DNA from: Rhyzopertha dominica
Lineage: Eukaryota; Arthropoda; Insecta; Coleoptera; Bostrichidae
DNA length: 64,000 bases
Direction of reading: 5' to 3'
Assembly (NCBI GenBank): GCA_025024175.1
Contig: QCXZ01000001.1
Coordinates: forward strand, 496,001-560,000
The first letter of the stretch is position 1. Every line of letters begins with the position of its first letter. The notes under the pieces were generated by a model. That model saw nothing but the letters and a program-made list of their open reading frames with translations. It searched no databases and was not told where the DNA came from. The position numbers and the translations under genes were made by a program. Shown piece after piece: positions 1 to 64,000 of the stretch.

Positions 1-3000
1 CCTCGATTCGAACAAATTCCACAACCAATGTAATGCTCTCATCCATTTTCATATTATAAGACTGTGTGCCTACTAGTTCCTCATCCTCCTGCCCTATTAC
101 CAGATAAAATGGATGTTGCAAAAATATATCAACATCTATTGATAAATGAGATCTGTTAGTGATCGTCACTTCATCTGAAAAGTGATGTGTAACACAAGAT
201 TAGGAATTATTAGGCAATGCTCGCCTCTCAACATAGCGACAATGTTGCCGGGGTAGATATCTATCCTAAAATTCATTTCTGGCTTTGTCATTTCCACACA
301 GGGTTCGACAAATGTCGCACTGATTATACTCGTCATTATGATTACTCTTTTGTTACATCCCTCTATATTTGCATGGCAGTAAAAGTCTTCTTCGACATAA
401 CCGGGTTTTTTGGTCATGCCCTTTAGCAACAGTAATGAACAGGATGCAGTTGGAAGATCTATGTTATCAGGCTTAATGGTGAATATAGATCTGGAACACA
501 TTAACTATGCTATATTTGTATGACTCAAGAACAAATGGTAAAAGATATACCCATCACATGGTTTAATATAGAGAAACTGTACCAGGAGGCAGGAAAAGTA
601 AAGTATAGGGTGCTATAGGTGCTAAATATGAAGTTACGAAGACAGGAGAACAGAGCTTCAGAACCTATGAACTAAAATACAGACATCTATCAGAGAAACA
701 GTGAAACAGGAATAAAATAACTCCTACTATACATTACAGTAAATATTCTTGGTAGCAAACATCAGACACTAGCTCAAAAATGGCAGATATGAATACATTT
801 CACACAGCGGTCTATAGATACTAGTTATAGCTAATTAAAGCAGATACCGCTTATCTTTTATCTTCCTATGTACTGCACAAAAGATATAAATACACTTTTA
901 GTCTTATGAACCAAAGGAAAAGAATCTGTGTCCAAGAACCTCATATTTAAATTTCAATACAGCACTATTTTACTAATTATCATTATTGTTTTAGAAAAAG
1001 AATATTAAAAAGACCAATTTTGGGCATAATTGCTGAAAGAGATTCAAGAAAATCTGTGTCGGTTTACAATATCTAAGAGTTCTATTTTAGTTAAATTTTT
1101 TCACTATTTCAGAATGATACAAAGTGTTGTCCATAAAAGTGTGGGAGGCAAATGTGCAAAGAAGGAAAATAAGGGGAGGATTACATGGAATATGACAATG
1201 ACAGAGGCATTAAAGATAAGAATCCTCACCTGGGAAGAACCTAGAAAGATAACAAAGATCAGGACTAAGTGAAAGAAAATCGTCCACCAAAAAGATAGTA
1301 AATAAGAGACACTGCATACCTTTACACTCAATGGGTAAAAAGACAATTAAATACATATGTCAAGTCTCTTTGCCACACCCTGTATATTGATGCATAAAAC
1401 ACTAAAACCAGAATAAATTTGTTTAAAAATAAATTTGTATTTTCAAGAATAAAAGCATCATGTTACTACTGAAGGTAATATTAATTAATAAAATACATAC
1501 GGTATTTCAAAAGAATCATCTTGAACCTTCATGGTTTTTAGGACTTTCTGTCGAGACCATATGAGTCTGTGCCCCTTCCTACCACAATTGCTGAGTCTAA
1601 GTTTATAAACAAAGTTCTTATGTGTCATAAGATAGCCCAGGTTGAATTCAGGACATATCTGTGGTTCAACAAGTATGCTAGTACCTACACCAAATGTTTC
1701 AAGATCACACTTGATGGGTTCAGCCTGTTGAACTTCAAATGTCAGTGTGTCGCAGTAGCGCCCGGGGTTCGTTAGATATACTGAAACCACAACCACTCCA
1801 GTAGCTTCAGGTTCTAACTGCATAATTGGTGGGTCCACCACAAAGAGGCTTTTGGTAGGCTGCAAACGGATTAAATAAGTTTATTTATTAACTAATACAA
1901 TGATTTCCATTTGTAAGCGTAGTATAACTTTGGGCAATTTTCCAAAGGAACAGTTACTAGTGTTATTAGTCTAACGAAATTGTTGTTGATTTTTTTTTTA
2001 TTAAAGTGGTTTTCCACGTCTTCTCAAGATGCACTAAATTCTTTCTCTGAAANCGTTTTTTTTTTATTCTTNTTTTAACTTCACCTTACAACACTAAAAG
2101 AAATCTGAATTACCCAACCTTTTATCAATACAATTTAGCTGGGCTAATTGTATATTATTATAACATTAAAATGCAGGTTTAGAAATTAAAAAAACAAACT
2201 GAGCTACTTACTAGTTTAGCTACGATGTTTGCCGGAATTGGTGATTCATTAGCAACTACCACTTCCCTTTTTTCAGTTTGTAAAAGAGTAACTTTACCGA
2301 AGATTAGTTGTTGTGGTTGTATAGTTACAAATGGTCCTTGTCCGATACACTTTATTTTGCAATAGTGCACAGGTTCAGCACCAAATAACATTACACTGAA
2401 ACAATATCTTAAATTAAAAAAAAATGCAACAAGTAAGTATTTCATCTGAGGATAGTTTTCGTCCTTTATAGATGAGCATGTTTTTATAAATTTTGCTTAT
2501 TAATATTTAACCCACACAGATGTAAACAATACTTGAATAGTTGAATTTTTCATGAGTAAAAAGGAAAGGTAAAGATTTTATGCCCAATAAGTCTATTCAT
2601 TTCTCTAATTACAAATGAACATTTTCACAAACCAAGGACAACTTTGCTCTATTTACTTGGTATTTTTGCAATCTTTACAATCATTATTTTGGTTTCAAAA
2701 ACTACTGTGCTAGGACATGATATCAAGGGCATCTGACTCAAAAAAAAATTCTCACCGCCTACAATATATGTACCTAACAGCTATCGTTCAAGACAGGGGA
2801 TTATTGGGAAAAAAACCATTGTATTGTCCCAAAAACTACACAATTTTATTATTTATTATTTACCTTGTTCTTTTCACCATTTTATTTGAAATATCAAAAA
2901 TTCACCTAAATACTTTTATAATAATATAAACCATAATGAGTTCTTACTCAAAAGGCAATTCCTCCTGCCCTAAAACTGTAGTAAAAATGTTCAACGGTAT

Positions 3001-6000
3001 TTCCACCTGTTGATATGGTTTTAGAAAACCTTCCCTACAAGTTGTTGTATAAGACAAACCCGACTCAGGATACATCTAAAACAAAACCTATTAAGTTGCA
3101 TCAAACTTGCCAGTGTATGCTCCTTTACCGCAGACGACATCACATAAAAGTAGCCAGGTAATGCACTTATATTTTTTAAAGTGATCGTTCTTGAATATGG
3201 AAACGTTATGAAGCAAAACCTAATATTAATTTCCTGGGGTGTGCATGTTAGTACCGGAACTTTCGACTCGTACGCTGCTTCCAAAATACTAATAAATGAA
3301 TCTGAATCCCACATTCGTATGTGAATTGGTACCTTGTTTTGTCTAATTATATTTGCCGTCAATGTTACCTGAAATGTAAATATGTTGGTTAAGATTAGCA
3401 ATCAATTATAAGTAATTATTAGGATATCGATATCTAGCTGACCTTTACATTCAGATTAAAAAAATACACAGAATGTCCCATATTTAAGATATGATGTAAT
3501 TTATTTTCTTTTTAATGTCAACCCTTTAAGCATGTTAACTATGTTAAGTAAAAAATTTTTTCATATAACTAAAACAATTCCCTGATACTTTTACTTCAAT
3601 AAATGCGTAGTATTTGTCCATTCACTATTTGACAATACCCTATACTCTGTTTAAAAGATTACACACACCTTTCAAAATTAATCTTGTTATTGTTATTTTA
3701 CCACACTTAAATATAAATACCTGTTATACTGTAATATAATAAATTGCTTTTATTTTAGACAATGCTAAAAGTGGGCACTTTTGGTACGCATTGTAGTGCT
3801 AAAAAGAAACTTTTTACACACTTGCATGTGACAAAAATTTTATACATTTGGCAGGTTGATCTTAAAAAGAAGTGAGGTCTGGAGACCTGGGTGGGCCTTT
3901 AAAGATCAAACCGATTAATTAAGCAACAACTTATATGCTTAATTACAATACAAGCTTGGAATTTTTATACCAAATTAAAAAAACACATTATCTAGTATCT
4001 AGTGTTTAATAATACCTGTATTACCTGTAAAGTAACATGACTGTTTGGTGACACAAATCCCTTCTGCGGGGTGAATTCAAATTCTCTAGGATTGTCTATG
4101 GCATCACCTTTAATGATTAGTTCTGCATATTGCTGGCATGTTAAGGCAGGTATCTTGCCATCACTGGGTATTAATATCTCAAAAGGTATTGCGACTTGTG
4201 AAGGATTGGACAGTTCAACCTTTTTTGTTACAGAAAAGCCTGAAACATTGCTTTAATAATCTTACTATTCATAGTCGAGCTTAAACTATAATCATAATTA
4301 GGTAGATAACTTTACTGTATCGCCAAAGGAAGTGATACCTATTTATGCATGACGTACAATGAAGAAGTAAATAAATATTTAACATAACATTGCTCCACCA
4401 CAGTAATTATAGCAGTCTAAGTTATTTCTGGGTTATAATAAATCTGTCCTTTGGTTTGGCTATTTTTTCCTTGAAGTAAAATTAGTAATTAGATAGGTAC
4501 TTCTACTTCCTGCTTGTAGCACTAGATGGCACCACCAATCAGTAGTAAAAGCACAGAATGAACCCCAAAAACCTTATTGTTACTACAACAACTACATTAA
4601 CTACATATTTATTTGTATTGTACGAGCCCAAACAACTATAGGTTCGGACACTTGATATTTTTCAGATTAAATAATTTTTACGATATGTAAAACATATTTT
4701 TCAAATTGATATTAATATCTTCAAATACAACTATATACATGCTTACTCTGCGGAAAATGCATGAGTAGAAAAACATATTATGTTTAAGAAATTAGTGCTT
4801 ATTCAACACTATAACAAATTCGTTGTCAACTAAATCTTCGGACACTAATGTTATTCATGAGATATTTTAATCAGGGCGGCTATGAAACAAAACATAATAT
4901 TGGAAATTAATGCGACACCGCTTCTGTCAGTTTTGCAGTTAATTTTGTTATGTGCATAATAAATAATGGCTCGAGGAAAAGTTGCGTCTAGATGGTAACA
5001 GTGGGCAAAAAATCGCAAAAGATCTCGATTTACCTGTGTCAAGTGTTGCTGACATTATCAAAAAATATTCATCAAGTNGTTCTGTTGCAATTGGAAAAAG
5101 CACTGGACGAAAATGAATAATTAATGACAGAGATGTTCGAGTTTTAATTAGCATCGCAAAGGAAAATCGCCGGAGTAGTCTACGAGATTTAAATGCAATA
5201 TGGTCAGAAAGAATACAGAAAAGAGCTTCTACAGAGACTACTCGTAAATACCTCAGAAAGCGGGGCTATAAATTTTATAAAGTAAGTTTAAGAGGTAAGT
5301 CTCTTGTACTCAAAAAGTAAAATTATATTAATTATTCAACAGGCAAAAGAAAAACCACTGCTGACTATCCGCCAGAAACAAAATCGACTAAAATGCGCAA
5401 AACAAAGACAAAATTATGAACAAAGACAATGGAACAGCATCATTTTTAGTGATGAGTCAAAATTTGATGTATGCGTCGGTGATATGCGAAAGAGAGTGAT
5501 TCGTAACAAATCTGAAACTTACCACAAAGACTGTTTAAAACGGACTGTTAAGTTTCCTGCTAGTGTTATGATCTGGGGATGTATGTCTTCGAAAGGTGTT
5601 GGATCTTTGCATTTTATAGATGATACTGTGAATGCCCAAAAATACATTGATATATTGAGAACCAATTTACTCCCATCAGTAGAAATTTTAGTTGATGATG
5701 GCGAATGGACTTTTCAACAGGACGGCGCATCTTCGCATACCGCGAAAATTACAAAACAATGCTTTCAAGACAACTCTATTAACATTCTGGACTGGCCCTC
5801 CAGTAGCCCGGATCTTAATCCTATAGAGAATCTTTGGGCCATAATGAAAAGAAAGCTAAGAAAGGATCCCCAAAGAAATATTGAAGGTTTGAAACAAAAA
5901 ATTTCGGAAATCTGGGAATCTATAACTGCAGAGGACTGTCAAAATCTGTTAAATACAATGTCTGAACGAATAAAGGCAGTAATTAAAGCCAAAGGGAATG

Positions 6001-9000
6001 TAACTCAATATTAAGGTGGTCTGTCCGAAGATTTAGTTGACAACGAATTTGTTATAGTGTTGAATAAGCACTAATTTCTTAAACATAATATGTTTTTCTA
6101 CTCATGTGTTTTCCAAAGAGTAAACCTGTATATAGTTGTATTTAATGATAGTAATATAAATTTGAAAAATATGTTCTACATATCGTAAAAATTACTTACT
6201 CTCAAAAATATGAAGTGTCCGAACCTATAGTTGTTTGGGCTCGTATTGCTTAATGCTTTCAAATGCCTACCTGTAGGTATAACACCAAAATCAATGAAAG
6301 GAACACTAAAACTTATCATTGGACATATTATAAGCCCCCTAAAAATGAAGGATATAATAGCATCATGGAAGCAACCCTTTACAGGCATACTTTAAAGTGA
6401 ATGTTAGAAGTTCTCCAGAATCCACAACAAGGAACTCAATCTGTTCTATAAACTTCCCAGGATTTCCACTTGAAAATTCGATAACAAAGGCTTTATATTC
6501 ACCAGGTTCCAAGTACAATCTGTTTGGGAAACACGAAATTTCTCCCCCAAAGGTAGTATTAGCTGGCTTATATTCAATAACGGCCGGGATACATCCTGAA
6601 ATATGTCAGATGAAAGATGCCAAACTCGGATTTCAATCATGTTTTCACACCCTTGTTGGCAAGTACGACTTCATACTGGTGTTCAGTATAAATGAACAAA
6701 TTATTTGCATTTATTTCTTCAACATTTAATACGACTCGTGGTCCCAATCCTGCACCGTGTAGCTTCAAAGGTATCCGTTGCTCACTTCCAGTTATATCCA
6801 AGTATGCCGTTTTAACATAATCTTCAGCCTTGTCGGGGCAAAACAACAATGTATATTCAAATGTACTGTGTGGCCACACCTCACCAGTCTGAAACAATCA
6901 ATCAATCAGATTTGCCGATTCATTTATAAATAAAGTAACATAACTAAATATCTGCTTTAAGCAAATCCACCAGTTTACAATACTTAAGAGAAAAATTATT
7001 ATTTTATTAATTATCTTAAACTTAATATAACTTACAAGTGGAAGTATCTGGAAATGAGGATGTTTAAACAAGAACTGATTGCTGGATTCAAATTCTTCAA
7101 TCTCATCACTCAAAATTCGTTCACACACTGATACGTGGCCTTCATGAGTAATCACTTCGTATGTTTCCAATTTATTGTCCCTGCAACTTTGATGTTCCTT
7201 CATAAACTTGCACTTATCTAATATATCTTGTGACTTATTTTTATCATCTGTATATGAAGGGTACTGTTTCCATTTGAATTTAATAATGTAATCACTGTTG
7301 TTGAACAGCTTCAGTGTTCTTTGGTGGGATAAAGCCATGTACGTGTCACTAAATCGAATCGAGTGCTTTTCCAACTGAACATCAGCCTTGGTAGCACTTC
7401 CACAAACGTCGATAGTCAGTTTCTCTCCGGATTCGTAGCGTATCAAAATTTCAGAGGTAAACATCGCCACACAGTTTGGTTTGAAACTAAGAGTGAATTG
7501 CATCCTCTCATCTGGTTGAATAATTCCTTTTAAAGGAAGTATATAAAATGGATGCCTCGTCAGAATGTTGAAAGAAGCTGGCACATGACCTATATTTTTC
7601 ACTAGTAATGTTTTTTCAGCACCGATCCTTACAGGAGTAGCAGGGAACTTTATTTGATCAGGAAAGTCCACCAGGGGTCTGTGACTGATAGCTGCAAGAG
7701 ATGTTGGCTTGTATTGCAGCATACATAAGAGTTAGGTACGCTATTTCATTTAGGTACAATTGATTTGTTAATTTGTCTTATTAGTTAAGTAATTTTTTCC
7801 CTCACTCACAATTGCATCTTATAATTATTTAAAAGTTTCCATTTTTTCTACTACGCTGACACTCTAAAATGTTTCATTCAATTGGATCATAAAGGTCTGT
7901 AAGAAATGGTACATACATATGATAAGATTGGGTTATTTTAAATATCAATGAGTATTGTTATTTCTTTTTATAATAAATTTCAAACTATTTATGATGCTAG
8001 TAATTGCAATACATGGCTAAAAAAATCCAATATAATAAAGCCACCAACATCAGAAATTGTGCACTTGAACAGTATCACAAATGACAAAATAAAAGATAAC
8101 TATGTTGGTTACCAAGCTGGACCCTGAGTTTTGCTATTTTCTCAGCTCATCAGACAGAAATACTAACTTAATAACCAACACAGACAGTACATTCTAGGTA
8201 CACAATCCTACAAATTACGAAAGTAATAATAAAAGCACAACAGTGCATGAAGCAATCTAGTGGATCCACTGCATAATATATATAAGTAATAAAAATACTA
8301 ATTAACAAAATTCCTTTGAAATGAGCATTAATTTGTTTTGTTCTTGTTTTTTTAACCCACACATTTATTTATATACCTTACCCATAATAGGAACAACAAA
8401 AGATTCCTTTTCTGTAACAAAGGTAATGTGATGTTCATAATCTCTTCGTTCTTCAGGACCAAATGTGATTTTCAACTGATAAGACATTCCAGGTGCTATT
8501 TTGGTACTCACAGATTCAGTGTCATGCTTTATGCAGAAATATTGAGAAGGTTTACTTAATATCTTCAAAGGTGTTGAGACCTACAAACATACACAATAAA
8601 TTATTCATCTAAAACTTTTAAGACTAAGAAGCTAAAGTCTTAATTTAGTACCTCATGACATCAGGTTGTGTCAAAAAAATAAATACACTATAAATATGCA
8701 TATTATATGTTTATGTGAAAACATGATTAAAAGTGAACATAAAAAACTGAACATAAACTAATAGCTAAACTAGTTCAAATGAAATGTAAATAGGTATGTA
8801 ATAACTGTTAAACAGACACACAAAAATGCAGTTTTCTCTCTTTAATCAAAACTGATATACAAGGACATAAAAAAGTTTCAGTGATTTAAAGTTGTCTGGA
8901 AGGCCTAAAAGATAAAACAAATTTAATAATAATAAAATGATATTACATAAATTGAAGCACCAATTCAAAGTAACAGTATTATTAAGCATACTTACATCAG

Positions 9001-9471
9001 TTAAATTAAGCAGATTTAGGTGCAGAGAATATGACACACCCGCAGCAAAGTTTTGAAAAATGACAATTTCGGGATTCACACGAAATGTTTTAATGTCCAG
9101 TTCATGCAAATGCTTCACTCGCCGACGAGCTTTCACCAACTTATCATACCTTTCAGTAATAGAAAGGGACATTTCTCTCATGAAGGTTGAAGGTCTTAAC
9201 TGCAATTAATCAACAGCCAAGAAAGCGTTTAATATTTTTGGCAACTTTTAATGTGTTCAATACTTGCCTTAATGTCTTCTTTATTGTCATCTTCTATGTC
9301 TAACAATATAGGTAATATATCCATAACATTACAAGAATATCCCTTACAAGTAAACATTGGATCTGAATCCATTTTTGCAGAAAAATATGCTAAAAGAGTT
9401 TGACAGCAAAAATTAGCATAATTCTGTTTGACACTACTATCAACAAGTGGCATATAGATTTGTTTTTTCAT
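1..9471 (-). CDS. Hydin: Hydin, ciliary central-pair protein, N-terminal part (3' end off window)
   Basis: Giant ASH/MSP-domain protein of the axonemal central pair; in insects expected in sperm flagella and ciliated sensory neurons (family knowledge). Coding exons, 5' to 3': 9268-9471, 8996-9199, 8382-8580, 7036-7691, 6651-6888, 6376-6595, 6271-6338, 4025-4239, 3129-3368, 2948-3075, 2212-2395, 1501-1859, about 186-490, then coding to base 1. Phases agree at every join up to 490. Recognisable Hydin signatures in order: PSTFMREMSLS near the N-terminus, LLVKNIGHVPASFNI, EVWPHSTFEYTLLF, LPGYFYVM, CIGQGPFVTI and FGVGTSILVEPQ. About 1,100 residues are present against roughly 5,000 in vertebrate Hydin. 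The start is the ATG at 9471; an untranslated upstream exon cannot be excluded. Oddities: a GC-AG first intron, introns of 37, 53 and 55 nt, and a reading-frame break near 185 where an intron or sequence error is unresolved. Confidence 0.88.
3835..3905 (-). pseudogene. mariner-like transposase scrap
   Basis: On the minus strand a short stretch reads FKGPPRSPDLTSF, resembling the WPPRSPDLTPLDFFLWG block of a widespread insect transposase family. It lies in the same Hydin intron as the Tc1 element. Nothing else of the element is recognisable, so this is a weak assignment resting on one motif. Confidence 0.35.
4623..6243 (+). mobile_element. Tc1/mariner-superfamily DNA transposon with 222-bp terminal inverted repeats
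   Basis: The element is flanked by TA (4621-4622 and 6244-6245), the target duplication of Tc1/mariner elements. Terminal inverted repeats run 4623-4844 and 6022-6243, beginning CGAGCCCAAACAACTATAGG, and differ at only scattered positions. It sits in the Hydin intron between the exons at 6271-6338 and 4025-4239, opposite to Hydin transcription. The good TIR match suggests fairly recent insertion, but the transposase is damaged, so it is probably non-autonomous now. Confidence 0.93.
4966..6014 (+). pseudogene. Tc1-like DDE transposase, damaged at the N-terminus
   Basis: The catalytic half is open from about 5343 to 6014: SDESKF holds the first Asp, FQQDGASSHTA the second, and SPDLNPIENLW the Glu (DD34E spacing), ending VTQY. 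Upstream, helix-turn-helix-like sequence (SGQKIAKDLDLPVSSVADII) is readable only in broken frames, with a stop near 5117 and an N at 5077. Between GYKFYK and AKEKPLLTIRQ there is a 61-nt stretch, 5282-5342, with a GTAAGT donor and a CAG acceptor that joins the two blocks in phase 0, so it looks like a genuine intron of the transposase gene. The stops and frame breaks make it a pseudogene. Confidence 0.85.
8103..8186 (-). repeat. small palindromic repeat with decayed hammerhead-like core
   Basis: Inverted ends TGTTGGTT and AACCAACA enclose, on the minus strand, CTGATGAG, a CTGAG/CTCAG stem and then AGCTTGG. The layout matches the other hammerhead-like elements of this window, but the essential GAA of the second core strand is replaced, so catalysis is not expected. 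It lies in the Hydin intron between exons 8382-8580 and 7036-7691. Confidence 0.4.
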
Positions 9472-10185
9472 AACTTATTATGGTGAGCCATGTCATGTAT
9501 CAGTTGGCCTACTCTCTGAATTCCTTATGACCTTAGAATTTTTTTATATATTTATTTACATTAAATAGCTACTACCATTAATATAAAAAAATGTCTAGAA
9601 ATTACTAGAAAAAAACTCAACCAGGACTAATTTTAAAGGAATTGTAGTGTGCAGTAATAAGCTTTCATATATGTATTTTATATTACTACTAGGTACCGGT
9701 GCTTTACCTAAAGACATAAAATAATAGTGAAATATCAAATACAAGATATATCGTGTTCCCTTATTCACCTGGGTTCAGTATAATCATCATATTTACTTAG
9801 TTGTTATCCTCTCTGTATGATAGGTATATAAATAAAAATCGGGGTATTCCCCGGATAAGATAAAAGACCAGTAAGAAGTACACTCATAGATCATACCGAC
9901 CAACGTTCACTTTCTGGTCATAATAGGAAAATGGTCCTTATAAAATTCTATGTGAATGGCCCTAAAGGTTTCGTTCGCTATTTCAAAAATTCAAAGACGG
10001 CTCAAGCGGAATATTATTATATTATTGAAACCATTTGGATAATACCTCATACCTCTCACATCTCTAAAACTCCAACTGACAGTAACGAGTTTTTGACATA
10101 TGTCAGGGTGTTCTGTTTATATTTTTTGTTAGAGGTTATGGCTAGAAATTTCCAAATTCCAAATAGGTAAATTTAAATAGAGGTG
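9472..10185. promoter_or_regulatory. intergenic head-to-head region between Hydin and mtRF1
   Basis: This 714-bp gap separates two divergent start codons and so should hold both promoters; they may be shared. No TATA box or other motif is convincing by eye. An 80-codon open frame (9931-10170) lies here without recognisable similarity and is not called a gene. The functional label is inferred from gene orientation only. Confidence 0.4.
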
Positions 10186-11554
10186 ATGTTGCAGAGGATA
10201 GTGTATATAAGTAAACTTTATAATAAACGTACTGGTTTTATCAGTAATAAAATCGTTAATTTAAACAACTATACCTCAAATAGTTACAAACTAAATTTAA
10301 AAGCGACCAGTACAGATTTGACTGAGTACGTAGCAAGGCTTCGTACAGAATATGAAGACTTGTCTCGAAAGGGTAAACTAACTCGAAGATTAGTAGAATT
10401 GCAGCCCATAATTGATATATTAGAAAGACGTGATGGCCTTATTGACAATATTATGAACTTGAAGGAATTACTTGAAGATCCAGATAATGACATCAAGCGA
10501 CTTGCTGAAGAAGAAAGGAAATCTTTTGAAGCTAATTTAAAGCTTCTTGATGATCAACTCGAAGAGGTGCTGTTGCCGTCTGACGATTTCGATTCCTCCA
10601 AGTCAATTCTGTTAGAAGTAAATGCTGGAGTTGGAGGACAGGAAGCAATGCTATTTGCAAAGGAACTATTTGAAATGTATTGTAATTTTTGTAAATATAA
10701 GGGCTGGGATTTAGAGCAAGCTGATTATCAGGTAGCAGAATCTGGTGGAGTTAGACATGCCAGTGCATTGATTTCGGGTGACAGTGTATTTAGGTAAGTA
10801 ATTAAATTACACAGAAATCATATAATATACATATGAAAACGTTACCGCATATAATGACATAATCATTCGGGATGCCCCAATTATACTTCAACATTGCTAC
10901 AGCAAATAAAAAGGAATTTTATTTAGCACATTTTGTTTCTTTTAATTAAAAAGTTAGGTGAACTATTGTTTCAGGTACTTTAAGTATGAAGCCGGAGTTC
11001 ACAGGGTGCAACGGATACCAGCAACTGAAAAATATGGGCGAATACATACCAGCACCGTCTCTGTTCGTGCACTACCCCAACCGGAAGACATTGATATTAA
11101 AATCAACCCGCAAGACTTGAAAATTGAGACCAAACGAGCCAGTGGAGCAGGAGGACAACACGTTAATACCACCGACAGTGCCATTAGGATAACGCATTTG
11201 CCCACAAATACTATGGTTGAGTGCCAGGTGGACAGATCGCAGCACAAGAATAGACAGATAGCAATGCAAAAGTTACGGACATTATTGTATGAGAGACAGC
11301 TGGAATCACAGATGGCCGAGATAAAGGCCACCCGCAAAAGCCAAGTCAAGTCTAACAACAGAAATGAAAAAATAAGAACATACAATTTTAGCCAGGACAG
11401 AATAACAGATCATAGATTGCAAAATTGTAATTTTCATAACTTGAAGGTGTTCTTGCAAGGAGAAGAGGATTTGGAAGAATTAATCCATAAATTGAATTAC
11501 AAAGATAGAATTGAAATGTTAATAAATGATGTAAATAGTGTTAGATATAAGTAA
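10186..11554 (+). CDS. mitochondrial peptide chain release factor 1
   Basis: Class I release factor that recognises UAA/UAG in the mitochondrial ribosome and triggers peptidyl-tRNA hydrolysis (family knowledge: MTRF1L/mtRF1a type). Two exons, 10186-10793 and 10975-11554, join with AG/gtaagt and ttcag/G in phase 2, giving 395 residues. The GGQ catalytic motif is present as SGAGGQHVN at about residue 260, followed by the RSQHKNRQIAM block; the preceding PCRF domain includes LEVNAGVGGQEAMLF and YEAGVHRVQRIP. The ATG at 10186 is chosen because it is the first in frame and opens a basic, Leu/Ile/Tyr-rich leader (MLQRIVYISKLYNKR) suited to mitochondrial import. Divergent from Hydin 0.7 kb upstream. 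The assignment to release factor 1 rather than ICT1 or C12orf65 types rests on the full PCRF plus RF-1 architecture. Confidence 0.94.
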
Positions 11555-12227
11555 ATTGTTTTCAATTAATGTGTTTGACTTTTATTGACATTTTGTAAAA
11601 AAATTTAAGTAGAAATTAGACGGCAATGCCACCTAGCTGCCTCAATGGATACTACTTGCTACTTAATCATGAAACATTTGCAAGCATATTCGTATAGTAA
11701 GGTGCCAAGACAGCTGGCTGAAATTAGCCTATTAAGTGCGTATTTCATATGTTTAACTTTTTGCTTGCTGTTTTTTGTACATTATGTTTTGAGACACAAA
11801 AATAATGAGCAATACAACATCCCATCTCTACAAATAAACGCGGATTTCTGTTTATGCGATTGGTACCGCATTTGCTCTACAGTGTATCTTTTATTTTTAT
11901 GATATTTTATAGAATTCGCGTGAAATAATGTACTACCATTCTCTTAGATATCTAAACCAACACAAAAAAAAACAGTGGTTGAAAAACTACAAGAGGAAAG
12001 CCTTTTAAAGTGCCAAAATTTCAACAACAAATAGGGATAGGGTTATTAAATGCCCTTATGTTGTATACACTGCTAAACCCAAGCGTCGACCAATAGCAAA
12101 CAAGGTTTAGTCGTCAAAACAGTTTTGAAGTTTAAACGAATAACGGCCCTTCGTGTCGGTGGTTTTATTTTCAGACATTTTACGAATAGGTATTATTGTT
12201 AATAAGTTAACGTGTGTGGATTTTAAA
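11555..12227. other. intergenic region between mtRF1 and centrosomin 5' exons
   Basis: Contains the mtRF1 3' UTR and no convincing gene. An 85-codon frame at 11645-11902 has a hydrophobic segment but no recognisable family. Bases 11604-11640 resemble the end of the composite repeat found at 30316-30322 and 56671-56699 (AAGTAGA, then a GCAATGCCA block), so they are probably a truncated copy. Confidence 0.5.
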
Positions 12228-12295
12228 ATGGACCCCAAGCTGAAAGAAGCTTTATTGGCAGAAGTGCTTTTTAATGATACTGACATCGCTGACAT
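12228..12295 (+). CDS. cnn: candidate alternative first coding exon of centrosomin
   Basis: ATG at 12228 in a favourable context (AAAATGG) opens MDPKLKEALLAEVLFNDTD and ends after 68 nt at a strong GTGAGT donor in phase 2. The exon at 25094 accepts phase 2, so the join is in frame. No family similarity was recognised. It could instead begin an unrelated gene whose other exons were not found. Tentative. Confidence 0.4.
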
Positions 12296-12992
12296 GTGAG
12301 TAAAGTAATATGGTTATGTTCTTTAATTGCAAAACCACAGTTTTTACTGGAATTGCTTAGTACACGAGGATGGTCTGTCATGCTCGTCAAGTACCTATTT
12401 AATTCAGTTATTTTTTTTTAATTGACTAGAGTACCTATGACCTTTGACTACAGAAATAACCTAAATTGGTCAGAAAGAAAATAGCAGGCACAATGGCAGG
12501 CACCGACATATATTATTAAATAAAATACGTTTGAAAGTATTTCAATATCTACTAGCAGTATCGATAAAATTCAAATTTTAAGTAGGTATTATTGGATATT
12601 CGCATGTGTTATAAAATCGATAGCACCGATTCTTCTTCGCTCTTTTTTCAACTTCAAACTTCGACAGTGTATCTGTGTCGTGTACGCATGTCTCATCTGA
12701 TGCTGTGGTCCATTAATGCGCCCGAGGCTGCACGGCAGTGTTGTTTACAGTAGAGGTCTGGCGGTTCGAATTGGTGGTGGGTCGTTATCATTCAAAATAT
12801 TCGTTGCACTTTTCCTTGCGTCGGTATCTGCACGTTGGTAAAACCCTAACGCATAGTAATGTCCGTGTAACACAACCCTAGTTTGTGACATTAGTATTTT
12901 GCGGGTTGTGTCCGCAGAATGTTTTGTGCAGAAATCGGGATTCAAGCAAGTGAACGCGTTGTTAAGTACGTCAATGTGTGATAACGCGAAAA

Positions 12993-15900
12993 ATGTTTAG
13001 GTTTAACGGCATGCAGAGCCCCGAAAGGAGGCCTATAATCCAACCTTCGGCTAGGAGCCCCTTTTGGTGAGTCAGTATTGTACTTGCGATACGTGATAAG
13101 GTTTAAAAAACCTGAGCTGTTCAGCCCATTTTCGCTTGTCTTACAACCAGAGATAAATACTACATAATATTTGAAAGAGGCTCGCACCAGGCAGCGAAAT
13201 TTGGTGCTCATCAGTTCAGTTAACTCAAATTATTGGTACCTAATAGCAAACTTTGAATTATGCCCACCCTTTGAAGTGTTCTGTAATATAACACTTAATT
13301 ACACTAATAATGTAATAATAATGATCACTTACAACTTACAATCCTGTATAAAATCAAATTTGTTGCTGCTTGTTATATTTAAGGTATTTAAAACGTTGCA
13401 TTCAATATGTTAGTGTAACATTGCTTCAATTCTGTTCCAATTAGATTATAATATGGTATAGGCACAAATTATCAACATTCACACCATTTTCTCTTCTACA
13501 AAAGGTTTTTTACAGCAGTAGAAACCTAAACATATTCAGACAGAACTGTGTTTCCTAACTTTTCTGCCTGGACGTGTTTACACACTTCACTTTTTTATAA
13601 TTTAACTATTATTATGTTCATCATTTTGAGGAATCTTATGTAGTTTCATCACATCCTGATATTATAATGATATTATCAATCTATGCATTAAGACACGTAT
13701 AATTCTCGATATTTGAAAACAGCAAAACAAAGGTGACCCACGTGACATTACTAATTACAGACCAATTTATATTATGTCCAACTTTAGCCAGGTATTTGAG
13801 ACTTTTACATTTTTCATGAAAGTACGCTCTACTACTACCAATCTGGTTTGTTTTTTTTTCTCCAAAGCATTTGATAAGCTAGATCACAACATTTTTCTAA
13901 ATGAACTGCACTGCTTCGCAACTTCTGATGCTTTGATTGATTTGTTCAAATCTTACCTTCACAATAGAGTTCAGTACGTGACATACCTGTGTCCGGCGAA
14001 TACACTGCTACGTCGGGAGTACCACAGGGTTCTGTCTTAGGTCCCTTATTTTTTATACTGTTCATCAACGATATAATTGAAGTAAACATTTTACTTTATG
14101 CGGATGACCTTACACTTTATAGTACTAACCATTCAACCATTGATTGTATTTACGAAATTGTAAATGAAGTAAAATTTATAGACAAGTTGATTTCACGATT
14201 TTCATCGAGAACTCATATTTGATATACAAATGACATTCAATAAGTCGTTCTCATACGGTTTGCAAGCTTATTTTGGTTAGGAGTATAACACGATATCTAT
14301 ATACTTTGTTCAGCTCTTCTACAGGATTGTCTATGCATGATTCTCATCTGGAACACAATGCTTATATGATGATCTTTTCGTCGGTAGGTTGGTCCTGGAC
14401 GAATTAAGATTCCAAGGACGTTCTAATTCACTTGTTAATTTATACCAGGGTACACGTGTTTTCCATACTCACAACTATCGACGTTCCCCTCTAGATAGAC
14501 GTCCTGAAATCTAAATTGTGTGTGTGTAGGTGACGATAGGTGTACCTATATTTTTGTTTTATTACCATTTGCCTCGCCATTTGCTTTACGGTTTATTGTG
14601 ATGTTAACCTACTTTTCAAAACAGGTCGGAATATCCGTGTTAAATTTACCCTGGTATAAATTCATGGGATAATCTTTCGTTATATAGGATAGCTAGTCTA
14701 CTGTGGGTTCATAATCAAAAAGCTGCAAAACAGCATTGACAAAAGATCATTGTTTATTAGCAAAAATTGCTTGATGTCGTTCAAATAAATACACGCAATA
14801 ACGTCATATAATTTGCACTAAATTCAACAAGTTATCTTTATTACATTTGTTACCTTTGGTTCCCGAATTCCAGGTAATTATGTGAAAGACTTGCGCTTGT
14901 CAGTGTCTGCTGAAACCATCTTTCCAGGAAAATGTGGGATACATAAATAAATATCTACGCAAACGTTTGAATAATCCTCATAAAGATTAGGAAATGACAG
15001 GGACAGCAGTAGCGCCAAAGAGTTTATGATATCTATACCTGTATATGTTAATCCTACCTTGTACTAGGGGGCAAGGTAGAATTTAAGGTATATGATAGCA
15101 ACGGGCAAAGCTGTAAGTTTAATCTTTATTTATTTAGGGGCATCAGGTACCTAAATGATTGTACAATGAATACAGTTTTTCCTTTCGGAGTTTGTAGCCA
15201 TCCACCACAATTAATCTTGCCACAAACAGTGAATATAGCTTTTATGTAGTTAATATATTGCCGTACGATTGTCAAATCATGTTTATTATAGAAATAAATA
15301 TGTCTCACTATAAATGCTGGTAGGTAAACTACACTGCCCCAAGGAATTAACGCACCACCAAAAAAAATGGCCAAAACTTTGATGTAAATGATGTCCAAAC
15401 TACTTGACCAATTCGTACGGTCTGTTTTTTGTATGATAGGTTGAATCTTCCCCAAACTGACTTCATTCAGTTTAAGCCAAAATGTTGGTATAGGTACGTA
15501 GATGACACTTTTGTTATTTGGCTCCACGGTATAGAAGAGTTGGGTAGGTTTCTAAATCATTTGAACAGTCAAAATCCTGACATAAAATTTACTATGGAAT
15601 TAGAAAGCAATGGTAGTTTACCTTTCTTGGATGTCCATATTTGCAGAATAAACACTGGACACTTAGGACACAAGGTTTACAGAAAACCAACACACACAGA
15701 CAGATATTTACATGCCACATCTCGCCACCCTCCCTCTCAAAAGAATAGTTTTATAAGGACGTTATTTGTTAGAGCACAAAGGATCTCAGACGAAAGTTCT
15801 TTACAAAAAGAAATATATCATTTTAAATCAGCGCTAGTGAGAAATGGTTAAGCAATAAGAATATTTGGTCAGTTTTTAATAATAGTGCTCATCCAAATCA

Positions 15901-18900
15901 AGTAAATTCTCAGCCAGAGCAAAGTAAATTGAAGTTGAGCTTGCCTTATGTACAAGGCCTTTCGGAAAAATTAAAGAGGATGATTTAGTTGTTTTGATTT
16001 TAAGTTCTACTAAAGATAAAGTACATTTAGAGAGTGAAGGTGTTTACAAAATTAGTTGTTCTTGCGGCAAGTGTTACTAGGTCAAACTAAAAGAAAAGTA
16101 GGTACGCGTTTGAAAGAACACATAGGTATTCTACTATGCTGCAACAGATAGATAAATCTTCCGTCTTGAACTTGTGTCAGGCAAATTTTGAGGTTCTTCG
16201 TCTTTGACAAAGATTACAGGTGTAATCGAAACGTCAGACTTATAACTTTTTGTCAGTGTTTTAAAGAGACAGCGATCTTTCCGAAAAAATATTGTCTTAA
16301 TTAATAATAAGTCAAACAAACATTTTTAAGTGGGCATGGCGTATAGTATCTATACTCGATTACTACTACGCTTATTTCTAATTAACATACTTCTCAAGTT
16401 ATTTAGTTGTCCTGAAGGTTCTGTTTTATTTTACCGGCACTAATTATTTCCTCCACCGAACCGACCCTCCCCCACATTTCAAGCTTGCACGGGCTGTTAT
16501 CCAAAGTAGGTGTATTTTTAAGCACACCCGGCGTTCTCCCCTTTATTTCTAATAAAAGGAAAACGCTACATCCTGCAGATGTTCGGTGTTATGATCCAAG
16601 AAACCACTGCTGGTAAGAAAATGCAGGCATGCGTCTGTGTTATTCTGCTACTATGTGCAGTTTTATCTCGTGGCTGTGTCTGGCTATGGAGTTGGACTGG
16701 AAAGGATAAACAATTAAATTTGCGAACGGATGTTGGCGGTAAAACATATCGCGTTGGCAGTGGCTACGCATTGTATTTATTTCGAATTTTATAATGTTTC
16801 TCTTGTGGTTCTTGTGGCCATTTTCTTGAACTGTGTGTTGTAAGTATCACATTTTATTGAAAATGCAACTTTAGTTAAATTTAGAAGACAGTCATAACAC
16901 AGTTAAATTATAAAAAAACCCTATAAAATGTGACAGTCAAATTATATACGAGCCCAGTCCCATTTCAATTGGCCCAGTTGCAATTTTCTGTAATGTTATT
17001 ATGAAACAGATATTCAATTATTTTTCACCACAACTTTTGAAACATTTCTCACTTAATCAATTATTCATTTGTCTAATTCAAACATTTTATTTCTACTTAA
17101 CTACCAAGTTGAAACAAATCATGAGAAAACCTGAGTTACAAACAACTGACTTAATCCATTTCTTCAAAGGCTACCATTGAGTAACATCACCTTTACTTTT
17201 TATGACAGCGGTTATTCTTTTTGGCATTGTATTCACTAAATTATGGCAATCTTGTGGTGTGAACTTATCCCATATAAATCGAAGTTTATTCCTTAATTCG
17301 GGAATCGACCTGGCAGGAGTTGAGCACAGTTGCCTTTTTGCATAATCTGCCAAAGAGTCTCTATAGGAGAAAGGTCAGGACTACTGGATACCCCTTTTTA
17401 AAAGTGGAATACTGTTGTCGGTGAACCACTGTAAAGTCATTTCCTGACGTCAATGACTCGTCCCTAGTGGATAGCAAAGATTCACTTAAGATATTAAGAT
17501 ATTTTTCGGTTTTCACAATGCCCCCAATGAAATGTAGTTGTCCTACTCCTCTTGCAGACATTGATCCCCACACCATAATAGATGCTTTTTTCATCAGACA
17601 ATCTGGATGATAAATTTCATTTTTTTGCCACTGTCGCCTGCACAAACTTCAAATGTAGACTCGTCGCTCCAATGTACACTGTTCCATTGTTCAGGACTTC
17701 AAGTTCGATGTTCTTTTGCCCACTTTTTTTTTGTTGAAAAGATTTCAAAAGTTAAAAATACAAGATTTATTTTACAAATAATTTTTGATATCAATTGTTA
17801 GAAGTGCAATAGGATACGTTATATCAAAAATGTGATTACAGAACATGGAATAATACAACTTACCGATAAACTGTTATCGTACATTTTTGGGTCACTAATT
17901 CGAACTATGACCTTTTCGCACGCAAATGACAAAAGACTGCTGGGTCATAAAAATACGAGTACATAAAATATTACAGTAAACATGAGACATGCAACTCGAC
18001 AGCATTGCAAGAAACGGTGACGGTAGCTTACACTAGCAATATTGTTGTCTGATTGTTTAACTGACTTTTGGGTTAAAGGTTATTACCCAGATGTTCGACA
18101 ATTTATATATCTGTGTTGGCCATTGCAGAATATTAGCAATTGAATATAAAATGTGCAGATGAGGCAGCCATGTTGAATGCTAATTGTGAATAACAGTATT
18201 TAGGAGCCTAACGACACATATTGCGAAGCAAATAGTTAGTTTAGATATTTTTTAGCTTGCTCTTTAACATGAAAAATGCCGCAAATTTTGTGATTATTTT
18301 ACGATTTGGTAGACTGTTTATGCTTCTGTAACTGTAAGTTATCTTTTGGTGGTTCTGACGTAATTGAACTATAAGGAGAAGAATCCTTGGAAATCATATC
18401 GCTGTATGTACGTGTGTCTACAAATTGCGCTGATGTCTTTCGGAACATTGATAGTTTTGATACGCGTTATCAATGCCTGGCAGTATTGTTTATAACCTTC
18501 TTTCAGCGGACAAATTATTTTCGATATTCGTTTTTACACTCACTCTTTTAGATAAGACCAAATAAGAAATCTAAGGGTGTGAGGTCCGGCGACGTACTAG
18601 GCCATTTAACTATCACTTCGGTTCTAACTAACTAAATACCACATAGAGAAAAATGATTTTTTTATGTATGTCGATCGTTATAATAACAGTTAGCCACAAA
18701 TTTGCCCTAAGCTAGCGCCTAATACAGAGCCACGAAACTGGTAAGTAAGAAAGAGTTTCATTAGGTCCTTAATCCCAAAAAGTTGAACTATTTGTTTTTA
18801 TTGTTTTCGTGGTCAACAGCTTTATTTCCAAAATTCTTCTAGCATCCTAAAATTTTTCATTCTTTCATTTTTACTTGGTTTGATTGAACTGCAAATGCCA

Positions 18901-21900
18901 ATTTCCAGACTGTTTGATAATGCTGTGGCATGCAGACTACCCATAATAAACTTCACCGTGAAGGGAAAGTGTGTTCGTGCATTAGAGCCTGATATCTGGC
19001 AGTTTTTTAATCTTTAGGCTTAGGTTTGGTTCCCTTTTCCATCTCTCGCCGCTGTTTTGCCCAAAAATGACGGACTATTGCGATATTATAATATATTTAG
19101 CCACTGTAGAACTAAAGTGGATTGCCGATTTTGAAACGGAATTGACAATGGAGTAAAATAACGCACGACAATTTAAAATATAACTTTGAGCTTGCGTTTT
19201 CTGCAAAAAAAATAGATTATTAAAAATGTGGAGATGGCCGGTTTTGAAACTATACCATTCAATTGTTGATAATAAAAAAGTTACAGGGAGGCGAATACCA
19301 CTCTTAATCATCCGGTATAAGAAACAGTGGCATACAGGTGCCCCATCATCAGCTAGATTATTGTCAACAATACCTACCTACTTTGCTATACAATAAACAA
19401 GCCACCGTTTGGTATCGTCGAGCATGTCGTTTCGAACGATAAACTAAACATAAACACTCTTCCGCTTAGCTAAATATTTACACTCTTGGGATAGATAAGG
19501 TGGAAGGGGCTAATTTAAAATTTGGAAAAACACAGACAGTTCAACGAACTACAAAAGAAATGATGAAGTTTCGTCTCAAACGTAAACTATATTTAATTCG
19601 CTATTAGCGCCGCAACGCACAGAAGAAAATGTGTGTGTGACAGTAGACGACGGTACAGTGGCGTATCTGAACGCTCAGAAAATAGAGAAATTTCGATTTT
19701 TTTTTAATGGGTAACATTTAATTGGAAGAGATGATCTGTTCTATCCAATTTTTTGCAGTGTTCAAATATTTGAGACTAGTTGAGTTGATTATGATGGACA
19801 TTACTCAAGTAAAATTCGAAAATTACTTAAGTAAATGATTGTTCAATCCATATTATAAGTTTTATTTAAATTTCTTAAATTGGAATAAACTTAATCAGGT
19901 TCTGCTGTGTTACTACATTTATATTTTGAGAAGTATAGTTATTTTGAACAGAATTATTTGCGGTCGTTAATGTCAATATTGAGGTAAGATTTCTTGAGGG
20001 AATTGGACCTGGTGGTAAAAATCAACGAATACTCTTTATTTAATGCAGTAAATGACTAGAATTATCGACGGCCTCTTTAACGCTGCGCCAATGGCAGTCC
20101 ACGTTAGCGCCTAACGAAGAAAATGAGCCAAGTATCTACTCCACGGGGCTTCGAAGGACTATAAATATCATTGAAAACACGGAAGTAAGTACGAAATGTT
20201 TACGGCGAAATCAGAAATTAAAGGCCCCCATTCCTGAAACTAAGTGTATTTTCCAGTTGATTACGCGCTACATGTAACTTGAAAGAGACCGTGGAGTGAT
20301 GATATGAAGAGCGGAAACGCTAACTTATCCGAGAAAAAAAAACGGAACGAGGAGAAAACCGAGATAATACACTCACATATATCCGGTTTTACGATTATCC
20401 TGAAGTAACTGATGGCAATTAAATTTTAAAATTCACGTATTAATAAAGTAATATTATGTTAAGGTGGGCCATATCTAAAACATTGAAATCATACCAAATA
20501 TATAGGTTAATCGATGGTTTAGCTTTATTATCGACGGAAACGTCTTTAAGTTATTGAATTTTGGTTGGGTTATAGCGAGACTACTTTGTCAACAAATGAA
20601 CGTTGAATTTTTTCATAGTCGTCTGACCTGACCTGACCTTATCAAGAATCATTCTGGGAGTAGAACCACCAGGAATAATGTTTGGGAAGATTTATTCATC
20701 AACAGCCGCCGTATTTTTTCATCCCAGGGAACACCTGCCCAAAGAAAGCGAAAGCAATTTGGACAATTTGGTTCCATTTTTGTTTTGTTTTAATGTCACT
20801 CGTTAACTCCAATAATACAAGTTATACAACAATATGCCGCTTAAAATATTGACAATTTACCTGTTTTTTGTACATAAAGTGGGTAATTTGAAGATAACGT
20901 TTTCAAACACGGAAGCTAAGTTAGTTAGTGCCTGGTTATTTTCAGGAATTTCTGTCTACATTTAAATCAATTGTTTGTTGCTTATAATGATCGCATAATA
21001 TATGCGTGCTTGAAAAGTTTTATTGGCAATCATGTGTGAACTATAAATATTTTATCAACCTTAAGTGAATGTGATACAAAGCCTGTCTCGCTTGCAGTTG
21101 TGTGCGTCACATTTTGCCTGAAAGATTATATAGTGTGTTTCATATGCTTCTTTTAACTCATAATATGCTGCTATTATAAAGCGCATTGCAAACACTTGTC
21201 AAACTTATCGAGCATTCTGTAATTAGTTTTTCTAATAGACAGCCGAATCCATAACCATTTTATGTCTAAAACACTTATCTAAAATCAAAGCATGTTGGGA
21301 AAGCTAAAAGATATGTAGTATTTTATGTATTTATGTAGGTAGCAATTTTCTGGAGGCCATTGTACTTCGGTGCATTGTAATTATGACACATTCATTTTTG
21401 GAATGGCGTTAATTCATGCTCCGCGACATTTAATCAGAACCATTCTAAATGGAAGATGCGCTTTGACGTATTTATTTTTGTTGGTTGAAACTTGAGACGA
21501 ACCTGCTCGATGTAAAAAGAAACTTCCGAATGAGTCTTCCACATGTCAGCCCTTTCCGTTCAGTGCGTGGTTTTTATGTTTATGGCACAGCAGGAAGACG
21601 TTGAAAGTTTTGTCGCTTGCGTCCTTAATTATAGCGTTTGTGCTTTTGTTTCTTGTTCCCGCGTACTATAGCTTCATACGTTATTTCGAGTCTAAGTATG
21701 ATTTTTTTCATAAATTTCAGTATCTTGGATAAAATTATTGACAACCTTAGCCCTACGATGGATTCTCGTGGCAGTTTCTCGATTGGAGTACTCTTCTTCT
21801 CTTAAACATTAAATACGGCCAATCTCTTCGGCAGTTAGCCTTTTACCGCGACGCATTTTATTTACTTTAAACTTAATTATAATTAGTGAGGCTAATCATC

Positions 21901-24900
21901 AGTTGCCACGATTACAATACTTATTTTGGACAAAAAAATTCTGTAGTTAATCTCCATTGTCAGAATTGACAAATTGCCCACCTTGATATACTGAATGAGT
22001 GAAGCAATAATACCACTTAGCATGCAAATTTCGAAATAATCTGTATTTTGTGGGTGTTGCGGAGTATAAACAGGTTATATTCTGAATGAAAACTTATAAT
22101 TAGTTTGGAGTACATTTTTGCTTTAAATTTGGTTCAATTTTATCTTCTAATATAGAGCTATTAATTTGTTTTCCCCGGTACCATTTTTTTGAATGATTAT
22201 TTCAACTGGGGCGTGACGTATATGAAGTTATTAAATGTGCATCTTTGTACTTTACTTTAGAGATATAGTTCTGTTAATCCTTGCTTTGTTGTCAAAACGA
22301 ATTTTAAGTAATTAGTATTTGTTCGTTTCAAATTTTTTATTATGAGCTATATAAAGTTTCCTAAAAACTACAATGTTGTCCATTAACGCTGGCAATGCAA
22401 CGCATGTAAAATTATTATTACAAGTATTTCTTAGTTCATTACCCATTAAAATTCTTGCGGTTTCAAAGTTCCGTGATAAAAAAGATAAATTGCAGATCCA
22501 ACCTTCTCCTGTACGTTATTTTTCTTTGGGCTTAAAGAAGTTCAGAAATCATCAGAGAGTGATTCCTGTCTGTATATTTAGGTTAGGCAGTTGTATAAAA
22601 ATTGCCTTTTTACGGTGGAATTGCAGTTGATAAAAGGTCAATAAATCTATGGTATTTAATTCGTATAAATGATTGGAATATTTTTTACAATCAGCCTATT
22701 TATACAGATTTCAGTAAGGCTTTTGACAAAATCGTTGCCCAAATAAATAATATTTCCAACTGCATACTATTTCAAAACGACCTAAGTCAATTCTATAATA
22801 AATTACTGTATAATTAACAAACTTTATTTAAATTTCAGTAAGTGCTGTCATATTTACTAGAAATTTTAGATTATTTTCCTTTGACTGTAACTTTGACAAC
22901 AATAAGATAAAGGTCGTTCCTCATGTGAAAGGTTTGGGAGTCACTTTCGACCAGAAAATGACCTTCTCTATCATAATGCAAATGAAGAATTAGAATGCGT
23001 CTTAGAGGTTTTGTTTTGACCGCGATTATCTACGAGCGTAAAGAAATAATAAAACACGCGTACCGATATCCGTCTGGCACTCCTGCCAAAAAAGTTGTCC
23101 TTAAATAGCCGAACGATCAGAGCATCGCGACGCCGCGTCGCTGGTAGTAAATTGCGTAACGACATAATGTAAAATACTTTCCCGCCATTTCAGCTGCTGA
23201 AATTTCTCCGTTGAATGACGGGGCGCAAACGCCCCGCTGCTAAACTGATCAATCGAAAAACGAAGTGCGTGGGTGCAATGCGGACGTCATCGTCGGCGTC
23301 GGAGTTTATTTTTTGCCATTTAAATGTCTGCACCATTTGTCCTGAAAACAGATTTTCGACGTAGTTTTGAATTTAAACAATACTGCATTTTTCAACCCCT
23401 TGTACCAGCAAGTTTATACATGATGTTATTTCTAGTACCTATGTAAATTGTTACAGATATTTTCTAGATGTTTCTTGTACGTTAGGGACGTATCTACAGT
23501 TACTCTAAGGTATTTTGGCGAGAAGTTATGGTATTTAACATAACTTGAAGTTGTTTTGTCTTTTGATGATGGTTGAGATGAAAACAAGTTACTTCTGTCT
23601 GCAGGGCACAAACCCCAGGCTTTGAAATAGCAATCCATAATCTCGATGTCTCATGAGAGGTTTTGTTCAAGTATAGAAAAGTATTTACTTTGCAATATAC
23701 AAATACACTGAATACACAAATTTTCTCGATTGATTTACTAGACTCTGACCTGACCTGACCTACTTACTAGATATACACGAACTACTGGATAAAAGATAAC
23801 TACAAAATAGCCTTCCAAATTCCCTATTAAAATTATTAGTATCCCTACAAATTTCTATAGCTTCTTTTATTATCAAAGTCAATCATGTGTTTAGTCAAAT
23901 ATGAGTGTTCAGCTACGGAAGATTTATCTATCTGTTGCAGCCTAGTAGCACGTATGTGTTCTTTCAAACGCGTACCTACTTTTCTTTTAGTTTGACTTAT
24001 GTAACACTTGCTGCAAGAACAAGTAATTTTGTAAACACCTTCACTCTCTAAATGTGCTTTATCCTTAGTAGAACTTAAAATTTTTATCTAAATTATTATA
24101 TGTGCTATCAACAACTAAAATATCGTTTTTTCTAAGCATCCTCTTTAATTTTTCCGAAAGGCCTTGTACATAAGGCAAACTCAACTTCAATTTACTTTGT
24201 CCTGGCTGAGAATTTACTTCATTTGGATGAGCACTTTTATTAAAAACTGACCAAATATTCTTACTGCTATAACCATTTCTCACTAGCGCTGATTTAAAAT
24301 GATGTATTTCTTTATGTAAAGAACTTTCCTCTGAGATTCTATGTTTGTCTTTGACAAAGATTACAGGTGTAATAGAAATGTCAGACTAGTAACTTTTTGT
24401 CAAGAGATAGCGATATTTCCGAGAAAATATCTTATATTATAGACGCTGAAAGCATTCACTCTCGTAGTCTTAATTCATTCTACATTTTCGAAATTAACGT
24501 CTGTCCCAAAGTATAGTAGCGTATGATGAATCTCGAAGTTTCTTTTTCCACATTTGGTCGATAATTATATGCTAATTTCAGGCAACAAAAGCATATAATG
24601 TTTTCTCATCAATCAATAAACTTAGTGCATTAATCAAAGATGGCCTGTCGACTAGTTTTAGTGGGAAACAGTACAAAGTACTACATAGCCATAATAAAAA
24701 TAGATTCAATACAAAGGTTTGAATTTTTATCATTTGATCCGTGCCAGATATTAATGTGCCAAATAATATTTCTCTATCGTTGTTTTACATCCACGTGTGC
24801 GGTATGCCAGCACATTTATCCAATAAATTCATGACGCTTTCCATTCGAACCTATATTTCATTCAGTAAAAATTTTCACGATCCCGGCCCGCCTGGCTTTT

Positions 24901-27900
24901 TATAGCAGCTGTGCACATCTGTTAAAAGAATTAGCTATCATTCCCGATTTCGCCAGGACTGTGATGTCGTAGGTGTTTCGCCACGGCGGCAAGTCTGACC
25001 CATTTGGCCGGGGAATTAATTACCACCGCATTCGAAAGTATATTATGACTGTTTTTGTTCCAGAAATATTAATGTGCATCCCTTTTGTTTCAGCACCAGT
25101 CCAAGTCAACTGCAGGAGGTAACTCTGGACCCGGACGCTACTGTGTTTGGATGTAAGTAGTTAAAAAGACAAATTATAGTGCTGGATATTTTTTCCAAAG
25201 GGTATCATAGAAAAAAAAACATTATTCTTTATATATATTATTCACACGTTATCCCAAGTGCACTACTTTGGAAAAAACATATATTGTAGCCAATTTGATG
25301 ATGATTCCAATGGTATATAAATCACTGTAGTGCACTAGAACTATTGTTCTATAGCATACTATCTGTCGCATAGAAGTGTATGCTATGGTAATTACTAATG
25401 CATGATGGCAATTATTATTAAGTTCTGTATACATAAGACTCTAGAGGAATACTTTGCTTGGAATATATCAACATTTGCTTACTATTATTATTATTATTTT
25501 ATTAAATAATATATATTAAATTATAGAATTTTTGTAATAGTGTCTTTACATCGTAATTTTATTGCCACTCTTTGCTACTGACTATATTTAATGCATGGTG
25601 GATCATATTTTAGTGCCTCGTCGTTAATTTACTCAATTACTTTATGAGTCAGTATGGTGACAGTAACGGTCACACATCATTGTTCATTCGAGCATTGTCC
25701 AAATCGTATGATGACGGTGGTTTAATTGTTATACTTTAATGGAGACAAGATTTTCTTAACAAATTCAACAGAAACTTGATAGATAAATAGACTTATGTGT
25801 CGTGTCATAAAATTAAACGAATAATTTTAATTTGCTTGATTTTATGGCGATAGATATTAACAGCAGTTGCAGATAAAACTGCAGTGTTTACTAGGACAGT
25901 ATACTTTTATGACTCTTGGCAAAAACTAACTTTGTGTATGCCAAAATTTCACTGTTTGTATTTTAACACCGATATATAAATAGTTTAACAGTTACAAGTA
26001 GAAGATGATTTCCATTGTTAGCTTTTTTATTGTATTAGCTCTCAAGTAAAGCTATATTTAGGGTTACTTTATTTATACCCTTTAACGATTACTCTTTTGT
26101 TTGTAAGCATCTATTTTAATGCCACCGTGCGAGCATATGCGAACGTTTATACTAATTAAATGTGTACACTACTTGCGTGGACTTATAAATCACTTTTTAT
26201 ATACGGACTTACCATATTTACCAGACCTCAACCTCCATTCACTCATCTTTACTACAGCCTACTTGAAGTTTATTTTTGGACACTAGTACTACTACGTACG
26301 CAACATTGTCTTTTGTTAGTCGCTGCTAACTTATTAACTTGCTTAATGGCCCACAGATTGTGGGACGAAACGTATCTTATAGGTGTGTAGTTACGACATT
26401 TATCATTCTAATTTCAAATTGTAAGGATTGGCCGGAGCTATCCATGTATGATGCGGAATTGTTTTTTGTTTACGACCTAAAAGTATTTTAGATCAAAATA
26501 TTTGTATTAATTTTACAATAATAATTGAGTTGTGTCCCAATGCAAGTAAAATTAAAAAAACTTATTTCTGTGTACTGCGTTATTGTTACCTGATAATCTA
26601 AACATTTCTTTGTATACTTTTTCAAATACTTGATGAAACTTGATGATTCCAGGCACTTTAGGTGCGCATTGCATATAAATAATGCAAGGGTAAGGCATAT
26701 TTTTTGGATACTAATCACCTGTTATTCTTCGGAACAAGAGTAAATATTCAATAAAATTTCATAATCAAAAGATGTTTTGATTGAAAGTTTGCATTTTTCC
26801 TGTCCGTTATACCCAGCATATTTCGAGTTAATAGTAGTTGGCAAAGTTTCAGTTTAAACACGGCGCAAAATAAATGAACCTCCGGTTTTTGCGCTCCTGC
26901 CAAGTTCTCTTTCAGACGCCGCCCAATGAAAGTTGAAATTAGTTGTTTTCGTTATCTCTGAATATACTTTTCTAACATTGAGGAACATCTTTAAAAAGCC
27001 GCCGATGTCAACTCTAATGGTCGGCCCATGCTTCTATTTTTGCCTTCATTCACTTCCGAGAAGTTTCCTCGATTCCGGTCTGTTTCCATTGAGACAGGGA
27101 CATGGAAGCGTATCTTTAAGAATTGATTTGCGTTCTTTTAGTGTTATTGCCACTATTGGAATTTTAAATTAGTATTATTAAATTATTAACGCAACAATAT
27201 TATGTTTTCTTCTTCTGATTGGGCAAAACGCCGAGCATAAGTTAATTATTTATGAGGATTGAGTTCTGATCGAGGAAGTGGTATGAGAGTATACTTGCTG
27301 CCAAAATGTTTGAACTATCTTAAAACTAAAGGCAATGAGTCGAACTTTTTAACTTTCTCAATGAAAAAAACTTGCACCAGTCTGGATTTACTTGCTACCG
27401 TAACAGGTTTTTTGGATTTTAGCAAAACGTTTGATACCATTAACCACAAACTGTTATTAGCAAAATGTAAATATTTCTGATTTGATAATCTTGCCTGCAG
27501 GTTCATTGGAAGCTATTTAGACTGCAGACGTCAACACGTACATCTAAATAATCAGCTCTCGACAGCAAAGTTCATGCAGTCTGTTGTGCCACAGGGTTCC
27601 GTACTTGGACCCCTGTTATTTTTACTATATACTGTTGATATGCCTAATTTTGTCACACACTCAAAGGTACACAGCTTTGCTGATGACACACAAATGTATA
27701 AGCATTTTTACTCGAGTCATCACAAAACAGCTATGAATAATATCAATGAAGATCTTGCACTCATCATTACATATCTTAGCCCTAAATCCAGATAAATCTA
27801 AACTAAATTCCTAAGCATAAGCCGGCTTTGTTTCAGCGCTCTTTTTCGTTTAATGCTGCCAAGTTTTAAAAAACGTTTAAGGAACTTTCTGTTAAAAGCC

Positions 27901-30900
27901 TCTAATACATGGTAATTTAGATTATTTACCCCGTTTATTGTTACTATATACAATATTAAATGCAAAGGCTTATGTGTCAACCCTACGAATCGACTGCAGA
28001 GTACTCGGTTTTGAAATGTTAATTATATATCGATTTTATACATTCAGTGTAGGTCAATTCCTATTTCGCGTCAGGAACACTTGGCAGTAGGTGTCAGGGA
28101 AAGACTTAACTCGTAACGTGAATCTGCTGTGTCCCTAAAGCTGGTGCTAATTAGTGCGTGTTGTATCGCAATATTTACTCGTCGGCATATATTGAGTGTG
28201 ATTTGTGCCTGTTTTTAAATTGTAGAATTAATTTTTGATGTCGTAATGAGCGATTGAAATGAAACTTGTCTGTCTTCAAGTGTTTCTATGATTCCTACTT
28301 TAGTATAACGTGACAAATCGAAAACATTGTGTTCCCAATGTTTGCAGCAATTAATTTAGAGATGATTTTGTATAGTGATTCGTTTCCTTGCAAACTATAA
28401 AAACTAAGAATGTGTTAGGAATAAAACATGCTTAGTCTGCCCTATAAAATCCTGCATTGCAGGTATTTTTTTCGAAATAAAGTTTTATTCGTTCAGGGCA
28501 AAATATCTATTAATCGTTTCCAATAGTTTTGTGGGAAAATTGTATATGTATATGCATTTTGCATCGAATTTCTGTCACATTCTAGTTGAAAACATATTTA
28601 AAACATGAAACTGTCGATATATCGAAAAGATAACTGCAGAAATGACCCTTATTTAGAAGTGCACTGAGAATCATTGGCACAACATTGCAAATTATATTAG
28701 GTAGACCTTTTTTAGAGAGCGGCTTACGGTTTTCGCAAAATACTACCAGAAAACGCATTTCTAACGGCACTACTTTTTCGTTCCGTCTACAATTGTGTCA
28801 TGTACATTTTACAAGCTTGTATTAAGAGGCCGTACCCCTTTTATTGCTTGATCACCCGATGTCATTTGGATACCCTTTAGTAATTCATTTAATACAGTTA
28901 GGTTTGATCGTTCTATAAGGAATAATACTTACAGAGTAAGCAAAAGTATGGGCGTATGATGTTCTGAAGTTCCCTGCGACATTTAATAAATTGTCAAAAC
29001 TTGCATGATCACCCATCGTAGAATGCACTAAAATTATGTAAACGTCATCTTTCAACATACTTTTGGCACTTTCGGCTAATTACATAAAAAATTAAACGTA
29101 CACGGGATTACTTCAGTTTCGAGGACCTTGTCTTAAGGCCGTGCCTTCGCACGCTCCTTTGCTGCCATTACGCCAGAAAAGGTGTGTCCCGAAGATTGCT
29201 TCGTTAACTTCATAAGCTCATAATTGGTAATATTACGACGATCACCGGCGATTACGATATCAAACGGAAGACGTTAGTGTTTATGACGAGTAGCTTCGAA
29301 AGATTTTACTCATTCCACCATGAATCACGCTTGCATCAAGGCACTTCTAAAGGGCAGGATGGAAGTGCAAAGGAAATACGATTCGTGCGGATCTGTGGCC
29401 TCCTGCGGGTCGAAATCTAGCGACGAGGACGACGACAAAGAATGCTCATCGATCTGTAAGAATCAAATTTGTTTTGGTGGCACTTTTTTCCTTCCGTTTG
29501 AGCACCCATTGATTAGTTTCCTTACAAAACTGCGTCATAAAGATGTGAACTGAAATGTCACTCCAAAAGTTTGAATTTATATATATAACACGACATTACA
29601 AGCGTAATAATGATTGTTGTTAGTAGTTCTCCCCTATATTTTTACTATATAAGCGCCGAGATGAACAGTCATAAAAGTGTGTAGAAGTTTGAAAAAAACA
29701 CGTAAACTCCAATACTGTTTATTTTCTATGAATTTCGTAAAATATCTCTACTGTTATCGAGGTTTCAATTCACCAAAAATCAAGTCAAAAATAAAACATA
29801 CGCCCATAGTACCAATCATTGACATAACTTAATATAAGTAAGGTGAATCGGTATGGTAAAAAATATTAATTTATTTATTTATTACCTACCTCAAAAATTA
29901 ATATTTTCAAAACGAAAAAATTCCTGCGTAAATTAGTCTCCTGCAGTTGCGTAGTCGTGTGACGTCAGTTAGCATACTTATATGTGTTAATTGCCATAAT
30001 CAATCATCATCCACCCTTTGGATAAAACAATAATATTAAAATGCATGTCTATGCTGTGCTGTCTGCACCTCAACCAACTGCAGATAGATCTATTTCGCAG
30101 TTATTACAGCTCATCAGTGCAGTTTAGGTCTAGTGTAGACGGCACGGCATTTTGCATTTTGCCTATATACCAAAGCAATGGTATATGATGTAAGTAGAAA
30201 ATCAACATTACACTGACATGATGACAGAGCCACCTAACTGCCATTATGAAGTAGTTCCCTTAATGGCAGTTAGGTGGCTAGTGTAATGCTGACAGATGGC
30301 ATTGCTATCTAAATGTCTACTTAAAACAATAATATGTTACTTATACTTAATTGTCTTGACAATAAAACATTATAATTTTTATTGCATAAAACAAAACTGA
30401 AAACCTTACATCCAATCAAATCAAATCCTAATAATTTTTAGGCGCAAACTTACACTATAACTACAAACTAATAATCTAGCTGAACTGACCAGTTGTAAAA
30501 TTATTATTATTGTAAAATATAGTGAGAAGATTTGTTATTGTAACACACCGATTAATATCATTTCTGTCTTTCCAGATTCTGCAGGTGTGCGTTCTCCAAC
30601 AGCAGTACGATGTCGCTCCATCAAAGAACTGGAGGAGCAACTTGCAAACCTGAGAAAGGAAAACTTCAATCTCAAATTGAGAATATACTTTCTGGAAGAA
30701 CGGATGGGTACGAATTTTCACCTTGACAAAGAGAGTGCTGTGAAAAAGAACATTGAGCTTATGGTAAGTCCTTATAAAACTGTCATAGATTATTTAATAA
30801 ACATTTTTCCTATTAGGTTGAGGTAGAAAGCTTACGGAAAGAACTACAAGAGAAGCAAGACTTACTATGTCAAGCTGTCAAGGCAATGGAGTTGGAAGAG

Positions 30901-33900
30901 GAGGAGCACAAAAAAGAAAGTGATCTGAAAGAGAGTGAAAACCAGATATTACAGCAAAAGATTGAAGACTTAAATCAACGAATACAGGTGAGTAGAGATT
31001 ATTCATTTCAGTAATTTCGTTTTTTTATTTTTTTTTATCTAACATATTGGATAACTATGCATCCAAATATAGTAAATAATGAAATTTAATTAGAATAAGT
31101 GGTAATAATTAACATAAATATCTAATTAACCACAATTGTTCTCTACATTTTAGATACTATACACTATATTTAAGTGAACATCATAATATGCGCTTAAAAA
31201 CTTTAGATCAGGTACTAATGTTTCAAAAGATGCTAACGTAACTGATGTCATCTGTTATGAGAAGCTTTTGAACCCTTTTTTATTTAATAAGTATCTGGCT
31301 GTTCCCTCGGAGTTGATTATTGGCATCAACATTAGAAAATAAAAAATCCTGTTTCATAATGACTATCTACTATTGCGTTTCAAAAATAGAAAAAACGTTT
31401 TTAAAGAAATCTGGCCATATTCCTTAAAAAAATATTACACGATTACACTGTATATTTCTTCATTTTGTAAAAATAAGTTTGTTATACATAAGTATACATT
31501 GAATGCTGATTGGTGTATTTTAACGAATGTTTTGATAATGTCCTTACTTTTTATTTTCTGTTCTCCACAGGATCTTGAAGGAACAACTACACAAGATGGT
31601 GATACACTTCTGCAGAAGATCAAAGCTTTAGAAGTGGAGGTTTGTTTTTTTATCATCATAATTAACTCACTTTCATTTAAAATAAATGTTTTAGTTGGCG
31701 AAAGAGAAGGAAACTTCCTCTGCACTGTCGGAAATCTTGAAGTCTCAAAGCACAGAAACAGACGTCGATGTAACAGCCTTGACTCAGGAGTTGCAACTGA
31801 AGGAACAGCAAATTAACCAGCTATACAATCAGTTACACGAATTCAATACGAAATTCGTCAATTCGAACCAAAGAACTCGAAGCTTAGAGAGCGAACTTGA
31901 CCGTCTCAATATTGAGTTGCAGAGTAAGATTTCGGAAATAGAGAAGCTTCAGAACGAAGTAGCCACTAGAGGGCTTGAAGCTGATAACCTGAAGGGCACG
32001 GCAGCTTCATTGGAAGACATGTATAAGAAAGAAAGTGAGAAATCTGAAAAATTCAAGAAAGCTGTCCTTCTGTGCAATAACAAAATGGCCAACCTAGAGA
32101 AAACATGCGAAATGCAGAGAGCAAAGATAAGGAATCTCGAACTGAAGTTGGACAGTGTACAAAATGAGGTTAAGAAAAAAGCCATGGAGCTGGCAAATTC
32201 TAAGAGTCCTGTGCGCAGGAAAAAATCTCCACTTACTGATGTCGATTCATTTTCAGTTCCTGATTCGTCGACTAATACAAAAAAGGAATCAAGCTCAACA
32301 ATAACCCTTTCAAATGAGGCCGAAAATGAAAAAGGACTCGACAACAAAATTGAAGAAGGAACAGTAAAAGTCACCAAAGAAGAAAAATCAGAAAGAGACG
32401 CGAAAATGTTGAAATTAAAGGCCGAACATTATAAAGCATGCCAGATCATAAAGACCATGATGGGGAAACAGAAGGAGAGGGATTGCGAAATAGAACGTCT
32501 GCGCGAGAAACTGAGGCACATGGAGGGGGAGCTGCAGGAGTCGCGAAAGAAGGAAAATCAAAACGGAAACGCACAAAAATCCAACGCACTGCATTCCAAA
32601 TCTGCCAAAACAAAACACAGCCCAACCTCATCCAAACCGGCATCTGATCTCGAGGTACAGAAACATAAACCTAATAAGTCCCCTAAAATCCCAGCTAAAC
32701 ATCCAAGTAGTGCACAAAAGTAGATGCTTGGCTTGTCGCTTTGTTCCAATGCTTTGCCTGTGATTATCCGCACCCTATGGCGTACAGTGTTTTTTAATTT
32801 TAATTGTATGTTTTTATAATATTACTACATTAAATTTGTGAACTTATACGTTGCTTTTGCTTTGTTGTTTTTTTTTTTGATGTAGATTATGTGGCATGCA
32901 GTTTTTTTTTGTCGTGTTTGTAAGTATAGTGCAGATTAGAGATGAAACGGATATCCGGTAATTATCACTATCCTGCCGGATACCAAATATTCCAGAGCTA
33001 CAACAATCACCTAAAGTGATCCTTAACACACACTTCTTCGTGAGGTAAGTAATAAGGGAATGGCTTTTAATTGTCGTGGTTTTTAGTTGAAGCTGAAAGA
33101 GTTAGGAAAAGTCACAAAAAACCTAGCGAAAATTAAAATCACCTGCATCATTTTAAATAAACAAAAAGTGTAAAAAGTCCTTAAATCTTACAAAATCCTC
33201 ACAGATTCTCAACAATTAAAGTAATTAAACACAAAAATGCAACATAACAGTATAGTATGAAACGTTAAAAAAGAGATTCTAAAAATGTTCTTTTTGAAGC
33301 AGGCACAGCAAACAACATACTTATTTTCGTTGATAATTTCGATTGTTGCCAAATAGGTGACCTTTTTTTCACTAACGACATGTTTCAGGTGTGCTTTCTT
33401 ACCAACTGACAGACAATTGCTTGCAAATCTCAAATAACACAGCAAAGACTGGTTTTCATACATTTCATATGCCACCCTCGATCAGCTGACCATTCACGAT
33501 AACACTAAAAATCGCCCGAATTGTTTCCATCACATTTGGCGGACAAATATCCGGAAATCCGGCCTACTAGCTTGCCAGATATCCAGTATCCGGACAAACA
33601 ATTATCCGTTTCATCTCTAGTGCATGTATTTACTAAATTGGTTTACCACTTACAAGCTATGCTATTAGAATTGGCAAAGTTTCAGTTACCTGTAGAAGTA
33701 GCCTTATCCACCATTTTTCCTCCAGTAGTAGTAGTTTGCTTAGAGCATAAAGACACTATGATTTCAATTTTGTTCAAAATGTGATTCGAAAATAGATTAA
33801 ACACATACAAAGATTTATTAGATCTATCTAAAAAAAAGATTTATTAGATAGATCCTTTGGCGATGCTTTTTTTAATAAAGCCATCCTTGAATCTTTCAGA

Positions 33901-36900
33901 TGATAACAAAAATATCACTTTCAATAGATGAAGCGACAGTGACTGAAAAAGTTGGTAAATAAATATTTCAAGCTTTTTGAATATTTTGGAACACTTTATT
34001 TTATACTTTGAACTAGTCACCCGACAATTTTATTGTGGTTTTTAAGACATCAGCTCAATGAGACATCATCATATGGACACGACACGATTTCTGTATGANT
34101 TTATAAAATTCGAATACTGTCTAAATACCATTTAACAGGGACACTGTATCTACGGTGTTTTGCAGTTCCCACTAGATGTCACTAATAAAATATGTATAGA
34201 AAACTGTGTTATCGGGCTTTAAGTGCTTAAGTAAGTGCTTCTGTTTTGGTTCAAATTCTGCAGCAAACTGACAAACTTGGATCTCGCACGCAAACCATAT
34301 TGATACCGTGGTTGTCCCTTATCAGTGCCTGTTCGTTTCGTGGCAATTTTGGTATTAACAAGTGCCGGTAGCCAGGCAAGAGTTTTCTCTTGCCGGTTAA
34401 AGTTGCCCTTGTGTTTTTCAATCTCTATGGCTTCCCGGACTAGTCGACAATGATATCTGGAGGTCGAAGCAAGTACTTGCGTGTCCTCGGACATGTGTCT
34501 ATTGCTTTTGAATCAGAACCTACTTAAATAATGCAAATACATTACATTACTAGATTTTTAATATTTCAAACAGGTTACATGCTGAAAACTTACAAGGTAT
34601 ACATTTTTTATTGCAAAAGCCCATAAGATTTGGATACATCCTATAGAGAAATAGAGAGAGGAACAAAAAAGTTGTGATGTTTGCAAGTTATGTCAAATAC
34701 TGCAAGTCCTTGGTCTGAAGCCCTGAATATATATTGTTCAAATATTTTATTATTATTAAGATAGGTTTGATCAAATTGTGATTTGCACCATGAACCACTC
34801 ATACATCTGTCTTTTTTTACTGAAACTGCAGGTTAGATTAAAAAAATAAGTGTTAGGTTACACATACTAAACTTGATCTGCATTGCTTAATTTTTGTTTG
34901 TGTTTGTATTTCTTTTTGTGGTACTTTAGATTGTTTATTTATTTTTTTTGTTGGCTCAAAAATGCCAAAAAATATTCATTCATATACGCATAAATAAAGG
35001 CATAATGTATATATTTCTGTTTGAGATTTAAGCGATATTCATTTTCTGATCCTCAAAATCACAGATTTGAATAATTTTAAGGTTTTATATTTAAAATGCT
35101 GGCATCGGTGGACATTTCCTATTTTTACACTTAATTTATTTCCTGAAACCACCCAAAGATAGCTACTAAAGATTTACTTCGTGTTAATAAATTACCTAAT
35201 AAAATGAGGAAGTGGAAAAGACATGAGCTAACATAAACTTCTGCTGCACAGACAGAGACAGGAACACAGGTTGGAAAAATGTTTACAAGCCAGCGTTCTA
35301 TTTTTAGCCCAGTCTCAAATAACTTCACCAGTTACATCCACCAGTGTATTGGAAACCTTAGGCGTGTTTCATTCAGTTTTAACTTTGTTATACAGAGAGT
35401 TTAGTCGAGTGGGCCAGGTTTAAGGTTATTGTGAATGAAATTTAACTTGAATACTAGTGCATCATGTTTTCTTGCGTGTGCCCTTCTAGTCACAAAGTAT
35501 GCTATTTAATGTCTATTTTATGGAAGTTGCCTTTCGATATTTGCTTTGCTTATATGCTTTATTTATTTACGCTAGAGCTAGCTAATTAAATATTTTGCAG
35601 TTTTGGTCAGAGATCATGAATACTGTTATGGATTTAACCCCAATTTTTGGAAACCATTACCTACCCCCATAGCTAGTAGCTGCGCATGACAAAATTTTAT
35701 ATTATATTTATCCAGTATTTGTAATTTCGCAAATGAATAAAAGCATGCAAATTTTGTTTTGGTCTTGTTTGTGTAGTTTAGCATAAGTGACTGATTTTTT
35801 TTTTTATCGGTTTGTCAGAATTCAATGGCGGATGTAACGGACGATGCTGCAAAACTAGCCGATCAATACAAGAATTTGGCTGCCGAACTTGAAAAGCAAG
35901 TCAAGGTAAGTGAGTACAGAAGGTAGTCTTTCATCAAGTATCTTTTCACGCAAAATATTCACATAATTTGCATTAATTGAATACTTTACTTAATACGGAA
36001 TAATATGATAAAATAAGTGCATTTCATGCAATGATCATAACATGGACACAGTATTTAGAAATTAATTGATTATATCAATAAGTTTCAAGAAAACATTACT
36101 TATGTTGCACCAAATGTAATTGTCAAAGTTAAAAAAAATTCCTTCAGTTAATAATACTTAATAATATAATAATTATTATAATCAAAATATTCAATAACAA
36201 TACTAAAGTGAGAACAATTAGGTTACTGAGTTCGATATACAAGTTACGCCACCTAAAACTCCCCAGGCTCATATTTTCTGTATTTTTTGTATTAATTGAT
36301 AATATTTACAGATGATGATATTTAGGTGAAATTTTGTAAATATGTTTTTTAATTTTCAGTGGATCTTCATTTTCTAAATTATTGTTTAGATTAATTAATT
36401 ATTAAAAAGCTAACAAGATTTTAAAATTATAAAGTACTTACCAGAATTAACAGTGATGCGTTTTTCCTGTTTTTATTACCTAATATTAATGACACGAATT
36501 GAAGAAGACTAAAGTCAGCATCCAACTATGAAGCAACTTTGCCTTCTGCACCACATTAACTGTATTTTGAGTTATAACTTTGAATATGCCCATTACAATA
36601 ATATTAAATCCAGAAATGGCAACAGCAAATAATAACATTGACGGGTTATATGTAAACTTTATTTTTCAGATGCTAATGGAAACACTGAAAGAAAAAGACC
36701 ACCAGATGCAAAGAGCCAAAGACAGCTTATTGCAAGAAATCAAAGAGAAGGAAGATCGCATCACAGACCTTGAATTTGAGTTAATAACAATGAACGCTGA
36801 AGTAAATAAATCACACAACAGTTCAGAAAAGAACGACGAAGGATCAGAGAAGTTGTCCACATTTTGGATGAAGGAGATCGAGGAAAAGGATAAAGAAATT

Positions 36901-39900
36901 GAAAGACTCCAGTCAGAATTACGGAAACGTACCTGCGATCTTCAAGGCGTCGTCAATAAGGAATTATGGGAAAAGAACAAGGAAATTGAAAGAATGCAGA
37001 AACGGTTTGGAGTTGTTGTAGACAATAAGGAGCATATTATAAAGGAGCTGAAGCAGACTTTATCAAGCAGAGATTCACAACTGAACATCCTGAAAGATAA
37101 AATTTCTGAATTGGGACTTGAAATTGATCTGTCGGCAGTCGGTGATGCACTGAACAATGCAAATGTTTCTGATGAAATTAAAACTCTACAGGAGCAATTG
37201 AAATCTTGTGAAGAGGAAAGAAAGTTCTTCATGGAACAGATTGAGGTCCTGCAACAAAAACTCAAAAGTTATTCCGACCAAGAACATCTGGCTGAGTGGG
37301 AGCAACTAAAAACCGAACATAAACATCTTAAGGAAGAATTGAGAAGAACTGAACAATTGCGTGCAGAAAGCAATGAAATATGTACTACGTTAAGTACTCG
37401 TCTGGAAGAGCTGGCGCAGTTCCTGGGTTCTCTTCTCCAACAGAAATGCGTACTAGGCTTCCTAGGGTGGAGACGAAACAACAAACTGAAACAGATTGTG
37501 AGCCAAAGTCTGAATCTTTCTCGTGCACTCACAACATCTATTTCACAACATCCCGATCAAAGCTTGATGCAACTTAGTTACATTTCCGATTTGCTAAACT
37601 CCACAAAAGCTGAAAACCTTTCCCTGTCAGAATTCTTTGTAGAAGATGATGACAATGCTGCTGCCTTCAGTATAATACCTTCTGACATCACACTGACATA
37701 TCAGAGCCACTTACAGCATGCTAGCGCAGATAAAAAGGTACCTGAATCTATTGAAGAGCAGGCTAAAATAATAACCGTTCTTAGAAGTCAGGTAGAGAAT
37801 TTGAAACGTGAAGTGGAATTGCGAGATCGAGAGATAAATAAAATGGGTGGGGGAGAGAAAATTGAAAATGATCAAGATCTGGTTAACATTTTGATGGGAC
37901 TACCAGAGACGCAGTCTAAACTTATGTCTCCCAAAAAAATTATGCAGCAGCTGATAAGTCCTGATAAAGCGAAATCTACTAAAAACCATGACAATCAGTC
38001 GGAATCGGAGTCTTGGTCTGAGCCTGATAGAACAGTTTCCTTGGCCAGAATCGGATTAGATGATGAAAGTCTCAAACCGCATAGTTCACACAGACGCAGC
38101 AAGTTCCTGACCAGTGTTTCCACAGAATCAACAGAAGATGACTTGTCTCATACCTTGACGAGAACACCTTCGAAACGCAGTCTTTTGGCTGAAAACCGCC
38201 AGACTATTATATCTTTAAATGAACAAGTGTTGGAACTGGAAAACAAAATAAAGGGGAAAGACGCTGAGCTTCTGTCGGCTCAAGTAGCCTTATTCGAGTG
38301 TGATAATATGTTGAAAGAAGAAAGACTGCTAACTGAAAAGCACCAACAGCAATTCCAGGAGCTGCAATCCAAGTTGGATGAATTGGAACAAAAACTACAG
38401 AACGCTGTGAAAAACACAAATGAAACAGAAAACGAGCTAGTCCGCACCAAGCAACAACTTGAGGAGTCTTTACAAGCATTACAAGAAGAAAAGAAAGTGA
38501 ACCAAGATTTGCAAAATGAAATACAGGAATTGCAGTCTCAAAAAGTGCAAGCTATACAAACAGCAGAAGAAGCAAAAGAAGGTGCAAGATTGGCGAATAA
38601 TGAGTTAAATGAGACGAAACAGAAACTTAATAAACTGCAAGATGATTTCAAAACAATTAAGCAGAGACATGATGCCATTCAGAAAGAGCACGAGGCAACA
38701 GTTCGCCGTGTTCAGCAGTATGCCGAAACAGAAATTGCTAAAGCACATGCTTCTGTAGAGGAAATGCAAAAAGTTATTAAGAAGGAATACATTAAAAAGA
38801 CTGAGGTAGACAGGCGGGTATTAGAATTCGAAGGTATCATACAAGAGCTCGAACACTTGAAAGATATGCTCCGAAAGGCTGAACAAAAAGTACAGAGTAT
38901 GGAACAACAAGAAATACAACTAAAGCAGACGTTACACGATGTAGAAAATCAACACAGGGAAAAGATGGCCGCCCTGCACAAAGATAAAGACAGTGCAACA
39001 CTGCAGTACTCGGAAGCTATTTTAGAGAAGACGAAACTAGCCAACGAAAAAGCCATATTAGAACAAACCGTTAAAAACTTCAATGCTAAAGAGGCGGAAT
39101 TATTGGAACAAGTCGGCGAATTCCAGAAGGAGGTAGGTGAAATGAAGACGCTATTCCAGCAGCAAATGGTAACAACTGAGCGTGAAAAATGTAAACTGGA
39201 GGTGCGGGTCAGTGAATTAGAATCTCTAAACGCCGAACTGCGTAACAAACTAATTAAGTTGCAAGTCGGTGTTGGTGAACCGTTGTGTTCTGTTTCCTTG
39301 CCGTCCAGTCCCAACCACGTGTATGACTTTTGTGCACAGGGCAGTGCCTCTATTAACGCAAATCCGTATAGTCGGCAGTGTTCTGGTTACACTTCAGAAG
39401 AGCAGCAGCACAGTTTGGTTGTTAATGAACAGATCCAAGGTGCGGTGGTTGAAGCTGAACGACATCAGGCCAATTCTTCTCCAGATTTGGGTATTGAGAG
39501 CGATCAAGGTCGGTTTTCTAGCTTGGAAGCAAACTTACCTCGGCCGTATTTGAAAACGTTGGAATTGACAGCCTCCATGAACAATTTGTTAGACGGAGAT
39601 AGCCAGCTGGTTCAGTATGATTGTTGCAGTAAGTATCCAAGTTCATAAGTTTAATAGAAATTTAAAAGGCAAACATAATTAATATGGTTCTTTAAGCTAA
39701 GATTTTCATCAAGAAAAATACATAAATATTTGATCTCAGTAACTATTTCCAAATCACTGTTGTTAATTTTCACTTTTATATGGATTTTGTGTAGTGAGTT
39801 TAATCTAGGCTTTGGACCAAATATGATGTATTTAGTTTTCTCAATGTTAGCACACAGGCATTTGTAAATATCATTCAAAACCTTGTTATCAGCAAACATA

Positions 39901-40575
39901 TATATTTCATTAAGCTTAATGTATTTCACTACATTATTTATATACAGAATAAACAAAGTGGGGCCAAGTAGTGTCCCTTGTGAAACCCCAATATCATTTG
40001 TAATGTTGCGTGAAGTATAGTTATTATTTATTTATATTTATAGTTTGTTTTATTTTTGGGTATCCGGCAACAATAGGCAAGGCAAGTATTGCAAATGTTA
40101 AATTTCGGGCCTAAATTAGTGGCCCTTCATCAGAAATATAAACATTTGCAATACTTGCCTTGCCTATTATTNTCGCTTACAAGCCGGATACCCAAAAATA
40201 AAACAAACTATTATATTATTAAATATCCTCCGGTGAGTACTTCATAAAGTTAGGTATATTTATATATACCTTTTTGCTTGTAAGTTGTGCTCTTTACTAT
40301 ACTCTTTGTAATTCCATTTTTACTTTATTTCAGTCAATGAACTATGTCGCAAAAAATCCAGGGCTGTAATAACTGAAAACAATGAACTGAAGAAGAGTTT
40401 GATAAGGACAAAACGTGCTCTAGATGAGACCGTAGCACAGCTTAAAATGGCAAACCATCACAAAAAGCAGGTAGAGAAAACTATCTGCAAACAGATCAAC
40501 AAGACTAGTCAAGTACTTCGCAAAGCAAGGGCGAATCTGGACTCGGGGTCTGAAACAGACGTTTGCAAATATTAA
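12993..40575 (+). CDS. cnn: centrosomin (CDK5RAP2/myomegalin family), long isoform
   Basis: Pericentriolar scaffold protein that recruits gamma-tubulin complexes through CM1 and uses CM2 for assembly and docking (family knowledge). Exons: 12993-13066, 25094-25152, 30576-30763, 30817-30987, 31571-31639, 31695-32654, 35819-35905, 36670-39628, 40334-40575. All phases agree, giving 1,602 residues. CM1 is seen as IKELEEQLANLRKENFNLKL then RIYFLEERM at 30576-30763, continuing into VEVESLRKELQEKQDLL. The middle is almost entirely coiled coil. The last exon encodes a CM2-like end (CRKKSRAVITENNELKKSL, TICKQINKTSQVLRKARANL). The 3' UTR has AATAAA at 40826. The long form needs an internal donor in the sixth exon (GAG/gtacag at 32655); without it translation stops at 32723. 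Introns are full of transposon debris. The very first exon is the least certain part. Confidence 0.9.
13774..14222 (+). pseudogene. non-LTR retrotransposon reverse transcriptase fragment
   Basis: Two overlapping frames carry FSKAFDKLDHN, then GVPQGSVLGPLFFILFINDI and YADDLTLY, the classic non-LTR RT blocks including the catalytic YADD. A frameshift near 14000 separates them and both ends are missing, so it is a dead 5'-truncated copy in the first centrosomin intron. Confidence 0.85.
15470..16290 (+). mobile_element. Penelope-like retroelement, 5'-truncated copy A
   Basis: The open part reads FKPKCWYRYVDDTFVIW (RT catalytic YVDD), then LPFLDVHICR and HPPSQKNSFIRTLFVRAQRI, typical of Penelope-like elements. 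After a frame break comes KLKLSLPYVQGLSEKLKR and a GIY-YIG-like block, EGVYKISCSCGKCY, interrupted by a stop at 16078. The tail at 16200-16239 holds a hammerhead-like motif, a feature known from terminal repeats of this class. Dead copy; 5' end absent upstream of about 15470. Confidence 0.85.
16200..16239 (+). ncRNA. hammerhead-like motif in Penelope-like element tail (copy A)
   Basis: GTCT and AGAC form a 4-bp stem I; TTGACAA takes the place of CTGANGA; GATTACA and TGTAATC form a 7-bp stem II with a GG loop; GAAA follows; ACGT gives the minimal 2-bp stem III with cleavage expected after C at 16235. The core carries U3 and A8 instead of C3 and G8, a compensated pair in the known hammerhead fold. 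Activity is doubtful. Confidence 0.55.
16321..17170. other. centrosomin intron 1 segment without recognised content
   Basis: No conserved coding block was seen. A 71-codon frame at 16579-16794 starts with a hydrophobic stretch but resembles no family, and no splice context supports it. Confidence 0.5.
17171..17730 (-). pseudogene. Tc1-like transposase remnant
   Basis: Minus-strand pieces read WSDESTFEVC, SIMVWGSMSARGVGQLHF, SPDLSPIETLWQIMQ and ITAVIKSKGDVTQW, colinear with the Tc1 transposase of 4966-6014 but clearly diverged. The region of the second catalytic Asp is disrupted and at least two frameshifts occur. No terminal repeats were identified. Confidence 0.85.
18440..18630 (-). pseudogene. 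mariner-type transposase C-terminal scrap
   Basis: One minus-strand frame reads EVIVKWPSTSPDLTPLDFLF then GLI, the conserved block just before the final catalytic acidic residue of insect mariner-like transposases. The sequence after it is degenerate. Same family type as the scrap near 3.87 kb. Confidence 0.6.
18631..21539. other. centrosomin intron 1 segment without recognised content
   Basis: A+T-rich sequence with no exon or transposon block that could be supported. A short TGACC tandem run occurs at about 20626-20640 and again near 23745-23760; its significance is unknown. Confidence 0.5.
21540..21857 (-). pseudogene. Tc1-like transposase N-terminal remnant
   Basis: From an ATG at about 21857 the minus strand reads MRRGKRLTAEEIGRI, a stop, then CLREEEYSNRETATRIHRR, a match to the helix-turn-helix start of Tc1-type transposases. 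The catalytic part is not present next to it. Inactive. Confidence 0.65.
22602..22975 (+). pseudogene. non-LTR reverse transcriptase fragment
   Basis: DFSKAFDKI and, further on in another frame, VKGLGVTFDQKMTF are short RT and post-RT motifs of non-LTR elements. The YADD block between them is lost, so the copy carries an internal deletion. Confidence 0.6.
23432..23638 (-). pseudogene. non-LTR reverse transcriptase C-terminal fragment
   Basis: The frame contains SPKYLRVTVDTSLTYKKHLE, the conserved YLGVTLDrsLTYkqHLe block that follows the RT domain in Jockey-like elements. Only this piece survives. Confidence 0.65.
23780..24342 (-). mobile_element. Penelope-like retroelement, 5'-truncated copy B (inverted relative to copy A)
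   Basis: Minus-strand blocks ESSLHKEIHHFKSALVRNGY, KLKLSLPYVQGLSEKLKRML and EGVYKITCSCSKCYIS (GIY-YIG) closely match copy A, with a few frame breaks. The GIY-YIG Tyr-Ile-Ser replaces Tyr-Ile-Gly. Coding sequence stops abruptly near 24340, where an oppositely oriented copy of the element tail (24347-24446) begins, a junction typical of Penelope-like insertions. Confidence 0.85.
24347..24386 (+). ncRNA. hammerhead-like motif in Penelope-like tail (copy B)
   Basis: Same arrangement as at 16200-16239: GTCT/AGAC stem I, TTGACAA core, GATTACA/TGTAAT stem II, GAAA, then ATGT with C at 24382. It shares the U3 and A8 substitutions, so the change predates both insertions. One stem II closing pair is lost. 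Confidence 0.5.
25153..27258. other. centrosomin intron without recognised content
   Basis: Between the exon at 25094-25152 and the next transposon fragment. Several open frames of 60-80 codons exist but none resembles a known protein or is bounded by convincing splice sites. Confidence 0.5.
27259..27800 (+). pseudogene. non-LTR reverse transcriptase fragment
   Basis: Two frames carry GFLDFSKTFDTINHKLLLAK and VVPQGSVLGPLLFLLYTVDM with FADDTQMY (catalytic FADD). A stop at about 27478 splits the RT domain; both ends are absent. Lies between the two promoters proposed for centrosomin. Confidence 0.85.
27801..29319. promoter_or_regulatory. region upstream of the internal centrosomin start
   Basis: No gene seen. 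If the first exon at 29320 is real, its promoter must lie in this stretch; no core-promoter motif is convincing by eye. Inferred from exon position only. Confidence 0.3.
29320..29455 (+). CDS. cnn: alternative first coding exon of centrosomin (downstream promoter)
   Basis: ATG at 29320 in context CCACCATGA opens MNHACIKALLKGRMEVQRKY, followed by an acidic stretch SSDEDDDKECSSI, and ends at a GTAAGAA donor in phase 1. The CM1 exon at 30576 accepts phase 1, exactly as the upstream exon at 25094-25152 supplies, so the two starts are interchangeable. This would give a protein that reaches CM1 after about 45 residues. Known centrosomin genes do use alternative N-termini, including testis forms in Drosophila. 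Confidence 0.72.
30036..30326 (-). repeat. composite repeat: hammerhead palindrome plus second palindrome (copy 1)
   Basis: Bases 30036-30160 form an imperfect palindrome with the hammerhead at its centre. Bases 30191-30322 form a second palindrome whose arms meet around ACCTAACTGCCATTA and TAATGGCAGTTAGGT. The same two-part order recurs at 56389-56699. It lies in the centrosomin intron before the CM1 exon. Confidence 0.65.
30076..30124 (-). ncRNA. hammerhead ribozyme motif (copy 1)
   Basis: On the minus strand: AACTGCA, then CTGATGA (30111-30117), stem II GCTGT/ACTGC with loop AATA, GAA and A15.1, stem III ATAG/CTAT with loop AT, C17 at 30083, and TGCAGTT closing a 7-bp stem I. Every invariant core base is present. 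Stem II has one U-U mismatch compared with the copy at 56.4 kb. It is antisense to centrosomin, so it would be made only from minus-strand transcripts. Confidence 0.78.
31695..32723 (+). CDS. cnn: centrosomin short-isoform terminal exon
   Basis: After the TTTTAG acceptor the frame is open for 342 codons and stops at 32721-32723. The first part is coiled coil; the end is Lys/Ser/Pro-rich (SKPASDLEVQKHKPNKSPK). An ATTAAA poly(A) signal variant lies at 32829-32834, about 105 nt past the stop. Used as the last exon it gives a 529-residue protein with CM1 but without CM2. The in-phase GTACAG donor at 32655 would instead skip the stop and join 35819. Whether both forms are made is inferred. Confidence 0.6.
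   Translation: MAKEKETSSALSEILKSQSTETDVDVTALTQELQLKEQQINQLYNQLHEFNTKFVNSNQRTRSLESELDRLNIELQSKISEIEKLQNEVATRGLEADNLKGTAASLEDMYKKESEKSEKFKKAVLLCNNKMANLEKTCEMQRAKIRNLELKLDSVQNEVKKKAMELANSKSPVRRKKSPLTDVDSFSVPDSSTNTKKESSSTITLSNEAENEKGLDNKIEEGTVKVTKEEKSERDAKMLKLKAEHYKACQIIKTMMGKQKERDCEIERLREKLRHMEGELQESRKKENQNGNAQKSNALHSKSAKTKHSPTSSKPASDLEVQKHKPNKSPKIPAKHPSSAQK
32937..33619. mobile_element. non-autonomous hAT-like element
   Basis: Ends are a 17-bp perfect inverted repeat, TAGAGATGAAACGGATA, followed inside by more Cys-Gly-rich inverted sequence (TCCGG repeats). Flanking octamers GTGCAGAT and GTGCATGT match at 6 of 8 positions, consistent with an aged 8-bp hAT target duplication. No transposase is encoded in its 683 bp. 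Located in the centrosomin intron after the short-isoform end. Confidence 0.7.
34219..34494 (-). pseudogene. Penelope-like element C-terminal remnant
   Basis: The frame reads TSRYHCRLVREAIEIEKHKG then NFNRQEKTLAWLPAL, the block following GIY-YIG in Penelope-like polyproteins (REAIEI.KH..NFNR). RT is missing. Its sequence differs from copies A and B, so it represents another lineage. Confidence 0.65.
39651..40020 (-). pseudogene. non-LTR reverse transcriptase fragment
   Basis: Minus strand reads GVSQGTLLGPTLFILYINNV, then MFADN in place of the catalytic FADD, then TKYIIFGPKPRLNSL and YLCIFLDENLSLKNHI. One continuous frame covers most of it, but both ends are lost and the second catalytic Asp is Asn. 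In the last centrosomin intron. Confidence 0.8.
40041..40210. repeat. 170-bp foldback element with hammerhead-like centre
   Basis: Outer arms begin TAGTTTGTTTTATTTTTGGG and inner arms contain AGGCAAGGCAAGTATTGCAA, both with inverted partners on the right (one N at 40172). The minus-strand centre, about 40103-40133, reads CTGATGA, then GGGCC/GGCCC as a 5-bp stem and GAAA. It lacks a proper stem III, so it looks like a decayed hammerhead. In the last centrosomin intron beside the RT fragment. Confidence 0.7.
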
Positions 40576-40825
40576 CTCCTGTACATATTAATGTATATTT
40601 CTCTGAGGCTGGAATGTGATATTTTCCTGTGTGAAGTTGTGCCAAAAGCATTGGTTTTTGTTTTTATTAATGACTAAGGTTGTGTTAACTATAAATTTTT
40701 GTAAGTAGTGTCATATTTTTTACAATGAACGACTGTTTTTGTATTATTATAATGTATATCTGTAACCATCAACTTTTATTACAGTATTTTAGTGTTGTAC
40801 ATTTTGTTCACAATGTTGCATAAGA

Positions 40826-40831
40826 AATAAA
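40826..40831 (+). terminator. cnn: poly(A) signal of centrosomin
   Basis: AATAAA about 250 nt after the stop codon at 40575, in the expected position for the 3' end. The assignment rests on the hexamer and its location. Confidence 0.6.
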
Positions 40832-41450
40832 TTTTTGATTTTTGTAAATGTTGCTTTACTTTGAACCATATTTTTTCTATTTGTCACTTTTAATTCCTGT
40901 GGTTTTATACTCATAACATGTAGTATCAAATTCAACTGCACTATTGCAGGGAATCACCATCATACAAGATTGAACAAATTATTTAAAACAGGTGAGTAGA
41001 AATTATGAATTTTATTTAAAATTGTAACACTTCGGTCATTTAAAATTGTGTAAATCTCTAGAAATCTGAAAAGTTTAATTTTGGTGATTTGTTGCATATA
41101 ATGCATAATGCCAAGTTCTTTTTCTAAAGCCATACAAGAGGTATTTTAAAAAGTTTATTAAATAAAGAATGAAAGACAGCTAACTTATGCTAGTAAGGAT
41201 GGAAAGAATTATGAGAAATAATACTGTATGTATGCGTTGGTTTTCTAAAAATTTCTGTTTGTGGAGTGGAGAAGACCTTGATGAATTAGTTCTTTGTTTA
41301 ACACACGAATATTTTTGTTACTCGCAGCGTTGCCTTTATCACCGCTCCAAAATTATCACATTTCAAGAAGCAAAAAAATAAAACCCAAGGTTTCAAAATG
41401 AACTAAATATATTACATTATATTTGTTGAAAATAGTGGTTGTACATCTAT

Positions 41451-42088
41451 AAAAACTTCAACTCAGGGGATTTCGACCTAATNTTATATCAAAACAAGTG
41501 TACTCTTTGTCCCTTTGGCTAAGCTTTCGGCTGTATTTCGGGCTTCGTCAGGGCTCTTCTATAAGTTTATTAANGAACCAATTATTTAATACAAAATTTG
41601 TTTGNTTACAAAACTTTGACATTATTTTTTAAAACAGCTGTTACCCCTGAAACTTCCATCATTTCTTGAATTTTAAGATGCTTTTATAATTGACAAAGAT
41701 AATAAAATTCGTTAAAGTAATTTTGTCATCGTTCAGCCTTGTTATGTTATTGTCAAGTTTAGTCCTTAAAAATAGCAGTCTGTAAAAAGGCTGAAGGACG
41801 ACAAAGTGACTTTAACGAATTTTATGTTATCCTTGTCAATTATAAAAGTATTTTGAAATTGAAGAATTGATTGATGGAAGATTCAAAGGTTAACAGCTGT
41901 CTTAAAAAAATAATCTCAAAGTTTTGTAAGTAAGTAAACATATTTTGTATTAAANGATTGGTTCGTTAATAAACTTCTAGAAGAGCNCTGATGATGGCTG
42001 AAATACAGCCGAAAGCTTGGCCAAAGGGACAAAGAGTACACTTGTTTTAATATAATATTAGGTCGAAATCCCCTGAGCTGAAGTTTTT
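41451..42088. repeat. 638-bp near-perfect inverted repeat with hammerhead-like motifs in both arms
   Basis: Left arm about 41451-41745 and right arm about 41790-42088 are inverted copies, starting AAAAACTTCAACTCAGGGG and ending with its complement, around a short centre. The right arm (plus, 41988-42018) has CTGATGA, GGCTG/CAGCC stem II, GAAA and AGCT as a minimal stem III. The left arm (minus, about 41525-41551) has CTGACGA and GAAA but a broken stem II. It fills most of the space between the convergent 3' ends of centrosomin and DHX16. Confidence 0.75.
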
Positions 42089-42141
42089 ATTACATTATAT
42101 TCATCACATTAATTATATAAGACAAGATATCAATTATGTAT

Positions 42142-44986
42142 TTATTCTGTCCTAGTACTCCTGCCTATTACTTTAGGCATCTTCTTATTTGTGGAATCCT
42201 CAAGTTCCTTTTGCTTATAATAATGGGGTGCAACTTCCAGAAGCCACTTACTTTCGATTTCGATAACTTGCCTCATAAACTCCTTCGTGGTAAAAACCAA
42301 TTCGTGATAAAGAAGCCACCGTGGCAACTCTTCAAAGAGGGCACTGTTTGGGTGGATTGTGACACTCTGATTGTGTTTAACAGTTTTGTAAGAGCCTCCT
42401 TTCGATAACCTCGCAATGTGGTAAAAATACCCTGCTGTGATGGCCTTTCGAATATTCACCGTTTCCGTCACATTGGAAACCATGTCGATCTCAACGCGTT
42501 GCATCAGACCCACTAATTGTTCACGGACATCCCGAGCCCTCTTCATCGATCTGTATTGTATGAAGTTTTCGTAGCACCACTGCGTCGAGTAATCAGAATC
42601 CTTCCACTGGTTGTAAACGTTCAGCAGACTTAGGTGATCTCCACCAATGTGATTGAAGTTTTTCCTAGCTGTGTCGGCGTGTATTATTTTATCCTTTGGC
42701 CTGTAGAAAATCGCCCCGTTCACCGACAACATGGCAGCTATAGAAACTATTTCCTCTGAGCACTTGTATCTCTCAGACGCCAAAAGCATCTTCGCCATCA
42801 TTGGATCGACTGGAAATTCCGCCATCCTCCTGCCTAACTTCGTCAGTTCACCGTGATGATTCAGTGCTCCCAAAGCGTAAAGCTGTTCCAAAGCCAACAC
42901 CAACGTTTCATGAGGAGGCGGATCCAGGAAGTCGAAATGCACCAGATCGTTGATACCCAAGGCCTTCAACATCAGCACCGCATTCCCCAAGTTGATCCTC
43001 TGTATTTCGGGAATCGTGTTGTCTTCGAGCTCGTGTTTGTAGGACCACGCCGTGTAAAGCCTGAAACACTTCCCCGGCGCGACACGGCCGGCTCTGCCCG
43101 CCCGTTGGTTGGCGGAAGCCTTCGAAATCGGCACCACCATCAGGCTTTCCATGCCGGTCCTGGAATTGAAATGGTTCTGCTTCGCGAACCCCGGGTCAAT
43201 CACGTAGATGATGTTGTCTATTGTTAGCGACGTTTCGGCGATGTTTGTCGCAAGAACGACTTTACGGGCGCCGGGAGGAGTCGGATCGAATATCTTCGCC
43301 TGCATGTCGCTGGGTAAATTCGCGTAAACGGGCAGTATCAGCAGTTCCCTCAGTTTGGAACCGAGCCGTCGAACGCGATCCTGCAGCAATTCCTGGCACG
43401 TTTCGATCTCATCCTGACCGGTTAGAAAGACCAATACGTCACCCAAGGGTTGGGTGGCATGAATCTGAAGTATCGAAACAACACACGCATCGACATAATC
43501 TGCCTCCGGTGCTTTGGTATAATAGATGTCAACGGGAAATCTTCTGCCTGGTATCCTAAAAATCGGAGCATCATCGAAAAACTCAGAAAACTTAGTAGCA
43601 TCCAGGGTGGCACTTGATATGAGCAACTTGAGGTCGGGACGGAAACGTGCGATATCCTTCACCAGACCAAACAGAATATCGGTGTGCAAAGTCCGCTCGT
43701 GGGCTTCATCTATTATCATCACGCTATATGACTGAAGGTCCGGTTCCGAAAGAAATTCTCTATGCAATGTACCGTCCGTCATGTATTTTATTATCGTACG
43801 TTCTGACGTGCAATCTTCAAAACGAATCGCGTAACCAACTTCATTCCCGAGTTTGACACTCATTTCCTGGGCGACACGAGCCGCAACTGACATTGCCGCC
43901 ACCCTTCGAGGTTGAGTGCAGCCTATTTTTTTACCATCGGCGGTAAATCCAGCTTCATGAAGGTACTGTGGGATCTGTGTTGTCTTTCCTGACCCCGTCT
44001 CCCCTTCAATAATAAGGACCTGATGCTCCTTAACAGCTTGTATCAGATCGTCCCTGAATGGATACACTGGCAAGCTCTTTTTAGTCTCTTCAATATCCAA
44101 CCTCTTCTTCTGTGTTTCAGTAAGTTGGGGTTCTTGTTTTTCCTTTGTACCGGGCATTTGAAGGGCTTGGATAAACTCAATCTGGTCTTCCAACAACAAT
44201 TCATATTCATCTTTTGCTCCTTTATCCTTGGCTCCGAACGAGAATACAGCGCTGGCCATTTGTTCCTTCTCCCACTTTTTCTGTTCCGATTGTGGCACCT
44301 TTTCAAGCTCGTCCACTTCAACGTAGTCGGCTGTTGATCCTTTTCCAAGGTCCCTTGGCATGTGATATCGCTGCACTCGTTCCAATTCCCGGGCTTTCTC
44401 ATGTTCCTGGGCCAACTTCAGCAGTTCCTTTTTGTGTTGGCGTTCTTTTCTTTCGCGCTCTGTTAATCTATAATAAAATAACGTTTGTCTTAGGTGAACA
44501 TTAATCTTTGCCAACAATGAGCTTAAGTCTGGTTGAATTTGTAGAATTATTCTATTCTGTTATGAAATATATTCATGCAACAAATAAAGACCCATTATTA
44601 TAAATATAAATACTTTAAACCTTATTATGTACTACTTACATTTCTTCCTCGAACAGGTATTCATCATCAGCTATATCCGCCTCCAGTTCCACTATCTTAT
44701 CCTCTTTTCGTTTTTCTAAGTATTTCCTTCTAGATTGTACACGCAGCATAGGAATCATTTTCTCCCGGTCCTCCGTTTCCATCTTAAGCCTTTTGGCAGC
44801 TTCCTCATAGGCCTTTTTATCAGAAGCGTGCACAATATTACGGGTTCTCCCTGCATCACGTTCCTTAAGCCTGTTAGCAAATTCATCACGCTCTTTTAAA
44901 TCCTTCCGTCTAGCTTCTTCTTCGCTGTCTAGACTTTCAGAACTGGATGATGCATATCGTGATCTTTTTGCACTAGTCTTGCTCAT
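42142..44986 (-). CDS. DHX16: pre-mRNA-splicing DEAH-box ATPase DHX16 (Prp2 orthologue)
   Basis: ATP-dependent remodelling helicase that activates the spliceosome before the first transesterification step (family knowledge). Two exons, 44640-44986 and 42142-44467, joined in phase 2 across a 172-nt GT-AG intron, give 890 residues. Seen: an N-terminal charged region with [14 protein letters not shown]; Walker [10 protein letters not shown] at about residue 270; [20 protein letters not shown] at about 368; SAT at about 400; [18 protein letters not shown] at about 570; then winged-helix, ratchet and OB-fold sequence ending [10 protein letters not shown]. The start at 44986 is preceded by an in-frame TGA in genomic sequence. 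Human DHX16 has about 145 more N-terminal residues; the shorter form resembles what is remembered for insects. All helicase motifs look intact. Confidence 0.96.
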
Positions 44987-45469
44987 TTTGAATGTTTTAG
45001 TATTTACTCAGATGAACTGACACAGCATTACTCTACTGAACTGTGCTTACNGACTGAGGCAAGCAAAGGTACGCAGAGGCACTTAATGCTTTTACCTGTG
45101 TAAGTTAGTGGCGAGGTTGTATTTTAATAAACTGATTATACAATATGTTTAATTATGACAGTGTCTTTTACGCATTTTATTTTTAATAGCAGCAATTAGG
45201 ATGCAATTACATACACTGTTTGTTTTGAATGTAACTGTAACATAAAACATAACCTCTTCCCTAAATATCTTCTAACCTTCAACTTCCAGCCAGGGTTGCC
45301 AGGTTGAAGCATGGTTGAAGAAAAATAAATCACCAGCGACAAATATCCAAAATCACTAAAAGTAAAAAATTTTAATCCAAAATAAAAACAAGTTTCGTTA
45401 AATAAATCTTTATTCTGGCCCTTTAATGGCAAAATCAGTACATCATAGGCTACAATGTTTGTTTATTAA
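44987..45469. other. upstream region of DHX16
   Basis: Likely holds the DHX16 promoter and 5' UTR; an N occurs at 45051. No gene seen. The piggyBac target TTAA at 45466-45469 closes it. Confidence 0.4.
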
Positions 45470-47971
45470 CCCTACATCACGTATTGTATCACATTTGCTA
45501 CATCTGAATTAAATCTGCTCTATATCATTTACGAAGTGCTTTCAGAAGTTACAACTTGTTGTATCTGATCTGCTACGTCTTAAGTTCCCTTACTATAAGG
45601 TCCACAATCGTAAATGCATATAGTGACGAATTTTACATCGACGTGTGCGCCACCACTTCCTATGTCAACAAGTGCCGGCAGTAACGTGACGACAAATTTC
45701 ATCACAATATTGTTTATTTTGCAATAATTTTCGCGAAAATAAAGTGAAACTGTATTGTTACAGAGTACTCAGGTATGTTTCTTATTCATGTATTTACATT
45801 TGTGCACTTATCATTTACAAATTTCGATCTCTTTTAGGTCGTATCATATCTGATACAAAGCGGATATGGGTTCCCGAAAAAAAATATTATCTGATGAAGA
45901 ACTAAAATGGTTCGCTGACCATATATGGGACAACTGGGAGAGCGAAGACGGATTAGATAATGAAGAGTCTGATTCAGAACCAGACTTCGAACCAGACTAT
46001 TCAGAAAATACCGATTTTTTAGATCATTTGAATCTAGATAACATTCCAATACAATTTGACGATGGAATCATGATTACTGATAATATTGATATGAACTATG
46101 AAGCTGGACCATCCTTACAAGAACATTCAGAGGCAGAGAATATCGTTCAAGAAACCAAAGATTCTGATGACGAAACATTGGCTGAAATAGCAAGAAAACT
46201 GAGCAAAGAGAAGGACACAAAGAATATTCTTTGGAAGAAGAAAAATCTAGTGATCGATGAGAATGCCACATCTTTCAGGGGAAATGCTCAATTGCCTAGT
46301 GAAATTATGGAGCTAAGTACACCATATTCATTTTTCAAATATTTCTTCACGGATCAACTTATCACATATATTGTTGAACAATCAAATTTATTTTCAATAC
46401 AAGTAGATCCTAGTAAGCCTGCTAATATTACTGAAAATGAGTTGAGACGTTACCTAGGTGTATGTCTGTATATGTCTGTGGTACATATGCCTAACCTTAG
46501 ATCATACTGGGGACGGAATTTGGGTTTCTCACAAATCAAGGAGGCAATGAGTGAAAAAAAATTTGAGAAAGTCAGACGGTTTTTGCACTTCAATGACAAT
46601 AGTAACATGTTACCCAGGGATCACACAGACTGCGATAAACTTCATAAAATTAGGCCTGTCGTAGATGCTTTATTATCTAGATTCCAAAACATTCCTATTG
46701 AATGTCATTTATCTCTTGATGAGCAAATATGTGCCAGTAAAGGTAGACATAGCCTAAAACAGTACCTTCCCGCTAAGCCTCACAAATGGGGAATGAAGTT
46801 ATTTGTTCTTGCAGGAGTATCAGGATTTGTCTATAATTTTGAAGTATATACTGGCAAAGGAAGAGCAAATGAAGAATTTGTGGATGATGAAGTTGACATA
46901 GGAGCCACAGGCAATATTGTTCAAAAATTATGTCGTATTGTGCCTTCCAATCAGAATCACATCGTATATTTTGACAACTTTTACACAAGTTTGCCTTTAG
47001 TAACGACCTTGGCAAGAAGAGGAATACTTTCATTGGGTACCGTAAGGAGAAACAGGATACCAAAGTGTAAGCTTCCACCAGAGAAGGAAATGAATAAGCA
47101 AGAAAGAGGAAGTAGCTGTGAATATGTTTGTACCAATGATGGTGTAGATGTTTCTTGTGTTTCCTGGAAAGACAACAAGACTGTTTGTCTACTCTCCTCA
47201 TACACTGGTGAACTACCTAAAACCACTATACCTAGATATGACAGAAAACAAAAAAAGAAAATTGACATCAACTGCCCTAATGTTGTCGTTGAATATAATC
47301 GTCACATGGGCGGGGTGGACTTGATGAACAGCCTTATTGGCAGATATAAAATTAAAATTCGATCGAAGAAATGGTACATCCGTTTATTTTATCATTTGTT
47401 AGATCAAACAGTCGTCAATTCTTGGTTACTCTACAGAAGACAGAAACAACAAAGTGGAGAAACAAGTAACATCATGAAATTAGCCGATTTTCGTACAGAA
47501 GTTGCTATGTGCCTTTGCAAAATGGGTTCAGAAACAACACCAAGAAGAGGCAGGCCATCAGACTTGGAGCGTGAAATACAAAAAAAGAAACAACGTTCTG
47601 TGACAACAAGTTATGTCCCTCCAAAAGATGTGCGAATGGATGAAACTAGCCATTGGCCCTCGTATGACTCCTCCAGACAAAGGTGCAAATTACCAACCTG
47701 TAAATCCTTCTCTTTCATCAAATGTATGAAGTGCGGGCTACATTTTTGTCTTAATAAAAATAAAAATTGCTTTGTCAAATTTCATACTACTTAACAATTT
47801 TCGTTACCTCAGATGCACACTGTAGCAAATGTGATACAATTAAAAATTTTGAAAAATCTTCATGTTTGAATGTCCCAATAATTTTTTAAATATTTTTTCC
47901 GTCTTCTGTACAATATTCTCTACATGAATATATTTTTTTTTCAATAAAAGAAAAAATTGCGTGATGTAGGG
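45470..47971 (+). mobile_element. piggyBac-family DNA transposon, apparently complete
   Basis: The 2,502-bp element is bounded by TTAA at 45466-45469 and 47972-47975. Terminal inverted repeats are CCCTACATCACG and its complement. A 19-bp subterminal inverted repeat, perfect at 45483-45501 and 47822-47840, lies inside, the same two-tier architecture as classical piggyBac. It holds an uninterrupted transposase and an AATAAA at 47943. The perfect termini and open frame indicate a young, possibly active copy. Confidence 0.96.
45866..47794 (+). CDS. piggyBac transposase, full length
   Basis: Cut-and-paste transposase acting at TTAA through an RNase H-like DDD domain (family knowledge). The 642-residue frame begins with an acidic N-terminal region (SDSEPDFEPDYSENTD). 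Catalytic aspartates are visible in SLDEQICASKGRH (about residue 285), YFDNFYTSLPL (about 370) and HMGGVDLMNSLIGRY (about 483). It ends in a Cys/His-rich zinc-binding domain (CKLPTCKSFSFIKCMKCGLH then FCLNKNKNC). The ATG at 45866 is the first plausible start after the 5' terminal region. No stop, frameshift or missing key residue was seen, unlike every other transposase in the window. Confidence 0.95.
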   Translation: MGSRKKILSDEELKWFADHIWDNWESEDGLDNEESDSEPDFEPDYSENTDFLDHLNLDNIPIQFDDGIMITDNIDMNYEAGPSLQEHSEAENIVQETKDSDDETLAEIARKLSKEKDTKNILWKKKNLVIDENATSFRGNAQLPSEIMELSTPYSFFKYFFTDQLITYIVEQSNLFSIQVDPSKPANITENELRRYLGVCLYMSVVHMPNLRSYWGRNLGFSQIKEAMSEKKFEKVRRFLHFNDNSNMLPRDHTDCDKLHKIRPVVDALLSRFQNIPIECHLSLDEQICASKGRHSLKQYLPAKPHKWGMKLFVLAGVSGFVYNFEVYTGKGRANEEFVDDEVDIGATGNIVQKLCRIVPSNQNHIVYFDNFYTSLPLVTTLARRGILSLGTVRRNRIPKCKLPPEKEMNKQERGSSCEYVCTNDGVDVSCVSWKDNKTVCLLSSYTGELPKTTIPRYDRKQKKKIDINCPNVVVEYNRHMGGVDLMNSLIGRYKIKIRSKKWYIRLFYHLLDQTVVNSWLLYRRQKQQSGETSNIMKLADFRTEVAMCLCKMGSETTPRRGRPSDLEREIQKKKQRSVTTSYVPPKDVRMDETSHWPSYDSSRQRCKLPTCKSFSFIKCMKCGLHFCLNKNKNCFVKFHTT

Positions 47972-47975
47972 TTAA

Positions 47976-49678
47976 TCTCCTGTTGGTCTGAAAACTATAA
48001 CAATTTTCATTTCTAAACACGTACTGTTTCATTATTTACTTTACATTTTAATTTTTTGAAACTAATTAAAAAAATTATTTTGGTCACTAGATTTGTTAAA
48101 AAATCACCAGAACTGTGACAAGTAACAAGTTTTTTGCTAGTGTTTTATAATGACAGCAATCTTTCCCAAAACATATAATTCAATCAAGCTTACAGAGTTA
48201 AAAGTTGTAAAATAATATATCCAAAGTAAAATATTATGCTTTATTAAAAAAACATAGGCATACTTGTATACAACATACTTCACCTAAAATTCCACTTTCT
48301 TATTGGTAGCTTATTTCAAAATCCTATTCTATATTTATTCTGACAAAGTTCTATAAATGTACCATCAGCAAATACTGAAAAGAATAGTTTGTCCTGATCG
48401 CCTCGAACTTCATTGCACTCAGGGTAAATCTCAATAAAAAATACAATCTACGTTATGGCTGACAATCCAGCTCTTTTCTCTGGCACAATAGCAAACGATC
48501 ATACAAAAGGTTTACTTTTACATTGTACGGTGTTGAAATAGGATAGTCTTAAAACTAATAAGAGAAAATCTTGTTCTCGCTGGAAAAATTATTAGCTCTT
48601 TCTTTCCAACAGACTGGCATTGGTAAGACATCAGATGAATGCAAGCAAAAATAGGCTTTATGAACCATAGGCAACAACAAGAGAGAATTTACTGATGTTT
48701 GAATAAGCTGTCACACCCTTGGCATTGTCCATGGTACTTATTTTTTTGTCTATGATCGAAATTTTGCTTACCTAAGGTAATGTCTGCAGTCCTACTCTGA
48801 CCACTACAGTCGGCTATGCCAGTCTGTTGGGAAGAACTGGGCAAAATGTCAAGTCTAATATTTATTTGCAAACTGCTTCCAGTTGATATATGAATAAACT
48901 CTAGTATTTCATAACGATTTTCTCAAGAATAAGAACACTATAACGTTATTTACTGTTGACAGTATTCATTTAAAATAATTTTGTATGAGAGTCTGCTTTC
49001 CTGTCAACCCCTAAGCTCTTGCCAAATTAATCTCATCACAGTTACCGTAGAATGGGGAGATTAGAAACTTGAGGGTAAATAGTATCTAATGGTTATTTAT
49101 GATATTTAGAAATTAAGTTGATATTTTTACGTATGCAGTTATCTGTAACATAACCAAAATATTTCAGATGAATGTAATTTTTAATGTTATGTGGGGTTAA
49201 AAGAAATAACTGAACAAGTCAAGAAAATACCATCCCAAAGGTCACAAAACATATAAACAACACCCAAAAGAATCTCTTGCAGAAGCTGTAAATGATACTA
49301 AACAAATTATAGTTTTAGAGAAACTGATGAAAAGCATGGAATTAATTATTGAGTTTTATTTCGTCACTGTCAAAGAAAAATGAATAAAATAGGACAACAA
49401 CCTATATTTACAGCAAATGTTTGTTAAACACGTCAACATTTTTTCAGAATGGGAATACCCACTTGATAAATATGATTTAAGTTTCTATTCACCCCAAACA
49501 AGGGTAAATAGAAACACAGATTTATAAAATGTAAAAGTCGAGTGTTTTCGATGGCATATACATTATTCGTTAGACAGTGGTGTCTAGTGACCTGTTTTTA
49601 TTAACCCCATTCTACGGTATCTATAACGTAGGTTGTGGACAAAACTATGTAAAAAGTATGACAATAAATACAGTGAGT
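47976..49678. other. intergenic region between piggyBac and ebi 3' end
   Basis: A+T-rich, probably including the ebi 3' UTR at its right side. No conserved coding block or repeat was recognised. Confidence 0.5.
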
Positions 49679-52600
49679 TTATAACTTGCGCAAGTCCAGA
49701 ACGAAAACACTGCCATCAGATGCACTAGCACCAACTTTGTCTCCCCTGGAATTCCAACACACCTCAAATATACCACCTGTGCCCTTGTAACTGTGCACAA
49801 GTTGTCCTGACTGCGCCGACCAGATGTGGACGCACTTATCGAAACTCCCACTGGCCAAGAACTTGCCGTCAGGACTGAAAGCCACAGAATACACGGGTTC
49901 AGTGTGCTTAGTTAAAGTGTGGATGCAGGCGCCACGTTCCACATCCCACAGTCTTACGGTCGAGTCGAAACTGGCCGATGCCAAGATCAAATTCATGTTG
50001 GGATTTTGCGTTCCGGGACCGGTCGGAGACCACTTTATCGTGTAGATCTCTTTCGAGTGGGCCTGCAGATCATGATGGCAGGTGTCTTGTCGCATGGACC
50101 AAATTTTCAGGGTCATGTCGTCCGAACATGAGGCCAGGAGATTGCCCTGTGGATCCCACTTTATCGCGTTCACTTCATTCTGCGAAACAGATAGAGAAAG
50201 ATGCAGACAAAATTGTTTTGCTAGCCATTAGTCAATAAAAATAATATCCATGTTACACATGTATGTAAGTATTCTAAGAATGAGCAACTTGCCTTTGAAA
50301 GGAAAATAGAACCATAAATAAAAAAAATCTTTATAAAAACCATCAATTTTGTGACCATAACTTGATCTGCAAACATTAGTACAGTACATATATTGTGCTT
50401 GTCGAAGAATTCAGAAATCAATCAATACGAATACCATTCTCAATACTTACAGTGTGTCCTTGGAATGACTTCACTGGTTTGTCAACTGTAAGTTTGCAAA
50501 CATGAATACACTGATCGGTGGAACAACTGGCAAAGGAGGTGTTTGTTTGCCAGTCAACATCCAGCGCTGGTGCAGAATGAAAACTAAACTGTTGAGTGCA
50601 TTGTCCACTAGCAGCATCCCAGATGATTGTAGTTTTATCGACCTAATAAAGCAACTTCTTGAGCAAGATCTTTTTCTTTATTGTCCAATACTTACGCCGG
50701 CAGATAATATGTAGTTGCCTTTTTTATTCCATTTCAATGCAAAAATTGGTCCCTTATGTTGACCTAAGGTAGTAACCAGTCTACCATCTGTCAACCATAT
50801 TCGAGCGTATCCATCGTAACTTCCAGTTGCCAATAAATTGCCATCACACTAAAAAATTAAACTACAATTTCCTTATGCCTTTAAGAATATAATATGTACA
50901 TCTGTTATAACACAATGCACAGTAGCAGTTCATTCCCAAAGTTCAAAGTTTGTCTCATTTTTAACATACAGGGTATTAAAAGAAAATGACTTTTTTCAAA
51001 TTTTGGAATGTTGTTATAATAGACCATATAATATAAGGGCTGTTTCGGATTACGAGGGCAACATCTCGAAATCTAAAAACTGGTGTATAAATAACACTAG
51101 TTTACAGTATAACTTTTTTTTAAATAAGGCCCGCCTACTAAGTTATCCACTCTTAAATATGGGGGAAGAGGACAAATTTTTGAAAAATATCTCTTAGACT
51201 GGTTGATATAAAAAATTTATATTGCAACTCCACTCTGTTTACTTGAGCAACATCAAAATTTGTCAATCTGCATCTGCAGACCTTACCATTAAAATAAAAA
51301 ACTATCAGGAGCCGACGCTGGACCCTATATAAGATTTTTGTTATAAGTTCACTTCAGGAACATGCACTAGAAAATACGACATCAAATTTTGAAACACCCT
51401 GTATAATGGATGTTCATTAAAAAGCAGGTCAAATATGATAGTTTTTAGTGCTGTGAAAAAAAGTTACAATATGGTGCAACAAACTGAACTGTCCAGACTG
51501 TCACTTGCAATAGCAATACAGTCTTATTTTGATTAGTGGAAAAAATTATGCTAAAACTTAAATGTGCATCAAATTATACAAACTAATTTCCATAGCAACC
51601 ACTATGTTTGCATTACAAAGAGAAAACCATGGCTTGCTCGACCCACTGGTATTAAAATTACACACAATCTATGGCTTGTTACAGTTTACTTACATTCCAA
51701 TCTAACGAAGTAACATCTTTATTACTCGGAACTTCCGTCTCACCCTTGCGTATACAATGACGAAGCACTAACTGATTTGGAGACGTTGTGTGATCCGACA
51801 TATCCCATATACGTGCGGTGCTGTCACCAGAACCACTTGCGAGTAAATCTGTAGTAGGGTTCCAGGCACATATGAACACTTCAGATTCGTGACCTCGCAA
51901 AATCGTAGCTTTGCTGGGTGGTATTTCAATAGAGGTGTCCACTTCCATGTTCTCATTTTGTGTCGAAACTACTGCTACTAAAATGTCAATAAAATATACT
52001 GCTATACCATTAAGTGTAATAAACATTAACTGTAGGTAGAAATAATTTGAACAGATATTACATTGCAAGTTATTTGTGAAAAGTTAAAGTAAATTAACGA
52101 AAATCTTATTCTTTGTGCAGTACTATGTGTTTATAAAAAATTTTATTCAAACATAAATATTTGTATAGCGTGTTGTAAAGAAAAAAACACTAATATTAAT
52201 TAAATGTGCTGAGTTACAGAATAATACCATCTGCTCAAACAGTCTTCAGTTGCCAGTAAAAAAAATAGATTATAAAATTAAACAATTTAGTCCTACCTGA
52301 TGGAAATCGCATCTTTACACATTAACAATGTCGACCACACAGTTGAGTAATTCTGAATGACATATAATAATGAACAGGAGTAATACGTCGATGTTGCCTT
52401 ATATATGCATGCTATAATCACGTGTCTATTATCAAGTACATGTTGCTTTATTTTAGTCAACAGTAATTTGAACCGCATTTGAAAACAAAAGGTAATATTA
52501 ATCTAGTATGATCTATTTATTAAACCATTTGTGTATAAAATATTTTAAACGTAAGGCAATTATTGTTTACTTTGAATATTTTGCTTGTATAATTTTTTTA

Positions 52601-53808
52601 TGTCAACATGCCTGAGTGGAATTAAATAAAAAGGTTTCATTGCTTCTGTGTTTGAGTAAAAATATAAATTTGAGCAACAGTATCTAAGGTAATGGAGCAG
52701 CCACCATATTATATCATTATTGTCTTCAGTATCATAAGTGAAAATATTTTATGATGCACAAAAAAGAACCTGAACACCCAAAACATGTACGGAAACGCTT
52801 TAAAGTAACACTGTTCACATACAAGTTCTGCTTCTGCGAGTCACATTTTTTTTATTCTCTTCTATGATGTTATTCATATATCAGTTATATTTACTGTAAA
52901 TGTGAAAATACATTCCGTTTCAACAAAAATCTATTTTTCTTTTTACTTTGTAGTCAGTACATTGCACTACAAATTCAGTACATTTTGAGTTTTATTCAGT
53001 ACCTTGACGATGAAATTTCGGGCAACACTGAGTATATGACAGCTAACAGCTCTCTCTCCCAGTGATGATAATTATTTTAATAAAGAAGTGTATATTTCCA
53101 TTTTTTTATTGTCAGTTGTTAACTGTGATTGTCGAGGTGAGAGTAAAATTAATGTATTATATCTAATATCCTAGTAAAAGGTCGTCATCTTGATTCAATC
53201 GAGAAATAATGACATAATTAGAAGAAACTACCTCCCACGTCACACTTCTGACATTATTTTTGTTTTGGACAGGGTGGCATCATCAAAATTAAAACAAAAG
53301 TTGAGTAACAAGCAAGTAATTCTACATAACATCTGGCTTACCCTCTTCGCCGTTTGTGTCGGTGATTTCAGACTTGATGGCTTGTTTTTGTTGATTTTGC
53401 TGGTTCTGCCTGCTAGCTACAACATCCGGCATAACAGCATCGATTAAACTAAGACCTTCAACCAGCCTTTGCTCCGTCCCATCCTCTCCGATGCTGATTT
53501 CAGCTTCGGTGTACTGCAAACCCTTTTGCAAGATGCTGAGCAGAGCGGCTGGTGGTACCAAGGCTCCATTGATATTGGATTGGGAAATGTGAGATTCAAT
53601 ACCAAAAGTATAGGCAGAATGCTGGAAGCCTTCGAAAAACTTATCAGTAATATATTTCTCATATTTGTTGCAATTAAAACAGACGCGTTATAGGTTAAGT
53701 TGGGCAATGATGCACATCGAAAGTACGTGCTACGTGGTCACTCTACTTACCAGATTCTTGTAAATATCTGTATACTAGAAAATTCACTTCGTCGCTGGAA
53801 AAACTCAT
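49679..53808 (-). CDS. ebi: ebi, F-box-like/WD-repeat protein (TBL1/TBL1XR1)
   Basis: Subunit of the SMRT/N-CoR-HDAC3 corepressor that mediates corepressor exchange and proteasomal recruitment in the nucleus (family knowledge). Six coding exons, 53751-53808, 53342-53629, 51694-51977, 50696-50848, 50451-50642, 49679-50179, with consistent phases, give 491 residues. The N-terminal LisH reads [17 protein letters not shown]; next come [13 protein letters not shown] and [18 protein letters not shown] sequence (F-box-like region); after a short Gln-rich linker, [20 protein letters not shown] starts eight WD repeats ending [15 protein letters not shown]. It matches vertebrate TBL1XR1 nearly throughout, with a shorter linker. 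The third exon has tandem AG acceptors (TAGTAG). The 1.36-kb second intron and a MITE in the third are the main non-coding parts. Confidence 0.96.
50967..51405. mobile_element. MITE-like element in an ebi intron
   Basis: Ends are TACAGGGT and ACACCCTGTA, the short inverted termini of a MITE type often seen in insects. The interior matches, in reverse orientation, 59515-59675 of the filamin gene. It lies between exons 51694-51977 and 50696-50848 and encodes nothing recognisable. Confidence 0.6.
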
Positions 53809-55636
53809 TTTTTAGGATAAAACACTTTAAAAATAAACATAAGTTTCCTATGTGGACATCTCCTTTGGTAGGTTGTTTGCCCTCCTCGCACTCCTCTACA
53901 TTGCTTGTTTGCCAGTTCTATTTGCATTACTTCTACACTATCTAGTAATAAGTGAGAAACTTCACTATCTCCTAGTTAACTTCGAAAAGCAGATTTCCAC
54001 TATCGAATTTTATTTACCAATTTTGTTATTAAAAACTCGTCTTTTTCTTTGGTTATTATTATTCATCTTAAATTTTGTACAATTGGCAACATAGATGATG
54101 CCAGTGACCCATCGGATATACGCGGCGTTGCCATATTTACCAATGTTTATCTAGATCTAAGATTTCAAGACAGAATAACTATATAAGTATTACTTTAATA
54201 TAATATTATATAACATTTAGTCAATAATATTTTGAAACGTTTTCAGTATCAGGGAAATACTGTAATATCTACGATATCGATGTATTTAGTCAGTATTGGA
54301 ATATTGCCAAGAAGTTCTTACACAAGGAATTTGTTAATGAACCATTTATTTCTGTTGAATATAACTTGCCTAGAAGATTCTTACAAACTAGCTCAAAAAA
54401 CATAGCAAAGATTAATTTAACAACGTTATCGTGTGTGTTGCAACAAATCACAAAGACTGAAGTTAACAGGTTTTTTTAATCATGTTGTTTAATACAATGA
54501 CAATACTTTAGAAAAGCTAAATATGTACTTCAGCATCTAAGCTGGCATCTTCAGTGGAATTAAATTAAACTGGCCGGTTTATCTTCTCTTCTACATCAAT
54601 ATAATATGTGTCATTGAAACAGTTTTGTTCGACCTTTTTATTGTAGATCTCACAGCCAGTCAACATCTCTTTACTCTGGACAAAAAATATACAGAAAACT
54701 TCCTTGCAACATAAAAAATTCTGTGACCTTAAAAGCATCTTGAAGGTCTTTTTGCATATAAACACGTTCTATAGTATTGATGAGTTTTGAATAATTGTCT
54801 GTGACACTTTATCTCCAAATGTATTAAACCTACCTTAAACTAGAGCATCTTCCTCTTGCCCTGCAGGGCTCTGTGTGATGCATTCCAATTAACCACATGT
54901 TGTATTGTGTAACCATTGCAGCTTGTAAATGTAATCACTGCATAATATTGTATAATGAAATATCAATACCACAATTCAATCGCAATCAATAATGTATGGA
55001 TGTTTTCTTAGGAACAATAAATGTATTTCTATTTCAAATATACTCAATTTTTTTAATGACAAGACAGTTCTTTAACTCTCTTGTAGTTAATATCCAAAAG
55101 TAATTTAGATGCAGCTGCATTGAGGTGAAGTTGCATATATGTAATTATTTTATTTTATTTTTTTTAAATTGAATTTATGCGTGGTATTAAAGGCTAATCA
55201 ATTGGATGTGGAAGTAAAAATTCAGCGCTTGCATTAGGGCATTTATGGAAAAATTTAGTCACAAGCAACTTCTTCAGAATCTAGCAACCAAGTTAATGTT
55301 AAAGTGCAGTTTCATCTACAAAAAGTTTGCTTCAGGGTTATCTGTACCTCGTGCCTTAGAAGCTTTTTTTAAATAACAAAATTTGATGCACATAAAATTT
55401 AAAATAAAATTAGTTTTTAGCAGTTCTAAAAACATGATTTTCAGGGAGTTAAAAAAACCACCTTATTAGCCATTAGTAATATTTAATAACGTTTATTAAA
55501 TCTTTAATTTCAAACAGTTGTTTTATAAAAATATATGATAAATAATTCCTGTTTTTAACGCAATTTTAGATAGTCACGAATAAACATTTTCAATCCCTCC
55601 CACCAAAAAAAAATGATTGAAAAAAAATCAGCGGAT
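53809..55636. other. region between ebi 5' end and filamin 3' end
   Basis: Holds the ebi promoter on the left and the filamin 3' UTR on the right. Short open frames here (53852-54094, 54565-54765) lack recognisable similarity. No repeat was identified. Confidence 0.45.
55492..55497 (-). terminator. candidate poly(A) signal of the filamin-like gene
   Basis: AATAAA on the minus strand, about 140 nt after the stop at 55637-55639. Other TTTATT runs further left are alternatives. Confidence 0.4.
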
Positions 55637-58600
55637 TCATAAAGAACTAATGTATCTTCTCAGTTCCTCCTGTGTATCAAAGATCATCACGTGGAATGGA
55701 GAACCTGGAACTAATTCCCCAGCCCATTTGACTTCAACACGGTAATCACCTGGTTCCGTTGGGTCGTACTGAAACATTTGGTTCTAGTAAAGTATAAACT
55801 GCCACAAAACAGTTCAGAATATCGTACCTTGCACAATATAGTACGATCCTTCTGGCTTTCCCTTTGCATCTCAACCCTAAATGCACCTTTAGGTCCCCTC
55901 ACTCTGACAGTCAGTTGTCCTGCTCCCGCTCCTCGTGTGTCACAGATGAATCGTGACTGGAAGGTTGCCAGCACACCGTGTTCGATTCCTGGTCCATAAA
56001 CTCGTACCTAATCAAGTGTATAAACTTAATCAGTAAAATGAAAAAAAAATCTTGTTAAAAAAGATACAAATAATGTAATATGTGAATTAGGTGTAATACA
56101 CTGAATGGAAATGAACAAAATGTAACAAAATTAGCTCAAAATTCTAGAATTCATGCTTCCAACCAAATTATTTTGGCCCAAACCTCTTCTAATGAATTTT
56201 TACGCTCCTTTATGGTAGCATACTGTCGGTTATTTGCATATATTCTCTGAACTAAGATACCCCAAAGGTTTTCAATGGGGTTCATGTCAGGTGAACAAGA
56301 GGGGCACTCACCGTCGACTCTCTACTGACATGAATCCTCACAAATTATTTTGTTATTGCAAAGCAAGTTAAAATCACAAAAAGATACTTTAAAATGCATG
56401 TCTATGCTGTGCTGTCTGCACCGCAACCAACTGCAGATAGATCTATTTCGCTGTCATTACAGCTCATCAGTGCAGTTTAGGTCTAGCGCAGAAAGCACGG
56501 CATAGAACATGCATTTTAATGTGTGTCGGTTCTTGCTCGCTTGCAAAAAGTGCCGTGGGGGCCTGCTGTCAAATTGAAGTATACAGGTGCACGCCAATTG
56601 GTCAGGCTACAGGTCACTTCCTTCAGGAAGTAGATCTCATAATGGAAGCTAGGTGTCAGTATAATGCTGACATATGGCACCACCATCTAAATACTTACTT
56701 TACTGGCATCAGGTGCTCCGGCAACTTTAAGGACGAACGGTGACCCCGGCACATGTTGACCAGCGTACTTTATAGTCAAGGCATGCCGGCCGGGTTCTTG
56801 CGGCTTAACATTTAATGTAAAAGTGGCATCGCCGTGATCATACAATTCACAGTACGCCACTTTCCTGGGACCAGTACAATGGGCAGTCAGTTCTCCTGGA
56901 CCAGCACGTCTTGTGTCTATCCAAGAACGAATTTCTCGCCCGACAACTCCCTGACGTAAGCCTTCCCCAGAGCATAAAACCTGAAACCAACAAAAACAGG
57001 TCTTTTACGTGTCTTAACTGTAATTCTGGAATTTGCGGAGCAAAGGTAAGCTATGAGGGTTGTTCAAATTTAAATTAAGATTTGTATTTTCTTTGTAGAT
57101 GCTTTTAACTATATGCCAAGCTTTCGGAAATGTTTGACTCCTTCTTCAGGGCTTAAAATCTTTTATTTTCTTTATTTACAAAGTCACACCACACTTACTT
57201 CTAGTCATTAATTCATTGATTATGTAAACAGGATCACAGCAAAACAACTACAGGTTAACAGGAAACTAACAAATTCATTGTAACATTTAGTGGACTACAT
57301 TTAAAAATTGACAAATTGACAAAACATACAAATAATACAGCTTGATCAATTTCGATAATGTGGAGTAAATTATGTGTAAATTTTTGATAAGTTTTTTATA
57401 TCACTTCTTTTATTTATACTATTTGTCTGCTTATCTATGTGTACCATTTCCAGAAACAGTCGTTTTTTTTTAATTATTTCTTTTTCTAAAATTATTGTAA
57501 GATTCTAAAATAAAATTTGTGGTTAAAATACAAACAATGATTAAAAATTACTAATGTTTTTGCATTTATAACATTCCTTTTATGTTTTTTAGTCAATTAT
57601 TCAGATGTCTATACTGGGTGAAGGCTTACTGAACTATGAAAGATATCATATCGGCATAAATTGCAATGAAAAAAAAATAATCTGGGAGTTTCTAAAGCAC
57701 CAGTGGCACCTATCTGGTTTAGTTCAAGTTTAGTTTAGTTTGACAAAACATCTAATTTTTTTTAAAGGTATTAGAAAACTACCGGTCCGATGGCGCCAGT
57801 GCATTATGCAGCAGGGGTACAATGACGAAAAATAATGTAAATTAAACTGTATTTTGTTTGTAATAAATAAATTATAATTCTAAAAGATCATGTCTAAAAC
57901 GAACCTTGGAAGCATCAGCTCCACCTTTTGCTTCAACCATCAGAGGACATCCTTTTACAGGTCGCCCCGCCCACAGAACTGATAAGAGGTAGTTTCCAGG
58001 GATGTTGACTGTGTAAGTAGCGCGCCATATTTTGTCACCAGCCAAACTGATCATAACGGGAACTGGTAAGTTTGTATCGGCCGCATACAATGTAACTTCT
58101 GGATTCCCTGGAGAAATAATACCAGAGTCAGATATATTCAATATCAAGAATTTAATTCAAGCAAAAATTATTGATTTAAAATATAACACCATCTTGTAGA
58201 ATTTTTTTTAATACAACTTGATTTGCAGGTCAATGTAAGTTGCAAGTTAGGTGTCACTTTCCACTAAAATTAAAATGATTTGTAAGGAGTTTTCCAACAT
58301 TGGAAGTTACCTGGGTTTTATAAATTTTGCCACGAATCCACAAAAGTTTTGGTACGAACTGAAAAAATTGTTTCTTCTAGGTCGTGTCATTTTAACAGTC
58401 AGCAATGACACAGGGTGAAGCATTTTGCTTGTTAAACGGGATATCACCATTAAAATACATTACAAAAAAAGTAATTGAGCAGTCATGAGCTCATTTTGTA
58501 TGATGCAGTCACAAATTGGTTATGATCTTTTGTCACTGAGCAATCAATGATTTCTGGATTTTTAGCTAAATATCATGTTTATTTCTACTCATAGAGAAAA

Positions 58601-61600
58601 CTAATAATACATCTTCAAAGTTTTTGAAATATGTATCCCCTTAATGAAAATGCTTTTGGCTTCCAAAATAGAATTATAAATTTTTCACGTCACCACATTT
58701 AAAAACTCACCATTTCCCGCTTTGGAGCCATCAATGGTGAAAACAGCTGCCTCCCCACACTGCGCTTGTGCCAATCCACGTCCTGTCAAAATAACCTGGT
58801 CTCCCAGGGAGATGACAGCTTTAGGAGCCTCCGGAAGGTTGATACCGGCAAATTTAATCTCAAAATCGTGCTGGCCGGCATTGAGGCCTTCGCCGGAAAT
58901 TTCAAATCGCACCCTGTTGCCATTTTTCTCAGCATTCGCTCTTCTACCGGCAACTTTGCATTCCAGGCTTCCAGGACCTGCGTTTGCAATGTCAAATGCA
59001 AGCTTAGCGGGAAGCTTTATTCGGCCTGTGTCGTCGAGGTACTGGTTCCAGCCACCGATTAACCGAACCGCAGATGGATCAACTATGTTTGGTCTGAATG
59101 GTGAGCCAGGCAACTAAAATAAATAAATTGATATGTGTCTCTAAAGAAGTGAAAAATACTATTTCTCGAAAATAAAATATACTATAGTTTCCGTCATTGC
59201 TTTAGTACTCTGCTGTTGGTTGTTTATTATTTATTGCAGAAAAAAAGCACAAACAATAGCGTTACAAAATAAAAATATATTCATTCCTACATTTTCATCC
59301 CACTATGTTAAGCATACATGTTCCTTAGAATCAAATTGAACATTTTGGTGTCATTTCACGTGGCTTGAAAAAATAACAAATAGGTATCTCACTAAGTAAA
59401 AATTAATAGTGACATGCAGTTTGCCCCATTCAATCAAAATGTATAAAAAAGCAACATTTTTGTACATCATTTTAATTAAGTTTTGACGGCNTCCACTTCA
59501 AATAATTTGATGAAATTACATCAACCAGTCTATTTCTCTGCCCCCATGTTTAAAAATAAACATCTCAGTAGGCGGGCTTTATTCCAAAAAAAAGTTAAAC
59601 TATAAAATAGTGGTATTTTTACATTAGTTTTTAGATTCTGGGAGGTTGCCCACATAATGTGGGACACCCTGTACAGCGATTTCTCGGATTAAACATAAGG
59701 ATAACTTTGCGTGAATGAGAATTAAAAAATTAAAAGATTAAAGATTAAAAGTACAAAATTAGCAAGAAACAATATTGTATTTTTTTTATTATTGTTCCAA
59801 TAAACTGAAAAAATATTTTCTGCACTACTGAATATTTTATAAAAGAATTCAGTATTGTAATTAAATAATTATTAAAAAAGATCAGTATTAGCACTCTGAA
59901 GAGGAATGTCTTTTAAAAATAAATCAGCTTTTGTATTGTGACTGTTAAAGGGCTCAAGATATGTATGAATTGACTTTTTCACATGAACTAATGCTTTACA
60001 AATGATAACTTACATCATTTGGTCCAATTCCAATGATAACATCATACGTTCCAACCCACTTAGGCGTATAAGAGACAATATGTTCTCCAGGTTTTGGTGA
60101 TTGTATGTGAGCATCTATCGTTCCTTCGGCAGCCTCGATCTGCACTCGAGGTTGTACTACGCTGCTAACGATGAAACTGGTTCGTTCTCCCACTTGACCT
60201 ATTTCCAATCCCCTACCGACAGCTCTAGGTGGGGGAGTTGGTCCTACGGGACCCACTCCGAGAGCTAGTGGAGATCCCTTAACTGGCACGCTTCCGTAAG
60301 TGACACTGACTTGATACAAACCAGCCAGTGATGGAAGGAATGATATTTGATGGGAATTGTCTTCGGTGTTTTGTTGCTGAACGGGCAAGAGATGTCCGGT
60401 TGGGTTGGTCACGAGGATTTCTAGATCTGCTGAGCCGGAGTTCTTGGTTATCACTGAAATTACATATAAATCCACTGACAGTCGCCTTCGCATAATTACA
60501 AAAATATCCATACAATGGGCATGTTCACTAAAATTTAATTTTGTGAAAATTGTACATTTTTCAGTAGTATTTAGGGCACTGACAAGCTTCCAGCACACAG
60601 AATTTTAATTGCACTTATAATTTTCTAAATATCTGAACTTTTGCCGTGCATTAGCATCCAAAAAAACAACACCTTTGTATGGAGGCTAAAACTTTTTTAT
60701 TTGAAATCGTAGAATGATGCTCAATTCTTTTTTTGTAAACACCATCAAATTCTCGAAAAAGAATTTCAAATAAAAAAGTTAACTATTGTAGACTGTTTCG
60801 TGAACACAAATCATATTACCTGAAATATCTCAAAAACAAATGATTGTTTGGTATCTTAATACTTTTTTGTTTAGTTTGATGTGGTGAATCGAATGCGCTA
60901 TAAAAAGTTGGGTTCCATTTAAAATAACAATATCTTTGACAGATGATGTTCAATTGTTTTTTTTTTGTAAGCACTGTCAAATCTTCTCGAAAAAATCAAG
61001 AAACTTTCCTATTTAAACCAGTGTTCTAAGACATCGAATAAAAAAGTTAGCTATTGTAGACTATTAGAGTGAATACCTTGTATATGTATATAGTTTTGAA
61101 ATATTCATATTGCTAAAGAAATTACATGTTTTGTTCACCCTTGTTCAAACCATTGATTAATTATTAAATAATTTAATTAGTAATAAAGCATATTTCTTCT
61201 TTGATTTTTTTTGCTACTATGTAATTTTTGCTATTTTAAACACTTAAGTTAAATTGTAACAAATTAGTAGGCACCCTCATCAAAATTTTATTATATTTCA
61301 GAATTATGTAAACCCACCCCATTATTCTACATCAACAAGTGGAGGTAGGTAAGTCTACGTCACAAGGTGTATTGTTATAACCATTATATACTGTAATGTA
61401 ATGATTCGAGCAGTGTATTCAGTTTTAACATGCTTCCTAGTTTTATTTCTAACATTTTTTTTTTGATTTGTTAATGCGCGCTATACTTGTTTTTAATTGT
61501 ATTTTTGCTTGAGTGCTTACCAGTGAACATGATTCTTTCTCCCACATTTCCCTGTGTGTGAGGTATGTCAACAATTCTGACACTTTCAGGCTCGAATGCC

Positions 61601-64000
61601 TCACAAATGTATGGGCTCCCAGCCAATGGTTTTGCTTGTTGCAGGACTTCAATCTGATGAGGGCCTGGTTCCCTAGCCGAAAACTCCGCTTGCAGCTTTC
61701 CAGTTTTCGTCTGGTAACACCTCACTGGCAAAGCAGACCCCGTTGGACTGCTAACCACAACATCAAACTGACTCGCTGGTTTTCCGAGGGTGTCAATGTG
61801 GAATGAATTTACACGTCCAACTTTCGCTTGGTACAAGCCCAAACCACCTGCCCAAGGCTCAGTTGATGGATCTAATTCAGAAATAAGCGGAGTAAAAATA
61901 TTGCAATTGTCGACCAAGTCTTTTTTCTCACTTTTGACTGGTACTTCCAGTACCTCTGCTCTGGGCACGCCGTTGTAGAACAACCTCAGCCGGTGGGGAG
62001 CTGCATGGATAGGATGGAAGACAACCTCCCACATGTTAGGATTGTTCCCATTCTGTCTAACGCTATGGGCAACATCTCTATCACCAACTTTAACAGTTGC
62101 AGTCAGTTTTCCAGGTCCAACTTTATTCAAGTTAACACCGACAACACAAGGTCGATGGCAGACACCTTCTGGTACGCTGGCTACTTCTATTCTTGACATG
62201 TCAAATACATGAATGGTACGGGTGCCGACTATTTCTAGGCCACGGAGAATCTGAATCCTGCAGGAAAGTTTTTCTGTTTAGTTCTTAACTTAGCTTAGCA
62301 GAAGTAACCATACAGAAAAGTGGATAGTAGTAGGTATTATTATATTACTGAATCAGTTGTTGAAAACCTTATTCCAGTCTGTATCATTAAAAGGACGATC
62401 TGATGCTTATTCCAAGTCAAAATCAAGTAAGACATGATTAAATAAATTTGTCGAATAACTTTACAAATCGAAGTTTAACTAAAGACAATAATAAGTGGTG
62501 CATAAACAATGATAAGGGACTGCAGTGAGAAGGTGATGTCACACAATGGTAATATGCAATGGGACATGTATCTCCCAAAAATTAAAGTTAATCAATAATT
62601 CAAAGAGTAATAATAATAATAATTTTATTCAATTCTGTCAAAAGGTGGCATAGAATATGTAACATATGAATACAGCAACAAGTCTATAGAGCCATTTTGA
62701 TCCCTGACTATATTATTCTTTATTTTTGGTATCCTGAACTGACATTTTCACACATTCACAGTATTTTTTGTATATTTCTCTGCACACATATCCTTTAATC
62801 ATTCCCTCAAGTAGCAGGTGCTTTAGTCGGCACTTTTCTTTTACTTCTCTGTTTATTCAGGGACCGTCTATCTTTGGAGAAAGTGCATAATTTTACGTAT
62901 TTTTTAGACCAAGAGGATACATTTGTTATATTTCTGAAAGAGACCTACTATCATCATTACATGTGGTTTCTACAGAATTTTTAGTAAGAAGTAAAACCAA
63001 AATTTTAATAATCATATCATGAAAACAAAGGGACTAGCATATGTTTTTTTTAAACACATTATCTATTACCTCCTTGTTACATACCAGAGGCTTATAAACA
63101 AAAATCAACTCACCTGTAAGTGCCAACCATATTAACAGGAAATTCCGCCTTCAAATCATGAGCCACATATTTCACAGAATGATTATTCGGATCAGCAATT
63201 TCCAGTCGATGGCTCTCACTGGGGATATTGATATATGCTGAAGATCCAACCTGAATGTACTGTGTTGACTCGATCACAGAACACCTGAAGGGACTTCCGT
63301 TGACCGACATCTCGTTGAATGTGATGTTGACAAAATGGTCTTCTGCCGTTTGAGGAACGAACGTCACATCATAGAGTCCTCTGGCACACGCGACCACTTC
63401 AGCTTTTATCGTTGTATGCGCCGTGGAAACTACCAGTTCCAAAGTTCCCTCCCCCGCATGAGCTGCATCAACGCTAAAGGTGACTGGCCTGCCGACTTCA
63501 GCGTGTGATGCGTCTCTGAGAGTCATGTCGCTCAGTCCTCTGGTTATTTCAATGTTGCGACCAGGCAAACCAGATACGACTACCTTGTTGACATCGTAGA
63601 CGTTGCACGTGAACGGTGATCCGATAATATGTTGGTCGTTTATTAGAATTGCCACGGAATGACGGCCGACAATTTCAGGAACAAAACGGACCGTGTAGGT
63701 ATCTGAACTAGTTGGAGTTNATTTTATTGGTAATACTTTGCCATTAGGTGCTGTTGGTATGACCTGTGGCTGGACACCTAAGGATTAAAAAAAGAAGGAT
63801 ATATAAATTTGTAAAAATATAGATTAAGATATGTAAGCTTATAATAATAATAATAAGATTAAGGACATGTACTTCAGTACGTCAGAGCAAAATTGTATTA
63901 AGTTCAAATTTATCGTTTTCTGTTGTTTTTGTTCAGGTTACTTTAAATTTCCTGCTTTATCGACTGGTGTACCTAAAATGGTGGGAGGACTAAGAATGCC
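55637..64000 (-). CDS. jbug: filamin-repeat protein, probably jitterbug; C-terminal part (5' end off window)
   Basis: Actin-associated scaffold built of Ig-like filamin repeats (family knowledge). Exons in the window, 5' to 3': 63114-63777, 61521-62257, 60014-60453, 58711-59113, 57905-58107, 56699-56980, 55828-56007, 55637-55768; every phase agrees, giving about 1,013 residues and roughly ten repeats. Repeat hallmarks recur: GSPFTCNV, NGSPFRCSV, AGSPYICEA, KGSPLALGV, PGSPFRPNI, KGCPLMVEA and PGSPFVLKV, with AGPG/GEG turns. The C-terminus, PGSPFHVMIFDTQEELRRYI, extends past the last repeat and differs from vertebrate filamin A and, as remembered, from cheerio; hence jitterbug is preferred, though not proven. 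The actin-binding CH domains would lie beyond 64000. One N at 63720 leaves a residue unknown. The intron between exons 56699-56980 and 55828-56007 carries a sense-strand hammerhead motif. Confidence 0.85.
56170..56335 (-). pseudogene. Tc1-like transposase fragment in a filamin intron
   Basis: The minus strand reads CSPDMNPIENLWGILVQRIY then ANNRQYATIKERKNSLEE, the block with the final catalytic Glu of Tc1-type transposases. The rest is missing. It lies directly beside the hammerhead-bearing repeat. Confidence 0.8.
56389..56699 (-). repeat. composite repeat: hammerhead palindrome plus flanking part (copy 2)
   Basis: Bases 56389-56519 are a 131-bp palindrome with termini TTAAAATGCATGT and its complement, the hammerhead at the centre. 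The part to its right resembles 30191-30322 and ends, at 56671-56699, in the same block as copy 1, right at the splice donor of the filamin exon 56699-56980. Confidence 0.7.
56429..56477 (-). ncRNA. hammerhead ribozyme motif, complete (copy 2, intronic, sense)
   Basis: Minus strand, 5' to 3': AACTGCA (56471-56477), CTGATGA (56464-56470), stem II GCTGT/ACAGC perfect with loop AATG, GAA and A15.1, stem III ATAG/CTAT with loop AT, C17 at 56436, then TGCAGTT giving a 7-bp stem I. All invariant core bases match the hammerhead consensus, and the three stems have no mismatch. Cleavage is predicted between 56436 and 56435. The motif lies about 220 nt after the donor in a 691-nt filamin intron. Stem I can extend into the palindrome arms. 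Confidence 0.85.
57114..57155 (-). ncRNA. hammerhead-like motif, decayed
   Basis: Minus strand: GCC, CTGAAGA, a weak GGA/TCC stem II, GAAA, AGCT as minimal stem III, then GGC closing a 3-bp stem I. The tail GAAAGCTTGG is identical to that in the 42.0-kb inverted repeat, so they share ancestry. In a filamin intron, sense strand. Confidence 0.45.
59515..59675 (-). repeat. second copy of the ebi-intron MITE, fragment
   Basis: In reverse orientation it shares TACAGGGTGT, the AGTTTAACTTTTTTT stretch, GCCCGCCTACT and AGACTGGTTGAT with 50967-51405. It lies in the filamin intron between exons 60014-60453 and 58711-59113. Confidence 0.6.
60700..61075. repeat. diverged tandem duplication in a filamin intron
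   Basis: Two segments, about 60707-60800 and 60948-61072, share in order a TGTTCAATT-like start, TTTTTTTGTAA, CTCGAAAAA and AAAAAAGTTAGCTATTGTAG. They are about 235-270 bp apart in the same direction. No coding potential. Confidence 0.5.

Follow-up and report, generated by a model that had tools for sequence, protein, structure and literature searches.

We found that the hammerhead ribozyme motif in a filamin intron of Rhyzopertha dominica quite probably belongs to a non-coding, retrozyme-type retroelement, with the hammerhead likely self-cleaving and the element likely spread by the Penelope-like reverse transcriptase of the insect. A two-end insertion rule, followed both by the retrozyme and by a Penelope-like element (PLE) of the same genome, provides specific sequence evidence for this link, suggests a reason for the position of the hammerhead, and makes exact RNA start points available for the published PLE assay. 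The filamin copy, in turn, shows an insert that landed on a splice donor, supplied half of it and brought a predicted ribozyme into the pre-mRNA.

A type I hammerhead at the apex of a long hairpin

The motif is located at 56429-56477 on the minus strand of the window, the whole 64,000-nt stretch of DNA that was analysed. Every core base is present, and the motif is of type I with stem I open. It comprises stem I of 7 bp (56477-56471/56435-56429), the CTGATGA box (56470-56464), stem II of 5 bp (56463-56459/56454-56450), the GAA box (56449-56447), A15.1 (56446), U16.1 (56437) and C17 (56436), all on the minus strand, with the cut predicted at 56436/56435. The invariant positions and stems I and II had been described in an earlier note on this DNA and were confirmed exactly where it placed them, but the 4-bp stem III of that note was corrected to 3 bp with a GAUC tetraloop, because only two loop nucleotides would remain if a fourth pair formed. 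No match at the gathering thresholds was obtained when the whole window was compared with Rfam. When 1.1 kb was searched, the model Hammerhead_HH9 matched 56417-56485(-) with 26.8 bits (E 3.2e-4); the covariance-model check suggested earlier thus returned a hammerhead, but one below the HH9 gathering score of 52. A looser type I descriptor hit one site in the window, again 56429-56477(-), and gave 56 hits in 6,050 dinucleotide-shuffled windows. Folding placed the hammerhead at the apex of a near-palindromic hairpin of 131 nt at 56389-56519(-) (MFE -66.8, z -8.84, with 139 nt folded), and constraining the hammerhead pairs raised the energy of the best fold by 3.6 kcal/mol over the unconstrained MFE.

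Another strong hairpin of the window, at 40050-40165(-) (z -8.4), carries CTGATGA and GAAA in its loop and is itself a repeat (96 candidates, 40 scored). It was rejected as a hammerhead, being a separate repeat in which, as judged by eye, the parts are out of hammerhead order.

The hammerhead is repeated at high copy number with a conserved core

A ribozyme core pattern with six free positions had 1,486 + 1,434 = 2,920 exact matches across the 479-Mb genome (138 contigs), and the reversed-pattern control gave 0 + 0 matches. A genome search with 151 bases returned 768 candidates, and scoring of the best 40 gave 51 matches. The 40 primary matches, target included, were 92-100% identical, and the identity of the filamin copy to the other best-scoring copies listed among these 40 was 92-98%. 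A second copy within the window, at 30036-30150(-), is 94% identical over 115 bases and is flanked by a 14-base duplication, TAAAACAATAATAT.

We then tallied stems II and III at 100 listed core-pattern places, all on contig C1 and transcribed by eye. The variable pair of stem II was G-C at 79 places, A-T at 13 and G-T at 3, and was unpaired at 5. The loop of stem III was GATC at 52 places, GTAC at 42 and another sequence at 6, and hence palindromic in 94/100, as if pairing between two ribozymes had been kept. For salamanders, the accessible text of PMC7229834 describes stem III loops that are palindromes, together with dimer activity.

In an alignment of 33 hammerhead copies (29 distinct), 96.9% of the cells pair, compared with 21-44% when the partners were slid. 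Changes on both sides were seen in a single pair of the alignment, a number equalled by 480/500 shuffles, and the 6 such cells in that pair were reached by 3/500 shuffles; the covariation score over the 33 copies was 0.051, with one slid version close to it at 0.049. The copies are closely related, and covariation lends weak support to the predicted hammerhead. When 30 loci were compared with their majority sequence, differences were seen in 2/360 cells at the twelve core positions and in 86/2,880 elsewhere in the hairpin (p 0.003), and this low variation of the core suggests selection on the ribozyme prior to insertion.

Other hammerheads were observed in the same genome. A second family (GTCGGTATCTCC-core-GGAG.., grouped by eye) was seen at L001, L002, L003, L005, L006, L010 and L016; its core pattern has 30 exact genome matches, and a decayed copy lies in the window at 8095-8195(-) (z -3.0). 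A third family, with stem II GCCCC..GGGC, was seen among 18 Rfam HH9 matches (L004, L007, L008, L009, L011-L015 near 1500). L017 contains an older hammerhead that is related to the target family and has its right arm.

Anatomy of the retrozyme

Alignment of the oriented loci gave the order of the unit as hammerhead, arm A', a short segment B, and the next hammerhead; many inserts open with the reverse-complement arm A. Direct tandems were found in 2/50 fetched loci: L028 has two direct hammerheads spaced by 338 nt, and L049 has three in tandem, with spacings of 350 and 351 nt. The filamin copy is a single unit. Folded as a circle, one 350-nt unit (GC 0.44) reached -138.5 kcal/mol, with z -10.7 over 60 mononucleotide shuffles. 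There is no room for a reverse transcriptase ORF in the 305-nt filamin insert or in the 350-nt unit, and the retrozyme is therefore not itself a PLE. The right end is TTTT; transcription by Pol III ending there was considered and dropped, because arm A itself contains TTTTT. On these sequence features, we assign the family to the retrozyme type, with a predicted type I hammerhead, a non-LTR organization, a unit of 338-351 nt and few tandem arrays.

Retrozyme insertion follows a two-end rule

In the hammerhead-sense RNA, we defined site 1 as ..CTAAATTCTTACTT and site 2 as ..ACATGCATTTT. The fetched loci comprised 30 top search matches and 20 loci chosen from the core-pattern places, favouring close pairs and a tandem, and every pairing of a left with a right end was tested in 51 loci (L019-L068 and the second window copy). 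Duplications were found in 24/46 pairings of site 1 with site 2, one per locus, and in 0/39 same-site pairings (20 site 2/site 2 and 19 site 1/site 1). Fisher's test for mixed versus same-site pairings gave 1e-8, a rough value, as the pairings of one locus depend on each other. All inserts with a detected duplication (24/24) thus have site 1 at one end and site 2 at the other. The remaining 27/51 loci, including the filamin copy and L049, lacked a qualifying duplication and were counted neither for nor against the rule; in L049 a 13-base duplication, ATCCCAATTATAT, was read by eye and was not picked up by the script. With other motif strings, the result was again 24/51, all mixed, with L032 replacing the window copy, and the mispaired control gave 13/552. 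In a first duplication test, 14/20 copies with a defined left end had a score of at least 8, compared with 3/380 for mispaired flanks.

The target-site duplications span 8-15 bases, mostly 12-14 bp, and vary in sequence; their median length is 13 bases and they are 80% AT, compared with 65% AT for the window. Sites 1 and 2 are 154 nt apart, with the hammerhead inside. Among the titles found by the literature searches, which lay largely outside subscription papers, none dealt with a retrozyme from beetles or with such a rule for retrozyme ends, and within that scope this rule, together with a hammerhead in the tail slot, is new.

PLEs of the same genome follow the same rule

The window also contains a reverse transcriptase-like fragment at 15408-15848(+), which had no Pfam match alone and which we took to belong to a PLE. 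A genome search with this fragment returned 7,829 candidates; the best 150 were scored, all with E < 1e-72, and among them open frames of up to 814 aa were present. RVT_1 was identified by Pfam in 3/3 long ORFs tested. The GIY-YIG domain is a mark of PLEs; it was not found in these three beetle ORFs (Pfam, E 0.001) and was present (PF01541) in 4 of 120 listed relatives of one of them. One relative of that ORF, with 45% identity over 96%, is a protein of Anolis carolinensis, the same species whose PLE is the subject of PMC11167929.

When the end pairings were tested in 18 PLE loci, duplications were found in 7/16 pairings of site 1 with site 2 and in 0/17 same-site pairings (p 0.003); 7/18 loci had a duplication, and all 7 were mixed. 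The duplications have a median of 13 bases and are 79% AT. The two PLE sites are 36 nt apart, the stretch between them being the PLE tail. No hammerhead was found by Rfam (E <= 1) in L081, L082, L084 and L086 (4/6 long PLE loci), by the core regular expression within the PLE inserts of L081-L086 (6/6 long loci), or by a minus-strand scan for CTGANGA in two L081 end regions. The one hammerhead that the regular expression hit in L081-L086 is of the second family; it lies at L083 3266(-), beyond a full-length PLE insert and about 145 nt away from it. The inverted ends of the PLE at L086 5913-6030(+) make up a palindrome scoring 48.1 bits with the Rfam model MIR6135 (gathering 99), and this palindrome is likely not a microRNA.

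Probable mobilisation by a Penelope-like reverse transcriptase

The sequence itself shows both ends, the target-site duplications, the inverted arrangement, the tandem arrays and the high copy number, and we infer a course that would involve cleavage, circular RNA and mobilisation by a PLE. Self-cleavage of tandem or read-through transcripts at the hammerhead would release units, which would then be circularised by a host ligase. A Penelope-type enzyme would nick both strands of an AT-rich site and start cDNA synthesis from two fixed positions in the retrozyme RNA, and the resulting insert would consist of a left half antisense from one point and a right half sense to the other, with the hammerhead between them.

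Copying by PLEs is likely because both elements have the same unusual pair of insertion ends. A 2020 paper had proposed PLEs as retrozyme helpers because both coexist, and in its accessible text they are a strong candidate only (PMC7229834). The shared end rule supports PLE mobilisation as a more specific sign than coexistence, yet it is no proof. No kinship between the end sequences of the retrozyme and the PLE was detectable (181/1,000 shuffles scored as high), and since no common end sequence was detected and no hammerhead was found in the PLE loci searched, the helper may be another PLE. One start point per strand also exceeds the in vitro anole data, as the anole paper, in its accessible text, reports no difference between top and bottom start points (PMC11167929).

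We also considered that the same retrozyme was moved by a LINE or by a PLE family not seen here, and that the inverted left half arose by self-priming of the cDNA rather than from two start points, which we judge rather unlikely. The flanks following the right-end TTTT often begin with AA, and a preference for AA is a trait of LINE endonucleases. The ends of the PLE and the retrozyme are without detectable common sequence, and the inverted junctions of the retrozyme fall within the palindromic arms; self-priming was inferred for rotifer PLEs by their authors (PMC3846280, accessible text). However, self-priming alone leaves the fixed and always different ends (24/24) unexplained, and the PLEs of this genome do likewise (7/7), with equally long, AT-rich duplications. 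We therefore favour two-point priming by a Penelope-type enzyme as the probable route.

An insertion on the splice donor of filamin

The host gene was identified as filamin by PF00630 in 5/5 filamin frames searched, one of them exactly at the cut-off. Direct reading placed the intron at 56008-56698(-) (691 nt), with donor GT at 56698-56697 and acceptor AG at 56009-56008, and the flanking exons join in frame (DASK followed by VRVYGPG). The hammerhead and filamin are on the same strand, and the earlier description of a complete hammerhead in sense orientation within a filamin-family intron was borne out. An insect host had also been claimed, and it agrees with the neighbouring centrosomin-like ORF at 36571-39645(+), whose closest named relatives are from beetles and then flies.

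The retrozyme occupies 305 nt of the intron, at 56391-56695(-), with site 1 (antisense arm A) at its left end and site 2 after the hammerhead at its right end; the left boundary was placed according to other copies. The left copy of the target-site duplication, AAAGTA, is at 56696-56701(-) and straddles the exon/intron border (score 6, weak). The right flank at 56378-56390(-) reads AAAGTATCTTTTT, in which AAAGTA equals the left copy and the remaining of the 13 expected bases are absent at the left; the short left copy could be accounted for by a small deletion between repeats of AAGTA. As the six duplicated bases straddle the exon border, the present donor GTAAGT (56698-56693) is half host (GTA) and half element (AGT). 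The ancestral donor was presumably GTATCT, which is still at the right end of the insert; splicing from it would place VSI and then a stop after DASK. The ribozyme may cut the filamin intron during transcription, as predicted from its sequence, and the copy is most likely a tolerated passenger.

A further reading, in line with the effects on splicing, RNA decay or release of an intron piece suggested in the earlier note, is that the intron holds a domesticated hammerhead with a regulatory role in filamin pre-mRNA. The sense strand, the intact core and the donor-side position fit this proposal, and intronic hammerheads are known in vertebrates (cited in the accessible text of PMC7761336). We consider it very improbable, as the motif is a high-copy repeat with close copies elsewhere and the core pattern recurs throughout the genome, so that the gene-specific reading gave way to a mobile-element insert at a donor. 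The distance of about 220 nt from donor to hammerhead simply corresponds to the stretch of the element that precedes the ribozyme. A MITE of a piggyBac-type DNA transposon with TTAA ends and a chance hammerhead-like loop, for which the palindromic arms, TTAA at both ends of the hairpin and an intact piggyBac-type ORF in the window would speak, is scarcely credible and was refuted by the longer, varied duplications of 8-15 bases around the inserts, the TTAA being internal or accidental and tandem arrays being present.

Other features were seen in the window. An uninterrupted piggyBac-type transposase frame of 646 aa is at 45854-47791(+) (PF13843, E 2.5e-82). Downstream of the retrozyme in the same filamin intron, about 56330-56150(-), lies a scrap that by eye resembles the C-terminus of a Tc1/mariner transposase (DMNPIENLWG..). 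A mir-305-like match at 56690-56776(+) (32.3 bits, gathering 66) is antisense to the filamin exon and is probably due to chance, because it overlaps the codons for HVPGSPF.

Comparison with known systems

The best Rfam match of the filamin locus, the intronic hammerhead HH9 (RF02275), is likewise of type I and intronic. HH9 is a conserved amniote locus, whereas the filamin hammerhead belongs to a high-copy insert, with a score under the gathering cut-off.

Small animal retroelements with type I hammerheads, including those of insects, are already known, and the metazoan non-LTR retrozymes described in the accessible text of PMC7229834 resemble the present family in the type I hammerhead, a noncoding unit within 150-450 bp, tandem arrays, duplications of more than 4 bp, GC below 50% and the presence of PLEs in the genome. 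In contrast to the retrozymes of PMC7229834, direct tandems were found here in only 2/50 fetched loci, and the remaining inserts that could be resolved are short, have halves in inverted orientation and end at two fixed sites that differ from each other.

According to the accessible text of PMC11167929, reverse transcription of the anole PLE has two neighbouring start points within the RNA, the tail corresponds to the sequence that separates them, and cleavage and extension take place on both strands of AT-rich target DNA. For rotifer PLEs, the accessible text of PMC3846280 describes inserts that are completed by an inverted pLTR and in which one inverted pLTR may bear a 31-bp tail; it quotes duplications of 8-10 bp. 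The retrozyme is like these PLEs in its two fixed ends, inverted end copies, an optional tail on one end and an AT-rich target (PMC11167929; PMC3846280). It differs from PLEs in having no protein and no detectable sequence in common with the PLE ends of this genome, and its tail slot is 154 nt long and holds the hammerhead, compared with 36 nt in the PLE. We give an even chance to the view that animal retrozymes mimic the Penelope end region, with the hammerhead placed in the tail slot between two start points and all new copies arising by two-point priming on hammerhead-made RNA.
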